NCBI GenBank assembly: GCA_963576785.1
Contig: OY756145.1
Coordinates: 2,356,001-2,420,000 of the forward strand
Origin: Chlorophyllum brunneum
Taxonomy: Eukaryota; Basidiomycota; Agaricomycetes; Agaricales; Agaricaceae
Length of the DNA: 64,000 nucleotides
Direction of reading: 5' to 3'
A program made the translations under genes and the position numbers. Below are positions 1 to 64,000 of this stretch, one piece after another. How positions within the stretch are numbered: the stretch's first letter is position 1; every line of letters begins with the position of its first letter. The notes beneath the pieces were generated by a model, which was given only the letters and a program-made list of their open reading frames with translations, had not been told where the DNA came from and made no database searches.

Positions 1-13
1 ATGCGTTTCTACA

Positions 14-1015
14 TTAGATAGCCTTGCTCTTGACGAGTTCTGTTGAAAGGGTCAACAGCTGTTGGAAATGAAAGTAATGGCAAACACTCACGTTCTACCT
101 CCGCGACTGCGCTGGCAAGGACCTCTTGCTGGGTCTTGGGCTCCCGAATATTGGCAAGGACCTTGTCAATGACAGTCTTGGTGAGGTCGGCCTGCTCACT
201 CTCCTTGAGTTGCTGCTCGTAGCGAACCCAGCTATCGAGTACAGATTTGAGCTCAGAAGCAATGGCGACGTTTTGCTTCTGGATGAAGGTCTCGGACTCG
301 AGTTTGGCGGTTTGCTAAGGGCGGTTGTCAACAATATAAACTATATAGGAGGCAATGTGGCGCACCTTGGACAGATCAAAGAGGGCCTTGGTAACAGAAA
401 CGACATCCTTCATCTGGCCAACGGAGTCAATGCGCTCTTGGACGGCTTGTGTGTGCTCAGCACGGGCACCGTCGAGGACCTTCTTGATGCGTTGGATATG
501 ACCCTCTGCCCACTGGCTATACGGTTCGCGCGCAACCTAGGAACAAGTGAAACGACATAAATTAATGCTTCTTCTTGATTTGCGTGAGGAAGATATACCT
601 TGCCAATATAAGTGAAGACAATGATGGAACCAATAAGGAGAATGGTTTCCTCGTTCACAACATAGAGTTCGTTCGAAATGGCAGCAGCGAGAAGACCTGT
701 TCCAAGGAGGGCAGTACCGGTCTTGGTGATGAGACCGGGCTTCGATGGAAGTTTCTCGACAATTTCATCGGCGCGTTTGGAGGGAGGTGGGGTGGCGAGG
801 CCACGGCTGTAATGCAGGAGGCAAATTACAGGTTAATTCCAACCGTTTTCAATTGTAAATGGCCGCGAGAACGCACGCATGAACCGCGGTAGCAATGGCC
901 CGAGGGCGGACTAGAAAAAGCGCGGGAGCGGTGAGGATATGGCGTTAAATTGGTTGATAAAGAACTTACTGGCTGCTCTGAGCGAGCTTGTAGCAATCCT
1001 TGAAACGGAGGCCAT
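14..1015 (-). CDS. ATP4: Mitochondrial F1Fo ATP synthase subunit b (subunit 4)
   Basis: Five exons read from ATG at 1015 (peptide start MASVSRIATSSLRAA, a basic and hydroxylated presequence) to TAA at 14-16. After the presequence come a GLATPPPSKRADEI segment, a hydrophobic stretch (LLGTGLLAAAISNELY, then ETILLIGSIIVFTYIG) and a long charged helix containing KALFDLSK, then QTAKLESETFIQKQ, ending QLVKSKAI. This is the layout of fungal subunit b, the peripheral-stalk subunit anchored in the inner mitochondrial membrane that holds the catalytic F1 head against the rotor. The last exon codes for only about eight residues; the acceptor nearer the stop was chosen because the other gives no in-frame stop there. 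Length (about 240 residues) fits the family. Confidence 0.9.
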
Positions 1016-1301
1016 ACCGGAAGTGTTTTTTGGAATGGAAATGGGAGGAGCTGCTGAGCTGGTCAACTTCGGGTCCCTCATTGATCGTGGGAACTTGTCC
1101 CGACTTTCCACGAACAAACCTCAGGTTAGGGTTTGTACTTGCCTACACCTGCTCTCAAGTGAGTTGCATTGAAATGACATTTGACTATGGATATACACTT
1201 GCTACGAAACAATTTCTTTTCAGTGTGAAAGTCCAGTCGAAGACGACGAAAATTAAGCACAAATCCTGATCCTTCAGCCGTTCTGATTTCAATGGAGCTA
1301 C

Positions 1302-2366
1302 TCACTGGATCTCGTTGTAATAAATGCCCCACGGATGCAAAACGGCATCGACAATATCCTTGAACCTCCCCTCATCCAGGAGTGACATACATTGCCCTCC
1401 CCGAACACGTCCCCGAACAGCTTCATCGAGCAGGAGGATATGCTCCGTCATGTCGTCGGCCTTTGTCCTGAACCACCTCTCCATCCACGACTCATACCCA
1501 CGTAGCTCATCTCCCCGGTGCGGAAAGACGAACAATGTAGCGTTCATCGTGGCGTTCCAGGCACTCGTCCAGTCGACAGGCGTTTCAATATGTCGCTCGT
1601 CTATTAAATAAGAGGAGCGTGGTTTGTAGTCGGTCCTGTCCGAACGAGGGAAGTGCAACGTCTGGAAAACTACCTCCAGGTCTACTACCTCTCCCCGTAA
1701 TATGGCTTCCCACTCAGATGGAGGGAAATTGGAGGGAGCGCCAGGCGCGTTCCGTAGCCAGCGTTTGGCAGCCTTGATGTCCTGATTAATACACTCGAGC
1801 GTTTGCCTGGTCTTCTTCATGCTCGCGGACAAGGATTGTATCTCCCCTGCATTGTGCCAAGGCATATCACACTCGCGTAATTTCGTCTTCTTGTCTCCGC
1901 GATGATCCCGATCTCCCTCTTCTCCATCATCACCAGGCTCCTTTCTTTTGGATGAACCCGACGTCGACTCCTCGCTTCGTGGCACTGGTTGCAGGGGCTT
2001 GTCTAAGGCTGCCAGGAATACATCGGTAATCCCATCTTTTTCGGGTTCCGACAGACCCTCTTTTGACAACGACTCGACAAGGCAAAGACCCTTTCGTACC
2101 GCTGTTGCTCGTTTCATTTTTCCACCTTTCACGTCGTTGATAATTCCCCTCAGTTGGGGAATTCCCTCCTTGACCCACTTCAAAATATCCTCATCGGTTT
2201 CCTTTGCAGCGTCCGACGCAATGGCTGGATGTGTATCGTGCTCGGAAACGCCGCCAGAACTTGAACGGACCCGCTTCTCGGGAGCGCCCACGTCGGCACT
2301 CATAACTGGGCGTAGGAAAGTGTCTGTGTGTGTGTGCTTTGAAGCAGATGAAATCGCCACACCCAT
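1302..2366 (-). CDS. Uncharacterised protein, possibly retroelement-derived
   Basis: Single open frame of 354 codons from ATG at 2366 to TGA at 1302. No domain is recognised with certainty. The first half is charged and low in complexity, with a lysine-rich stretch (KRKEPGDDGEEGDRDHRGDK) that could act as a nuclear signal. The second half looks globular, with a WTSAWNAT...FPHRGDELRGYESWMERWF pattern. From memory, similar intronless proteins recur in mushroom genomes, some as gag-like parts of retroelements, but I see no reverse transcriptase, integrase or long terminal repeats here. It could equally be an ordinary lineage-specific gene. A second in-frame ATG about 21 codons in could be the true start. 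Confidence 0.5.
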   Translation of the reverse strand: MGVAISSASKHTHTDTFLRPVMSADVGAPEKRVRSSSGGVSEHDTHPAIASDAAKETDEDILKWVKEGIPQLRGIINDVKGGKMKRATAVRKGLCLVESLSKEGLSEPEKDGITDVFLAALDKPLQPVPRSEESTSGSSKRKEPGDDGEEGDRDHRGDKKTKLRECDMPWHNAGEIQSLSASMKKTRQTLECINQDIKAAKRWLRNAPGAPSNFPPSEWEAILRGEVVDLEVVFQTLHFPRSDRTDYKPRSSYLIDERHIETPVDWTSAWNATMNATLFVFPHRGDELRGYESWMERWFRTKADDMTEHILLLDEAVRGRVRGGQCMSLLDEGRFKDIVDAVLHPWGIYYNEIQ

Positions 2367-2449
2367 CCCTATATCAATGTCTCACTAGTCAGGGGTGTCC
2401 ATTCCGATTTACTCTGAAGCCCCTGATTGTCATTCCATTGCAAATATCA

Positions 2450-3818
2450 TTACAAGTCCATCTCCCTCATAATATCCAGAGACGTCTCATACAACTCCTT
2501 CGCCAGTCTATCATCCCTCGCGTAGCTCGACGGCGCCGTAATCCGGCCAACAGGCGTAAGGTGCGTCCCCTTGAACTTTTCCGCACTGGCTTTCACCTTG
2601 GGTGATGCAGCAGCATAGGCTGAATTCATTGCACCTTCTCTCGGAGAGGTGAAGGTCAGCCATGCCATAAGCCACACAATCCAACTAAACCACCACGACA
2701 TGCTGTTGACCCAACTAGCGACGTTTTCGGTAGAAACTGCACCTGGATCAATTGCCATGCAGATGATATCGGACCCTTCGGCTTCGAGACGTTGTTGGAG
2801 GTGTCTGACGTGAAGTATAATTCCAACCTTCGAGAGTCCTGTGAAGATAATAGATGTGAATATCCTTGACACTGGTGTAAACATTGATTACTAGCCATAG
2901 AACTTCAATCCGCCGACAATTGTGTTTCCATAATCAATATTCCAGCTCTCCTTGCCAGCGAAAGTTGTTGGTTTGACACCCTCGTGAGCAGTTGAAGTTA
3001 GCTAAAAACACATGTGATAAGCAATGTTCGTTGACCGGAAACGACATCCTCACACTAAGGATACGAACGTCCGAACCCTCCTCTTTTGACGTCTTGACTA
3101 ATAACGGGAGTAGGGTCTCCGTAAAGACAAAATGAGACAGATAGCTAGTTCCCGTCAAGGCCAAAGCTCAGGATTGTTGAATATACACGAACTTTATAAC
3201 CATGGCTTCTTGTATTCCGTACTTCGTAACCCCAAAGGGACCATGTCCTCTGATGTACGATTATCGAAATGTGCACTGCACGAATCAAATAAATTGCAGA
3301 ACGTACTTTGCAGCGTTGTTGACTGGCCGGACCCATCAACTTTACTGAAATCAGATGGTGTGGTGGAAAGACGCACTTAGAATATCTAACCGACCTTCTC
3401 TTTCCAGAAGTTCTTGAGCCGCGCTCTTGACAAGCTTGGGGTCACTAAGATTAAGTTGAAGCCAGTGCACAGAACCATCCCCTAATCCCCCCTCCTCCAG
3501 ACGCGCTACAGCAGTCTTATACGCTTCTTCTCTTCTACATGCCATATATACCTACAACCCTCTGATGTTGATATTTCATTCACAAAAATGGTAGATGCGA
3601 ATGGAAAGCTCACCTTAGCACCCTTGCGAGCCAAGAATTGGATCGTCGTAAAGCCGATCCCCGAGCTGCTCGCGATTAGCTACTTAGTGAGATCAAAAAA
3701 CCTATACGTGGAATGGTTGGACTGACTTTCCACCCGTTATGACGACAACTTTGTTGTGAAGATCGACAAGATCATCCTCAGAGACTTTACCTCGTAGAGC
3801 CTTGAAGAAAAAGCTCAT
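2450..3818 (-). CDS. Short-chain dehydrogenase/reductase (SDR)
   Basis: Multi-exon gene read from ATG at 3818 (MSFFFKALRGKVSEDDLVDL) to TAA at 2450. Splicing restores the classical SDR landmarks: the nucleotide-binding turn TGGNSGIGF, the cofactor-selecting strand AKVYMACRREEAY, LDILINNAAK (the NNAG-type motif) and the catalytic YGLSK (YxxxK) split by an intron. A late AIDPGAVSTE matches the PG motif after the active site. The substrate is not predictable; the closest general match is the retinol dehydrogenase/WW-oxidoreductase-like group of NAD(P)-dependent oxidoreductases. A hydrophobic stretch (SWWFSWIVWLMAWLTF) near the C terminus suggests membrane contact. The intron at 2839-2895 appears to begin with GC instead of GT. 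One middle exon join (around 3165-3200) is not resolved. A decayed copy lies immediately upstream. Confidence 0.82.
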
Positions 3819-3989
3819 AATCGACTCCCCTGGTTATTCGTGGATTTGGTTCAGGTTCGAAGAAGGGTTAGAGTACTCGTGGAAATCGTCCCATTGTGTA
3901 TTGTTGTTAACCGGTGAGGCTGGGAGAGTGATACTTATTTATAGACCTGTGGGCAACAACCAACATTTGGAGTACATGTCGAATAGCCG

Positions 3990-4400
3990 TAAGTCAACAA
4001 CCTCATCTCGGGATGTACGTAGAAATCAGATGGGTATATGGTGTTCAGAGAAAAGCGATAAATTACAGGGCTAACAGCCATCTTGAAAGCTCTCACTACA
4101 AGTTTAGCTCTTTCATGACTTCCGTGCACCAGCCTCCCCCGGCGATGCAACGCCCCATGTATATTAAGTTCATTGCGCCATACTTCGGAGGGACAAAAGG
4201 AGTCAGCCATATGATAACCCATACGAATATGCCAAAGCAAACGACATGCTCTTGACCCACTTTGCCACATTTTCGGTCGAAATTGAATCTGGGTCGATTG
4301 CCACATGAATTATATCATCCCCTCGTCACTGTGGGAGGTATTTTCCAGTTTCGAGAGTACTGCGGATGAGAAGTCGGTAGGGCGAGACCGGCTAAGGAGT
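3990..4400 (-). pseudogene. Decayed SDR copy (C-terminal fragment)
   Basis: On the minus strand, peptides HVAIDPDSISTENVAKWVKS (about 4303-4244) and, in another frame, AMNLIYMGRCIAGGGW (about 4170-4120) match the intact neighbour's AIDPGAVSTENVASWVNSMS and GAMNSAYAAAS in order and spacing. Stops and frame changes interrupt the match and I find no N-terminal Rossmann part. This looks like the remains of a tandem SDR duplicate. Limits are approximate. Confidence 0.6.
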
Positions 4401-5076
4401 GAGCACCATCAGAACGACAAACCAACCCCTGAGCTGAATGCACAAACGGATCAAAATAACATCGGATCGTTGTGTTCGGAACTCTAGCGCAACTCCGCAA
4501 CCTGGTCATTAAGGAAGAAAAACCTTCTTACCCACCACCAATCTGCTTCGGGTTAACGATCACACATGCGCCAGGCACGAACTTACAAATTCCTGGAGTT
4601 CTAATTTCCAATCGATGCAGTCAAAAACGGATTTTTCGGTGTGGGTCACCTCAACGCCACTAGAGCGCTCCATGTGAAGCAAGTCACAAATTTATACCAA
4701 AGATTCGGTATTTCTAATACACGATCTTACCTCGGTCCAGACAAAGAGGAGATAAACACGGTGATCACCTCCTTTACATACCACCCCAATCGGCCATATG
4801 CATAATTATCGATGCACAAGGTCAAGTTCTGACTAAGATCATGATCTATCACATAGGCCAAGAGGAGTAAATCATACCCATTGTGGTCAAGTGGGAAGGC
4901 GAATCGAATTGTTCATCTGTTGATATTATCAATCCCCGGTAACTGGAGCTTTGGAATAAATACCCCACATCATTGTTATCAAAGAAGAGATATCGCAGAA
5001 ACATCTTCTCTCCCCCTTCCTCTTGCTGCACACCAGGACACAAGAGGACTTTAATAGTACCCATCGCGATCTCAAT
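4401..5076. other. Intergenic, promoter side of the DJ-1/PfpI gene
   Basis: No convincing coding sequence. The last few hundred bases before the ATG at 5077 are rich in CT stretches, as in many basidiomycete promoters. Earlier parts may hold further unrecognisable SDR remains. Confidence 0.45.
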
Positions 5077-5903
5077 ATGGCAGCTCCACCACCTCTCTCC
5101 AAACCAATCTGTAAGCCACAACCAACATACTCTCTCCCAATCTAATCTAATAACCACTTCCAAAAGCCGACCTCCCAGTACACTTTGCTCTCATCCTCTT
5201 TCCCAATTTCCAAGCCCTAGACGTCTTCGGTCCTCTAGACGCCTTAAACACAATCAAACGTCTCTACCCCTCTCTCCCACTCCGTCTCTCAATCCTCTCT
5301 TCCTCTCTCTCCCCAATCTCCACTCTCCCCTCTTCCACATCAACGGGAATCCCATTCGAACAAAAAATAACACCAACACATACATTCAAATCCCCACCCC
5401 AAGAACCAATCCACATCCTCTTCATCCCAGGCGGATTCGGTACCATCCTCTCCGATAAACCCAACTGGCAACCAGTCGTTGATTATCTTGATGCCTTTTT
5501 CATCAATGATGCAAATGTGAAGAATCTTAAAGGCATTTTCACAGTATGCACTGGATCGATTCTTCTTGCACGATCCCGTATTAGAGGGGAAAGGGGGATA
5601 TTAGATGGTATTCGCGCAACGACTAATAAAAGGATGTTTACTCGTGCTCAAGAAGAACATCCTAATGTCCTTTGGGAACGTCGAGCACGTTGGGTCAATA
5701 CCACCCTCGAATTACCTCTCAGCGATACCACCAACACTCATAAAATCAAACTCTGGACCACATCTGGCGTTAGCGCAGGTACAGATGGCATTTTCGCTGT
5801 CATATCCGATGAATACGGTTCAGACATCGCAAACTTCGTTTCTCAAGTCTTGGAGTATGAGAGAAGGACAGATCCAAACGATGATCCATTCGCAGCAGTC
5901 TAG
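5077..5903 (+). CDS. DJ-1/PfpI family protein (isonitrile-hydratase-like)
   Basis: Two exons, 5077-5110 and 5167-5903, give about 256 residues with an ATG start (MAAPPPLSKPIS). The N-terminal strand ALILFPNFQALDVFGPLDAL matches the DxxGPxE-type motif of the class I glutamine-amidotransferase-like superfamily, with Asp where DJ-1 has Glu. HILFIPGGFGT follows, then the nucleophile elbow TVCTGS, whose Cys is at about residue 139, and WTTSGVSAGTDGIFAVI near the C terminus. In this family the elbow Cys is the catalytic or redox-sensing residue. The order of motifs resembles isonitrile hydratase and ThiJ-type proteins more than protease PfpI. The substrate cannot be told from sequence. Confidence 0.85.
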
Positions 5904-6559
5904 TTCCTTGGATAGATGGATTTATTTTTTTGATTGGTGGATCGTCTATGTACATGAACATTGTTATAGTGATGCTGGAGTGGGTTGGTGTGATATCTAT
6001 ATACGTCGACAAGTAGAAACGAAGGGAGAGACAGGATACCATCTATATATACAATGCAACAAAACACAAACCATAGTCTGTATATGTATTTACACGACGA
6101 CGAAAATTTTTGCACCAAACCCATGGAAGAGAGAAGTGGGATGACACAAGCGAGATATTGTGTATACAATGAAAAGGAATAGGTGGGTGTATCCACCTAT
6201 GCCAGTTTTGATATTCAGATTTTTAAGGTTGCTCGTATTCCGCCAAGGGTAGGCGGGGAGGTGGTGCTGAGAGAGCAGGGGTATAAATCGTTGTGAAAAA
6301 CGAATGATGTGTGAAAAAGAGTGAAAATTGTTGACAGCAAGGGGAGGGGTATTCGCAGACAAAAGCAACGGGCAACAAAAGCACAGGTGAGATAAAAAGA
6401 AAGATTCACGAGGCAAGAATGAAAGAACAACAAATGGAAATGGGGAGTAAAAAAAATCTGCGAACAGTGTTTTCTTTCCCCTTCGTCTATAAACAAAAAA
6501 AAAAAAGTCAAAAGACCGAACGCGTAAAATCGTAAAGCCAGAAAAAAGATCAGAGTAGA
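5904..6559. other. Convergent intergenic region between DJ-1 and HSF genes
   Basis: The 3' ends of two convergent genes face each other here. The sequence is A-rich on the plus strand with several short homopolymers and has no supported coding region. Confidence 0.5.
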
Positions 6560-9132
6560 TCATCGCCCACTCCCATCCGAAACAACTGATCCTGCCAGTA
6601 ACGAGCCCACGCTACCCGACGACGTGGTATTCGAAGGAGCACCAGTCCCTTGTGCTTCCCCACCCGGTCCAGCCGCGCCTGCGCCTTGAGGAGCAGCACC
6701 GGGGGTCGTTGACGAGCTATTGAGATTCACCAAGCCGCTGAGATTTCCCATATTCCTTCCAAGACTCATACCCATGTTACCACCAGTCCCGGGTCTGGAA
6801 ACGGTGACCAGACCACTTCCGCTTCGTGGACGTCCTCCCAACCAGCTCGAACCGACACCTAGGTTTCCACCAGGGGATGAGGTACCAGTGGCGCCTGAAG
6901 AAGCATAGCTATAAGGACCCATAGGCGCACTGTCGCTCCGGGCTCGGCTAGATCTCTTTACTCCACCGACGCCAACGTTTCCGATTCCTCCAGAGACGGT
7001 GAGACCGGGCACGCCAAGAAGGGACGGCGGAGCTGTCGTTCCCGGTGACGAAACTGTTGAACCATCTCCCGCCAGGTGGTGAGGATGATGGGCATATTGT
7101 TGTGGATGGGGATGGCCATGTGGCTGCAAGTGATGATGGTATCCATTCAAATTCACGTTCACCGCTAGGCCCATTCCTGGCATACCCCCTTCATCGATGG
7201 ATAAACGTGGCCGTTTTACGCCTCCGCTTCCTCGTGGCCCCGAACTCTGTGCCCCATTGACGCTGTTTCCCGACCCTGCACCGTTCTCGTCATCGTAGAC
7301 GCCTTCCATGGCAGGAGAAGAATCGTTCGCCGTCTCCGTGGTCTCAGAAGAACGCGTCGCTGAGCCAGCTGAAGCACCAGGTTGAGTACCAGAGCCAAAA
7401 CCAACATGTTGGAAGCTGTGCTGCCGCGAAAGCGACGGATGGGTATGATGCGAATGGGGAAAGTCGGTGCTGGTAGGGCTGGAACTCGGGCTTTGGATTG
7501 AATGCAAGGGTTGATTGAAATTGATAGACAGCGGGGGCGGGTATCTGGCTGAAGACGCCGTAGGAGAGGTGATGTAAATGTTTGGGTTATCACCGACGTT
7601 CGAGTTGGGGTCGGGGAAGAGATCAGTCGGGAATGGTGGCACTGGGTAGCATCAGGTTTGCGGGGAAATGAGAAGAAGTAAGAAGTAAGATAGAGGAAAA
7701 CCCACCACTGCCGGGGAAACCTTTCTGAACAACGTCCCATAGTCTGTTAACGACACTGACAAGTTTGTCGGACCTTTTCCTTTCCATACTAAGCTGCTCC
7801 CACATCCTTCTATTCTCGTCTCTCATTGCCCCTAATTGTGCAGCGACCTGATCGGCAACGTTAGCGGGGCAAAAAAAAAAAAAAAAAAAAAAAAAAAGAG
7901 AGAAACGGAATTTGGGGGATTTACCTCTCCAGGCAGCTCAACACGGTGTTTGACGGTTGGATCAGGTTCGAGAGCCTTTCGTTTAATCTCATCGAGCAGA
8001 TCCGGCCGGCCACGAAGAAACTTGTGATGAGAAAACTCCCAGGTTTGTGCGTCAGTTGAAGTCCGTTGGGCACGAGGTGTCTAGAGGGGATTCGAGTGAA
8101 AACATGCACCTTGGGGTAGGTGTGGATGGACTTACTCGGTTGATCTTATGGAAACCGTACATATTGAGCTGACGTACAAAGCTAGAAAACTGGGCGAGGT
8201 GAATGTGAGTAGACCACGAGGCAGGAAAAGCTCACGTTGTTGTGCTTGAAGTGGGAGCCCAAAATGCTCCTACTGAATTCGCCGACGTTGGAAACGACGA
8301 AGGAGGTGCCGAGTTCTGTCCAGGCAATGAAATGGGCTGATTTTGGATCGTTGATCATTCTAGAGGTGAAGGAGGTCAGGGCGGCCGGGTGAAGATGGAT
8401 GATTAACGTAAAAAAAGAAGGAGAAAATAGAAACAAGGTGGCAGGAGGTGTCACACTGGAGGAAGTGATCTGCAGAATGGAGGGCAGGGCCAGTTGTCGG
8501 GTGACTTACTGATAGAGCTTGGTGACAAAGTTATTGGTCGCAATGGGCTTGCCGAGGATATTCATGCTGCCTGCCATGCCGAGAGGGATTCCAGCGGAGC
8601 CAGCAGTCGGACCTGGACGACCAGAGTCCTGGAGGCCGCCTGGGGTGCTAGAGCCGCCATAGGCAATGCTGTCTTCTGCGCCACTGGTGCTGCCGCTGCC
8701 ATCGATGGGACTGCGCATCTCGTGGTCCTCTGAAGGGGTGGCTAGGTCGAGGGGAAGGACAGAGGGGGCAGAGGCGGGGTCGTCGTACATGGACTCTTCG
8801 ACGTGGACGAGGGTGGATGCAGCCGAGGACGAAGAACGTTTTCGGGGGAGGGGATTGAGGAGGGGGGCCGGAGCGGAGGACGGGGGGGCGGAGGGCGGCG
8901 GGGGGCCGGCAGAGGTGGAGGGGCGGGAGGAGGAGGGGGTGGACTGGGTGTTGCGGTCGTCATAGGCATTGGGCTGGTGGTCAAAGTTGAAGTGGGGGCC
9001 GGGGTGGAGCTGGTGGTGGAAGGGGGAGAGGGGGGTGGCGGGGGAGAGGTTTGTAGGGGAAGCGACGGAGAGATTGGCGATGTTGAGGGCGGGATAGGTG
9101 TCCCAGGAGGGCTGGTGGTGGTACGAGTCCAT
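6560..9132 (-). CDS. HSF1: Heat shock transcription factor (HSF1 type)
   Basis: Six or so exons give roughly 730 residues. A Ser/Pro-rich N-terminal region of about 200 residues precedes the winged-helix DNA-binding domain, which runs from NNFVTKLYQ across MINDPKSAHFIAWTELG and FSRSILGSHFKHNN to the hallmark FSSFVRQLNMYGFHKINR, then WEFSHHKFLRGRPDLLDEIK. A heptad region (LGAMRDENRRMWEQL through VNRLWDVV) fits the coiled coil used for trimer formation. The long Gly/Ser/Pro-rich C-terminal region is probably a transactivation region. HSFs bind nGAAn repeats in chaperone gene promoters. I start at ATG 9132; an in-frame ATG at 9168 would add 12 residues. The intron before the coiled coil carries a 27-base A run on the plus strand. 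Confidence 0.9.
7871..7897. repeat. Homopolymer run of 27 A inside an HSF intron
   Basis: Twenty-seven consecutive A on the plus strand, so a poly-T tract on the coding strand of HSF shortly upstream of the acceptor. It can serve as an extended polypyrimidine tract. Its exact length is likely to vary or be mis-sequenced. Confidence 0.85.
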
Positions 9133-10708
9133 AGTGAGACGGATGGGCTGCCAACAATTCTCTCCCATTTCTTATCCCATCTCAGATCCAACCACGTAAA
9201 CACCGTGACCGTCCACACAGCCAAACACTCGGCCCGTCACTTATAGACAACATACCGCGCTTCAAACACCCATCAGTTTCAACACATCACTTTTAGAGCG
9301 GCAGGTCCTCGTCCACTAGTCGGTCCCTCTATGTCCGGACTCGGCCAGATCTTCAGGATAACCCTGATACTGTATCATTACTATCAATGAAGCAGTGTGC
9401 AACACTGCCCTCCAAACCCAACACCTCGCCCTCAGATCCCACAAAACACCGCTGTCACAAATCCCATCCCCCCCGTTGACATCGCATTCCGTACTAGCTC
9501 ATCACACAACCAATTTCCACCAATCTTTGAAAATCGACGCTGTTCTGGCAATCACCCGTCCTGTGATCCACGATCCATATCCGAACGCATGGGGATCAAG
9601 ACGTGACGTTTATTCTTAGCACACCCAAGCTCTCTTTCTCTTCTTTTGCCGATGATGATGGGGCCTTGAAGCGCTGCGTCAAAAAAATACTTACTTTAGT
9701 ACATATTCTCGAGAAGAAGCCTCCCATCATGAATGCTGCACACACCTTCCTCCATCCCACAACCCATTTAACGAAATCACTTGCATGCCTCGATCTCTGC
9801 AACAACCCGGCTTTTTACTTTCCGGGGTTAATCCATAACACCAACAACCAACAACTCGCACACCACCCTCCACCCAAAATAACTCAACAACACTGACTAA
9901 ATTAGCAACACTTGCCGTCAGGATGGGTATCCCGGTCAACTCTCCCCCCTTGGTTTTTGCGCGCCCAATGCCAGTTGAGCGGTGTGTGTGGTGGTGCAAA
10001 GGAGATTGACTACCCAATCTCCGTTGCTTTCCCTCTTTCTGAACTGCGCAAACGTCCGATCGGTGTCGTTGGTGAACGTGTTTCTTTTTTTTTTTTTTTT
10101 TTATAAATGCCGCCGGGAGGTTACGCATGTGTGCATGTCAAGAGAGACACATGTGTTCGGTAACAGCGTTTGTACTCGAATGACGATTTGATACTCATCT
10201 AAACATGTGTGTCACGACTCGACTCATTAATCAACGGATTTCATTGAAATAAGACGGAACTGACAAGTGCTATAGCACTTTACTTCTTATATTGTATCTC
10301 GCATATACCGCGTGGGTTTCGTGTAAGGTAAATAACTTTTTTTGTATACGCGAGACGGACAGTGTCTCATGGGAGGCTCCTATGGAAGCCTTGAGGGTAT
10401 GATCTCATGGGGGTGAATTGGGGATGTATCAAGCGGATGAAAAAAAAGCATGCAATCCAGTCCCAATTTGAATATGACAGTTGAGGTGAGGTTATGTCGT
10501 CACAGATGCGCGCCCGCTACTCGTTGCAACATACATTGACTTATCGACAGGGTAACCCGCGGCTACAAAAACCCTTTGCCGGTTGGTCAGCATGAAAGTC
10601 AAGGTACTCTGTCTCCATGTTACTGCCTGAATGAACCGCCAAGGACAATCGTTAAACATTCTTCGCTATCTCTGAGGCGGCGCGTCTGGATTAGGTAGCA
10701 ATGCGGTC
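9133..10708. other. Divergent promoter region between HSF and a membrane-protein gene
   Basis: About 1.6 kb without a supported gene. It contains CT-rich stretches near the HSF start and an 18-base T run at 10085-10102. Open frames here overlap low-complexity sequence and lack splice-consistent structure. Confidence 0.5.
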
Positions 10709-11504
10709 ATGCCGCCAAATAGGGGTGGTCCCTATAGTGTTTGGGGTACTCCACCTGATTCAGCATACGAAATTGGACAACATCTTCACTCTCTTAGACC
10801 ACCACAACCCCACGCATATCGTTGGGTAAAGACCCACTTTCCTTTGGGTGTTCAACCACATCATTTCGACCATTCAAGCCTGGTATACTAGGCCAAACCC
10901 CATTTTTATACATCTTTTTATCAAGAAGAAAGTGGCGGATCCGATAACATTGTTAGTAATGTTGGGTGTGGCGGTCACGGTGATTGTAGCAGATGAATGT
11001 TACAAAGCCTACAAGAGACGTAAAGTGCGTAAAGCAGCCGAGAGGGATATGGGATTTACGTCTCTGGACCGCCGGGAAATTCGTCGACGTCGTAGAGAAC
11101 GACAAAGGGAACAGAGGGATTTGGAAAGAGAATGGCAGAGACGGATGAGAGAACGGGAGAGACAGAGGGAGAGATTAAGAGCGAGTGGATGGGAGGGAGT
11201 GGAGGTTGGTGGAGGGGAGGATGGGATGTGGGACGAGATTGATGGGATGGGCTTACCTGAGTATTCGCTTAGGCCGAGGGATGGTGTGGACCGGGCGGTG
11301 ACCGTGGAGGGACTGGCGATGAAGAAGAAGGGGTTCAAGAGTTTGTTCAAGAGACGACAGAGCGAGCCAGCACCCGTGGCAGAGGGAGAACAGCGACGCA
11401 AGAGGGGGTGGTTCCGGAGAAAGAAGGGCCGTCAGACGGGGGAGGTGTCTGGACCGCCGCCGCCGCCGTACGAGGAGGCGGCAGGGAGTGGACATGTAAA
11501 TTAA
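10709..11504 (+). CDS. Single-span membrane protein with Arg-rich helix and PPxY tail
   Basis: I join 10709-10891 (ATG, MPPNRGGPYSVWGTPPDSAY) to the next exon near 10930 by an intron with GT at the end of HFDHSSL and AG just before KKVADPITLL; the join is in phase. The product has one hydrophobic helix (ITLLVMLGVAVTVIVADECY), then a basic RRK cluster, a strongly charged Arg/Glu-rich segment likely to be a long helix or coiled coil, and a C-terminal proline run ending PPPPPYEEA. The basic side after the helix suggests a cytosolic C terminus. PPxY motifs bind WW domains, for example those of Rsp5/Nedd4 ubiquitin ligases, so it may be a ligase adaptor or substrate. No family is recognised. Confidence 0.6.
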
Positions 11505-11648
11505 TATGTATTGAATCACGTGGATGGTTACGGGAGACCCTTTTGATTCCCACGGCGGTAGCATTGTTTTCGTGGATCCCCCATTCTCTCGCCAACCCGA
11601 CTGTGCAGTCGCCTCTTCGCTCTTTACTACCCACTCTCTTTTATCCTC

Positions 11649-13200
11649 ATGACTCTCCAACACAGATCCTCTTTCCACAAGGTTTTCAGGCGCCAGGGTA
11701 TCCTTGGTGTTCACAGTAGCCGCGGCGACAGTCAACTTTTTCCTTCATCTCCACGGCCTACTTCACCACCTCGTATGTCCCTATATATATCAATTTCATC
11801 TCCAATGTATCTGACCTCCTTGACAGCCCCGGACCATGGCAATGGTGGCAACGGTGGTGGTGGTGGCAATGGCAATGGCGGCGGTGGTGGTGGCAACGGA
11901 CCCGTCTTCACGGCGCCAAGCAGCAACCTTTCATTCCCCCCTCGTCCAACCACCCCGCCCCCTGAACAGCCACCCACATCTTCCAAAGCTCCGCCCCCCG
12001 TTACTACTACTACCTCCCAAACCCCTAGCTCCACCTCCACCTCCCCTACCTCCACCACCTCTTCTTCGTCCTCCTCCTCCAGCACCCTTAGTACTCCTTC
12101 TGTATGTCTGTTACTCGCTCCCGCCTCCCCCGAACACTAATCAATTCCCTTCTAGTCTACGAGTACTATCATTCTCACGGCTCCTGGTCATGTCGCCCCC
12201 AGTTCTTTCGCTACTCTCTCGCGTGATCCTCTCACTGGAGCCGGCTTCACCACTGCGACCCCATCTGCTACTGCCACTCCCAGCTCTTCCTCTGGTGTCT
12301 CAGTTGGTGCCATCGTCGGTGGTATCGCAGGTGCCCTTGTTGGGATCGCCGTCCTCGGCTTTTTAATTTCCTTCATCTTGGTATGTCATTTTTACCCCAT
12401 CATCATCACCTATATCATTTCAACTGACTCCATCCCGTCCATACATCAAAATTCCTGATACATCTTCTCGGATTCGACTTTTTTGGCTACATAAGCGCCG
12501 TGTCCGCAAGCGCAACCGCCGTGACACCATCACGGGCGACGAGTTCCGTCGCTCCCAATTCATGGTAGACAGCCCCAACATGGGCAACGATGCTCTTGAA
12601 CCTCCCATCATGACCCAACGTCACCACAGCATCACCCCTTCTGTTAACGGAGCAGGAATGGCCGGACATGGCGCCTTCCAAGGTGGCGCTAACATGTACG
12701 ATAACGGTGCTTCTGGCGCCGGCGCTGCCGGGTATGGTGCGACTGGTTACGGAGCTACTGCCTACGGTGCTGCTGCCGGCGCGACAATGCAAGAACGCCC
12801 AAGGTACACTTATGGTCAACATACAGAAGACGAAACCGACGATGTCGCACATGGTGTTTACAGCTCTCAGCCCCAACCTCAGGTTCCTTTCAACCCTGAA
12901 GCATATGGTTCTTATGCTACTTATGACCAACCCGGTGGTGCTGCTGGTGCTGGAAGATATCAAGAGGCTACTCGGGAATATCAAGGTCAAGGATATAGCC
13001 AAGGTGGATATCATGCTCAGGAGTTTGGTGATCCAAGTTATGGTGTCGCGGTTGCTGATCCTGGACCATCAACTTCGGGTAGTGCCGCGGCGGCGGGTGC
13101 ACATCCGACTGCCTCTCGTGATCCCACCAATTTGACCAGCAACAGGGGACAAAACACGCGCAGTGTTGTACAGGATGACGATGTCTACGGTGGCATTTAA
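11649..13200 (+). CDS. YGGI-tailed single-span membrane protein, copy 1
   Basis: Four exons, about 445 residues. A short basic N terminus (MTLQHRSSFHKVFRRQG) without a signal peptide is followed by a Gly/Asn run, a long Ser/Thr/Pro-rich region and a Gly-rich helix (SSGVSVGAIVGGIAGALVG, then IAVLGFLISFIL). The next exon begins with a very basic stop-transfer block (KRRVRKRNRR) and a short conserved block (FRRSQFMVDSPN). A low-complexity tail rich in GYGATGYGA-type repeats ends in DDDVYGGI. The same TM helix, basic block, FR-x-S block and terminal YGGI occur in two other genes in this window. The positive-inside rule places the tail in the cytosol and the Ser/Thr region outside, where it could be O-mannosylated. 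Function is unknown; a surface sensor or wall-linked protein is possible. Confidence 0.78.
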
Positions 13201-15036
13201 ACATTCTCCTCCCTCCAAGCTATGACATTTGCGTTCCCATCAGACTTGAAATTTTGTGATGATTGTACAATTTTTTCTATATTATCTTGGTTGATGACCT
13301 GGTCTATTATCTGTTTCTTGTGTTTTTCCTGCCAACCCCTTGTTCCTGAAATCGTACCTCTCGCTCTTACATTCTCCCTCCCTCTGTCCGCCCCTTTGCC
13401 TGCCACTATTTATTTATTACCACTTGTTTTGCGCTTGCGCTCGTGTTTATGGCTGGTACCGCTCTTATCTTCCTTGCGTTTCTCTTCGTACTTGTGTTGT
13501 CTTCATCTTGTTTCGCTTTTTTCGGGAGGGTTCAAGGCTGGTCACTTTTGTTCAAATTGTCCTCTTCTCCGCATGGATTACCACTCCGCTCACCACAACC
13601 CTCTCTTGCAACCATGTACCCTTGACCTCGGACCGACCACCTATCAATCTTACGCCTACTCCCCGACCGTCTGCGACAACACACAAAAGAGTTCACGAGA
13701 TCTTTTCGGAACTGCAAGAATGGGAGCGAAGCGACGACCCTGTCGTAACACCCGAGCGCATACGCACAACCCCCGTATCCATGTCGAATGAGTATACGAT
13801 ATTCATGTCTTGGTCTTTTGTCAACCACTCTCGCCATCACCGCTTATCAGCCATTCTTTATCCGTCTGACTGTTTTCCGTCCACTGATACAATATACCTC
13901 CACCTATACCCCCCCAGGACACGAGTAAAAGACACTAGATATCGTATTATTATTTCTTTTATGCTATATCATATCGCATACATTCTTGATCATAGCGTCC
14001 TTTTTTTTTTATATCCTTTTACTTTTACCACCCTCCCGCGCTTTTCAAAAAACCACAACACTGAATACCCCTTTTTTTTTTTTTGAGAAATGCGTATTAT
14101 TCTTTGATGTGTTTTTTTTTTAAAAACTTTTTTTTTGTGGGTAGGCTTTGGGAATATGATGATGATATTATTGCTGACCTGTGTGAGAAGTGTTCTATTG
14201 TGTGAATGTAGTGGCCTACGTCATTCCCACTCTCGCTAGAACTGAGGTAAGTGAGTAGCGTAATTATTTGTATTTGGTTACGATAGTGGTAAAAGACAGC
14301 TTGGAAGCGATCCCACGTAAGTATTCTGGGCATAACAGTGACCGAGAACTCGAATACGTTATGCTCCGGTTTGTTGTTGGCATGGCTGGACAGGAGATTG
14401 TGATTTGAATGGGATAAGTAACAATAGAATAGACACACGCAACGATAGGGGTATCTACAGCAACTTTCCGCAAAAAAAATGATGTATCAAAAAACGAAAC
14501 TTCCCAAAAAAAGAGACCAAAAAGTATCCATGTAAGGAGTGACGAGAAATGTAAAAAAAAAAAAAAGAATAGCTGATAATGAAAAAATATATTCGCATGT
14601 TATCCCAGATAGAATTCGTATGTAAAAAGCAGAAAGAAGAAGAAAAGCAAAAAATAACAATCGGGTAGTGGAACAAGTACAACAGACTTCCGACTTTGAC
14701 ACTGACATAGTCGATGATATGTAACAGCTCCAGCTTCTAGTGTGATAGAAGAAACATAAAAGAGACATAGGACTGTAAAAGTAAAAAAGACAAAAATAAA
14801 GATAACGATATGTAAAAAAAAACACAGACATATATAAAAGAACATATTGAACTTGAAATGGGTATTCAACAACAAGTGAATAAAACACCAATTTTTTTTC
14901 GGGATCCTGTCCCGGACGATAAAGCCGGGACACAGACCGCGGACCACATCTCGCTCAGCGAGTGCTGTACACACAGAGGAAGAGTTCGAGAGAGAGAGAA
15001 AGTAAAAGACAATCTTTTGCCCAGTTTTATGCCAGT
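13201..15036. other. Convergent intergenic region between YGGI copies 1 and 2
   Basis: About 1.8 kb between the tail-to-tail paralogues. The first part is strongly pyrimidine-rich with long T runs and the last part is A-rich, consistent with two long 3' untranslated regions. A 248-codon open frame at 13340-14086 begins at a non-ATG codon and is biased by composition, so I do not call it a gene. Confidence 0.55.
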
Positions 15037-17191
15037 TTATATTCCACCATAGGCGTCGTCGTCGTCATAAATAGTATGCCTCTTCCTATCCTTAGAACCA
15101 GTAGAATCCGCTGTTTGTGCAGTCGTAGCACGAGAAGAAACGGTTTGTCCAACTTTCTTCTGAGCTTCAGCAAACACGCTCTCCTGGCCTCGAGCTGGTG
15201 ACGCTACAGCAAAGCTGCTTGCCAACGGACTTGGAGTGGGAACAAACTTTCCATCCGACCTAGGCCCCACTGGTTGTAACCCCATACTATTAACTCCGCT
15301 CGCACCACTGAAGCCGGTCATCTCACTTATTCCACTAATGTATCCCGTACCAATCATGGGACTCCCAGGAATATACGATGACACCGAAGAACGCTGCTGA
15401 ACCTTGATTTCTGGTAAAGTGGGCGGAAGGGATTCAACGCGGTACCGAGAAGAATACGATAATGCCGGGGATGGTGGGACTGGGAACTCGAGTTCTTGGG
15501 AAAGAGAATCCGATGAAAGTCCGGGGATATGGAGAGTTTGGACGTTAAGTGTGGAAGGTGGAGGTGAAGATGGCGTCCCGGGTGGGATGATGGCGGCTGG
15601 TGGAGTGGCAACAGCCGCAGGAGGCGGAATTGAGATTGGCTCTGGGTCGGGAGTGGGCTCGACCTCGGGGCTCGCGGGAGCTGATTGAACAGAACCTGGA
15701 TGGACAGAAACTGGGTTGGCTGGATCTGGATCGCTAAAAGGAGACACTGAAGGACCCGGGGGGACAGAGACCTCCTGAGGAGCTCGGGGAGGCGGGACGG
15801 GGGGTAAATCCTTCTGTTGAGTGGCATAGAGTTGTGCTGCTGAAGAGGGAGCTGGTACTGCTACGGTTTGTGCGTTCAGTCGACGTGAAATTTCTGCATA
15901 TTGAACAGCCTGAAAGGGAGAGATACTGGAACGGTCCAAGTCGACATAATCATCAGCAGGTATCTGTCCGCCCTGCGTCGAAGTTTTCCGCCCGGGAGAA
16001 GAATGGGGGGCAGCGGCAACCTGACGCGCCATTGCCGAAGATTGGACCGTAATGTGCGTTTCTGTTGAGTTGTTTGACGTTTGTCTTGTTAGAACGGGAG
16101 CAATAGTTGGTGGCTCGTATGGAGATGGCAAAGAAGAAGTGGGCGTGATAGGATTATGAGTATGTTGCGCCACAGGTGCCGGAAGGAGCGGCTGAGCCGT
16201 AGTAGCAGTTGGGGGAGGTGAATTGAAGCCGAAAACCTGGCCGGGTGGGTAGGAGGCGTACTGCTCTTGGTATTGACCAAAAGTACCATGTCCAGCTGAA
16301 CCCTGTCCGGAAGAAGATTCAGGATATCCCCAAGACGGCGCAGAAGCTGGGTGGTGTTGACGTTGCTCCATCATAGACGGTGGCGGCGGTGGGTTATATC
16401 CGCGAGCAACGGTATCTTCATGTGTGGGTGGGTCCTGTAGCATAACCGCGGAACGACGGAAATCGCGGGCATCGAACCCCGCAGCTTCATCCGTCTTTCG
16501 TTTGCGCACTCGCCGCTGTCTAGTTTTAGCAGATATCCACAAGTACGAAAAGTATTGTACTTACAACGAAATATGCAACCGCGAACCCGATGGCAGCGAT
16601 AGCTACAATACCCGCACCAATACCACCAACGATTGCACCCGTACTCACACCAGAACTCGAGGAAGCTGGTGGTGTACTGGAAGGGCTAGGGGTGGCAGAG
16701 CTGCGGCTCGCTGTTGTGTGCGATGTTATTGTAGTAGGCACTACACTGGAGCTCGTGCTACTCGAACTCGTGGCCAGAGTCTGTGGGTCACTTGGTCAGC
16801 TTCCGGTCTTATAGAGATAGAAAAAACATGCCGTTGAGGTCGTGGGCGTGCTGGAGATTGTCGATGTGCTGGAGATTGTCGGGGGCGGGGTTGGAGTTGA
16901 AGTCGTCGGTGTTAGAGGAACTACCAGAGGCTCAGGAGTGGATGTAGTGTCAGGGGCATTCGGAGGTCCGTGTCCACGATTAGGCGGAACTGGAATATTC
17001 ACGCGTTAGCAAACATGAGGGCATAGGCGGAAGGCCAACACACAAAAAGGCGGGAAACCTGTGTGGTCTCCCATGCCAGGAAAAACGGCTGTAGGACTGA
17101 ATCTCTCTTCAAGGACGTGGACCTTTGTGGGAATGCGACGAAGCAAAGCCTTGGCTGCTCGTCGGTGCTGATGGGAGCCATGAGTGGACAT
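15037..17191 (-). CDS. YGGI-tailed single-span membrane protein, copy 2
   Basis: Four exons from ATG at 17191 (MSTHGSHQHRRAAKALLRR, basic and without a signal peptide) to TAA at 15037; about 670 residues. FSPTAVFPGMGDHTG precedes the first intron, and a Thr/Pro/Ser-rich region leads to the helix (SSGVSTGAIVGGIGAGIVA, then IAAIGFAVAYFV). A basic block (RQRRVRKRK) and FDARDFRRSAVMLQDPP follow, then PPPPPSMMEQ. A long, disordered Pro/Ser/Gln-rich cytosolic tail ends in DDDDAYGGI. It is the longest of the three copies and lies tail to tail with copy 1. The secreted Ala/Pro-repeat gene begins about 200 bases upstream on the same strand. Ligand, partner and function are unknown. Confidence 0.8.
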
Positions 17192-17392
17192 GAGTAGGAA
17201 AGGAGAGTGATGAGCAAATGAATGTGGGGATCCAAAGGTGAGCAGAGTTGTGCCCTCTGAGGTCGAGGTGGACGAAGACAATGGACCGAGAAAAAGGGAC
17301 CGTCGACTGACAACCGTTCGTTGCCATCACATCACAAGTCATGACGGTGGGAATTAGCCGCCAAATCAATTCATCTACTCGAACACATCATA

Positions 17393-19216
17393 TCAAAGTC
17401 TACCCTGAATGCCCCCCTTCCCACCACCTTGCACATACATCTGACCAAGCGTCGTTTCCACCACCCCTTGACGTGCAGGTATGCTCGAGGACGCAGCGAA
17501 ATCGGTGGAAGTTACCCCAGTGCTCCCAGAAGTTGCCGACGAGGGTCCTACCATCGTTGATGAAGACGGTGTCGCCGAGTCGCTAGGCGCTGGCTGATTT
17601 GGAGCAACTTCAACCTTGAGCCCACCCTGTCCAGTTGACGAGGCATCTTGCGCCGTTGTTGCCGGAGTCGGGGCCGCCGAAGATCCTGGATTGGAGCTCA
17701 CAGCGGGGACTTGGATGGACGTTGGACCCCCCGTTGCTGATGATGTCAGTGTAGTAGAACCAATGACGATCGTAGACGCCTCTCGCAACGTAGCGGAAGT
17801 GGCATCAGCCGAGCTTGATACAGCTCCCGCAGTCACCGTGACAGTAACTGTTTGGGTTTCCATCCCCGTTCGGGCCTCACCACCGAGCGGATATGACTTC
17901 CATATCATTCTAACGTTCTGATCTCTACTGTCCTGCGCCTGTTCCCTGAAAGTCTGCGACGTGTCCTGCGACGTTTGATTTGAGGGGGTTCCAGCCACAG
18001 TGGTATTCCCAGTGCTCTGCCCCCACATCGGTTGTATCCTCCCAGTCGCAGGGTCGAAGAGGAAAATCTGGCTCAAGCCCTCATCAACATTATCATCTTG
18101 GCAAGCTTCCATAGTCATCGGCCGTGGCCCGGTAGGATTCCGATCGTATGAACAACACGACCATTCAGAGCGGTTGGGCAGCTTGGTCCGAAGAGTGACG
18201 GGGACCGCGGCGGAAATTGCAGCAGGGATTGCAGCGGAAACTGCGGCGGGGATTGCGGCGGGGATTACGGTGGGGACTGCAGCGGGGATTGTAGCGGGTA
18301 TTTCAACGGGGATCGCAGAGGGGATTGCCGCCGGGACTACAGCGGGAACCTGGCCGCCCTTGACAGGCAAAGTCATGCCGGCGCCAACCAGGTAGAACAT
18401 CGTGCGGTTCATATGGGAAACCCCAACGTCGTAACCATCGTTCCTGTCCTCAGCCCAGAAGTATCCGTAAGCTTTATCCTGACCGCTTGTTTCATCCGCC
18501 CCCTAATTCACGACATGAACGACCATTTTTTTGGGTGATAATTGAAATATTAGCTCACCACGACCTCGACCGTTCCAAGGACACCATCTTGCCTCAGGCC
18601 AGGGTCTGTTGTGTCATCTCTACGCTGCAGCAGTGGCCGCGAGTGTCTGGGCGAACGAAGCTGAAGCTCCCCTCGACGAGTCCGCACATGGTCCCTGTCA
18701 CCGTTTACGATGACTTCTTCGTGGTCGTGGTGATCGTCGTGGTGGTCGTGGTCATGACAGGCTATATGGAGATGGTTCCGGTCGCCGTTTACCACTACCC
18801 TCCTTGGACAATCATCGTCGTGGTGTCGCTTGTACGATTTGACGGGAAACTGGACAATGTGAATCAATTGATCGGCAGGCAATCGCTCAAGGCTTCTCTA
18901 AACATTTGTGAGAAAATCCCGTCCGTATATGCGGTCATATTCCGCCTACCTCTCGTTCCTTCCCTTTTCCTTTATGCAACCGACCATGCTCCACGGCGGG
19001 TGCCCGCGCGGAGCTGTCGATATTGGCCTTGCTTAGTTTATGAGGAAGTGGGATAACCGGTTGTTTGGTACTATGCTTTTCTCGTTCAGGGGCTGCCGAC
19101 TTGTTCGAATGGCGGGCCTCGACTGCAGCCGCGCTCGCGGTCAATGGAGTGTATGAAACAGTTGCGACAGCACAGAAAGTGGCGAGAAGAGCAAAACGAG
19201 AACCAAGAGCGACCAT
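17393..19216 (-). CDS. Secreted protein with His/Asp cluster and Ala-Ile/Val-Pro repeats
   Basis: Three exons from ATG at 19216 to TGA at 17393. The N terminus (MVALGSRFALLATFCAVATV) is a typical signal peptide. The second exon encodes an H/D-rich cluster (HDHDHHDDHHDHEE) flanked by two similar VNGDRxH segments, a possible metal-binding site. The third exon starts GADETSGQDKAYGYFWAED and includes VSHMNRTMFYLVGAGMTLP. It then has about a dozen tetrapeptides of the type [IV]-P-A-A, then a Cys-containing segment (SEWSCCSYDRNPTG), SQIFLFDPATGRIQPMW, and a Ser/Thr-rich end. No transmembrane segment is seen after the signal peptide. The FDPATGxIxPMW segment looks conserved in character, but I do not recognise the family. 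It is probably extracellular or wall-associated and heavily O-glycosylated. Confidence 0.68.
18200..18352 (-). repeat. 12-bp coding minisatellite (Ala-Ile/Val-Pro-Ala repeats)
   Basis: About a dozen imperfect 12-base units resembling GGGATTGCAGCG on the plus strand, each coding for one tetrapeptide of the IPAA/VPTA type in the secreted protein. Unit length keeps the frame, so copy number can change without breaking the gene. Confidence 0.8.
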
Positions 19217-20426
19217 GATTTGTGGTTTTTATATAAAAGACTGTAGAGTGTGCGAATCCAGCCGCTGATAGAGAATGTGCGATAGTGTGTGTGGAAAGTA
19301 AAGTCACCAGGACCTGATAGATAGGAAGACAAGGAAGATGGGGCGGAGTTTCAGATGATCTCTGCTTAAATACTCTCCTCGTGTTTGGGTGGCTTTGGTC
19401 TCAGCCTTGAGACCGCCAGCCACACCGACAATCCTTGTCTACATTAGGAAATACAATATCCATTTTGAGTGCATGGGTATCAACTTCCCAACAAATTGAC
19501 AACATTCCCCTGCTCATTACTCGGGATCACAACACGCCTTACTACATTTATAACACGAGTTAAGTAGCGCTATAGCTAATCATGTCCCTCAAACTTGATT
19601 GTATCCGTGGGCCGTTTTACCACCACCTAGAAATTGAAAACCGTGTGATATGTTGACATCATCGAATGTCAATTGCGCCCGGGACCGATTCGAATTGTCA
19701 CGGTTGTCAACGTTTGTGTGGCTTGTTCCCGTGATCCTCCGTCCACCTTCAGGTATCTCAGGGCATGCTGAATTGAGCTTTGGCAAGGCAGCAGAATTGA
19801 GAACACCAACATGATGGTAGCTCCAGTAGATGAGCGTTTAATAACGTCAGCGCGGAGACCTCCAATAAACCCCCCAATTTGCTGGTTGGCTGATCTGAGC
19901 CAAATACAACCTTCTCCCGAGTCCGACAATCGCTTTTAGGTAACCCGTTACTGACTTGCTCCCAAAACAATATCATGCCCTAACAACTAGTTTGAATATT
20001 CCTCCAAGAAGGAAAAAAACACACACAAAAATCTGTTCAAGATAAGGTTTGGAAAACGTGGGGTTCGTGCTGAAGGCTACCCCTCGTCCGCCCCTGTACC
20101 ATCTCGCCCATCATTGGCTACCTTGGTTCACATGTCTAGATTTATTCAAGCTCGACGCAAACGGTTTTCCCATCCCTGAGCTTCTGTTGACCTGATGTCA
20201 GCAAACTCTTCTTGAACGAGCAGCACCCGAGTTGACATACAGATCACATCCCCACACCAGCATACGGCAACTTGGACCATAAAGGTATATGTTATCTTCT
20301 TTTTCACCGTGACCACATCTTCCTCTACCCAATCATCACTCACTCAATTTTCTTTGAGTAGCTGCTCTTCGGAGCTTCCATTTGTCCTCTAGAAGCACGA
20401 GCCTGGTAGCTCTCCACTCACTGCCC
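19217..20426. other. Divergent intergenic region
   Basis: About 1.2 kb between the starts of the secreted-protein gene and the DUF6533-type gene. No supported coding sequence or repeat was seen. Confidence 0.5.
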
Positions 20427-21914
20427 ATGTCGTCGTCGGAGTCCACGATGATGTTTGGCCTGCAAGAGTTACATGACAATTTGCAAATCATTAATGACGC
20501 GCGCCACGCAATAGCTGCAATGTTTGTATTACAGTTGTACGAGTGGCTCCTTTTGTGAGTTTCAACTCCGAGTTCTCCTTGAACTTGAAGAGATCGTCTA
20601 ACAGTCTCTCAAAGATTCGACCAAGAGATCCGGCTAGTATGTGCACAACCCGATTTAACCCTCACAACCTCCGCACAGACAATCCCTTGATAGATTCACA
20701 AGTCACGCGTGTCAATGATCAACATTTCCTACTTCTTGTGTCGATATTATCCTATCGCACTCTGGGTTTTGCTTATGTGGGGCATTGTCGGGGATCACCT
20801 ACCAGAGCTGTGTTTACGAGTGGTAAAACCGATCAATGGGTTACTGGCCCCTTGTGTGAGTCTCTGATTGTCGTTTAACTACTTCAGCTAACAACGTCCC
20901 ACAAGCAACTTACTTCATCAGGTGCCAATTCACCCCTCATGAGTCTGGGCCCTAATCTCACGCTCGAATCTAGCTGTCATGATGATGCGCGCATATGCTT
21001 TTACATCCCGCAAACGCCAAGTTCTGATCCTTCTAGGGGTATGTTATGCTGGACTTGTCTGTATCAACATTTGGGTGTTTTGCGTCCGTATAAATGTACC
21101 GGTGGAGTTGTACATCGTTCTGCAGAAAACTGGATGCTTTCCAGACTATGGGGAGGGGACGATGGCCAAGCGGATAGGAGTGAGTGTTGTGAACAGTTGT
21201 TCGCTACCTTAACTGACGGGTCTCACAGTATGCAATTGTCTGTCGATCTCATTGGTCTCCCGTGTTGTTGTGTTGACATATGAATAGCTCGGTTCAACGC
21301 TGATGGACCTTGTCTCATTGATTGTCGTCTTCGTGGTAGGCAATGGTCAGGTTGCGAGGTATTCATTGTTCTGATCTCGAGACGCCGGTAGCACTGCTAC
21401 AAAACTCATGTACGCGATGTTTCACTCGGCCGTTATTTTGAGAACCAGGGTACGTACCCTTTGATTGGTTCTTGGCATGTGAGTCTGACTACCTCCCAAG
21501 GTTTAATAGCATTCGCTCTTGTATGTATGATCAACGTCATGAGTGTGATCCTATATTTCCGGTGAGTTGGGTTGTGAACGCAACCGTTGACGAGGCGATT
21601 CTAACCCAGACTACCAAGTTTCGGAAGTGGGATAGGTCTTCCCTTGACTCTTGTGCTCCCGAACCTTGTGGTGAGTTCCTACGTGTCGCTCATCTTGTGT
21701 GGTGTCCTAACCCTAACGTTTCCAGGCATGTCGAGTGTGGGTACAATTTTGCCACCCTGATCTTCCGTTACTAAAGTGACAAACCATTGACAGAATTCTC
21801 CAGCTACGACAACGCTGCCAACCCCTCACTGAGACGGAGCTCGCAGCACGGACATCAAGAATTGTACGCGAGGCCTTTAATCGTCGTAACACGGATGCCT
21901 GGACACTAAGCTAG
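20427..21914 (+). CDS. DUF6533-type multi-span membrane protein
   Basis: Multi-exon gene from ATG at 20427 (MSSSESTMMFGLQELHDNLQ). After removing a 62-base intron, the first helix reads FVLQLYEWLLLFDQEIRL, which matches the conserved YxWLLTFDxE core at the start of DUF6533 proteins. Later exons supply NISYFLCRYYPIALWVLLMW, MMMRAYAFTSRKRQVLILLG with YAGLVCINIWVF, LGSTLMDLVSLIVVFV and AFALVCMINVMSVILYF, each a likely helix. The C-terminal exon ends ELAARTSRIVREAFNRRNTD. DUF6533 proteins are a large Agaricomycete family of predicted seven-helix, receptor-like proteins without known ligands. Some exon joins are uncertain, and I cannot exclude a damaged allele. Confidence 0.7.
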
Positions 21915-22682
21915 CACCATATCGTCATGCCCTCCCGGATTCTTCGCATTCGCACGTTAATTATTTATGCTTCATGGGAATACCTGATTGTATACTGTCA
22001 GTATGAACTAAGTTATTATTATCTGCGCTTCACGATCACGTTCATAAGCACATTGTCCAGCTATAATACACAGTCTATAGATTCTGTTGGGCTTGAAGAT
22101 TGCCGACCTTCGTGTATTTACTAGATGCTTCCCGTAGTATTGGTTTTTTGGTGTCGTGTTGTCCAGTGGTGCATTTACTGTCAGTAATGGATCTCGCCTC
22201 CACTAGTGAGATCTATTTTGGAATATCTCAAGGTAAGATCGAACTGTTTTCACCCCCGATCAATTTGTAGCTTGATAAAATCCGAAAGAACCCATCATTA
22301 CCACCAATCACATTACTCCTCATTTGTCGGGTTGCGTTGTGTCGTTAATAATATTGTTATCAACCTTGAGCTTGGGCTTCAAACTAATCTGTGCTGAGAA
22401 AAACAACTACACTACTGCACCGCGATTTAAACACAGGTGGGTATAAGAGATGTGTGAAGGAAATGTATAAGGAGTGGTAACTGGCAAAACCGTATGCACA
22501 GCATGACCTACGGACGGTATGCAGGGGTCTGAGCGACGGAGTACACGTCGACTGAACGCGCGGCGGAAGATGAAGTAGTGATATGAAGCAAAGAGAATCA
22601 AGGGGGCAATAATGAACAAGATGAAATACAACCCATCCATTAAGGATAGGTATATAGATATCGTTACCTCTACTCACCATCT
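21915..22682. other. Convergent intergenic region
   Basis: The 3' regions of the DUF6533-type gene and YGGI copy 3 face each other. No coding sequence is supported. Confidence 0.5.
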
Positions 22683-24277
22683 TTAGATCCCACCGTAAGC
22701 GTCCTTCGGATCATAAAGGGTTGTGAATGCACTGGTGCCAGAAAGCGGACGTGAAGGAAGTGCCTTGTCCGCCGACAATGATGCGGGTGCGGGCGGAGAT
22801 GTGGCTGCGGAGGCATTTGCGGACGTTGAGGGTTGAGGGGCAGAGGCAGCAGCGTTTCTGGGATTGCCAGAGGAAATAGCCGCTGATGTAGCGGGTTTGG
22901 ACTTGACATCCGCTTTATAATTTCCAAAACTACCGCTCGATTCATATGCCGGAGGAGGGGCATCTCCATCCCCTGTTGACGTTCTGTTGTGGTTGGTATT
23001 GGAGGTGGACTGAGTAATCTCAAGGGTCGTCGAGGCGGATGAAGCACTGGAAGAGTAGTGTGCTGGCGCTGCCGATTCAGAAACTGGAGAGGGCAAGGGA
23101 GCGAAAGGATTTGGCAAGACAGCTATGCTTTCTTGCCCAGAAGCCAAAGAATCCGGTCTCTGGATTTGGGGAGGTACCGCAGAAGGTGAAGGATACGCGC
23201 CATACTGTTGGGCAACGTAATGGGGTTGGGGAGGGTAATGGGGCTGTGGTGGATAACCGTGAGCACCGCCGTACCCATACGCACTAGGTGGGGGAGGGTA
23301 TTGGCCGTAAGGAGACTGAGCGCCATAGGGGCCGGGATATGCTGCACCGTAAGGAGTCTGGGCGCCATGTGGGACACCATACCGTGTCTGTTCTGCTCCG
23401 TAATGACCGGTCGCTGGAGAAGGATATTGATTTGGCGGAGGGGTAGGTGTATTCTGGACGTGTTGCTCAATCATGGTTGGCGGTCGGGGTTTTCCACGTT
23501 TTTCCGTGGGATCTTCTAAGAGGACCGCGGATTGGCGGAATTTAGCGGCATTGAAAGCTTCAGAATGTCGCTCCTTTCTCTCTCGCGCACGCCGCTGGGG
23601 AAAGAAAGGGTCAGGAAAGAAAGGGATCAAAGGTGAGCAGGTTATACCAGGAACAAAAATAAGGCAGCTCCGATAAGGCCAAGGGCAACGAAGCCACCAA
23701 TGATGCCTCCGACGACTGCTCCGGTACTAACACCACCAGAGGAAGCTGGTGGTGAACTTGGGGTAGAGCTGGCGGAGGATGTCACACTTGTTGGCTTTGC
23801 CGATGATGAGGGCAAGGTTCGACTGGTCGTGGGAACCACGGTGCTCGAACTTGTCTGGACAGGGAGCGAGCTGGTCTTTGGAGAAGTCAGCCATTGAGGA
23901 TTCTGAGAGTATGAAAGTAAAACAAAACTAACGGTGGTGGGTGGTAAAACCACAGGAGCTACGCTGGAGAGCACACTATGAACAGGTGGTAACACGGCAG
24001 TTGGAACGGCAGTAGTATGACGCGCCGGGGTTGCGGTTGGGTTCACTGGTTTGGTTGTCGGTCGAACGACTGGAGGCTTTACTGTTGGTTTTCTAACTGG
24101 TGTCGTAGGATGTGCGACAGCTACAGGACCAGTGAGTCCAGTTGAAGCACGATGAAGAGTCCTGTGCTTACGGTGCTTGACTGTTGCGGCGGCTGTTGTG
24201 GCTGCGCGGCCGGCCAGGTTTCGCTCGATTTCTTCGCGGCGATGCGGGATGACATGACGATGCTTTTTGGAGGTCAT
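22683..24277 (-). CDS. YGGI-tailed single-span membrane protein, copy 3
   Basis: Several exons from ATG at 24277 (MTSKKHRHVIPHRREEIERN, basic and without a signal peptide) to TAA at 22683; about 515 residues. A Thr/Pro/Val-rich region follows, then the helix (SSGGVSTGAVVGGIIGGFVA, then LGLIGAALFLFLV). After the intron come the basic block RRARERKER and FNAAKFRQSAVLLEDPTE with TMIEQHVQ, matching copy 2 (FRRSAVMLQDP, SMMEQ). The tail has Pro/Tyr/Gly repeats (YGAQSPYGQYPPPP), a PPxY motif (APPPAYESS) and ends in DPKDAYGGI. Shared order of parts with copies 1 and 2 shows common ancestry. The PPxY suggests control by a WW-domain ubiquitin ligase. Function is unknown. Confidence 0.8.
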
Positions 24278-25072
24278 AGGAAATAAAGGTTGATGGTCTG
24301 ATCAACCAGGAGGGTAGAGAAACCCGGAAGACAATCGAAAGGGGATTGTTGATATAAAAGATCGTTTTAAAAAAGGATTGGAAGTGGCGATTGCCTTGGG
24401 CAGGAGGAGCACTGGCGCTGGACAAAGAATAATGTGTGGTGGGATAGACAGCAAGGCGCCTGCAACGACCAGGACCAGAACATAACAGATCACGAGTTGT
24501 CGCCATCATTTTTCAATTTCCACTAAATGCCAAGCGAATTGAGACCATAGTTACCAAATCAATTGTTGACAAAATCCAGTGAGTTATCCCTTTCAAAGTT
24601 CATTAATCATTCCGGTGCCTACACAGAGAGAGGAAGAGAGAAAGGACGCGTCTGTGGGGTTTCACCCTCAGTGAGGGCGTGAGGAGTACGCGCAGGACTC
24701 GTTTCCAGCCTGTGATGGTTCCATGAGTGATTTGATTTCGGCAATAGTGCAGGGAGGGAGGTGCCGATGCTGGGATAAGTATGTTTTTCCCGTAACAATA
24801 ATATAATTGACCCAGGAAATGCGGATGACGCCGGAATCAGGGCACCTAGCGACCAATTGGGGGGAGCACATGTTCCTAACGGTAAGCGAGACCCCCAGAC
24901 GATTCGTCCACAAAGCCTTGCCTTCGTAGACTCAGAGTCGACAAGGCGGACGAGAGGGCTCGGAGGAAGGAGGATTGAGCAGCGTGATTTCGGATCATGC
25001 TATTTTCTATCAAAGCGCTCAAACTACGCATTCACACACTCCTCTCTGTCTTGCACCTTAACTCCTGATTTC
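24278..25072. other. Divergent promoter region
   Basis: About 0.8 kb between the starts of YGGI copy 3 and the thioesterase gene. No supported coding sequence. Confidence 0.5.
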
Positions 25073-26057
25073 ATGGTCATCTTGCGGCGGCTCCCTGTGT
25101 CACGCTCGTTATTAAAAATCATATCCTGTCGTTCTAAAACGACCTCCATCTCCGTGCGTAGCAGCTCTTGGGGGCTTTGATCTCTTCTCAGATAGCTTGA
25201 ACGTTCAAACGTTCAGGAGCTTCAGGCTGCATTTCGTGACCCGTCGTCACCGTACTATATACCCCCTGGTGCCCAAGGACCAGAAGCACCTGATTCTCCA
25301 TCACATACCTATGGTTTCAATCATGCGGCGATTAACTCCCCGGATCCCCTTGCCAAGGCGCGCCAAAAGCTGATGAAGGAAGGGTTCGACCCGCAGTCGT
25401 TCTGGGAGCAGCGGATCGCCTGGGGAGATCAAGATGCATTCCAGTGAGCTTCTATTGCTATTATTCTGCGAATTTACTGACACGCGTCAGACATGTTAAT
25501 AATATTCGATATGGTACGTTACCCAGTCTGTAAAGACGAGTAGCCTAAGCTTGATGGATGTTACCACACTAGCACGATTCTTTGAGTCGGTAGGCTCATT
25601 TTCCGTGAAGTTGATAACGTCAGTTGTTGACCAAATTTCGAAGGCCCGTATCACCTGGATGACTTCATTGGGACATGAGTTGGGAGGCCCCGAAAGGGCG
25701 GAAGCCATGCTTAAAGCCCAAGGGGTTTCGCTTATCCTGAAATCGATTGAGGTCAAGTTCAGGCGACCAGTGACTTATCCCGATACAGTATGTTTTTTAT
25801 CATTGTTCACAAAATATCAAGCGCTGAGGGAACAACAATAGCTTCTCATTGGCTATAAGCCTGTTCCACGCCCACCAGGGTGTACAACAGACAATGCCGC
25901 ATTTGAAGTGACAGCATCGGCCTATTCCATCGCGCAAGAGGCCTTTGTGGCGCATTCTCGAGAAGCCTTAGTCTGGTATGATTACAACCGTCTCAAGAAA
26001 TGTGACCCTGGGGAGCGAGCGAGAGAGGTAGTCTTCGGGAGGGCAAAAACAATATAG
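25073..26057 (+). CDS. Hotdog-fold thioesterase-like protein (4HBT type), probably mitochondrial
   Basis: Six exons from ATG at 25073 to TAG at 26055-26057, about 265 residues. The N terminus (MVILRRLPVSRSLLKIISCR) is basic and amphipathic like a mitochondrial presequence. LERSNVQELQAAFRDP follows. The hotdog core reads AWGDQDAFQHVNNIRYARFF across two introns, the Asp/His/Asn/Tyr arrangement of the DxDxxxHVNNxxY motif of acyl-CoA thioesterases. Then come LKSIEVKFRRPVTYPDT and AREALVWYD-like strands. Members hydrolyse acyl thioesters; the acyl group here is unknown. It lies about 1.6 kb upstream of, and on the same strand as, the NRPS-like gene, so a role in acyl supply or release is possible but unproven. 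Confidence 0.78.
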
Positions 26058-27697
26058 TTTGTCTCCTGAATTCACCTTACGAGTGTCTGGGCCCCATTGT
26101 AATAGACGTCGGATGCTAGCGAACAGAAGAGGCTTTGGCCGCCTCGAGGGATACGTGGGTACTTTGAAGATGATTCTTCCTTCTACCAACACTGCGGACT
26201 TGAATAGATAGAACATCTCGATGTTCTACTCTATAGGAGATAATACTCGGGCACCCGATAATACCTAACATCGCCATAGCAGCTCCACTTTGGTCTATTG
26301 TTAAATCGGGGTCAAAACGCAAGGGGTCGACACTAGCCATGGATGATAAGGAGGTGCATGTGGAAAGTGGAGTCGGAGATGAGAAAGTGCTGGGCGTCTC
26401 CTAAACGAAGCGGATTTGCGCCAACTTCACATTCGTAGTTCATTGGATAGGGTTCTGTGAAGTACGAATGAAACGGAGGTGTGGCGGGCATGAGTTAAGC
26501 GAACAGAGGGGCGTGCAAGTCACTAATATACGTGTGATCCATATCCTATCTGTCGCCCGACCTTTGCTGTTGGCTAGACTACGTTGCTCCCATATCACCT
26601 GCCGATGGACTGCAAAGAAAATGCTGCGCAATGTGGGCCTTGGATCCTTGTGGGCATAAATTATAACCACTACCTACCGGCTAGAAGCATAGTTTGAGTG
26701 TGGAAATAAAGCGGGTTTGTCCACATCTCACCGAGCCAAGGAAAGCGGGGTAATGAAATTATGGCCACGCCTTCGGCTCAAAGCGGATACGAACGGCGAA
26801 GCTACCTCGATGATTGGCGAGGCGTTGAGTTTCACTAGTTGGCTGTTTAAAGACAGCTTCGAACATATACATGAGTGATAAAAGACGGGACGACCAATAA
26901 TATACTGGTATTTAACCAAAATATGGTCTTCAATGTGTTCAATGCTCAGAATACTAGCCCGCTTTCCTCAACGTAATATGCCAATGCTAGGGATGATTGC
27001 CAATATTAGACGAAGAAGATATCGACCTGAAAGCATGACACATGCAAATATTTGCTCCTAGTATTGTGACTAGTGACTTCATTCTTCTCTTCGAGCCGCG
27101 GTGTTGCTATGTTGCCGGATTCAGCAAGCCGCTCCCAAAACATATCTGATATACGCAAGGATTTACGTGGACTTCATTCCGAAATGGCTAGGCTACAATA
27201 ATGACTTCGAGGAGTTGTCTGCTCGGTGTTTTCGACAGTGACGTGCTCGTGCCCGTTAGCTCCTGGTTCAAGATCCTTGAAACTTTGGTATCTCGTGCAA
27301 AACACTGGCCCCTCTTGTTTGATCTACCGGGTTCTTAGGTATTCTCGGGAATTTCTCTGCCTGGAACGGGTTTCCGGCTCTCGCGACTATGGTCGGGCGC
27401 CAATACGTACACTAGAAGACTAGTTTCTTTCACTCCATCGCGGCCGTAATATTCGATGCGCACGCTATTCTTGACGTGAAGTTTTGTAGGGTTTCAGTCT
27501 TGGCTTCCTTGCCTGTCTATCGATCGTGTCGTCAACTAAAACAAACATCTGAGATCCATTGCCAAACTTGACCATGCGTCCAGTTCCTTTTATTCTGGCG
27601 GACGCACAACCGCGTTAACTTGTCTTCTGGTTCAACCCCATACTATCCTCCCCTGTACTCCTTGCCCGCCGAAGAGGTACCAGCTTGGTCTTGCGCC
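26058..27697. other. Intergenic region upstream of the NRPS-like gene
   Basis: About 1.6 kb. One minus-strand frame at 26116-26340 begins MASVDPLRFDPDLTID, which faintly recalls the start of basidiomycete DUF6534-type membrane proteins, but no continuation is found. Otherwise nothing supported. Confidence 0.45.
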
Positions 27698-30600
27698 ATG
27701 TCTGTCCCTCTGTCCTTGCTGCGTGCTCCAGTCCTTCCGAAAGGTATTCCATTGGGTCGCTGGATAGCTGACCGACTCGCAGATTCATCGCGAATCACCT
27801 CGCTCTTGGATTGTCTTTGTCCTACCTCAAACCCCGCAATATTCTCCCCAGATGCCTCACAGCGAGTTCTCACACATGAGCAGTTGCGCGCATTTATCTC
27901 GACTTTCGTGCTACCCCATTCTCCAGCGCATATATCCATAGGGCCCAACGACCGAGTTCTCGTCGCGCTCCCCAATGGTCCACTTAATGCAGTTGCAATG
28001 CTTTCAGTGGCGTGCTATCACACGTGTGCCCCTGTGAATGCTTCATGCACATCGAGCGAGCTTAGGGACGACGCAATTAGGCTAGGCGCAAAGCTGATTC
28101 TCGCTTCGAAGGATTCGGTGGAACGCCTTGGGTTGGGGTCCTTACAGGAGGAGCTAGGATGTGATGTTATCCTCGCCGAGCCACGCTCTGACGGACCATC
28201 CGGACTATTCAACATGACCTGTCTAAACAAGCAGACTATTTTCCCCCGCCGACCTTCAAGACCTCACGAACTCGATGATTTGTCCCTCGTTCTCCAAACT
28301 TCTGGAACCAGCGGGAAGAAGAAGGTAGTCCCATACTCTCTTCGTGCATTGGTCGTCGGAGCATGGGCCGTTGTTCAGTCTTGGGCCTTGAGGGAAGACG
28401 ACGTGAACCGTAAGCCTTATTTTTGAGCTCCTACAATGCAAGCTAATGCGCATTTAGTGAACATGATGCCTCTCTTCCACGTTGGCGGTTTCGTACGAAG
28501 CTTATGTGCACCTGTTCTCTCCGGAGGTAGCACCATCATGTGTAGTGGCTTTGATGCCGTTGCATTTTGGAACGTGGCCATTCAGTTCGGAGCTACTTGG
28601 TAAGAAGTCATGGTCGTCGGCGCGAGATGAACTACTGAGTTCCTAATTAGGTACTACGGCGCGCCTACTGTCCATCACGCTATCTTGTCATCTCGCCCCG
28701 CCAATATCAATGCTACAAAAGACTCTCGTATGCGCATGATCTGCAATGCAGCGGGTGGGCTATTACCCTCTTTGGCTTTGGAAATGAAGCAGGTATTCGG
28801 GAACGCGGTCATCCTTCCGTCGTACGGCATGACAGAGTGCGTCAATTATTCAAAAACTCGTGTATCTCCGCGATGGACTTAGAGCGCTGTACTCCCTATA
28901 GATGTATGCCGATAGCTTCTCCGCCGCAAGACTATCGTCTGGAACGTCCTGGTTGTTCGGGTGTTGCTTGTGGTCCAGAAGTCTCTATACGTGATCCCTC
29001 CAACATCGAACGTGAACTACTCCAAGGACGAACAGGCGCCGTTGCCGTCCGGGGTTTCCCAACGTTTTCCGGCTATGAGGTTTCCTCTGATAGGAATGTC
29101 CCTTTGGATACATCGTGCTTCTCGTCCGAAGGCTGGTTTGATACAGGTGATATGGGTTACATGGACGCTGACGGGTATGTTCTATTCTTGGAATGAGATA
29201 TTCTGAGCAACAGCTGGCAATAGATACCTATACATAACGGGTCGATCGAAGGAGATCATTAACAAGGGTGGCGAGGTCATATCTCCATTTGAGATCGAGG
29301 AAGCCATCATCACCGCGGTCAAGGATCGTGTTAAGGTTCGTTGCTTCCTATTCATGCACTCGTCATCACACTGACTATATGTGTAGAGTACATTGGCGTT
29401 CGCCATAGAACACGACGTCTTACAGGAAGCGATCGGTGTCGTAATCGTTTGCTCGCCTGGTAAACCTCGGATTGGCCTCCATCAGTTACAAGATAACCTT
29501 CGGTAAGTGCATCGTCTTTGGCTCAAGAACGTGATATAACTATGCCAACAGGGATCACCTTCACCCGTCTAAATGGCCCACAGTGATTATTTACATGGAT
29601 GATCTTCCAAAAAATATGTGAGTCCTCGACACTTGTGTATTGTAAACAGTCCCAACTATTGAACTCCGTCACTAGCACCGGCAAAGCTGTCCGCATTAAA
29701 CTAGCGAAACGGCTTGGTCTTCCACAATTTCATGACGGAATTCCGGTAAACCAGCGTCATTTCGAAGCACAGGCTCCGTCACCTCGTGCATCCCTATCCG
29801 ACTCGATCACTTGTTCCCGCGTTTCAATGTCTCCCAAAGGGATGGAGTTACTCCTCGGACGCATGGAGGAAGTCAAGGATTTCGTCCTCAATATATGCTC
29901 GGACGGATCTGCTGAATTGTATTTGAGTATTGATCCCAAATGTCTGTTGAATTCAGAGGCTTTCAAAGCCATAATTTCGCAGGAGATCGACGGTTATATG
30001 GTCCCCGATACCGTTTACCTACTCCACGGTTCCCTTGCACGATACAAAACTGGCGAAGCGAACTTCCAGGAAGCTCGAAGAAATTCCGCCCAGTTCACCT
30101 CCGCCTCCATGTCAAAAACTGAAATTCGCGTTCGAGACCTCGTGGCTGAGATTCTTTCATTGGACCCTGCCAATGTCACAGCCCAATCCGACTTCTTTCT
30201 CATCGGTGGCAACTCTCTGCTTCTCGGGAAGCTGGCGTATCATATCCGTAAAGAAACGGGCGCACAGGTTGGGGTTTCGTCCCTCTTTAACAACAGCACT
30301 ATCGCGGGGATGGCAGTCCTTGTAGACACTGATGCTCCGAAGGGCTCGTTCATCTCGGTCGACGAGAAAGATGAACGACACCGCCACTCTGCTGCAACGT
30401 CCATGACGGCCTTCGGATTCGAATATGACTACGACCAGGAATATCAAGTCTTTGAGAAGGCCAAGGCACGCGGTCAGAATCACCCCCTCTGTTTGATCAC
30501 TCAGGCGATCCCTGTCTTGTTCTTCTACCCACTGAAGGCTGCGCTGACTTGTAAGTGGACGGCATACCTCCTGAATTGTGTCTCAAAGCTTTCCTCTCAG

Positions 30601-33414
30601 GGTCACTCCTACTGTTTACTCTTTCCTATATTGCACAATTCCTCAACGGAGACTTCTGGATTAAGTTGGGCACGCTCTTGGCAGCTATCGTTGCGTCAAG
30701 AGCAGCGGTCAGAATCGTCGCTCCAATGATCGCGATACTGTTCAAGTGGATTGTGGTCGGGAGATATAGGTCAGGGACATATCGCATGTAGGTTAATTAT
30801 CCGGGTCTTAGTGACGTGCATTCATCGATCCCGCAGGTGGTCTGTCTACTACCTCCGATGTTGGCTAGTAGATCAAAGTGTCAGGTTTGTCTTTCACTCT
30901 TCAGCGACTTCCAACGTCCGTCTAAATGCTTACAGGTCTGCCGGAAAAGGCCTTTTCGCTCTTCACCCTTCGTTGACCATCATCTATTATCGCCTACTTG
31001 GCGCCAAGATCGGCAAGAACGTGACCATCGATTCCAAAGCCAAGCTCGGGGAATACGATATGCTAACCCTTCATGATGGGTGTCGTATTGATAAGTCGCA
31101 CATCAGGGGCTTCTGCGTTGAGCGAGAGGGGTATTTCCGCTTGGAGCCTATTACTATTGGGAAATGTGCCGTCATTAATACCTTCACAGCTATCTCTCCC
31201 GGGGCCATCATTTCCGACAGTGCCGTGTATGGCCCTCACGCATCTTCCCATGACCCCCCATCATTGAAGTCGTACGCCGCATATAACCGTACATTGTCCC
31301 CAGGACCTCACTGGGCTCTTCAAGTCTTGGTTGCGTGGCCGCTCATATTTTTGGTCGTAGCAATATCTCGTAAGTACTACCCCACGCGAAGCGATGACGA
31401 ACCTCACCTATCTTAGATATTCCTTGGATGTTCTGTCTCTGGCTCATGATCGAAGAGGTGCAGGTTACAAACCCCGGCTTGAACGCTCTTGAAGCAGTTA
31501 TCTGGTGGTTCGCTGATCCGCGCCGTATTGCGTATCATACGTTGTCTCGCGTTGTTCGTGCCATCGGCACCCCTGTGGTTCAATTAATTCTCGGAATTGC
31601 GCTCAAGCGTCTCATGGGACTCAACAGGGAGTGTCCGGCGGAAGAATACACTCAGATGATCCTCCTGCGGCGTTACATCAACTCGAGCATCCTCTCGCAC
31701 GAGACCTTACATAGTGCGTTCTCCATCCTCGGTGCTCACTACGAGTGTGTTTCTGTAAGTGTTCCATTCAAACGACATTCCGAAATCGGGGACTGAATCT
31801 CCTGATCATAGATTGCATACCGCGCCATGGGAGCGAAGATTGGGAAGCGCATCTACTGGCCTGGTTCCGGAATCGTTTGTCAGGACCCCGAACTTCTCGA
31901 AATTGGAGATGATGTTGTGTTTGGGTCACGCTCAGAGATCCTCACGAACGATCGATTGGGAACCAAGAAAGTGGTTATCGGAAGTGGAGGTAACGGAATT
32001 CATGATGGGTCTTTCCTAGTCTGACTCTTTTCAGCGATGATCGCAGATCGCGTGGTTTTGCTCCCAGGATGCCAGGTTGGTCGACGGACAGTAATGGGCT
32101 CAGGTGCTCTCGGAAAACGAGATACCGTCTACGAAGATGGTTCAACATGGATGGGATGTGGTGAGCATTTTCTGGATCACCATACTCGTGCCTGACCTTT
32201 GACCAAGAAAATGGCGATGCAATCTGCTTTGGGAGGAACGACAAGGATTTCGCGGAGAAGGATGTCACCTCTACACCCTTTGGCCGTGCGTTTTACGAAG
32301 GAAAAGCTAACTACTGGGTATTCCCATATTGGTTCATCCTGGCAACAAACATGACCATTACCGCTGTCTCCGCCGCTTACTGGTCAATAAGCCCTGTTGC
32401 TGCCGCCCAACTTCTGCGACATATTCACATGCAGCTCAACCACACCGGTCTTTTCGAGCCGACCTGGTATCGACTGGGTGTTTTGTACATCCTCATCGCC
32501 ATCTGCTTCATCATCGTACTCAACTTTCAGGCCGCCGTCGCTGTCTTTTGGGCGATCGCAACCAAGTGGCTTGTTATTGGTGAGCGTCACCAGGGACGGT
32601 ATGAATGGGACAAGAGCGACTACTGTCAGCGATGGCAACTGCACCTTTCGTTGTGTCGTCTTCTGTACAAAGGTTATGGTACAGGAGGCATCCTGGGTCA
32701 TCTGAATGGTTCTGCATATATCGTCTGGTTCTATCGTGCTCTTGGTGCGACTATCGGGAAGAACTGTGCGCTTTTCGCTGGAGGTATCAGTGGTCTGATG
32801 ACCGAGCCTGATCTTGTTGAGGTGAGCCAACTTTGCTTCTTCCGCTGGAATCGTAAGTCGTGACTATCGCTTCAGATCGGACACGACGTTAGCCTGGACG
32901 ACTGTTCAGTTGTGGCGCATATCAATTCGAGGGGAATATTCGCACTGAACCATCTCAAAATCGGCAACGGATGCGCTCTGCGCTCAGGCTCGCGGTTACT
33001 CTCAGGGGCTTCGATGGAGGACAAGAGTATGCTCTGCGAGCACACACTCCTCGTCTCTGGTGATATTGCGGAATCCGGATACGTCTATGCTGGCTGGCCC
33101 GCACAACGACAAAAAGAGGAGGGTGTTGAAGAACCATCGACTTCGCCAGGTGCCCAGCTCATTTGTCCTCTGTGTCGCCAATTCCCACAACAGGGAGTGG
33201 TGACGGCCTGCGGGCATCTGTTCTGTGACCGGTACGAGCGACAGTTTATCCTGTATCTACTGTACACTAACCCTTCCCTCGTGTCAGATGCATCAACCAG
33301 GTAATCACAAACCAACGCCGTTGCCCCGTATGTCGTGTTCCATCTTCCAGCACTCAATTGCGCCAAGTTCGCCCTTCATTCGCGATCAGTGATCGCAGCC
33401 ACGACGGCCATTGA
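27698..33414 (+). CDS. Pls/PosA-like NRPS (A-T-TM-triple beta-helix) fused to a RING finger
   Basis: About 17 exons give roughly 1,690 residues from ATG 27698. Adenylation domain (about 1-540): TSGTSGKKKVVP, MMPLFHVGG, PSYGMTE, GWFDTGDMGYMDADG, YLYITGRSKEIINKGGE and STGKAVR. Carrier domain near 715: FFLIGGNSLLLGK (phosphopantetheine Ser). Several membrane helices follow, then three hexapeptide beta-helix modules (IIYYRLLGAKIGKNVTID; AYRAMGAKIGKRIYW; WFYRALGATIGKNCALF) separated by further helices. This is the Pls/PosA plan, exemplified by bacterial epsilon-poly-L-lysine synthetase, where the enzyme activates one substrate and joins it at the membrane without classical condensation domains. 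After VYAGWPAQRQKEEG the same exon continues into CPLC-x11-CGH-LF-CDRC-x10-CPVC, a complete C3HC4 RING, ending at TGA 33412-33414. The adenylation substrate cannot be read by eye. Confidence 0.85.
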
Positions 33415-33895
33415 CCACCTCAGGTGCCGTCTACCTGCTCATAAGTGATAACGTGTATTCGTGCGTTTCGAGCTATGCCATTGTACCACCAGAAACATAC
33501 ATCCTATTACTTGCATTGCCACTCTTTTCTTTTCAACCATCTCTACGCTGGCTATATGCGAAGCTTGCTGCTTTGCCTCTTTTCCTTCAGAATCTCGAGA
33601 TTATCCATTTCCTATCATTATCTCCACACACTTGTTTCGTAGCGGATCGAACAGTTTCTTCTCTAGGTAACTATCAAGCAAATTTCATTAGATTCAAAAC
33701 ACCGACTAGCTCTCAAATGTAGATCTATATATTACCTCCTACGAATTTCCATGACAGACTTCACAAACATGATACGCTATATAAAACTGTGGTGGGTGAT
33801 ATAGGAACGCGTGCATGTGGAAATGAAAGTTATCAGTATAATGCATTACGATATATGTGAAGGGACCCTCGCAGGGTCCGGACTGATATATTGAG
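33415..33895. other. Convergent intergenic region
   Basis: Shared 3' region of the NRPS-like gene and the F-box gene. It is T-rich and has no supported coding sequence. Confidence 0.5.
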
Positions 33896-35422
33896 CTATA
33901 TGACGAACATGTCCAGGAACCGAAGCTCTACGCACCCGCTCTCTAACGCTGCTTGGGTCTCTACCAGCTTCGCCACGGATGGCTCTGGCCGATATATGTC
34001 GAGTCTGAAGGGTTTCTCTTTACTGCCCCTCCGCCGCCTCATCAAATCCCGCAGTTTCATCAAGTAACTCCAGACCGTAGTGGACTGGATCGACAGCGTA
34101 GCGAGATGGGGTAGATGCCCTAGTTTACCACATGGATGCACCACACTCAGCATGACGACCACATCAAGAGTGAACGTCTCGAAACAATCGCGCAATACTA
34201 ACTCCTTCATAGCACGCACGTCGTGGAAAAGCTGTGCCAAGGCTCCCGGGGTCCAGTCCCTCCAATTCACCAGTTCGAGCTTGCGGAGGTCTTTTGGCAA
34301 CCGGTGGAAAAACTCGATGATAGGCTGCGGCGAAATCGTACGCCTGTAATTAGCATCGCCATACAACTGCAGCACCTCCAGCCCAGGTAACTCAAGTTGC
34401 TGGAATAACGATCTATTGTTGTTATCGTTGTACAGGGTCCATGTGAAGCTTTTCAAGTGCGGGAACATGGTAGGGCCGGAAAGAATGTCAGCGGTCCCCG
34501 AACCTCGCGTCACGATGGGTGCCCGGCAGTGAGCCTCGACGATATTGGGGCACTGTTTGAGTACACTGATGCAGACATCTAACAATGTATCGAAGAAATC
34601 TAAAACGGTGAGACTGTGGGGTGGAGAGATCTCGATTGAATGCCAGATGCCTCCTAGTGCCAATTGACGCAGTTGTGGGAGGTTGAAGAGCTTTACTGGT
34701 GCAGGGGTGACCACGTCATTCATACCTTCCAACGAAAGGCACTGAAGTTGATGGAAAGATGAGCTCGAAATGCGACGGAGCCATGAGATGGGTGGGTCAT
34801 AAAGACGTAACATCTTTATTCTTCCGGCTTTGCCCTTCAAGCTGAACAATTCTGAAGACCCCCTACTCCGAACCGAGGACTCCGATGTCTTTTCTTTTCT
34901 AAACTGCAAATCAATTGCCAAAGGCAATTGTCCAGATCTCTTCCAGCAGAGCTCCATCATCTCGCTATCACTCTGCACGGTGTTGGATCTGATGTTCAAA
35001 ACCAACGTCGTCCAGAGCGAAGGTGTCGATAAAATTATGTCCCTCCAAAGAGAAGAAACACTAGCACATCGGATAAGAGACAAGTTCTTTTCGATTTCTT
35101 TGCGAAAATTGAAATTCCGAAAGTCATCGAGAGAGGTCGGTTCGGCGATGGGACTAGCAACATGATGGATTATAAGCATCAAGGTCTCTGGGGGAAGATT
35201 CTTGGTCGATGAACGAACGGCATTTAAGCGACGGAGTTTGGAGACGCGCTGGTGCTGGAGATGTTTTATATGATGGTCTATTTTGAGGGCGCCGAGCTCG
35301 AGTTCGAGGGCTTCAATTTCCTCATTATCAACTCCACAGTAGCCACACTGCGAACAGCTGGTCGCCGTGCAGGTGTCAGCTAGGGATTTTTGCGTTTCGT
35401 GAGTTCGTTGTGTGAGTGTCAT
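33896..35422 (-). CDS. F-box protein (Agaricomycete F-box-like family)
   Basis: Single exon, 508 residues, ATG at 35422. A Cys cluster (CSQCGYCG) near residue 25 and a predicted coiled coil (EEIEALELELGALKIDHHIK) precede the F-box, which starts LPPETLMLIIHHVASPI and continues through CASVSSLWRDIILSTPSLWT. The rest consists of irregular leucine-rich segments, as in substrate-binding regions of SCF ubiquitin ligases, where the F-box binds Skp1. The family is greatly expanded in mushrooms, and targets are unknown. It is related in layout to the plus-strand F-box genes at 48 and 52 kb but clearly diverged from them. Confidence 0.8.
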   Translation of the reverse strand: MTLTQRTHETQKSLADTCTATSCSQCGYCGVDNEEIEALELELGALKIDHHIKHLQHQRVSKLRRLNAVRSSTKNLPPETLMLIIHHVASPIAEPTSLDDFRNFNFRKEIEKNLSLIRCASVSSLWRDIILSTPSLWTTLVLNIRSNTVQSDSEMMELCWKRSGQLPLAIDLQFRKEKTSESSVRSRGSSELFSLKGKAGRIKMLRLYDPPISWLRRISSSSFHQLQCLSLEGMNDVVTPAPVKLFNLPQLRQLALGGIWHSIEISPPHSLTVLDFFDTLLDVCISVLKQCPNIVEAHCRAPIVTRGSGTADILSGPTMFPHLKSFTWTLYNDNNNRSLFQQLELPGLEVLQLYGDANYRRTISPQPIIEFFHRLPKDLRKLELVNWRDWTPGALAQLFHDVRAMKELVLRDCFETFTLDVVVMLSVVHPCGKLGHLPHLATLSIQSTTVWSYLMKLRDLMRRRRGSKEKPFRLDIYRPEPSVAKLVETQAALESGCVELRFLDMFVI

Positions 35423-35801
35423 GGCCAGCGGTGAGCAGTATCTCGAGGCGTAGGCCTATCCATTAGCCTCGTGGTGCTGAGAAGGGTACCGCGTTGCCCA
35501 GAAGCTTCGGTTGGTCATGTGGTAGATGAGCGCGAGGCGCTTCGCGATAGAGCAAATATCACTTTTGACGACCACTCCAACTAGCCCACGAGCCCAGTGG
35601 ACAACGCCACAGGTGTCATGAACTCAACCCTATGGTCCCTATCCGAAAACATGTACTATGTATTCTACCTAAACATAAAAACTATAATTTAAACTAATGA
35701 TATTACTCCGAATGGCGAGGAAGAGAACAATAGCGATGGAATGCAAATCCCTCAGAACGAATCGACATGACGAGGTCCCGGAACTACACGGGGGAGCCAA
35801 A
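35423..35801. other. Intergenic region
   Basis: Upstream of the F-box gene and downstream of the DGAT2-type gene. No feature recognised. Confidence 0.45.
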
Positions 35802-37776
35802 CTATTCAATAATCTCCAATTCTCTCAGACGGGCTTTGGCAAACTCGTCTTTGTAGGTATCCCAGATGCTAAAGATTCAGTTATGAGCGGTGGTAGCAAA
35901 TGAATAGAGTTGACTAGTCAATTACCGAGTAAGCTCTGTTATGTATTTCTCTTGCGCCTCCCTGACTTCCTCCGTTGTCGGCTTGCCATGCTGTTTCACC
36001 GGAATCGGCCGTCCAACTGATAAAACAAAGGTAGTCAATTTCCGGGGAAATTATCGGGGTTAAATAGATACTCACTGACGACAACAATACGCCGTCGATA
36101 GGGCATGAGTCCAAGGTTATCTAGTGTGGTAGCTGTTCAGTGACGCCTCGAGTTTCCGTGGGGGACAAACATACAATTTAGAACACCACGCCCATGGAAT
36201 AGAGGGAGAGTGAAACCAAAGATTGACTGGAAGTGCTTCTGGAGCGCATATACCGTCGTACCCTTCTTGTTCGGCATCTGCTCATAGATCTGAAATTTCG
36301 AAAAATGAGCAAGGCTTTCACATCCACCCTTTGCACATACATCGTTTTCGCCAAAAGAGAGTACAGGCACCAAATCGGCCCTGGAAGTGTCATGTCAATA
36401 TATATCGATAGCTAACAAGTATAATAGCACTCACCCGTGTTGAATGGCAACTTTGATAAACCCAAGCCTTATACCAGTCAGCAACTATACCCTATATCTT
36501 GACTCGGAACAGGGTTCCGCACATACCTTTTCCGTAAAGTCAGATCCACAGTCCCAGGATGCGCACTTAGACTCTCCGCAGCACCTCCAACTACAATCGT
36601 GATGGACGATCCTGGTCCAGACTTCAAGATATTGGAGCAAGACGCTTTGCTAACGCTGTAGATACCCAAAGCCATAAGGATATCACGATAGAATGGCACT
36701 TTGAAATTGCTCGCTAGTGTTAGAAGGTGTGGCGTGATTCCTGGAAAAGCTTCTGAAAATCCTGTCGCTACAAAATAAAAGACGTGAGGTTAGTGGGAGA
36801 AGTCAGAGGTGGAGAGTGTGGCTTGCCTTCTGTGCCAAAGGTCACGAGAGCTCCCCTTCAGATGATCCCCTTCAGTCAGTATCTATTCTAGTGCCCATTA
36901 GAAGTCGGGAATTGACTTACATGCCAATAATACCTACAAAAGTGAATTGCTTCAATCACCAGAGGAACCAGATAGAAATAACAAAACACACCATGTGGAT
37001 GATACCCAAACACATACGGCCGATCCGGAGGTAAATCCACTTCCTACAACTCTCCCATTCAACATCCATCCACACAACTCGCTCAGAAAACTCACTTTCA
37101 TAAACCTAAAGCACATATCAGTCATATTGTAGGAAGGGGAAGCAATAAATATACACTCACGAAACAGGGTAATACTCTGCAAAGTACTTCCAGAATTTAC
37201 TCCTCCTCACCCAAGGAAAAATCCTCCTCCCTCTCTCCGGCGCCGTATCAATATACATCCATATCCAGTAAACAAAGAGAAACGGCCATAATGGAGGGAT
37301 CGAACTGTGAAGAGAATAATGATGATGTGCGCATCAGTCGTAACACGCCCAGTTGATACGAACAACGGAAGGGAATTCCGGATAAAGGGGATCATAGCGG
37401 GTGAATAAGTCCACGTCAAGACGAGAAATTTACGAACAACATACCAAAGATAAAAGAAAAAGCAGCACGTAAGAACGATCATACACGACCAAACCGCAAC
37501 AGCCAACGTCTGGAGTCTTCTCTTGCTCGGAATTCTCGCGGGTACAAACCTATACCAACCAACAAGTCATTAATTCATCATTTCACGCCCAGGAATCTGA
37601 GAATCCATTCAGCCAAGTTGGTAAACGTACTCGATGCCAGTATTCATATTCAGGGACGGCGGATGTGTAAGCTTTGACAAACGCTCCCTCAGTGAACTCG
37701 CAGAGAGTTTATGTGAGGCTTTTCCAGGCATCTTCTGCTGTTCCTTGGTGTCTACCTTCAGCGTCGGCGGTGGCAT
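35802..37776 (-). CDS. DGA1: Diacylglycerol acyltransferase, DGAT2 family
   Basis: Many short exons from ATG 37776 (MPPPTLKVDTKEQQKMPG) to TAG 35802. After an N-terminal helix pair (LQTLAVAVWSCMIVLTCCF; PPLWPFLFVYWIWMYIDT) comes RRIFPWVRRSKFWKYFAEYY. The catalytic motif HPHG follows in YVFGYHPHG, then VPFYRDILMALGIYSVSKAS, VVGGAAESLSAHPGTVDL, FIKVAIQHGADLVPVLSFGE and MPYRRRIVVVIGRPIPVKQH. These are the ordered conserved blocks of DGAT2 enzymes, which join acyl-CoA to diacylglycerol at the ER and lipid-droplet surface. The symbol follows the yeast orthologue by family; a wax or monoacylglycerol acyltransferase of the same family cannot be excluded. CDC48 ends about 260 bases upstream on the same strand. 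Confidence 0.87.
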
Positions 37777-38016
37777 GAGGGGAGAAGGGACAAGAGGAGG
37801 GATCTGACACTACAAGACGGCCCTGGTGGATTAATGGGACATCGTAGCACGTGCCCCATTTACTCCTCCGGCAATCAAATCCGCATTTTCAGATGCTTGC
37901 TCACCACTTTCCTCGACGCTACAACGTCATCAAACAGGCAGAAATCCATTAACAAAACCATGCCAGTGCTTCTGATATATTACATTAAGAGCAATGAGGT
38001 GGAGAGAAAACAGCTA

Positions 38017-41021
<3,005 letters not shown>

Positions 41022-41209
41022 AGTTGTGGAATGTGGTGGTTGTGGATGAAGAGTTTTGGAGCGAGCTCGGTGTAAAGAAATGACAAAGAAGGACACGCGT
41101 CCTGATATGCAGGCGCTGCCACAACACAGCCAAATTCATCCCACCACGTGTGGTCTTCCAAAGTCTTCGACAATATTCCAACTACAAATTTTCTGTCCTA
41201 CAGTCATTT

Positions 41210-42125
41210 TCACATTTCCTCATCCTCATCCAGGCTGATCTCCTCCACTGGGTAGTCGCCCACCCTGACCTTCTCAGGCCGCACAAAGACTCCGTAATTC
41301 TGTCGACACGCGAAATACTGTTCGCCTTGCACTCTGTCCGATTTCAAGTCAGCCTCATCCGAAGGGTCAGATCTCGGGAACACTCACGACCCGTCGTTCT
41401 TCCCGAAAGGCTCGTCGTACTCAATACCCACCCATATTCCTTTGCTGAATTTCGTCTGACCAACGTACCGCACGGTTCCGCGTTTACTCAAACCGGGTTC
41501 CGCTGACTCGACTTCGCATCGTGCCCCGACTTGTATGCCGGTTGGTGTCGGAGGCGGCACATCCTTAGCCTCGTCCTTCTCAGTGAATCGCCCTACCTTG
41601 TTCCGTTTCTTGTATACCAATACACTATCTGTTTTATGTTGGTCATTTGCACCCTTGACGGTGGAAAATACCTACCTTGACGCTTCGCGTACTCGGCGTC
41701 GCTCAGTTCGAATTTCTCTACCTGTGATACATCGGACAGTTGTCCTGTAAATGAGGCTGACGGGTTGGTATCCTCAACCTGCTTCAATCAGCTCTCCCAG
41801 ACCCTGGTCGCTTGGACGTGATCATTCACCTTGAGAACTTGCCAATCGCGTAGCCCATACTCTGAAAGTAGCTTGGAATTGTCTGACAGCTGTGCTAAAA
41901 CAGTTGGATCGCTTTCTGATTCGCGATGCAGAATTCGCTGATTCGAGGACGGTATTCCTGTGATGACCTCGAGCTTGTCCTTGGGAGAGATCAAATCGAT
42001 TAGTCTTTCAAATCTGTCATCAATCCAGCTCACACCTTGAGTTGTTGAACTGTCCAGTACGGTTCAATGCGCCTTTCTGAGCGCGTGTCTGGAGAAACGA
42101 TGAAGATGTTGAGTACGCCTGACAT
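41210..42125 (-). CDS. ALF1: Tubulin-folding cofactor B (CAP-Gly protein)
   Basis: Exons from ATG 42125 (MSGVLNIFIVSPDTRSERRI) to TGA 41210. An N-terminal ubiquitin-like domain (WTVQQLKDKLEVITGIPSSN; LSEYGLRDWQVLK) is followed by FELSDAEYAKRQDSVLVYKK and a C-terminal CAP-Gly domain (GARCEVE, GTVRYVGQTKF, GIWVGIEYDEPFGKNDGS, CRQNYGVFVRPEKV) with the GKNDG groove that binds EEY/F-type tails. The acidic end LDEDEEM resembles the DEI/DEM tail needed with cofactor E to dissociate tubulin dimers. The length (about 240 residues) fits. It lies 190 bases upstream of CDC48 on the same strand. ALF1 is the yeast name; TBCB is the animal name. Confidence 0.88.
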
Positions 42126-43219
42126 TGTAAGGCTGCAAGTTGCGAGTGGAATGGCCCCCACGTGTGCGACAAGTATCTAATCTTATCTCTATTTCCGTAA
42201 GGACCTGCCAGTAGCCTGGCTAGGCGGTTCTTTCCGCAGCCTCTTGTGCCAATCCAATGTCACTTTCGACATTTCTCGTGCTGATCAGTAATGCCGTGTC
42301 TTGTCACCGCAGGATGCCTAAAAGGATCAGTCCTTACTGCCGCTATGCTCATCTTTGATACAACCCTGGCAGACGTATAGTCATGAGCCCTTGAGAAGAC
42401 TGGCGGCTAAAGAACAGCTACTACTTTGCTGACCACCGGCGAGACCTTTCACAGCTTTTTCTGGGTCCTCGACATGTAAAAAAAGGCATAATAGGCCCGA
42501 CACGACACAGGACAAGCTTCTTTCCACGCAAACAACCCTCTATCGCAACAAAAATATACCTGCCCGAGCCTTCCACGACAAGGTCATGCGACTATCACAT
42601 TCTCACACTCATCGCTCTCATGAAAAATTCCCGAACCCATCTTGCCGTGCTCCACGCCGATCCCGGAGATATCAAGCGATTTCGACTGAGGCGTCTATGT
42701 TTGCACACATGCATCTGACCAAATGGTTGATGGATGTACCTTTTCATCACGAAATCCCATCAAAACACCATTTCGAAGCGTCGAAAAAGGGGGGCCCAAA
42801 GCGGAGTTGCCCTTGGAAACGATTTCCCTATTCCGTCATATGAAGTCCATGAGCCCAGCCTCTCAGAATTACTTAAAACCCGACCAACATGCCACCGCAA
42901 CTCCTCCTTCGACTTCTCTCTGCCCTCCACTAATTCCGTGGTACTCCCACCACTTCCAAGTCGGTATATAGTACGCAGGCCGTTCAAAGGTAGTCCTGGC
43001 TACCTTTCCCTCCTTCATTTCCCCATCCCATTTATCACCGCTCGCGTACCGTACCAGGAGTACCCTTGGCGACCCTCGACGCCCGCCGGCCCCATTGTCA
43101 GGGACCACCGTTACTCCTGGCCCGGTTACTACTTGACTTCTGGTTACCTTGGCCTGCTTGGTATTTGGACACTACCCCTTACCCTCCCTGTCTTGGATGT
43201 CACGCTCGCCGCACTGTGA
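42126..43219. other. Divergent promoter region
   Basis: About 1.1 kb between cofactor B and a surface-protein gene. A CT-rich stretch precedes 43220. An open frame at 42734-43219 runs into the next gene's start but lacks family support. Confidence 0.45.
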
Positions 43220-44672
43220 ATGCTGCCAACTTCTTCAACCTGCCCTCCCTTTCCTGATTTCTTTTGGTCCGGACTCTTACCATATACCCTCGTATTCGTG
43301 ATTCTATTCTTCCCCACATGGACACTTGCACAAAACTCGGCACGAAATTTCACGTTACATATAGATTCCCCTCAGATTATCTACACTCCTTTCCTTTGTG
43401 GCAGAGATAACGCCCTAACAGACTGCAATGGTGGATGGTACGTCTTCCATGTCAAATTCATCGACTCGAACGCGGCTCTAATCAAGTCGCAGGCAACGTA
43501 CACAAGAAAATGAACATACAACAATTCTTACTACTGGTCCGGATCCAGCCACTCAGGAGATCATCCCTCAGATGTTCTTCGAATTTCAGGGTACGTGTCT
43601 ATTCTCATACGTATTTTCTCATGGAACATTGTCTTCCTTTTAATATCGTTCATCACATCCCGGACTATGTACATCATACATCATTCCCTCATCCTCGGCC
43701 ATGGACAAAGTGATGAACATTTATAGACCATCCACTTGTTCACATCATCACTTTCTGTTCGCTTTTTCTCGAAGATGTAAGGCAGAATGCTGTGGCTACC
43801 AACAGCTCGTGCCCTATTGGTCCAATCTTCCTCGTGAACATCGGTATTCTGACATACAATCTACTCCACACTTAGGTTCGGCATTATATCTTTTTACATC
43901 CCCGACCTCCAGCGCTCAAGCCAATATCACAATAACGACTAATGGAACCACGATCTCCGCGACATTCGATTCTACCCTCGGCTTGGCCTCAATTCTCAAC
44001 TTGGCCCCATCATCCGTGACGACGTTCTCCCTCACATTTCTCCCAGAAAATGCCCCTCACGAATTTTCGCTCACGTCAATGATCATCACAGTACCGAATG
44101 GCGCGTACGTCCATCGTTTTAGTTTCAGCAACATACAACTAATTATCAGCTATCCAACTATTCTTGATTGTCTCCCCATCTGGGACATCGATATGTACAA
44201 CAAATCATGGAATGTTCCTACTACGTTCATCATAACGTCCTCCTCAACGATCCATGATGATCCCAACAGCCTAGCAACAACTCTACCAATACTTCCCAGC
44301 ATGACTCTCCCTCCATCCTCTTCCCCACCCATCTTTACACCACCCTCGACACCATCCACCACGCCACCCCCACCGTCTTCATCTCCTAATACTCAACCTC
44401 AACCCGTCTCTTCAGCAAAACATTCAAACATTGCAATCGCAGTTGGTGTAACTGTCGGTCTCGGTTTAGGATTGAGCGGTCTTGCAGGAATAGGATTTTG
44501 GTGGTATAAAAGACGACGCCCGAATAAAAGATGGGTTAGATCATTGACGACTAACGGGATTGGTGCATCGAGAGGGGGTTCTCGGTCTGATTCGCGTCGG
44601 ACCGGGGGTATATTGCTTGGTGATGGGAGATCGAGGTCGGTGACACCGGGCTGGGGTTATAGTCCTGCGTGA
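43220..44672 (+). CDS. Signal-peptide, single-span surface protein with jelly-roll-like ectodomain
   Basis: ATG at 43220 opens a long N-terminal signal (SGLLPYTLVFVILFFPTWTL then AQNS). The mature start has IDSPQIIYTPFLCGRDNALT with DCNGGW; introns lead through PATQEIIPQMFFEFQ to GSALYLFTSPTSSAQANITI. This order (IDSPQIxYxP, Cys pair, FxFxGSAxYLF) is typical of a widespread basidiomycete family of type I membrane proteins with a beta-sandwich ectodomain. A Ser/Thr/Pro-rich stalk follows, then a transmembrane helix (IAIAVGVTVGLGLGLSGLAG), a basic stop-transfer KRRRPNKRW and a short cytosolic tail ending GWGYSPA. It does not share the YGGI tail of the other surface proteins. Function is unknown. 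The middle exon limits are approximate. Confidence 0.72.
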
Positions 44673-45400
44673 TTTCCGGACGAGGGTTCGTTTAAGGATG
44701 TGAGATGAGGAGTGGGAATGGTGATCAGCCGAACCAACTTGCATGGCAAGGAAACAAAGGTCATATCTTCAGCGATGCTACTAGTTCGTTCATTCACGGC
44801 CACCGTTCACCAAAGATTTCCCGCCACGACATCGGGATCGTTTGATCGGATGGACCAAAACCCGCGCTTTGGTTCGTCATTTTTATCGGGTTCAGTGGAA
44901 TTGTTCATCCCATCACCATGGGCACTTGTTGGACATGGGCATGATATGGACGTTGTGGACTCGGTCTGTATTTTACTTGGTGAAGGCCGTAGAGTAGTAA
45001 CCATCTTTACCGCGGCATTCGCGATCCTCTTGGCTCTTCACATACGAGGACGTTCCGCGTAAAGGTATCCTTCTCTGAGGTCCTATTTACTCTCGGTTCC
45101 AATAATCGCGGGACAGCAGAAAACCCTGAAATCCAACAAGATACACAGTTACATAGAACTTTTGCGGGGGAATCGGGATGACGGTTGGCCTGAAGACAAT
45201 AACTGGAGTGTTTGGACTACCATTGTCGATCCTCGTCCGAGTGAGGTAAATGTGAAATCCAACGCTTCAGTACGTACTTATCCCCAACCACCAAACGGAA
45301 TCAGAGCTCATCCCGCATCAAATTATATTATTCAAAGATCCAGTCCGTTAATAAACAACAGTAATCAGATAATTTTATTTCCACACATCGGATGAAGACC
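44673..45400. other. Intergenic region
   Basis: No supported gene. A 116-codon plus-strand frame at 44712-45062 has no recognisable motif and I do not call it. Confidence 0.4.
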
Positions 45401-45689
45401 TGGATAATGGGCTCAGTATCACCGGGAAGAGATTCCAGGGCTGTAGGTTAGGTTAGTCGATGAATGAACTTGTGCGAGATCAAGCGACAGTTTGTTTTGA
45501 TTGATATCTTTCTCGGTCAGCTCGGGTTGATGAGCTTTCGGATTCGGCTAGGCCGATTTTAGTGAGCAATGAGAACGAAAGCGCTGAAGATAGGATTACA
45601 TGTAAGTACTAGAGAGGAATTGAAAGGTACTTGAAGTTCAAAGTCCCACTCGCCGAGACGGGTACCCAAAGCGGTTAAGCAGACTTTCG

Positions 45690-45930
45690 GCTAGGTAGCG
45701 CAGGTGACTGGTATTTTCTGCTACCAGAGATGCGGGAATTTGCCACGGGAGAACAGTTACACCAGCCATATCCCCGGTGGATACCTAAGTCTGAGTGCCG
45801 ACAATTTCATTTTTGCATGTGTGCGAGAATATGCTCCTTGATCGTGAGAGGACTGACAGATGGCAATGTGAAAGCCCGTAGGCTCACTAAGAGGGTTACT
45901 GGCTATCACGCTGGGTGAGCGTTCTCGATT
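45690..45930 (-). pseudogene. F-box gene relic (type A)
   Basis: Nucleotides around 45724-45900 align by eye with the plus-strand complement of both type-A F-box genes near 47440-47560 and 50960-51080; shared words include GGGAATxxGCCACGGGAG and GTGGATACCTxAGTxTGAGxG. Frames are broken and only part of the gene is visible. It is an old third copy of the type-A gene. Confidence 0.6.
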
Positions 45931-46554
45931 GTGTATTTATGAAGATATGTATATCAGGAGTGTATAGAGAAGGATTTGGATGGTCGTCGAAGAAGGAATG
46001 ATTGCGGGCTGTGTTCGAGCACCGCGTAATAAATTGGCCTTAGGCCACGATTTTTTTAAAAAAAAGAAGGAATGATTTATGTGATTCCAGGTACCTTTAT
46101 CTAGCTAATGGCTCTCGTGAGTTAGTCGTGTATGTGTGTAAATGATCGGGTTTGCACAATGTTAACTTACGAGCGCACTATCACTTTTGCTGAGTTCAAA
46201 AGACAATGTCCGAACGAGAACCCGGACCCTGACCAGTCTGACCGCCTGGCGCAGGTTTCAAATTTGTCTAGCGTCACCTGAATGCACGAAACGCCATAAA
46301 CTCTTACATTGGATTGAAGGTAAAGAACGATCAGGTAAATGCTTATGTACTGTACAGAGGGTCAAAGATATAAGTGGTATTATCACCTGGTCCATTCATG
46401 ACTGCTGTTTGCTAAAGATATACGCCGCAACATCGGAATACAACTTGCCTTTGATCTATCACCATGGATTTTATTGAATTTTTTTAATCACAAAGGGAAA
46501 ATGCGGATTTAAACCCCCTCTAAAGTAGCCAACTATTTAGGAAGTATTAATGTA
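45931..46554. other. Intergenic region next to the F-box cluster
   Basis: No supported gene. It contains a short T/A run near 46050-46065 and possibly more unreadable F-box remains. Confidence 0.4.
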
Positions 46555-47940
46555 CTAACATCCAATGATCAGTAACAGTAACTTCAATACGGCGGAGGCT
46601 TCGCATCTTCTGTAGGCCAGTACGGAATGCACGATCCAGGTATACATTGCTCCGATAAACAAAACGAATTTGCTCCCACCACAAGATGAAGATTGTGATC
46701 GTGTTGCCAACATGACCAAGAGAGACTCCAAAACTGCAGACAGCATAGCTCTCGAACGAATCTGTTCAACGTCCAGCCACAGCTTCCTTATTTGAGGAAG
46801 AAACATCCCCTGTGTTTCCGACATCACTTGTGCCAATTTAGTGAGTAACGAACCAGACCAACGCTGTATCTCCAACCTCCCCACATGCTTCATAGCACGA
46901 AGAAGTAGCCGTAGATCTGAGTCCGGGTCTATAAGCCATGATAAATCTGACAGAGCGACAGATGAGAGGGGCTGAGAGGATTGGATGATGGTGTTGAGAC
47001 TAGAAATTGCCTCGTAAGAAGGACCAGGGAACCTAGTACCTTCAAGGGAAAGTTCTAGCCTTTCTGCGCTTGGGAGCCGAATATGCTGGAATACAGGTAT
47101 CTCGGGATGGGAGACGACCCAATGGAACGCTTTAACGTTACTGAGCACGGTCGAGGGTGGTGGAGCGGAGTCTGGATGCGTCGACGGAGACCAGGGTCCG
47201 GGGAAACCAGCAGCACCGGGAGAACTACCGCAATATGAAACATCTCTAAGTGTGGAGGATAAGATTGCGTGTACCAGGGAGGAGCTAAAGGGTATGTGCT
47301 TCAAATCCAACTGGCTGAGGGAAGGAAAAGGTACAACGGCATGGTCTGGCAGGTCTCTTTCGACTGCAGCGTTATGAGCATTCGGGTTCACCGGGTGGGT
47401 GGGGGCCAACTTTATTGTTTTTTCGACCGTCAGAACCATGAGACGCGGAAATATACCACGAGAGGACAGTTGCGTCAGCCACGTCTCAGGTGGATATCTG
47501 AGTGTGAGCGTTGACAACCTTTTCCTACATTTGCGCGAGAAGACAATTGATGCAATTCTGTTAAGAGGGCCAGCGTATGGCGACGTTACAGCTTCACTGC
47601 TGCCAGTAGTGGGTGCAAAGGAACAGAAACAAAGTCCAAGGGAGAACCTTGCCCCTGACCTCCCGAGATAGAGCCTGAGGAGACCGACGCAGGCCCTGAT
47701 GTTACCAGGTATCACCTCCACACTCAAGTTCGACCAAAAGGAAGGATTTGCAATCACTACCTTCCTCCAAACCATGCAGACACTGGAGAGAGAAATGACA
47801 TAGGAAGCCTTTTGGCTCAAACACGGATGCACAGAGCCGGAATCTTGGTTAGGGAGGGGGAGAAATGTGGCTTCCAAGACGAGTTTCATGATGCGGGACC
47901 AAATTTCGAATGGAATGATAGCAAGTATGCCGGGCTGCAT
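46555..47940 (-). CDS. F-box-like protein, type A, copy 1
   Basis: Single exon of 461 residues from ATG at 47940 (MQPGILAIIPFEIWSRIMKL). The start is an F-box-like segment that continues through YVISLSSVCMVWRKVVIANP and SFWSNL. The remainder has leucine-rich irregular repeats (RLMVLTVEKTIKL; LSQLDLKHIPFSSSLVHAIL). It is paralogous along nearly its whole length to the gene at 50072-51463, and each is divergently paired with a type-B F-box gene. The N-terminal extension that is open in copy 2 is out of frame here, which supports MQPG as the true start. The C-terminal residues differ from copy 2 after about VLAYRRCEAS, perhaps by a frameshift. A Skp1-binding ubiquitin ligase role is inferred from family. 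Confidence 0.75.
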   Translation of the reverse strand: MQPGILAIIPFEIWSRIMKLVLEATFLPLPNQDSGSVHPCLSQKASYVISLSSVCMVWRKVVIANPSFWSNLSVEVIPGNIRACVGLLRLYLGRSGARFSLGLCFCSFAPTTGSSEAVTSPYAGPLNRIASIVFSRKCRKRLSTLTLRYPPETWLTQLSSRGIFPRLMVLTVEKTIKLAPTHPVNPNAHNAAVERDLPDHAVVPFPSLSQLDLKHIPFSSSLVHAILSSTLRDVSYCGSSPGAAGFPGPWSPSTHPDSAPPPSTVLSNVKAFHWVVSHPEIPVFQHIRLPSAERLELSLEGTRFPGPSYEAISSLNTIIQSSQPLSSVALSDLSWLIDPDSDLRLLLRAMKHVGRLEIQRWSGSLLTKLAQVMSETQGMFLPQIRKLWLDVEQIRSRAMLSAVLESLLVMLATRSQSSSCGGSKFVLFIGAMYTWIVHSVLAYRRCEASAVLKLLLLIIGC

Positions 47941-48169
47941 AATATACGAAAGCTGGTGTTTTAGAGAGGTAGAAGAGTGGTTCGAGACAGTCTGACGTGG
48001 AAAGCGGATTTAGCGCCTGGACAGCTCGAACCAATTGAGTCGCACGTTGTAAATTCCAGGCGTTCAGGGCCATCGCAAGGGTGAGCTGACGTGTTGGTTT
48101 GAGGCTCAGACGCACTAATTTGATATCATTGCCAAGGTCTTCTGTACTCGTCCCAGGACCCAGGATCGC

Positions 48170-48193
48170 GATAATCTATGATTTTAGATTATC
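48170..48193. promoter_or_regulatory. Inverted GATA repeat in the F-box pair promoter, copy 1
   Basis: A perfect 9-base inverted repeat, GATAATCTA and TAGATTATC, with spacer TGATTT. Each arm carries a GATAA core, the site bound by GATA-type zinc-finger regulators. It sits about 230 bases from the minus-strand ATG and 89 bases from the plus-strand ATG. Confidence 0.55.
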
Positions 48194-48281
48194 TCATCAT
48201 AACAAATATTGCCATGATAGTATAACTCTTCATCCTGAAAGGTCTAACCAGGGATCACTAATCCAGCATCGGAGCAGACCC

Positions 48282-49838
48282 ATGCAACAAGAATTCCTCT
48301 GTTCGTCTTGCAGCCAGAGTCGACCTTCTGTATCTTCAGCAGAAACGCACCCCTCCTCACTTCACGAGGAGATCGCGCATATAAACCAGGAGACCAAGAG
48401 GCTAGAAGAGCAGATACTGCTGCTTAACGCCAAAAAGGCTGCCCTCCTCCATCGATTGAACTCACTCACCTCATCCACGAAGGATATCCCACCAGAAACC
48501 CTCTCCATCATCTTCGAACATACATGTGCACCGCGTCTTGGTCGTAATGAACTTGACCATGAAAATGCGTATATACCCGACAGGGTTGTCGAAAAACGAT
48601 TTCCGGCCGTGTGCCTGGGTGCAGTGTGTTCCGAGTGGCGTCGCGTCGCTTGGTCTACTCCCCAGCTGTGGACATCAGTTGTTCTAGACATAACTCTTAA
48701 CAGAACAAAGACGGCTGCTATGCTCTTGCAGTTGTATCTGGACAACGTCGGGAACCTCCCGCTCTCCCTTAACCTCCGCCACCTCGAGTTGAGCACGGAT
48801 GGTCCGCACGCGTGGAATACCGACAATATCACAGTATTGCTGCAGCCAGTCTTGAACATCCTGCTAAGTGGCGACAGCATGGACAGGCTAGGAGCCCTAC
48901 GACTGGGTGGCGAACTGTCCCATTGGGTCGGGTATATCACCAACCAATACCCGAGACTCAGAGCCCTATCTCTTGATCACATGAAGGCTTATGACAACCC
49001 GGTCGAGGTTTCCAACATTCCATCCCTTCGGCAGTTCAGTCTCTACAGATACGAGGGATTCTTCGTCACGTTCATGGCAACAGAAAACATTACTGTAGTC
49101 GACTTCACTTTTACGTCTATGCGTCTCTGCATACACGTTCTCGCACAGTGTCCGAATCTCGTGGAATGCCACTGTCGAATGCCGGAGCTGTCGAACTCTC
49201 TCGATCCGGATTCATTTATGGGATCAACAGATCCGGAGATCATCTTTCCTCGGCTTGAAATACTCTCTTGGACGCTGGGCAGGTACCCTTGGAACGAGAT
49301 GTTCCTCTCTCGCCTTCGCATCCCAGCCATCCGTAGGCTCGACCTCTATGAACATTATAATCGTATCGACCCATTGGGTAAACAGACTGTCGCCAATTTC
49401 TTCTCCCGACTCCCGTCAACTCTAGTCACGATTGGATTTCACGATGGATTCGAGGAATGGAACCGAGCGGACATAACTCAATACCTACATTCCTTGAATC
49501 ATATACGCAGCCTTACCCTCCGACATTGTCCACCAGCCTTTGTGCAACATGTCGTACAGGCACTGACTCCGGACTTGGAGGCTGCGGTCAATGGGATGGG
49601 TCCGATACCCCACCTAACTGAAATGCTGATCCAGCGTCACAGCTGGGGTGTTGTTGATGATCTGGTGACTTTGCTGAGTCGCAGAACAGATTGGCGCGGG
49701 GCCCAGGTCTTCCAGCTCAAGATAGATGAACTGGGTGAAGACGCAGAACATTTTCGTGAGAGGCTCGAGAAGGCGGCTCAGCGCGATGGGTATCTTGTCG
49801 AGTATTCTGATCCTTACAAGGATGTAGACGCTGATTAG
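48282..49838 (+). CDS. F-box-like protein, type B, copy 1
   Basis: Single exon of 518 residues from ATG 48282. I reject the longer frame from 48099 because it begins at TTG. The N terminus has a CSSCSQS Cys pair, then a coiled coil (EIAHINQETKRLEEQILLLN) and an F-box (IPPETLSIIFEHTCAPRLG) followed by CLGAVCSEWRRVAWSTPQLW. Leucine-rich segments follow, among them LRIPAIRRLDLYEHYN. It is nearly identical in many stretches to the gene at 51807-53363. F-box proteins link Skp1-cullin ligases to their targets; the target is unknown. It is divergent from the type-A gene with 341 bases between the two ATGs. Confidence 0.85.
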   Translation: MQQEFLCSSCSQSRPSVSSAETHPSSLHEEIAHINQETKRLEEQILLLNAKKAALLHRLNSLTSSTKDIPPETLSIIFEHTCAPRLGRNELDHENAYIPDRVVEKRFPAVCLGAVCSEWRRVAWSTPQLWTSVVLDITLNRTKTAAMLLQLYLDNVGNLPLSLNLRHLELSTDGPHAWNTDNITVLLQPVLNILLSGDSMDRLGALRLGGELSHWVGYITNQYPRLRALSLDHMKAYDNPVEVSNIPSLRQFSLYRYEGFFVTFMATENITVVDFTFTSMRLCIHVLAQCPNLVECHCRMPELSNSLDPDSFMGSTDPEIIFPRLEILSWTLGRYPWNEMFLSRLRIPAIRRLDLYEHYNRIDPLGKQTVANFFSRLPSTLVTIGFHDGFEEWNRADITQYLHSLNHIRSLTLRHCPPAFVQHVVQALTPDLEAAVNGMGPIPHLTEMLIQRHSWGVVDDLVTLLSRRTDWRGAQVFQLKIDELGEDAEHFRERLEKAAQRDGYLVEYSDPYKDVDAD

Positions 49839-50071
49839 TACAGAGTTGCGATTTACTTGATGTGCTCTGTAGACGCTGAGTTGAAGTCGGGAATGGCGGG
49901 TGTTTTATTCGGCCTGTTGCACACGTTCGTACGCCATCCGAAGCTAAGCAAAAGGAAAGTCAGCAGAACCAAATTTTATTGATTGACGTTGATTTCTGGT
50001 TAAAGTCTACCCATATATGAACGTGATCCACTCTTAGAGTCCCGGTTCAAGGGCTCAGGGCGCCCACTTAC

Positions 50072-51463
50072 TCAACAAGTGTTTTCTGCTATGACACTAT
50101 CAACGACTTCGACATTACCAAAATCTCGCATCTTCTGTTGACTAGAATAGAATGCGTCATCTAGGTATGCATCGCCCGGATAAACAATTCGTAGAACAAA
50201 TTTGTTCCCGCCGTCAGGTAAAGATTGAGATCGTGTTCCCAGCATGACCGAGAGAGATTCCAAAACTGAAGAGAGCATAGCTTGCGAGCGAATCTGCACA
50301 ACGTCGAGCAATAGTTCGTCTACTTGAGGAACAAACAACATCCCGGTTTGAGCATGAGTTTCTGACATCAGTTGCGCGAATTTAATGAGCAACGACCCGG
50401 ACCAGCGTTGCATCTCCAGCCTTTTCACACATTCCATAGCACGAAGAAGCTGGCGTAGACCTGAATCGAGGTCTGTAAGCCATGAGAATTCTGACAGAGT
50501 GACGGATGAAAGGGACTGAGAGGATTGGATAATGGTGGTGGCGCTATTAAGTGAGCTTGAGGAAGGTCTGAAGAATCCGGTGCTCCCGAAATCAAACTCT
50601 AGCCTTTCCGCCATTGGGAGTCTGATACGCTGGAATACTGACATCTCGGAATGGGAAATTTCAAGCCAGTGGAATGTTTTGACATTACTGAGGACAATCG
50701 GTGGAGGTGGAGTGGAATCTGGTGGTGACGACAAAGGTTCAGGGAAGTCGACAGTATCGGGAGGATGACCACGATACCGAACATCCGTAAGCGTTGAAGG
50801 TAAGATTGCGTGTACCAGGAAGGAGTTGAAGGGTATGTGTTCCAAACTCAGTTTTCTGAGAAGAGGAAATGGTACGTCAACACTGCCGGGCATGCCTCCC
50901 TCGCCAACGGTGTTCAGAGCGCTGGCACGCAACTTTATTGTTTTTTCCACCGTCAGAACCATGAGTTGTGGGAATACGCCACGGGAGGGGAGCTGCGCCA
51001 GCCACATCTCTGGTAGATACCTGAGTGTGAGCGCCAACAATCTTTTCCTGCACCTGCGCGAGAATACAATCGATGCAATTCCGTTGAAAAGGCCCACGTG
51101 AAGTGATGTTGCGGCTTCGCTACAGATAGTGGTGGGTGCAAAGGAGCAGAAACAAAGTCCGAGGGAGAACCGTCCCCCTGATCTCCCAAGATAGAGTTTG
51201 AGGAGCCTGACACAAGCGCTAATGTTTCCAGGCATGATCTCCACATTTAAGTTTGACCAAAAGGATGGGTTTGCAACCACCACCTTCCTCCAAGACATAC
51301 AGACACTGGAGAGAGAAATGACATAGGAAGGCTTTTGGCCTAAACACGGATGCAGAGAGCCAGAATTTTGGCTAGGGCGGGGGAGACGTGCGGCTTCCAA
51401 GACGAGTCCAATGATGCGGGACCAGATTTCGAATGGAATGATAGTAAGTATGCCGGGCTGCAT
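50072..51463 (-). CDS. F-box-like protein, type A, copy 2
   Basis: Single exon, about 463 residues from ATG 51463 (MQPGILTIIPFEIWSRIIGL). An open extension reaches another ATG at 51610 (MTWTLPMALNAWNL), but the matching sequence in copy 1 is frameshifted, so I prefer the shorter form. The F-box-like start continues with YVISLSSVCMSWRKVVVANP. Leucine-rich segments follow (LRKLSLEHIPFNSFLVHAIL). The C terminus ends VDSVIAENTC, longer than and different from copy 1. It belongs to the second unit of a direct tandem duplication. Function is inferred only from the F-box family. Confidence 0.75.
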   Translation of the reverse strand: MQPGILTIIPFEIWSRIIGLVLEAARLPRPSQNSGSLHPCLGQKPSYVISLSSVCMSWRKVVVANPSFWSNLNVEIMPGNISACVRLLKLYLGRSGGRFSLGLCFCSFAPTTICSEAATSLHVGLFNGIASIVFSRRCRKRLLALTLRYLPEMWLAQLPSRGVFPQLMVLTVEKTIKLRASALNTVGEGGMPGSVDVPFPLLRKLSLEHIPFNSFLVHAILPSTLTDVRYRGHPPDTVDFPEPLSSPPDSTPPPPIVLSNVKTFHWLEISHSEMSVFQRIRLPMAERLEFDFGSTGFFRPSSSSLNSATTIIQSSQSLSSVTLSEFSWLTDLDSGLRQLLRAMECVKRLEMQRWSGSLLIKFAQLMSETHAQTGMLFVPQVDELLLDVVQIRSQAMLSSVLESLSVMLGTRSQSLPDGGNKFVLRIVYPGDAYLDDAFYSSQQKMRDFGNVEVVDSVIAENTC

Positions 51464-51691
51464 AATATACGAGAGCTGATGATTTAGGGAGGTAGAAGAG
51501 TGGTTTGAGATAATGTTTCTGACGTTGAAAAGTAAATTTAGCGCCTGGACAACCCGAGTCGCACGTTGTAAATTCCAGGCGTTCAGGGCCATCGGAAGGG
51601 TCCAAGTCATGAATTAAGCCATTCAGGCTGGCACGTTGTTTTGGGATCAAGACATAGTAGGTTCCAATTTCTGCGCTCAACCAAGGATACG

Positions 51692-51715
51692 GATAATCTA
51701 TGATTGTAGATTATC
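51692..51715. promoter_or_regulatory. Inverted GATA repeat in the F-box pair promoter, copy 2
   Basis: The same 9-base arms GATAATCTA and TAGATTATC as in the first promoter, with spacer TGATTG. It lies about 229 bases from the minus-strand ATG and 92 from the plus-strand ATG, nearly the same spacing as copy 1. Confidence 0.55.
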
Positions 51716-51806
51716 TCAGCAGAACAAACGAACATCATGACCATCTTCGTGATAAAAATTCTTCAACCCTAAACAGAAGCCACCAATCCGACATCACAAC
51801 AGACCC

Positions 51807-53363
51807 ATGCAAGAAGAATTCCTCTGTTCGTCTTGCGGCCAGAGTCTACCTTCTGTATTATCAGCAGAGGTACACCCCTCCTCTTTACACGAGGAGATCG
51901 CATATATAAACCAGGAAACCAAGAGGCTAGAAGAGCAGATACTGCTGCTTAACGCCAAAAAGGCTGCCCTCCTCCATCGATTGAACTCACTCACCTCATC
52001 CACGAAGGATATCCCACCAGAAACCCTCTCCATCATCTTCGAACATACATGTGCACCACGCCTTGGTCGCAAAGGGCTTGGTCACGAAAACGCGTATATT
52101 CCTGACAGGGTTGTCGAGAAAAGATTTCCAGCCGTGTGCCTGGGTGCAGTGTGTTCCGAGTGGCGTCGCGTCGCTTGGTCTACTCCCGAACTGTGGACAT
52201 CAGTTGTTCTAGACATAACTCTTAACAGAACAAAGACGGCTGCCATGCTCTTGCAGCTGTATCTGGACAACATCGGGAACCTCCCGCTCTCCCTTAACCT
52301 CCGCCATCTCGAGTCGAATATGGATGGTCCGCACGCGTGGAATGCCGACAATGTCACAGCATTGCTGCAGCCAGTCTTGAATATCCTGTTAAGCGGCGAC
52401 AACATGGACAGGCTAGGAGCCCTACGACTGGGTGGCGAACTGTCCCATTGGGTCGGGTATATCACCAACCAATACCCGAGACTCAGAGCCCTATCTCTTG
52501 ATCACATGAGGGTTTATGACAGTTTGGTGGAGGTTTCCAATATTCCATCTCTTCGCCAGTTCAGTCTCTACAAATACCAGGGATTGATCATTACTTTCGT
52601 GGCAACAGAAAACATTACCGTCCTCGACTTCACCTTTACGTCCATGCATCTCTGCGTACATATTCTCTTACAGTGTCCGAACGTCACAGAATGTCACTGT
52701 CGAATGCCAGACTCGTCAAAAACTTATAGTATGGATTCACTGGGGGGACTGGCAAGGCCGGAGTTCATCTTCCCTCACCTAAAAATACTCTCTTGGACGC
52801 TGAACGGGTATAATTGGAACGAGATGTTCCTCTCTCGCCTTCGTATCCCGGCCATTCGTAGGCTCGACTTCCATAAACATTTTGTTCGTACCAGTCCGTT
52901 AGATAAACGGACCGCCGCCAATTTCTTCTCCCGACTCCCGTCAACTCTAGTCACTATTGGATTTCACGATGGATTCGAGGGGTGGAACCAGGTGGACATC
53001 ATTCAATATCTATATTCATTGACTCATGTACGCAGCCTTACTCTCCGACGTTGTCCACCCGCCTTTGTGCAACATGTCGTACAGGCACTGACCCCGGATT
53101 CGGAGGCTGCGGTCAATGGGATGGGTCTGATGCCCCACCTAAATGAAATGCTGATCCAGCGTCACAGCTGGGGTGTTGTTGATGATCTGGTGACTTTGCT
53201 GAGTCGCAGAACAGATTGGCGCGGGGCCCAGGTCTTCCAGCTCAAGATAGATAAATTGGGTGAAGGCGCGGAACATTTTCGTGAGAGGCTCGAGAAGGCG
53301 GCTCAGCGTGACGGGTATCTTGTCGAGTATTCTGATCCATACAAGGGTGTGGAAGCGGATTAG
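51807..53363 (+). CDS. F-box-like protein, type B, copy 2
   Basis: Single exon, 518 residues, ATG 51807 (MQEEFLCSSCGQSLPSVLSA). The layout is the same as its paralogue: Cys pair, coiled coil (EIAYINQETKRLEEQILLLN), F-box (IPPETLSIIFEHTCAPRLG), then leucine-rich segments and a C terminus ending YSDPYKGVEAD. Conservation with copy 1 is very high over the first 200 residues and the last 60. It is lower around the region LDPDSFMGSTDP/YSMDSLGGLARP, the part that may contact a target. It is divergently paired with the type-A copy 2. Confidence 0.85.
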   Translation: MQEEFLCSSCGQSLPSVLSAEVHPSSLHEEIAYINQETKRLEEQILLLNAKKAALLHRLNSLTSSTKDIPPETLSIIFEHTCAPRLGRKGLGHENAYIPDRVVEKRFPAVCLGAVCSEWRRVAWSTPELWTSVVLDITLNRTKTAAMLLQLYLDNIGNLPLSLNLRHLESNMDGPHAWNADNVTALLQPVLNILLSGDNMDRLGALRLGGELSHWVGYITNQYPRLRALSLDHMRVYDSLVEVSNIPSLRQFSLYKYQGLIITFVATENITVLDFTFTSMHLCVHILLQCPNVTECHCRMPDSSKTYSMDSLGGLARPEFIFPHLKILSWTLNGYNWNEMFLSRLRIPAIRRLDFHKHFVRTSPLDKRTAANFFSRLPSTLVTIGFHDGFEGWNQVDIIQYLYSLTHVRSLTLRRCPPAFVQHVVQALTPDSEAAVNGMGLMPHLNEMLIQRHSWGVVDDLVTLLSRRTDWRGAQVFQLKIDKLGEGAEHFRERLEKAAQRDGYLVEYSDPYKGVEAD

Positions 53364-54027
53364 TACGAAGTTGCGAGGGATGCCGTCTTCATTTGATGCA
53401 ATTTGACAACTCAATCATTCGCCTAGTGATATCCATCTGTCCATGAAGGCATCGACACGAGTTCATTACTAACTATCCACAACTGACCTAGCTTGAGCAC
53501 CTTCAAACCTTCGTCCTCGTGTCACACTTGGACTTTCTGAGTCTCGTCCGAAGTGTACCTGAGTTGCTCTAGCAGCATTTTCGGTTCTCATTCTACAAGT
53601 CATGTCGGAACCACCGAATACTGGGGATAAACCTCTACACTTGATTGAACGCAGAGTCAACTAGGTAAATACTAATAAGATACTATAGTAATGTACTATA
53701 TAGATTCATCATCATTAGGATTCGTAAAACAACACAAGATTCAACCATACCTCATCAAATGAGGGAAAGGTTTTCAGGAAGAATGCAAACGAGTGACGAG
53801 AAATAACGAGCGGACGAGACGGCTTGAGCCGTCGTCTATACTAATATATGCGGGATCGGGGAAAAAAGTAAAATGAGAGGATGGATACAAAACCAACATT
53901 GCGCTCTTGTGGGTATCGAAAAAAAAGAGAACAACTAGACATTAAGACATGCAAAAAGAATGCATAGAGTGGACATAAAATAGCCCAACTCAAAAAATGC
54001 ACAAATACCCTGAAAGAAAATCAGAGC
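53364..54027. other. Convergent intergenic region
   Basis: The shared 3' region of an F-box gene and the vezatin-like gene. It is A-rich toward 53870-54010 and contains no supported gene. Confidence 0.5.
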
Positions 54028-57000
54028 TTACTCTGAACTCAACACCTGCTCCTCGTCTCTAACACCCCGTGTCCCAACCTCCCGCCTAAGGTTCTCTAAG
54101 AGACTTCCCATACTCATCAGACTCGTTCGTCTCGGAATCATGGACGTAGGAGAGTCCACATTGCTCAAACTCGACCTCCTCGGAATCATCGACGACCGTC
54201 TTGATAGTGACAGAGGGCCAGTAAACGACTCAACACTATTCCTCGGGGACTTGGCTAAAGGCGAGGAAATCCTCGCACTAGCAGGACGTCTTGGTCGGGG
54301 CGAGACAACCGGTGAAGGTAATTTCGACAAGGGAAGGTTTGGTGTCTCGAATGGCGAAGATAAATTCATTTCGGGGGTCGTGGACCCAGCCCCTTCCTGT
54401 TGCTCCGGTACCGCCTGTGATTCGGACATCCGAATTTCCGTCAAGCGTGACTGATTTTGAGGTTGAGGCTCTTCCCCTACCTTACGCCTCCTCTCTCCCA
54501 CTTTCCATATTACATCTTTCAACTCCTGCACCACATCTCCTCCGGGTCCCCACTTCTCATCATACCCTCCCCCACCGCCATGAATGACCGGCGAAGGCTC
54601 TAGTCCGAGGCTCAACCCCACGCTTACTCCCATGCCCAGTCCATTCTCTCTACGCGCTTTGACGAGCTTGATGCGTTCTTCTCTGCTCAGTTTCGACTTT
54701 GGCCGAAGAGGTGTGGGAGAGGTGGTAGATGTATCAGCCTCGAAGACTTGCTCAGCGCCAACGTGGGCGGGCGGCAAATATGTTACATCCGCGCTAAGGA
54801 GAAGCTCACTCGATGCGTCGTCCACGAATCCGATAGCTCCTCCATCAGAGTTTACGAGTCCCGCAGCGTCTTTGACGCCATCTTCGGAATGTGACGGTGA
54901 CAAAGTGTCAATTTTGTCTGATTCGTCACTCTGAGAGTCATGCCCTAGCCCAGGAACGCCTTCTTCTTCTCCTTCCTCTTCGAGATCGAGGTCGGCCAGC
55001 TGAGGTGGTTTCACGAGGTCCAAAAGTCGATTCCTCCCCCGCTCGCATTCTCTCAACGCGAACCCGAGTTCCCGTCTCAGCTTCTCGTATGTGCGCAAAG
55101 CGGGATGGTCACTATCCTCCTCACCAGCCGTCTCGGATGAAGGTTTGGCAGGGACAGGTGATAGTGGGAGAGGTGATGGTCCGGTTGAGTTCCTGAGGGT
55201 ACCAACACACTCTTCCAGGTACTTTCCCGCATCCTCTAGAGCACTTTGAATGGCGGCGACATGTCCTGCAAACCTACTCAGCTGACTTGGCATAGGTGCA
55301 AAGGACACCAATCCTCCTGTCTCTGTTCTGCCACCCCCAATGATCATCTCGCTCAGACTAGTCCGCCTTCTATCTTTCTCAGCGATCGTCTTCCTCGTCC
55401 CGACAATCTCTGTACCTGTCGCATGCAAATCAACAGACCCGGCGGGTGTAGGTGTTTGATCCCTCAACTTCATTGCCTCTACTTCCCTCATGGCTTCGCA
55501 CAACCTCGAACCAGCATCGCTCAGCGCTCCAATAAGCAACTCCATGACACTCTTCACATCATCCCAATATCCCGCTTCTGGTTCCCCTGCTCCATGTCTA
55601 CCAGCGGCAGCAAAAAGTACACCTGAGCTTAGAGGGATAGATATGGTCTCATCGTCTGTGAACCTCAGAGCGAGTAGGTGCGCACAAGCATAACGTTTCG
55701 CACCAAGGGCGCCTTGTAGCGCGTGTCGTAGTGCAGAGAGTGAGAGCGGCTGTCGAGGGGTATGGATCGATGTGAAGCGGGAAGAGGGTAGGAACGTCGA
55801 ACGTGGACTAAGCGGAAGAATGTACCCTTGCCCAGGCACTGACTTCGCAGGTGGTTGGGAGCGAGGTGGTGAAGATAGTGAGAAGGGAGAAGGTGACATG
55901 GAACGGGGACTAGAGAAGGATTCGAGTCCGCCGTGAGTTCGACTTTGTTGTAGTTTCAGAGCGGCTGCGGCGAAACTCGTATTGACTTCTTCCTCTTCAT
56001 CTTCGTTCTCATCCGGTTGAACAAAAGAGTTATCAAAGATTGAAGTGTCTACATCTGAAACCTCCGACACACGTGCGAGAGGGCTTGAAGGCGAAGGAGT
56101 GACAGGGGCACTGGGCGATGCTGCGGGGCTTGATGCAGGAGTCCCAAGACATGAAGACAAATCTGAGCGACGTCTTGAGCGTTTTTTTATCATGGGGGTC
56201 ATTGAGGCCGAACCATCCGTAGGAAACACGGAAAGACCACCAGAATGTGAATGCGGTCCATTCCAAGTCATACGTTTATGGTCCGTAAAAGTTGTTGCAG
56301 TCGAAGATGGCGAAGGAGTGGGTATGGATATCGGTCGCTCTCTTCGTTTACCGCGAGAAGGATATGACAGCGATTTCGCCGAGCGTGAAGGTGAATCATA
56401 GTACGGGAAGTTTGGTTTAACAGGGGACGGAGGAGCGTACATCTCGGATAGCTGTGATAAATCCGATGGTGAAGTCAAGGCGGAGAGCAGGTGACGAACA
56501 TTGTCGCATTGGGTTTGAGTCGTTTGGAGAGATGAGTGGAGTGCGACACGCAGGGAAGAGGATGGGAATGTGTGGGAAGATGAAGAGCCGGGAACGGTGC
56601 GTTCGTCTTGTTCGAGAGTAGTGACTACGTCTTGAACGATTAACTCCCATTGTGTGTTCGTCGTTATCAGTTCCTCGAGCGTTTCTAGGCACTGCAAGGA
56701 AGCTTGTCAAGTATAGGTTATGATTGAAAACCAGGTATACGTACAGGAGCTAGATCAAAGTGTCTTGCGCTCTGACTTTGCACTCGCAAGTAATAGATAC
56801 CCGCGAGCCCAGTCCATAGCGTCAACATCGCCAGCGTTGTCTGCCCGGCACTAAGAAGAACCGAAAAGATAACGACCAAGCCCGATAGGAGGCCATACTG
56901 CGTCTCATTCGCAGCAAAATCCGGGGAACATAATGTGGGAACAGCATGTTCTTGCCGGGTTTGCGAAAGTTCGCTTGACGTCCGACTATGTGGGAGATTG

Positions 57001-57549
57001 CCCGGTATTTGGTAACATCCACCCGAGGAATTACGCGGAACTTGGGAGTGTGGGGTATTGAGGTCTGGTGAGAGAAGGGAAGAAGAAATCACGTTGTACT
57101 TGAAACGTTCAACGAGAGGATTTGAGGGTTTCGTAAGTTGAGCGGTTGCGATGAGGGTTTCTATGTACTGTTGGTATGTCAGTAAACGATGTTTTGACGT
57201 CCAAGACAGTGAAGGTTGATAATTCCAGGTTCCTTTGATGAACAAAAATATCGTTCACAAGTGACAACTTACATGGAAGAGGTATATTAGGAACTGAGGT
57301 CTCCATTCGTCCGATTCATTTGCGGCGTCGTCGGGGTCAGTTTCGGGATCTGTGTCTGCCGGTAAGGATATAGGAAAGGGCTCTAGTTCCTGTATCAATG
57401 TGGCTGTTAAGCCAGGCATAATTTCGTCATCCTCGCCAGCCTCTGTTTAAACATTAGGCGGAGTCCTGGGCGGGGAGAAGGAACTAAACTTGCTACATAC
57501 CGCGTAGGTACTGTTCTAGAGGGTGTTCATCGAACACCGCCTGTGCCAT
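54028..57549 (-). CDS. Vezatin/Inp2-like myosin-binding membrane protein
   Basis: Four or more exons from ATG 57549 (MAQAVFDEHPLEQYLRG); roughly 1,100 residues. An acidic N-terminal stretch is followed by YIETLIATAQ and RFKYNVISSSLLSPDL. A hydrophobic pair of segments follows (YGLLSGLVVIFSVLLSAGQT; LAMLTLWTGLAGIYYLRV), then SARHFDLAPCLETLEELITT. This arrangement resembles the vezatin domain found in the yeast peroxisome-inheritance protein Inp2, which binds the myosin V tail. The long last exon is disordered and Ser/Pro-rich but contains helical parts (LSALRHALQGALGAKRYACA; HPALRTYEKLRRELGFALRE). Assignment rests on remembered family features, not an alignment; a different membrane adaptor is possible. 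Confidence 0.65.
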
Positions 57550-58779
57550 CGCATGTAGCCAATGGATTTTTTTGAAAATAATGAGCCGTGTAGGGATATA
57601 TGTCGTGAAAGAAAAGATAGGGAAAGAAATTGGCAGGCAGACACTTCGAAAGTGCTCTGTGACAATGGGTACTTTGTTTATGTAAGCAATACATCCCAAT
57701 CCTATTTGCGTCTATTTGTCCTTGCACTATCCCAGGCTGACGTCGCTTGTGGTAGTCCTTGGTTTCTAGTAACGGCAGCCAACCATGATAATCCCGAAGT
57801 CGCCGTTTTGTCAAACTCAGGTAGAGGATTGACAATGTTTGCTAAACCAGGCGGGGTCAGGGTTTCTTCTGACCTTCAGGAATGTTCCCTCTCAGGCGAA
57901 CCGCTCAACAGGACTAAGGATACCCTTTGGAATTGTCTGGCAGAATCACCCAAGTTACGGTATTCGCTCGACTCATACCGTGACTTGTGACCTCTACTCG
58001 CGGCGAACCCACGCCATGGTTTCATTCACACTACAGGCCTGGAATGTATATGCACACTAAATCTGGCGTCTGTCATGGCAATAGTCCTGTCCTCAAAAGG
58101 GACGTCGAAAACCTGTGGATTCCGCGACGTTTACTGTCATCGAGGACCTGTCAGCCCAAGGTTCCAGCCTCTCTCGTTTACTGATGTCTAGCATTTGGCC
58201 AAGTCAACAGGGCTGGCGGGATGTTGAACGGTCAGCTATCCTCTCCTGCTGGTTTGGCGTCAGTGGCGCTACCTAGAGGCCACCGCCTTCCGTGAATCAA
58301 TTTCAGCGTCAAATAGGATGTGGCATATCGAGCTGGCTGCTTCAGCACCATTCCACTGTCTTTGACATTAGGCCATACACACATTCTGTACGTGGTGTGT
58401 TCTCCTCCTCCAACCTACCCGTATCCGTCTTCGACTAATTATCACATTCCATCTTCCAGGTACATCCTTTAGAAAATCTATGTCGCAGATAACACATGCG
58501 GATACCTCAACAATCAATACCCCCATTAGAAGCTCGGTACCCTTAACTAAATATAGCCTCCTTAGAACTTACTTCCTCCAAATTGTCCGATAGCTCGCCA
58601 CAGGAGTGAAGACTGGAAGGGGCTTTAGGGCTGGTATCGAGCCTCGAATATTTCTCTAACCCATCTGAGGCACTTCTTTCGGGCCCTTTACCAGGGACCT
58701 ATTCACAAAGTGCCTACAAAAACGCAGACGAGTGCTTAAATCGTGCACCTGACGGTCTTTCTTGGTTCGCCTATTTACC
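57550..58779. other. Divergent promoter region
   Basis: About 1.2 kb between the vezatin-like gene and the P450 gene. A 142-codon plus-strand frame at 57562-57990 lacks recognisable features and is not called. Confidence 0.45.
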
Positions 58780-60787
58780 ATGCTAGAGGTATCTTCGATC
58801 AACGTCTTCGCTGTTGCACTATCTGCACTTTTCCTGTTCGTTGTGCAGAGCATTAAATCAATTTTCTTCCATGGTTTGTCCAAGTACCCTGGCCCTCCCT
58901 TGGCTGCCGCCACCTCCCTCTACAGGGCCTACTACGACATCATCAAGGACGGTGGGTGGGTGGAGCACCTCTTCTCGCTCCACGAGAAATACGGTGAATT
59001 TCGTTGCCTGATTTCCAGCCTTCCCTAATTAATATTCCTCTAGGCACCATCGTCAGAGTTGGCCCTAACGAGGTGAGGGCACCGACTTACCAAAGTCTTA
59101 TACACTCACCGAACATATCTTTTAGCTCCATTTCAGCGATCCCAGAGCCTACAATGATATCTACGGTATAGGAACCCGCTTCATCAAACAGAAGGGCATG
59201 TACTCCTGCTTTGCGACCGACAAATCAGTCTTTGCAATGCACGACCACAGACTAGCAATGCAGCTCCGTACTGCGATCGGTCCCTTCTTTTCTCGAAGGG
59301 CGATCCTGAGCCTTGAGGATGTCGTTCAAGGCAAAGTATGTCTCAAGCTCATTACCTTTTTCTCCCATAACCGATTTTTTTTGCCCTTAGATCGACCACC
59401 TTATTTCTCGTCTTCTCTGTCACACCTCCACCCCGGCGAATTTGGACCTAGCGTTCCGCTCCCTCTCTCTCGAGGTCATCACCACTTACTGCTTTGCCCG
59501 TTCATCCCACGCACTGGACGCCCCAAATTTTCGGCACCCTATCCTCTCGGCTATTGATAACACACTACCCATGATCTGGATCTTCAAACACTTTCCCCTT
59601 ATCCAGAAAATCCTGTTAAATGTACCGGAATGTTTTGCGTCTGTCCTGAAGCCCAGCACAACAGGAATCCTCGAGCAAAAAAGGCTGATTAAAGATCAGA
59701 TTGATGAGATCATGAAGGACCCGGAGAGCTTGTGCGACGGTGGACACGAAACTATTTATCACTACTTTCTAAATCCTGGGGACCGAGAGGGGGTCGATGT
59801 CACCCCAAAATCTGGTGCTAGTGGCACTCGTCGACCGGGAGCGGGGGACGGAGACGCAGACACCAAAGAAGGATCCATAAGTGAAAAGGCTGTGAAACAA
59901 CGCCTTCCACCACTCTCGCGAGCATATCTCCTCGACGAAGGTCTCTACATGCGTTTCGCGGGAAGCGATACCGTCGGAAATGTGTGCACGGTTGCACTAT
60001 ACCATATCCTCACTAATCCGCACGTTCATCAAGCTCTGTTGCGGGAGCTGATGGAAATCTGGCCAGACAAAGATCTTCTGGTTGGATACGAAAAACTCGA
60101 AAAACTCCCTTATCTCGTAAGCTGATCCTTATTTCCTTCAAATTCCGTCCCCTAAACTTCACGGCTTTGCAGACGGCTGTAATCAAAGAATCGCTCCGTA
60201 TGGGCCACGGTGTCGTTAGCCCGCTTCCCCGTATCATCGGTCCCTCAGATGCAGAAATCCTGGGGATGACAATTCCTGCTGGGGTGCGTATACCCTCCGC
60301 CTGCCAAAATGCCAACCTAATGGTTCACTTTGCGTTCTATAGACAGTCGTCTCAATGGGTGCACCTATCCTACATTGCAACCCAGAAATATTCCCCGATC
60401 CAATCTGCTTCATCCCTGAAAGATGGATGGGAGAAGTGAATCAGAGCCTGGATAAGTACTTAGTTGCTTTTTCAAAGGGTCCCAGAAGTTGTTTGGGCAT
60501 CAAGTGAGTTTATCCCCTTCACGTCCGCAGACAGGTGATAAACTTCGGTCTCTGATTAACACCATAGCCTCGCCTGGTGTGAACTCTACCTTACAGTCGC
60601 CAATGTAGTTCGCAAACTTGACTTGAATCCTGACAACGCAACGTGAGTATCGGATGCTACCGGTGTTATGCCTTGGTTGATTTACGTCTTTCACAATAGA
60701 CTCGATAGTATAAGCTTCCGCGAGTATTTCGTTGCAGTACATCGTGGCCGCCATTTCCACGCCCACGTCCAATCGCGGAAATTCTGA
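58780..60787 (+). CDS. Cytochrome P450 monooxygenase
   Basis: About eight exons from ATG 58780 to TGA 60785-60787. The N terminus carries a membrane anchor (INVFAVALSALFLFVVQSI) and the proline hinge (YPGPPLAA). Later come IVRVGPNELHFSDP, the I-helix RFAGSDTVGN, the K-helix ExxR in KESLRMG, PERW, and the heme-binding loop FSKGPRSCLGIN with the axial Cys. All core P450 motifs are present, so the enzyme is probably active with an NADPH-P450 reductase at the ER. The style resembles the trichodiene-oxygenase-like clans common in mushrooms; the substrate is unknown. A Gly/Arg/Asp-rich insert (around GASGTRRPGAGDGDADTKEG) sits just before the I-helix and is unusual for length. No other obvious metabolic cluster genes adjoin. 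Confidence 0.88.
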
Positions 60788-62307
60788 TACCTTCTGACCA
60801 TGACAATACAATCTACTCAATATAAAGCCTTAGATACCGGAACGTCATCTGTCAGCTCCTGTCAACGCTGCCACCAAATGCACAGTTTAGGATACGCCGG
60901 TGGGATTTCGCTCACTCAAGGAACATCGATCATCTGTACAATCCGGTGGTACATACCACCCAGCATGTGAATGTGTTTTGCTTCTGTTTCGTCCATAACC
61001 TGCCCTTAGGAAGAACTGTGTCCCGTTTTCCTGTATTTATCTGCTTCATCCCATGAAAATAAGGTTGATTGTGTTTCTCCTAAAATATCGATATCTCGCC
61101 AAGTAGCTTGGGTTACATTGCCACGCTTTCCCCATTCGTGCCTCCCTTACTATTTATAGGACCGATCATCCGGTACATATGTATCCAAGTTTACCACTTT
61201 GTGTCATTGCGCCTGAACTACAATATAGCCCCATTTCTTGATGATATTTATTCATTTTTGTGGTCTCGAAACGATTGCGGCGGACGGAAGCTAGGTGTGG
61301 TCGCGGGGGGACGTAATGACAAGTCCATGGGTGTAATGATCCATTCTGTACTAAGCCAGTCCTCAAACGCGATTGAACCCTTCACCATCAGCCTCCTGAA
61401 CTATTATTAGGAGCTGCGAAGGGCGATGGGACTACCTAGTAATACCCCGAGCAGGGTGCCTGGGCCCCCTCCCTCCAGGAAACTCATAGCTTTCCTTGAC
61501 CGGAGGCTGCTTCAAGCTTATCTGTGACAGCAGCCTCTCTTCACCTCGAGCTCATAGCCTTCCGAGTCTATATAAATGACATTGGACATTACACCCCATT
61601 GAAATTGTGACTTTCCTGAGAATGTAACCCTTCCAGCTAGACTTTCCTCTAACTGACTTAGATCGCCACCGTGTCGTTCTTCTGAGACGTTGGGGGTTCG
61701 CGTACGCGGGCGTCTTTGACGATCCCCGGTTGATGATCTTTTTGTTCAATTCATTACAGAGCTAGAAATACGAATACTGCGGGCTTCATGCTAGCGAATT
61801 CGGTTCATTCACTGAGAGTAAGCAAGTTACAGCCTTTGGAACGAATTGCTCGCGGAGACTTTTCTGCAGAGATGATTCGAATCCAAGTGGCTAACAAACG
61901 GCATCGTTCATTCTCTGTTTCCAGGGTCGCCCTATGTACCGGAGGACTTAAATGGACCAAGTCAAACTCAGCCCTCGCGTCGCGGATGTTTCGGTTCGGC
62001 GTCTTGTTGATGATTATTCCCGAAGTTAAATCAGCATGTACACTATTCTCCGTCATCCGCGGGACTTGTCCAAGGTGTTTCTGGCGATCGGACCCCGCGA
62101 AAGCTAGTCTTCACCCTACATGTTCCCGTTTTGAGACAGTCATCTGAGTCAATATCTCATGGTCGGTCACGATTTGTACCAGCTCCGCAGCAGAACTCGG
62201 GTTCGATTATCTATCAATTTTCTTGGGAGTTCGTACATGTACGGACATTTGATCAAAATCGGATGATTGAATATCACAGGTAGCTAAAGCAGAGGTCTAG
62301 TGTTAAG
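60788..62307. other. Intergenic region
   Basis: About 1.5 kb with no supported gene. Short frames on both strands have no family motif. Confidence 0.45.
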
Positions 62308-63025
62308 TTAGGCTCTGAGAACGTCGGAGTACTTCTTCATCCAGTTTCTGCCAATCTTCGAGTTAGAATGCTCGTCCGATAAAACAAGAACACACTTACT
62401 TATGAAGGTCTCTGGTATACCTTTTTGCAAAACCTTCAAAAATCTGTAACGTCTCCTTCGAATATCCCTCCACAAATTCCTCAATTCTCGTCTTCCCATT
62501 TCCTTCGTCCACAAATTTTATGACCTTCCTTGCCCAAGTCTCGATCCCTGGCGCATCATTAGTCGTAACCTCCCACAGGGCAGTCTTCTTCTCCTCGTCC
62601 CATACGTAGGTGCCTCGTTGCAGGGTAAACCCTGACAACAAACCCCAGAATGCCGTTAATCTATCTTTAGCCCCGAATCTCAGCCTCTCGTACTTCTTGC
62701 CACCCTCAACCAGCGTGGCCCCTGCGCCATCGTCGGAGGGTGAGGATGAAGGCGTCTCGCGCACACGTGCGTCGGCCAGAGACTTGGAAATAATGACCCA
62801 GTCACGGCCAACCTCGGTATACTCGACACAAAGAGGATTCAGCTTCATGAGCATCTCGAAGTTATCCAACCCTCCAAGTTTCGACGCCACGGCGTCAATG
62901 GGCTCGTTCAGGGTGATCGCGAGATTAAACGACCATTGAGGTTTGGTCGTTGGGTATCTCGCATGAAAAGCAGCCTCAACGGCAGCCAGTTGCTCTGGAG
63001 AAGGCTGGGCATGTCCTTTCCGCAT
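62308..63025 (-). CDS. Uncharacterised protein, possible SRPBCC-like fold
   Basis: ATG at 63025 (MRKGHAQPSPEQLAAVEAAF). The main exon could stop at TAA 62396, but that stop overlaps a consensus GTAAGT donor. Splicing to 62350-62308 adds KNWMKKYSDVLRA, which I prefer. The product is about 220 residues without a signal or membrane segment. Alternating strands (WSFNLAITLNEPIDAVASKL; YERLRFGAKDRLTAFWG; TALWEVTTNDAPGIETWARK; TRIEEFVEGYSKETLQ) would suit a START/SRPBCC ligand-binding fold, but this is only a shape impression. The family is not recognised, and no neighbour suggests a role. Confidence 0.65.
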
Positions 63026-64000
63026 GTTTCCTGTGTGGCTCGGGAATGGGTCTGGTCAGGCCATCCCAGTAGAGCTTTGAACTATATATCGTGTTCAGGC
63101 GCTCGGTCACACACCAGGTTGAATTGTCATGAGTGCTGCATATCGAATCCAAGAGAGAGCCAGATGCAACAAAGGCTGCGAGCAGTAAGTTCCTCTGGCA
63201 AAGACAATATGGCTTAGAACCAATGCGAACGGTATGCATAGAGGTGGATGAACTCTAAGGGAAATTAATGTTAGCTTGGAAGCGAAGAGACTCCGATTAT
63301 GGCTTACCTTCATTCTACCAACTGAATCAATAAGCAAAGTTTCATTTTGCCATTCCGATGTCGATCGGGCCAAGAGTTAAGCTCCTCATCTCAAGTTAGA
63401 TCTGCGACAGCCATGACATCTCAACTTACGCACAAATGAAGTTGGAAAGACGAATGGAAAGACTAGGTTATAATGCAAACAGAAAACCAGATAACAGCAG
63501 CAGGCTAAGGAGGTAATATACAGGCAGTATGAGGTTGATTCTATCAAAACAAGAACAGGAAAGGGAAGAGAGATAAAGGAGAAGAAAAAGGAAAAAGGTG
63601 GGTGGACGATCAAAAAGGAGACAGATAAAGGATATGAAGGGTTGATGAGGGAACATGTAACGACGACAAAATAATCGTACTGATACAAGAAAGATGACGG
63701 AACAGTATTATACCCGGTATAGGCATCAGGTGGCCGCGTTTTGGAAAAAAAGAGGGCGACAGTAGGGCGAGGGGGTAGGCCGATGCGATGGCGAGGTTGG
63801 TGGGGCCATTATCCAACACAAGGGGAGGGTGTTTTTGAGACCACCCGGGAATGGGAGGGGACCGAATCTTGTCCAGCGCAAGGCGGGCGGGATGATGTAG
63901 CGCAGAACGCAACAGGTCCAAAGAGAAAAAATTGAGAAAAAAGTGTGCCTGCCGTAGAAAGGGAAGATGACCAGCCACGACGTCAAAAGCGCATGAGATG
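63026..64000. other. Upstream region at the window end
   Basis: No supported gene. Purine-rich stretches near 63540-63620 and 63740-63940 make long composition-driven frames that I do not trust. A gene beyond the window edge could begin nearby. Confidence 0.4.

Follow-up and report, generated by a model that had tools for sequence, protein, structure and literature searches.

Does a single gene of the mushroom Chlorophyllum brunneum encode both a membrane synthetase of the Pls/PosA type and a C-terminal RING finger, and what would a RING do on such an enzyme? Both parts are found at one locus of the window (i.e., the whole 64,000-nucleotide stretch of DNA analyzed here), in a predicted spliced gene of 17 exons that encodes 1629 aa with zero internal stops (ATG at 27698, stop codon ending at 33414; Table 1). 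All 16 introns are GT-AG and measure 45–65 nt each. The adenylation, carrier, and terminal-region domains are distributed across exons 1–16, and exon 16 (32876–33231) encodes the last part of the third beta-helix together with the RING as far as CGHLFCDR, with the rest of the RING in exon 17.

Table 1 Features of the synthetase-RING gene, in positions of the window
Feature	Residues	Positions	Strand	Remarks
Whole gene		27698..33414	+	17 exons; order adenylation, carrier, membrane/beta-helix terminal region, RING
Adenylation (ANL) domain	about aa 1-545	27698..29703	+	exons 1-8 with introns; Pfam AMP-binding and solved relatives
Carrier (PP-binding) domain	aa 687-749	30127..30315	+	PF00550, 1.4e-10; GGNS motif from aa 713
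Terminal region	about aa 800-1544	30466..33100	+	spans introns; membrane helices plus three beta-helices (predicted); GWP at end
C3HC4 RING	aa 1566-1603	33164..33333	+	exons 16 and 17 around intron 16
Intron 16		33232-33287	+	GT-AG in model; interrupts RING after CGHLFCDR
Post-RING tail	26 aa	33334..33414	+	LRQVRPSF, then stop

The original prediction, that the RING is joined to the synthetase, agrees with this single open spliced gene and with the retention of the fusion in relatives. It also correctly placed the RING behind the beta-helix region without a stop, but not 'in the same exon', because intron 16 divides the RING and the domains are spread over exons 1–16. The Macrolepiota fuliginosa protein P0001, also 1629 aa long, is collinear with the window protein (86% identity across the final 390 aa, RING included), and exon 17 aligns to its residues 1586–1629 (E 2.8e-14). 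Among the 139 homologue models, eight stop no more than two residues from the intron 16 position. The gene was matched exon by exon in its own genome; a second close copy there was ruled out, the other matches being weak (best E 2.2e-6).

Domain order follows that of Pls/PosA (epsilon-poly-L-lysine and delta-poly-L-ornithine synthetases, TIGR02353; Epichloe Epls), in which adenylation and carrier domains precede three helix pairs and three beta-helices, a terminal layout that the accessible part of PMC10522769 takes from a predicted model. For the window family, the helices and beta-helices come from a predicted model of the homologue P0012, an incomplete record that lacks the adenylation domain; it has three membrane-helix pairs, three beta-helices, and RING blocks at pLDDT 77–93, and supports the Pls/PosA-like layout proposed at the outset. 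Pfam gives one Hexapep stretch in the window protein (1217–1247; 1.6e-11). The rows of a structure search with a homologue's model covered the carrier and beta-helix parts, and the modeled carrier region matched carrier proteins. TIGR02353 matches across the terminal region (P0001: 183 bits, P0012: 190 bits) fall under the curated cut-off of 423, which is a weak test for fungal proteins because the model was built for prokaryotes. Bacterial Pls/PosA-type genes can be aligned to P0012 (e.g., residues 84–1026 at 22% identity; 42 plasmid records matched). The RING is additional to Pls/PosA: the 15 listed of these 42 records align no further than P0012 residue 1026, whereas its RING lies at about 1044. 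A pattern scan of bacterial genomes gave 117 matches, none of which was confirmed by tblastn.

The RING has the exact pattern CPLC-x11-CGH-x2-CDRC-x10-CPVC, the perfect C3HC4 described from the sequence initially. With eight ligands in RING spacing and a Pfam zf-C3HC4 match above its cut-off (5.8e-8), it belongs to the RING-HC type; PF00097, PF13923, PF13920, PF13639, and PF14634 all exceed their cut-offs in this region. A chance motif was ruled out, given that 0 of 20000 shuffles of the window protein produced a tight C3HC4. Six-frame unspliced translation of the window contained no complete RING pattern. The tail behind the RING follows a family motif, L-x-[RK]-[IV]-[YH]-[PL]-S-F (Phe in 59/65 rows), from which the window tail deviates twice (Q for R/K, R for Y/H). 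The closest solved relatives of a family RING are RNF4, RING2-BMI1, BRCA1, and BRE1. As in the window family, the C-terminal dimeric RING E3s RNF4 and BRE1 combine C3HC4 with a short tail, and their alignments with a Mycena member extend into that tail (IY or RIY), a likeness of sequence only. Unlike these two, the window family carries its RING on a biosynthetic enzyme, and the residue after the last Cys (the linchpin) is basic (Arg/Lys) in 5 of 65 RINGs, with the window RING (Arg) among the five.

RING state was assigned for 121 sequences (120 listed homologues and the window protein): 65 have an intact C3HC4 in the corresponding position, 16 have models broken in the RING, three are degenerate, and 37 are without a RING. 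Labels were set by script (14 half, 42 none) and adjusted by eye, P0004 and P0005 becoming half instead of none, and P0032, P0070, and P0080 degenerate instead of none; zinc ligands are absent in these last three (P0070 and P0080: Lentinula; P0032: Crucibulum). Some of the 37 RING-less records may be truncated or wrong gene models instead of losses. A full RING follows the beta-helix region in one protein in 64 of the 120 listed homologues (one being the partial P0012), the two parts were not seen as separate genes among these relatives, and intact copies come from 21 named genera besides that of the window. Many Polyporales and Gloeophyllales relatives have a tail that looks like a coiled coil, as judged by eye, where others have the RING. 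The 65 intact RINGs were chosen by their Cys/His pattern, and their shared ligands are therefore common by construction. Other letters recur as well: Pro after the first Cys (59/65), its hydrophobic neighbor (61/65), Ile/Leu/Val following the sixth Cys (65/65), and Pro following the seventh (61/65). Pairwise identity averages 0.57 within the RING vs. 0.25 in the preceding linker (600 sampled pairs); the RING value lies between that of the third beta-helix (0.72) and that of the tail (0.35; 579 pairs), and shuffling the non-Cys/His letters lowers it from 0.56 to 0.30 (300 pairs).

These counts describe the breadth of the RING within 139 listed homologues, drawn from the best 120 of 705 in a first search and the best 120 of 954 in a second. 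Because the first ranking was biased toward RING-bearing proteins, 65/121 is not a family-wide frequency, and the RING was absent in 19 of the 19 proteins new among the best 120 of the second search. The wider enzyme family comprises 954 proteins at E <= 0.001 among 7992 scored candidates, which do not necessarily share one function. A homologue search with the last 118 aa of P0064 returned only its self-match (33 candidates). RING-less members are nested among RING-bearing ones in two trees, both built by a quick method without an outgroup, which need 13 RING-state changes (121 rows) and 10 (102 rows, i.e., 140 minus 38 Mycena rows). In the 102-row tree, 31 RING-less rows are grouped with support 88 (Polyporales, Gloeophyllales, Jaapia, Punctularia, and two others) and adjoin Taiwanofungus (RING) and Plicaturopsis (none); the remaining 69 rows contain 54 of the 55 RING rows. 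Taiwanofungus belongs to the Polyporales, Plicatura(opsis) to the Amylocorticiales, Athelia to the Atheliales, and Jaapia to the Jaapiales. The placement of Taiwanofungus could reflect an older RING origin, transfer, or a mislabeled record.

What we observe directly is one open gene, the order of its domains, their conservation, and where the RING is present or absent; everything said about activity is inferred. Our tentative reading, at a probability of roughly 0.4, is that the RING faces the cytosol as an E3-like regulatory module that most simply acts on the enzyme itself. Because three membrane-helix pairs come before it, the C-terminal RING would share its side of the membrane with the adenylation and carrier domains; there it would bind an E2, and its conserved tail may allow pairing with another RING, as in RNF4 and BRE1. 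Its likeliest role would be to ubiquitinate its own enzyme or near membrane neighbors, thereby affecting enzyme level or location; of the conceivable substrates, the enzyme itself is simply the most economical choice. Given its absence from many relatives, the RING is probably not required for the synthetic chemistry. Many related mushrooms keep the fusion and others are without the RING, a pattern that suggests an in-built regulator the enzyme can do without, not an accident. Most members may nevertheless have weak ligase activity or none, because so few have the basic linchpin. The lower conservation of the RING, and still more of the tail, relative to the third beta-helix also speaks against the regulatory reading, as do the two deviations in the window tail. 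A close rival, plausible enough to keep in view yet doubtful, is that the RING serves as a structural zinc module that dimerizes or binds proteins and, in most members, has hardly any ligase activity or none. The linchpin count would fit such a module, as would the missing ligands in Lentinula and Crucibulum and the coiled-coil-looking tails, perhaps an alternative dimerizer; however, positions that face the E2 in known RINGs keep their character, and the window RING itself has the Arg linchpin. To our knowledge, a basic linchpin is not universal among E3s, and BRE1, an active E3, has Asn at this position in the alignment with a family RING.

It is unlikely that the RING ubiquitinates one specific partner, e.g., a transporter or acceptor protein of the same membrane, and so links product supply to ubiquitin signaling. 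Its place next to a membrane enzyme and its conserved letters are consistent with such a role, but the neighboring genes named in 20 of the 41 long open frames (F-box-like, CDC48, and P450) include no evident partner set, and no gene cluster was recognized in that scan.

What the enzyme makes was approached through its adenylation domain (Pfam AMP-binding at aa 80–405, 7.6e-40). Its nearest solved structures are oxalate-CoA ligases (6qjz, 5ie0, 8aff; E 4.8e-55 to 2.6e-47), and this relation, closest to 6qjz (E 4.8e-55), together with the core motifs, assigns it to the ANL acyl-CoA-ligase type. TSGT, Y-MTE, and C-terminal GK motifs are shared with oxalate-CoA/malonyl-CoA ligases (plant AAE3, yeast Pcs60); in contrast to these, the adenylation domain here is fused to a carrier and membrane region, and its pocket-side segment reads NAAGGLLP instead of SCSASLAP or similar. 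By homology, the domain would activate a carboxylic acid, which is probably no alpha-amino acid, and load the carrier, whose GGNS Ser would have its usual role; the membrane-anchored beta-helix region, having an acyltransferase-type fold, would then hand the acyl group to an acceptor. In Pls, an Asp binds the alpha-amino group and a Glu the terminal amine, according to the accessible part of PMC10522769. Where Rhizobium Pls has this Asp, His is aligned in 13/13 family members; where it has the Glu, Arg is aligned in 13/13, less surely owing to an adjoining gap. At the Asp site, 129 of the 139 homologues carry HVGG/HIGG, and the other 10 gave no match to the motif. The adenylation domain is closest to oxalate/malonate-CoA ligases, and this kinship and the His make a poly-amino-acid product unlikely, contrary to the amino-acid-type polymer or conjugate first envisaged. 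An enzyme of the epsilon-polylysine type that polymerizes diamino acids and bears a RING, near that earlier picture, is accordingly very improbable, even though TIGR02353 and bacterial Pls/PosA-type genes match the terminal region and P0012, respectively, and a fungal Pls is present in Epichloe (PMC7179176, accessible part). Our literature search found neither a substrate nor a product for the wider mushroom enzyme family.

It would be a long shot that E2~ubiquitin borne by the RING meets the acyl-loaded carrier and acyltransferase region, with ubiquitin or a protein under ubiquitination at the membrane as acyl acceptor; if true, such transfer would bring adenylate-carrier chemistry and the ubiquitin system into one machine. 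That a wrong gene model or assembly merged two adjoining genes is scarcely credible, given that the fusion is annotated in so many homologues and genomes and the RING intron recurs as the end point of eight models, despite the 16/121 models broken in the RING and the predicted status of the window gene.

A literature search aimed at a synthetase-RING fusion found no description, in keeping with the initial statement that no enzyme with both parts was known; PMC8070225 and PMC5573122 were, in their accessible parts, unrelated to the fusion. A conserved RING in a carrier-protein synthetase would offer an in-built route to ubiquitin control of a biosynthetic enzyme, and the scattered RING absences provide natural comparisons between enzymes with and without the RING.

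In its spliced model, the synthetase gene codes for a protein of 1629 aa in 17 exons, which are separated by 16 short GT-AG introns. From N- to C-terminus, the window protein carries the Pfam domains AMP-binding, PP-binding, Hexapep, and zf-C3HC4, and the coding sequence of the last domain, the RING, is interrupted by intron 16. When the Macrolepiota fuliginosa homologue P0001 (P numbers denote homologous proteins from relatives) was used as the query against the Chlorophyllum brunneum genome (38.9 Mb, 14 contigs), it matched the studied locus exon by exon; all further matches in that genome were weak (best E 2.2e-6). Agaricus bisporus and M. fuliginosa (Agaricaceae) are the nearest rows to the window protein in both gene trees. 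We regard the synthetase-RING fusion as almost certainly genuine.

Synthetase gene and neighbouring features in the window
Feature	Position	Strand	Remarks
Pls/PosA-like synthetase gene with C-terminal RING	27698-33414	+	
Intron 16 of the synthetase gene	33232-33287	+	inside the RING
508-aa open frame	33896-35422	-	F-box-like domain, 7.6e-7; directly downstream of and convergent with the synthetase gene
AAA ATPase exon, CDC48/p97 gene	38226-38927	-	
AAA ATPase exon, CDC48/p97 gene	39690-40445	-	Cdc48 is the top PDB match (E 1.3e-129)
Cytochrome P450 gene, part	59442-60125	+	8.4e-8

The CDC48/p97 gene, about 5 kb downstream, belongs to the ubiquitin pathway; its linkage with the synthetase gene is probably a coincidence.

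Used as a query, the last 390 aa matched 705 proteins; the best 120 of these, together with the window protein, made up a set of 121 sequences. A full C3HC4 pattern C-terminal to the GWP that closes the beta-helix region was present in 65 of the 121; the script found a first RING half in 14 and, in 42, neither the full pattern nor a first half. After two broken and three degenerate models were reassigned by eye, the final states, which are also those used with the 121-row tree described below, were 65 full, 16 half, 3 degenerate, and 37 without a RING. Remnants lacking zinc ligands occur in P0070, P0080 (Lentinula), and P0032 (Crucibulum), and are perhaps decaying copies. In polypore and Gloeophyllales relatives (e.g., P0100, P0103, P0106, P0107, P0111, P0112, P0114, P0116, P0117, P0123-P0126, and P0128), the RING is replaced by a heptad-like charged tail that appears by eye to be a coiled-coil; the C-terminus of this synthetase family may be a swap site.

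Eight public homologue models, including that of Agaricus bisporus (P0002, P0003, P0024, P0061, P0067, P0074, P0077, and P0102), stop no more than two residues from the fifth RING Cys, the position of intron 16 in the window. These endings are likely to be annotation truncations, simply explained by an intron kept during gene prediction; alternatively, a genuine short isoform is possible. In the window, reading through into intron 16 gives 24 residues, counted from the split Arg codon, and then a stop.

Sequence conservation is uneven along the C-terminal part. Based on 600 sampled pairs among the 65 full-RING sequences, mean pairwise identity is highest in the third beta-helix (0.72), falls to 0.25 in the linker preceding the RING, and is 0.57 in the RING itself, with the tail following the RING intermediate between linker and RING (0.35; 579 pairs). 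Shuffling the letters other than Cys and His lowered RING identity from 0.56 to 0.30 (300 pairs). Purifying selection would give both this identity pattern and the drop on shuffling.

The reading that we favour, with a probability of roughly 0.4, is that of a regulatory RING acting on the synthetase itself or on its membrane neighbourhood. For one family RING (61 aa, taken from a member in Mycena), the closest solved sequences are those of RNF4, a two-RING chain (3.7e-16), of RING2-BMI1, BRCA1, and BRE1; the alignment with BRE1 extends into the tail (ARDLTRIY vs AHDFHRIY). In RNF4-type RINGs, the tail assists in holding donor ubiquitin across the dimer. The window tail, LRQVRPSF, differs from the family tail motif at two positions. 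The residue following the last RING Cys is Met in 24, Ser in 12, and Thr in 10 of the 65 full-RING sequences (others occur, and it is absent in one truncated row); Arg or Lys is found in 5 of 65, and the window RING has Arg. This scarcity of Arg/Lys counts against a strong ligase; an E2-specific ligase and a RING that serves for pairing would both fit. The next-ranked explanation is a RING acting as a structural dimeriser, which we consider possible and somewhat less probable than the regulatory reading. A ligase directed at a partner protein ranks third and is unlikely.

A search of the open-licence literature on the fusion, the enzyme family, and its parts found no RING on such a synthetase. 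The architecture is already present in protein databases as precomputed domains; the fusion is therefore, as far as we found, undescribed in print, though not unseen.

The history of the RING was followed on two trees built without an outgroup, the first with 121 rows and the tail excluded, the second with 102 rows, which require 13 and 10 changes of RING state, respectively. Counting intact, broken, and degenerate copies alike, 55 rows of the 102-row tree carry a RING, and 54 of these group with Agaricales and Athelia, a side that also includes RING-less members (the Armillaria group, Rhodocollybia, Marasmius fiardii, and several Mycena). The opposite side holds 31 RING-less rows together with Plicaturopsis and Taiwanofungus, the latter being its one RING row. 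Taiwanofungus camphoratus (P0064) is the sole RING-bearing polypore among the homologues listed, and its closest relative by identity among the matches listed is the RING-less Plicaturopsis (71% over 83%). Certain RING-less Mycena tails retain the linker and end just short of the first Cys (e.g., P0086 beside P0062), as expected for RING loss, although a gene-model error could give the same look. Taken together, the distribution of the RING in the trees and these linker-retaining tails indicate that mushrooms have long carried the RING, which appears to be dispensable.
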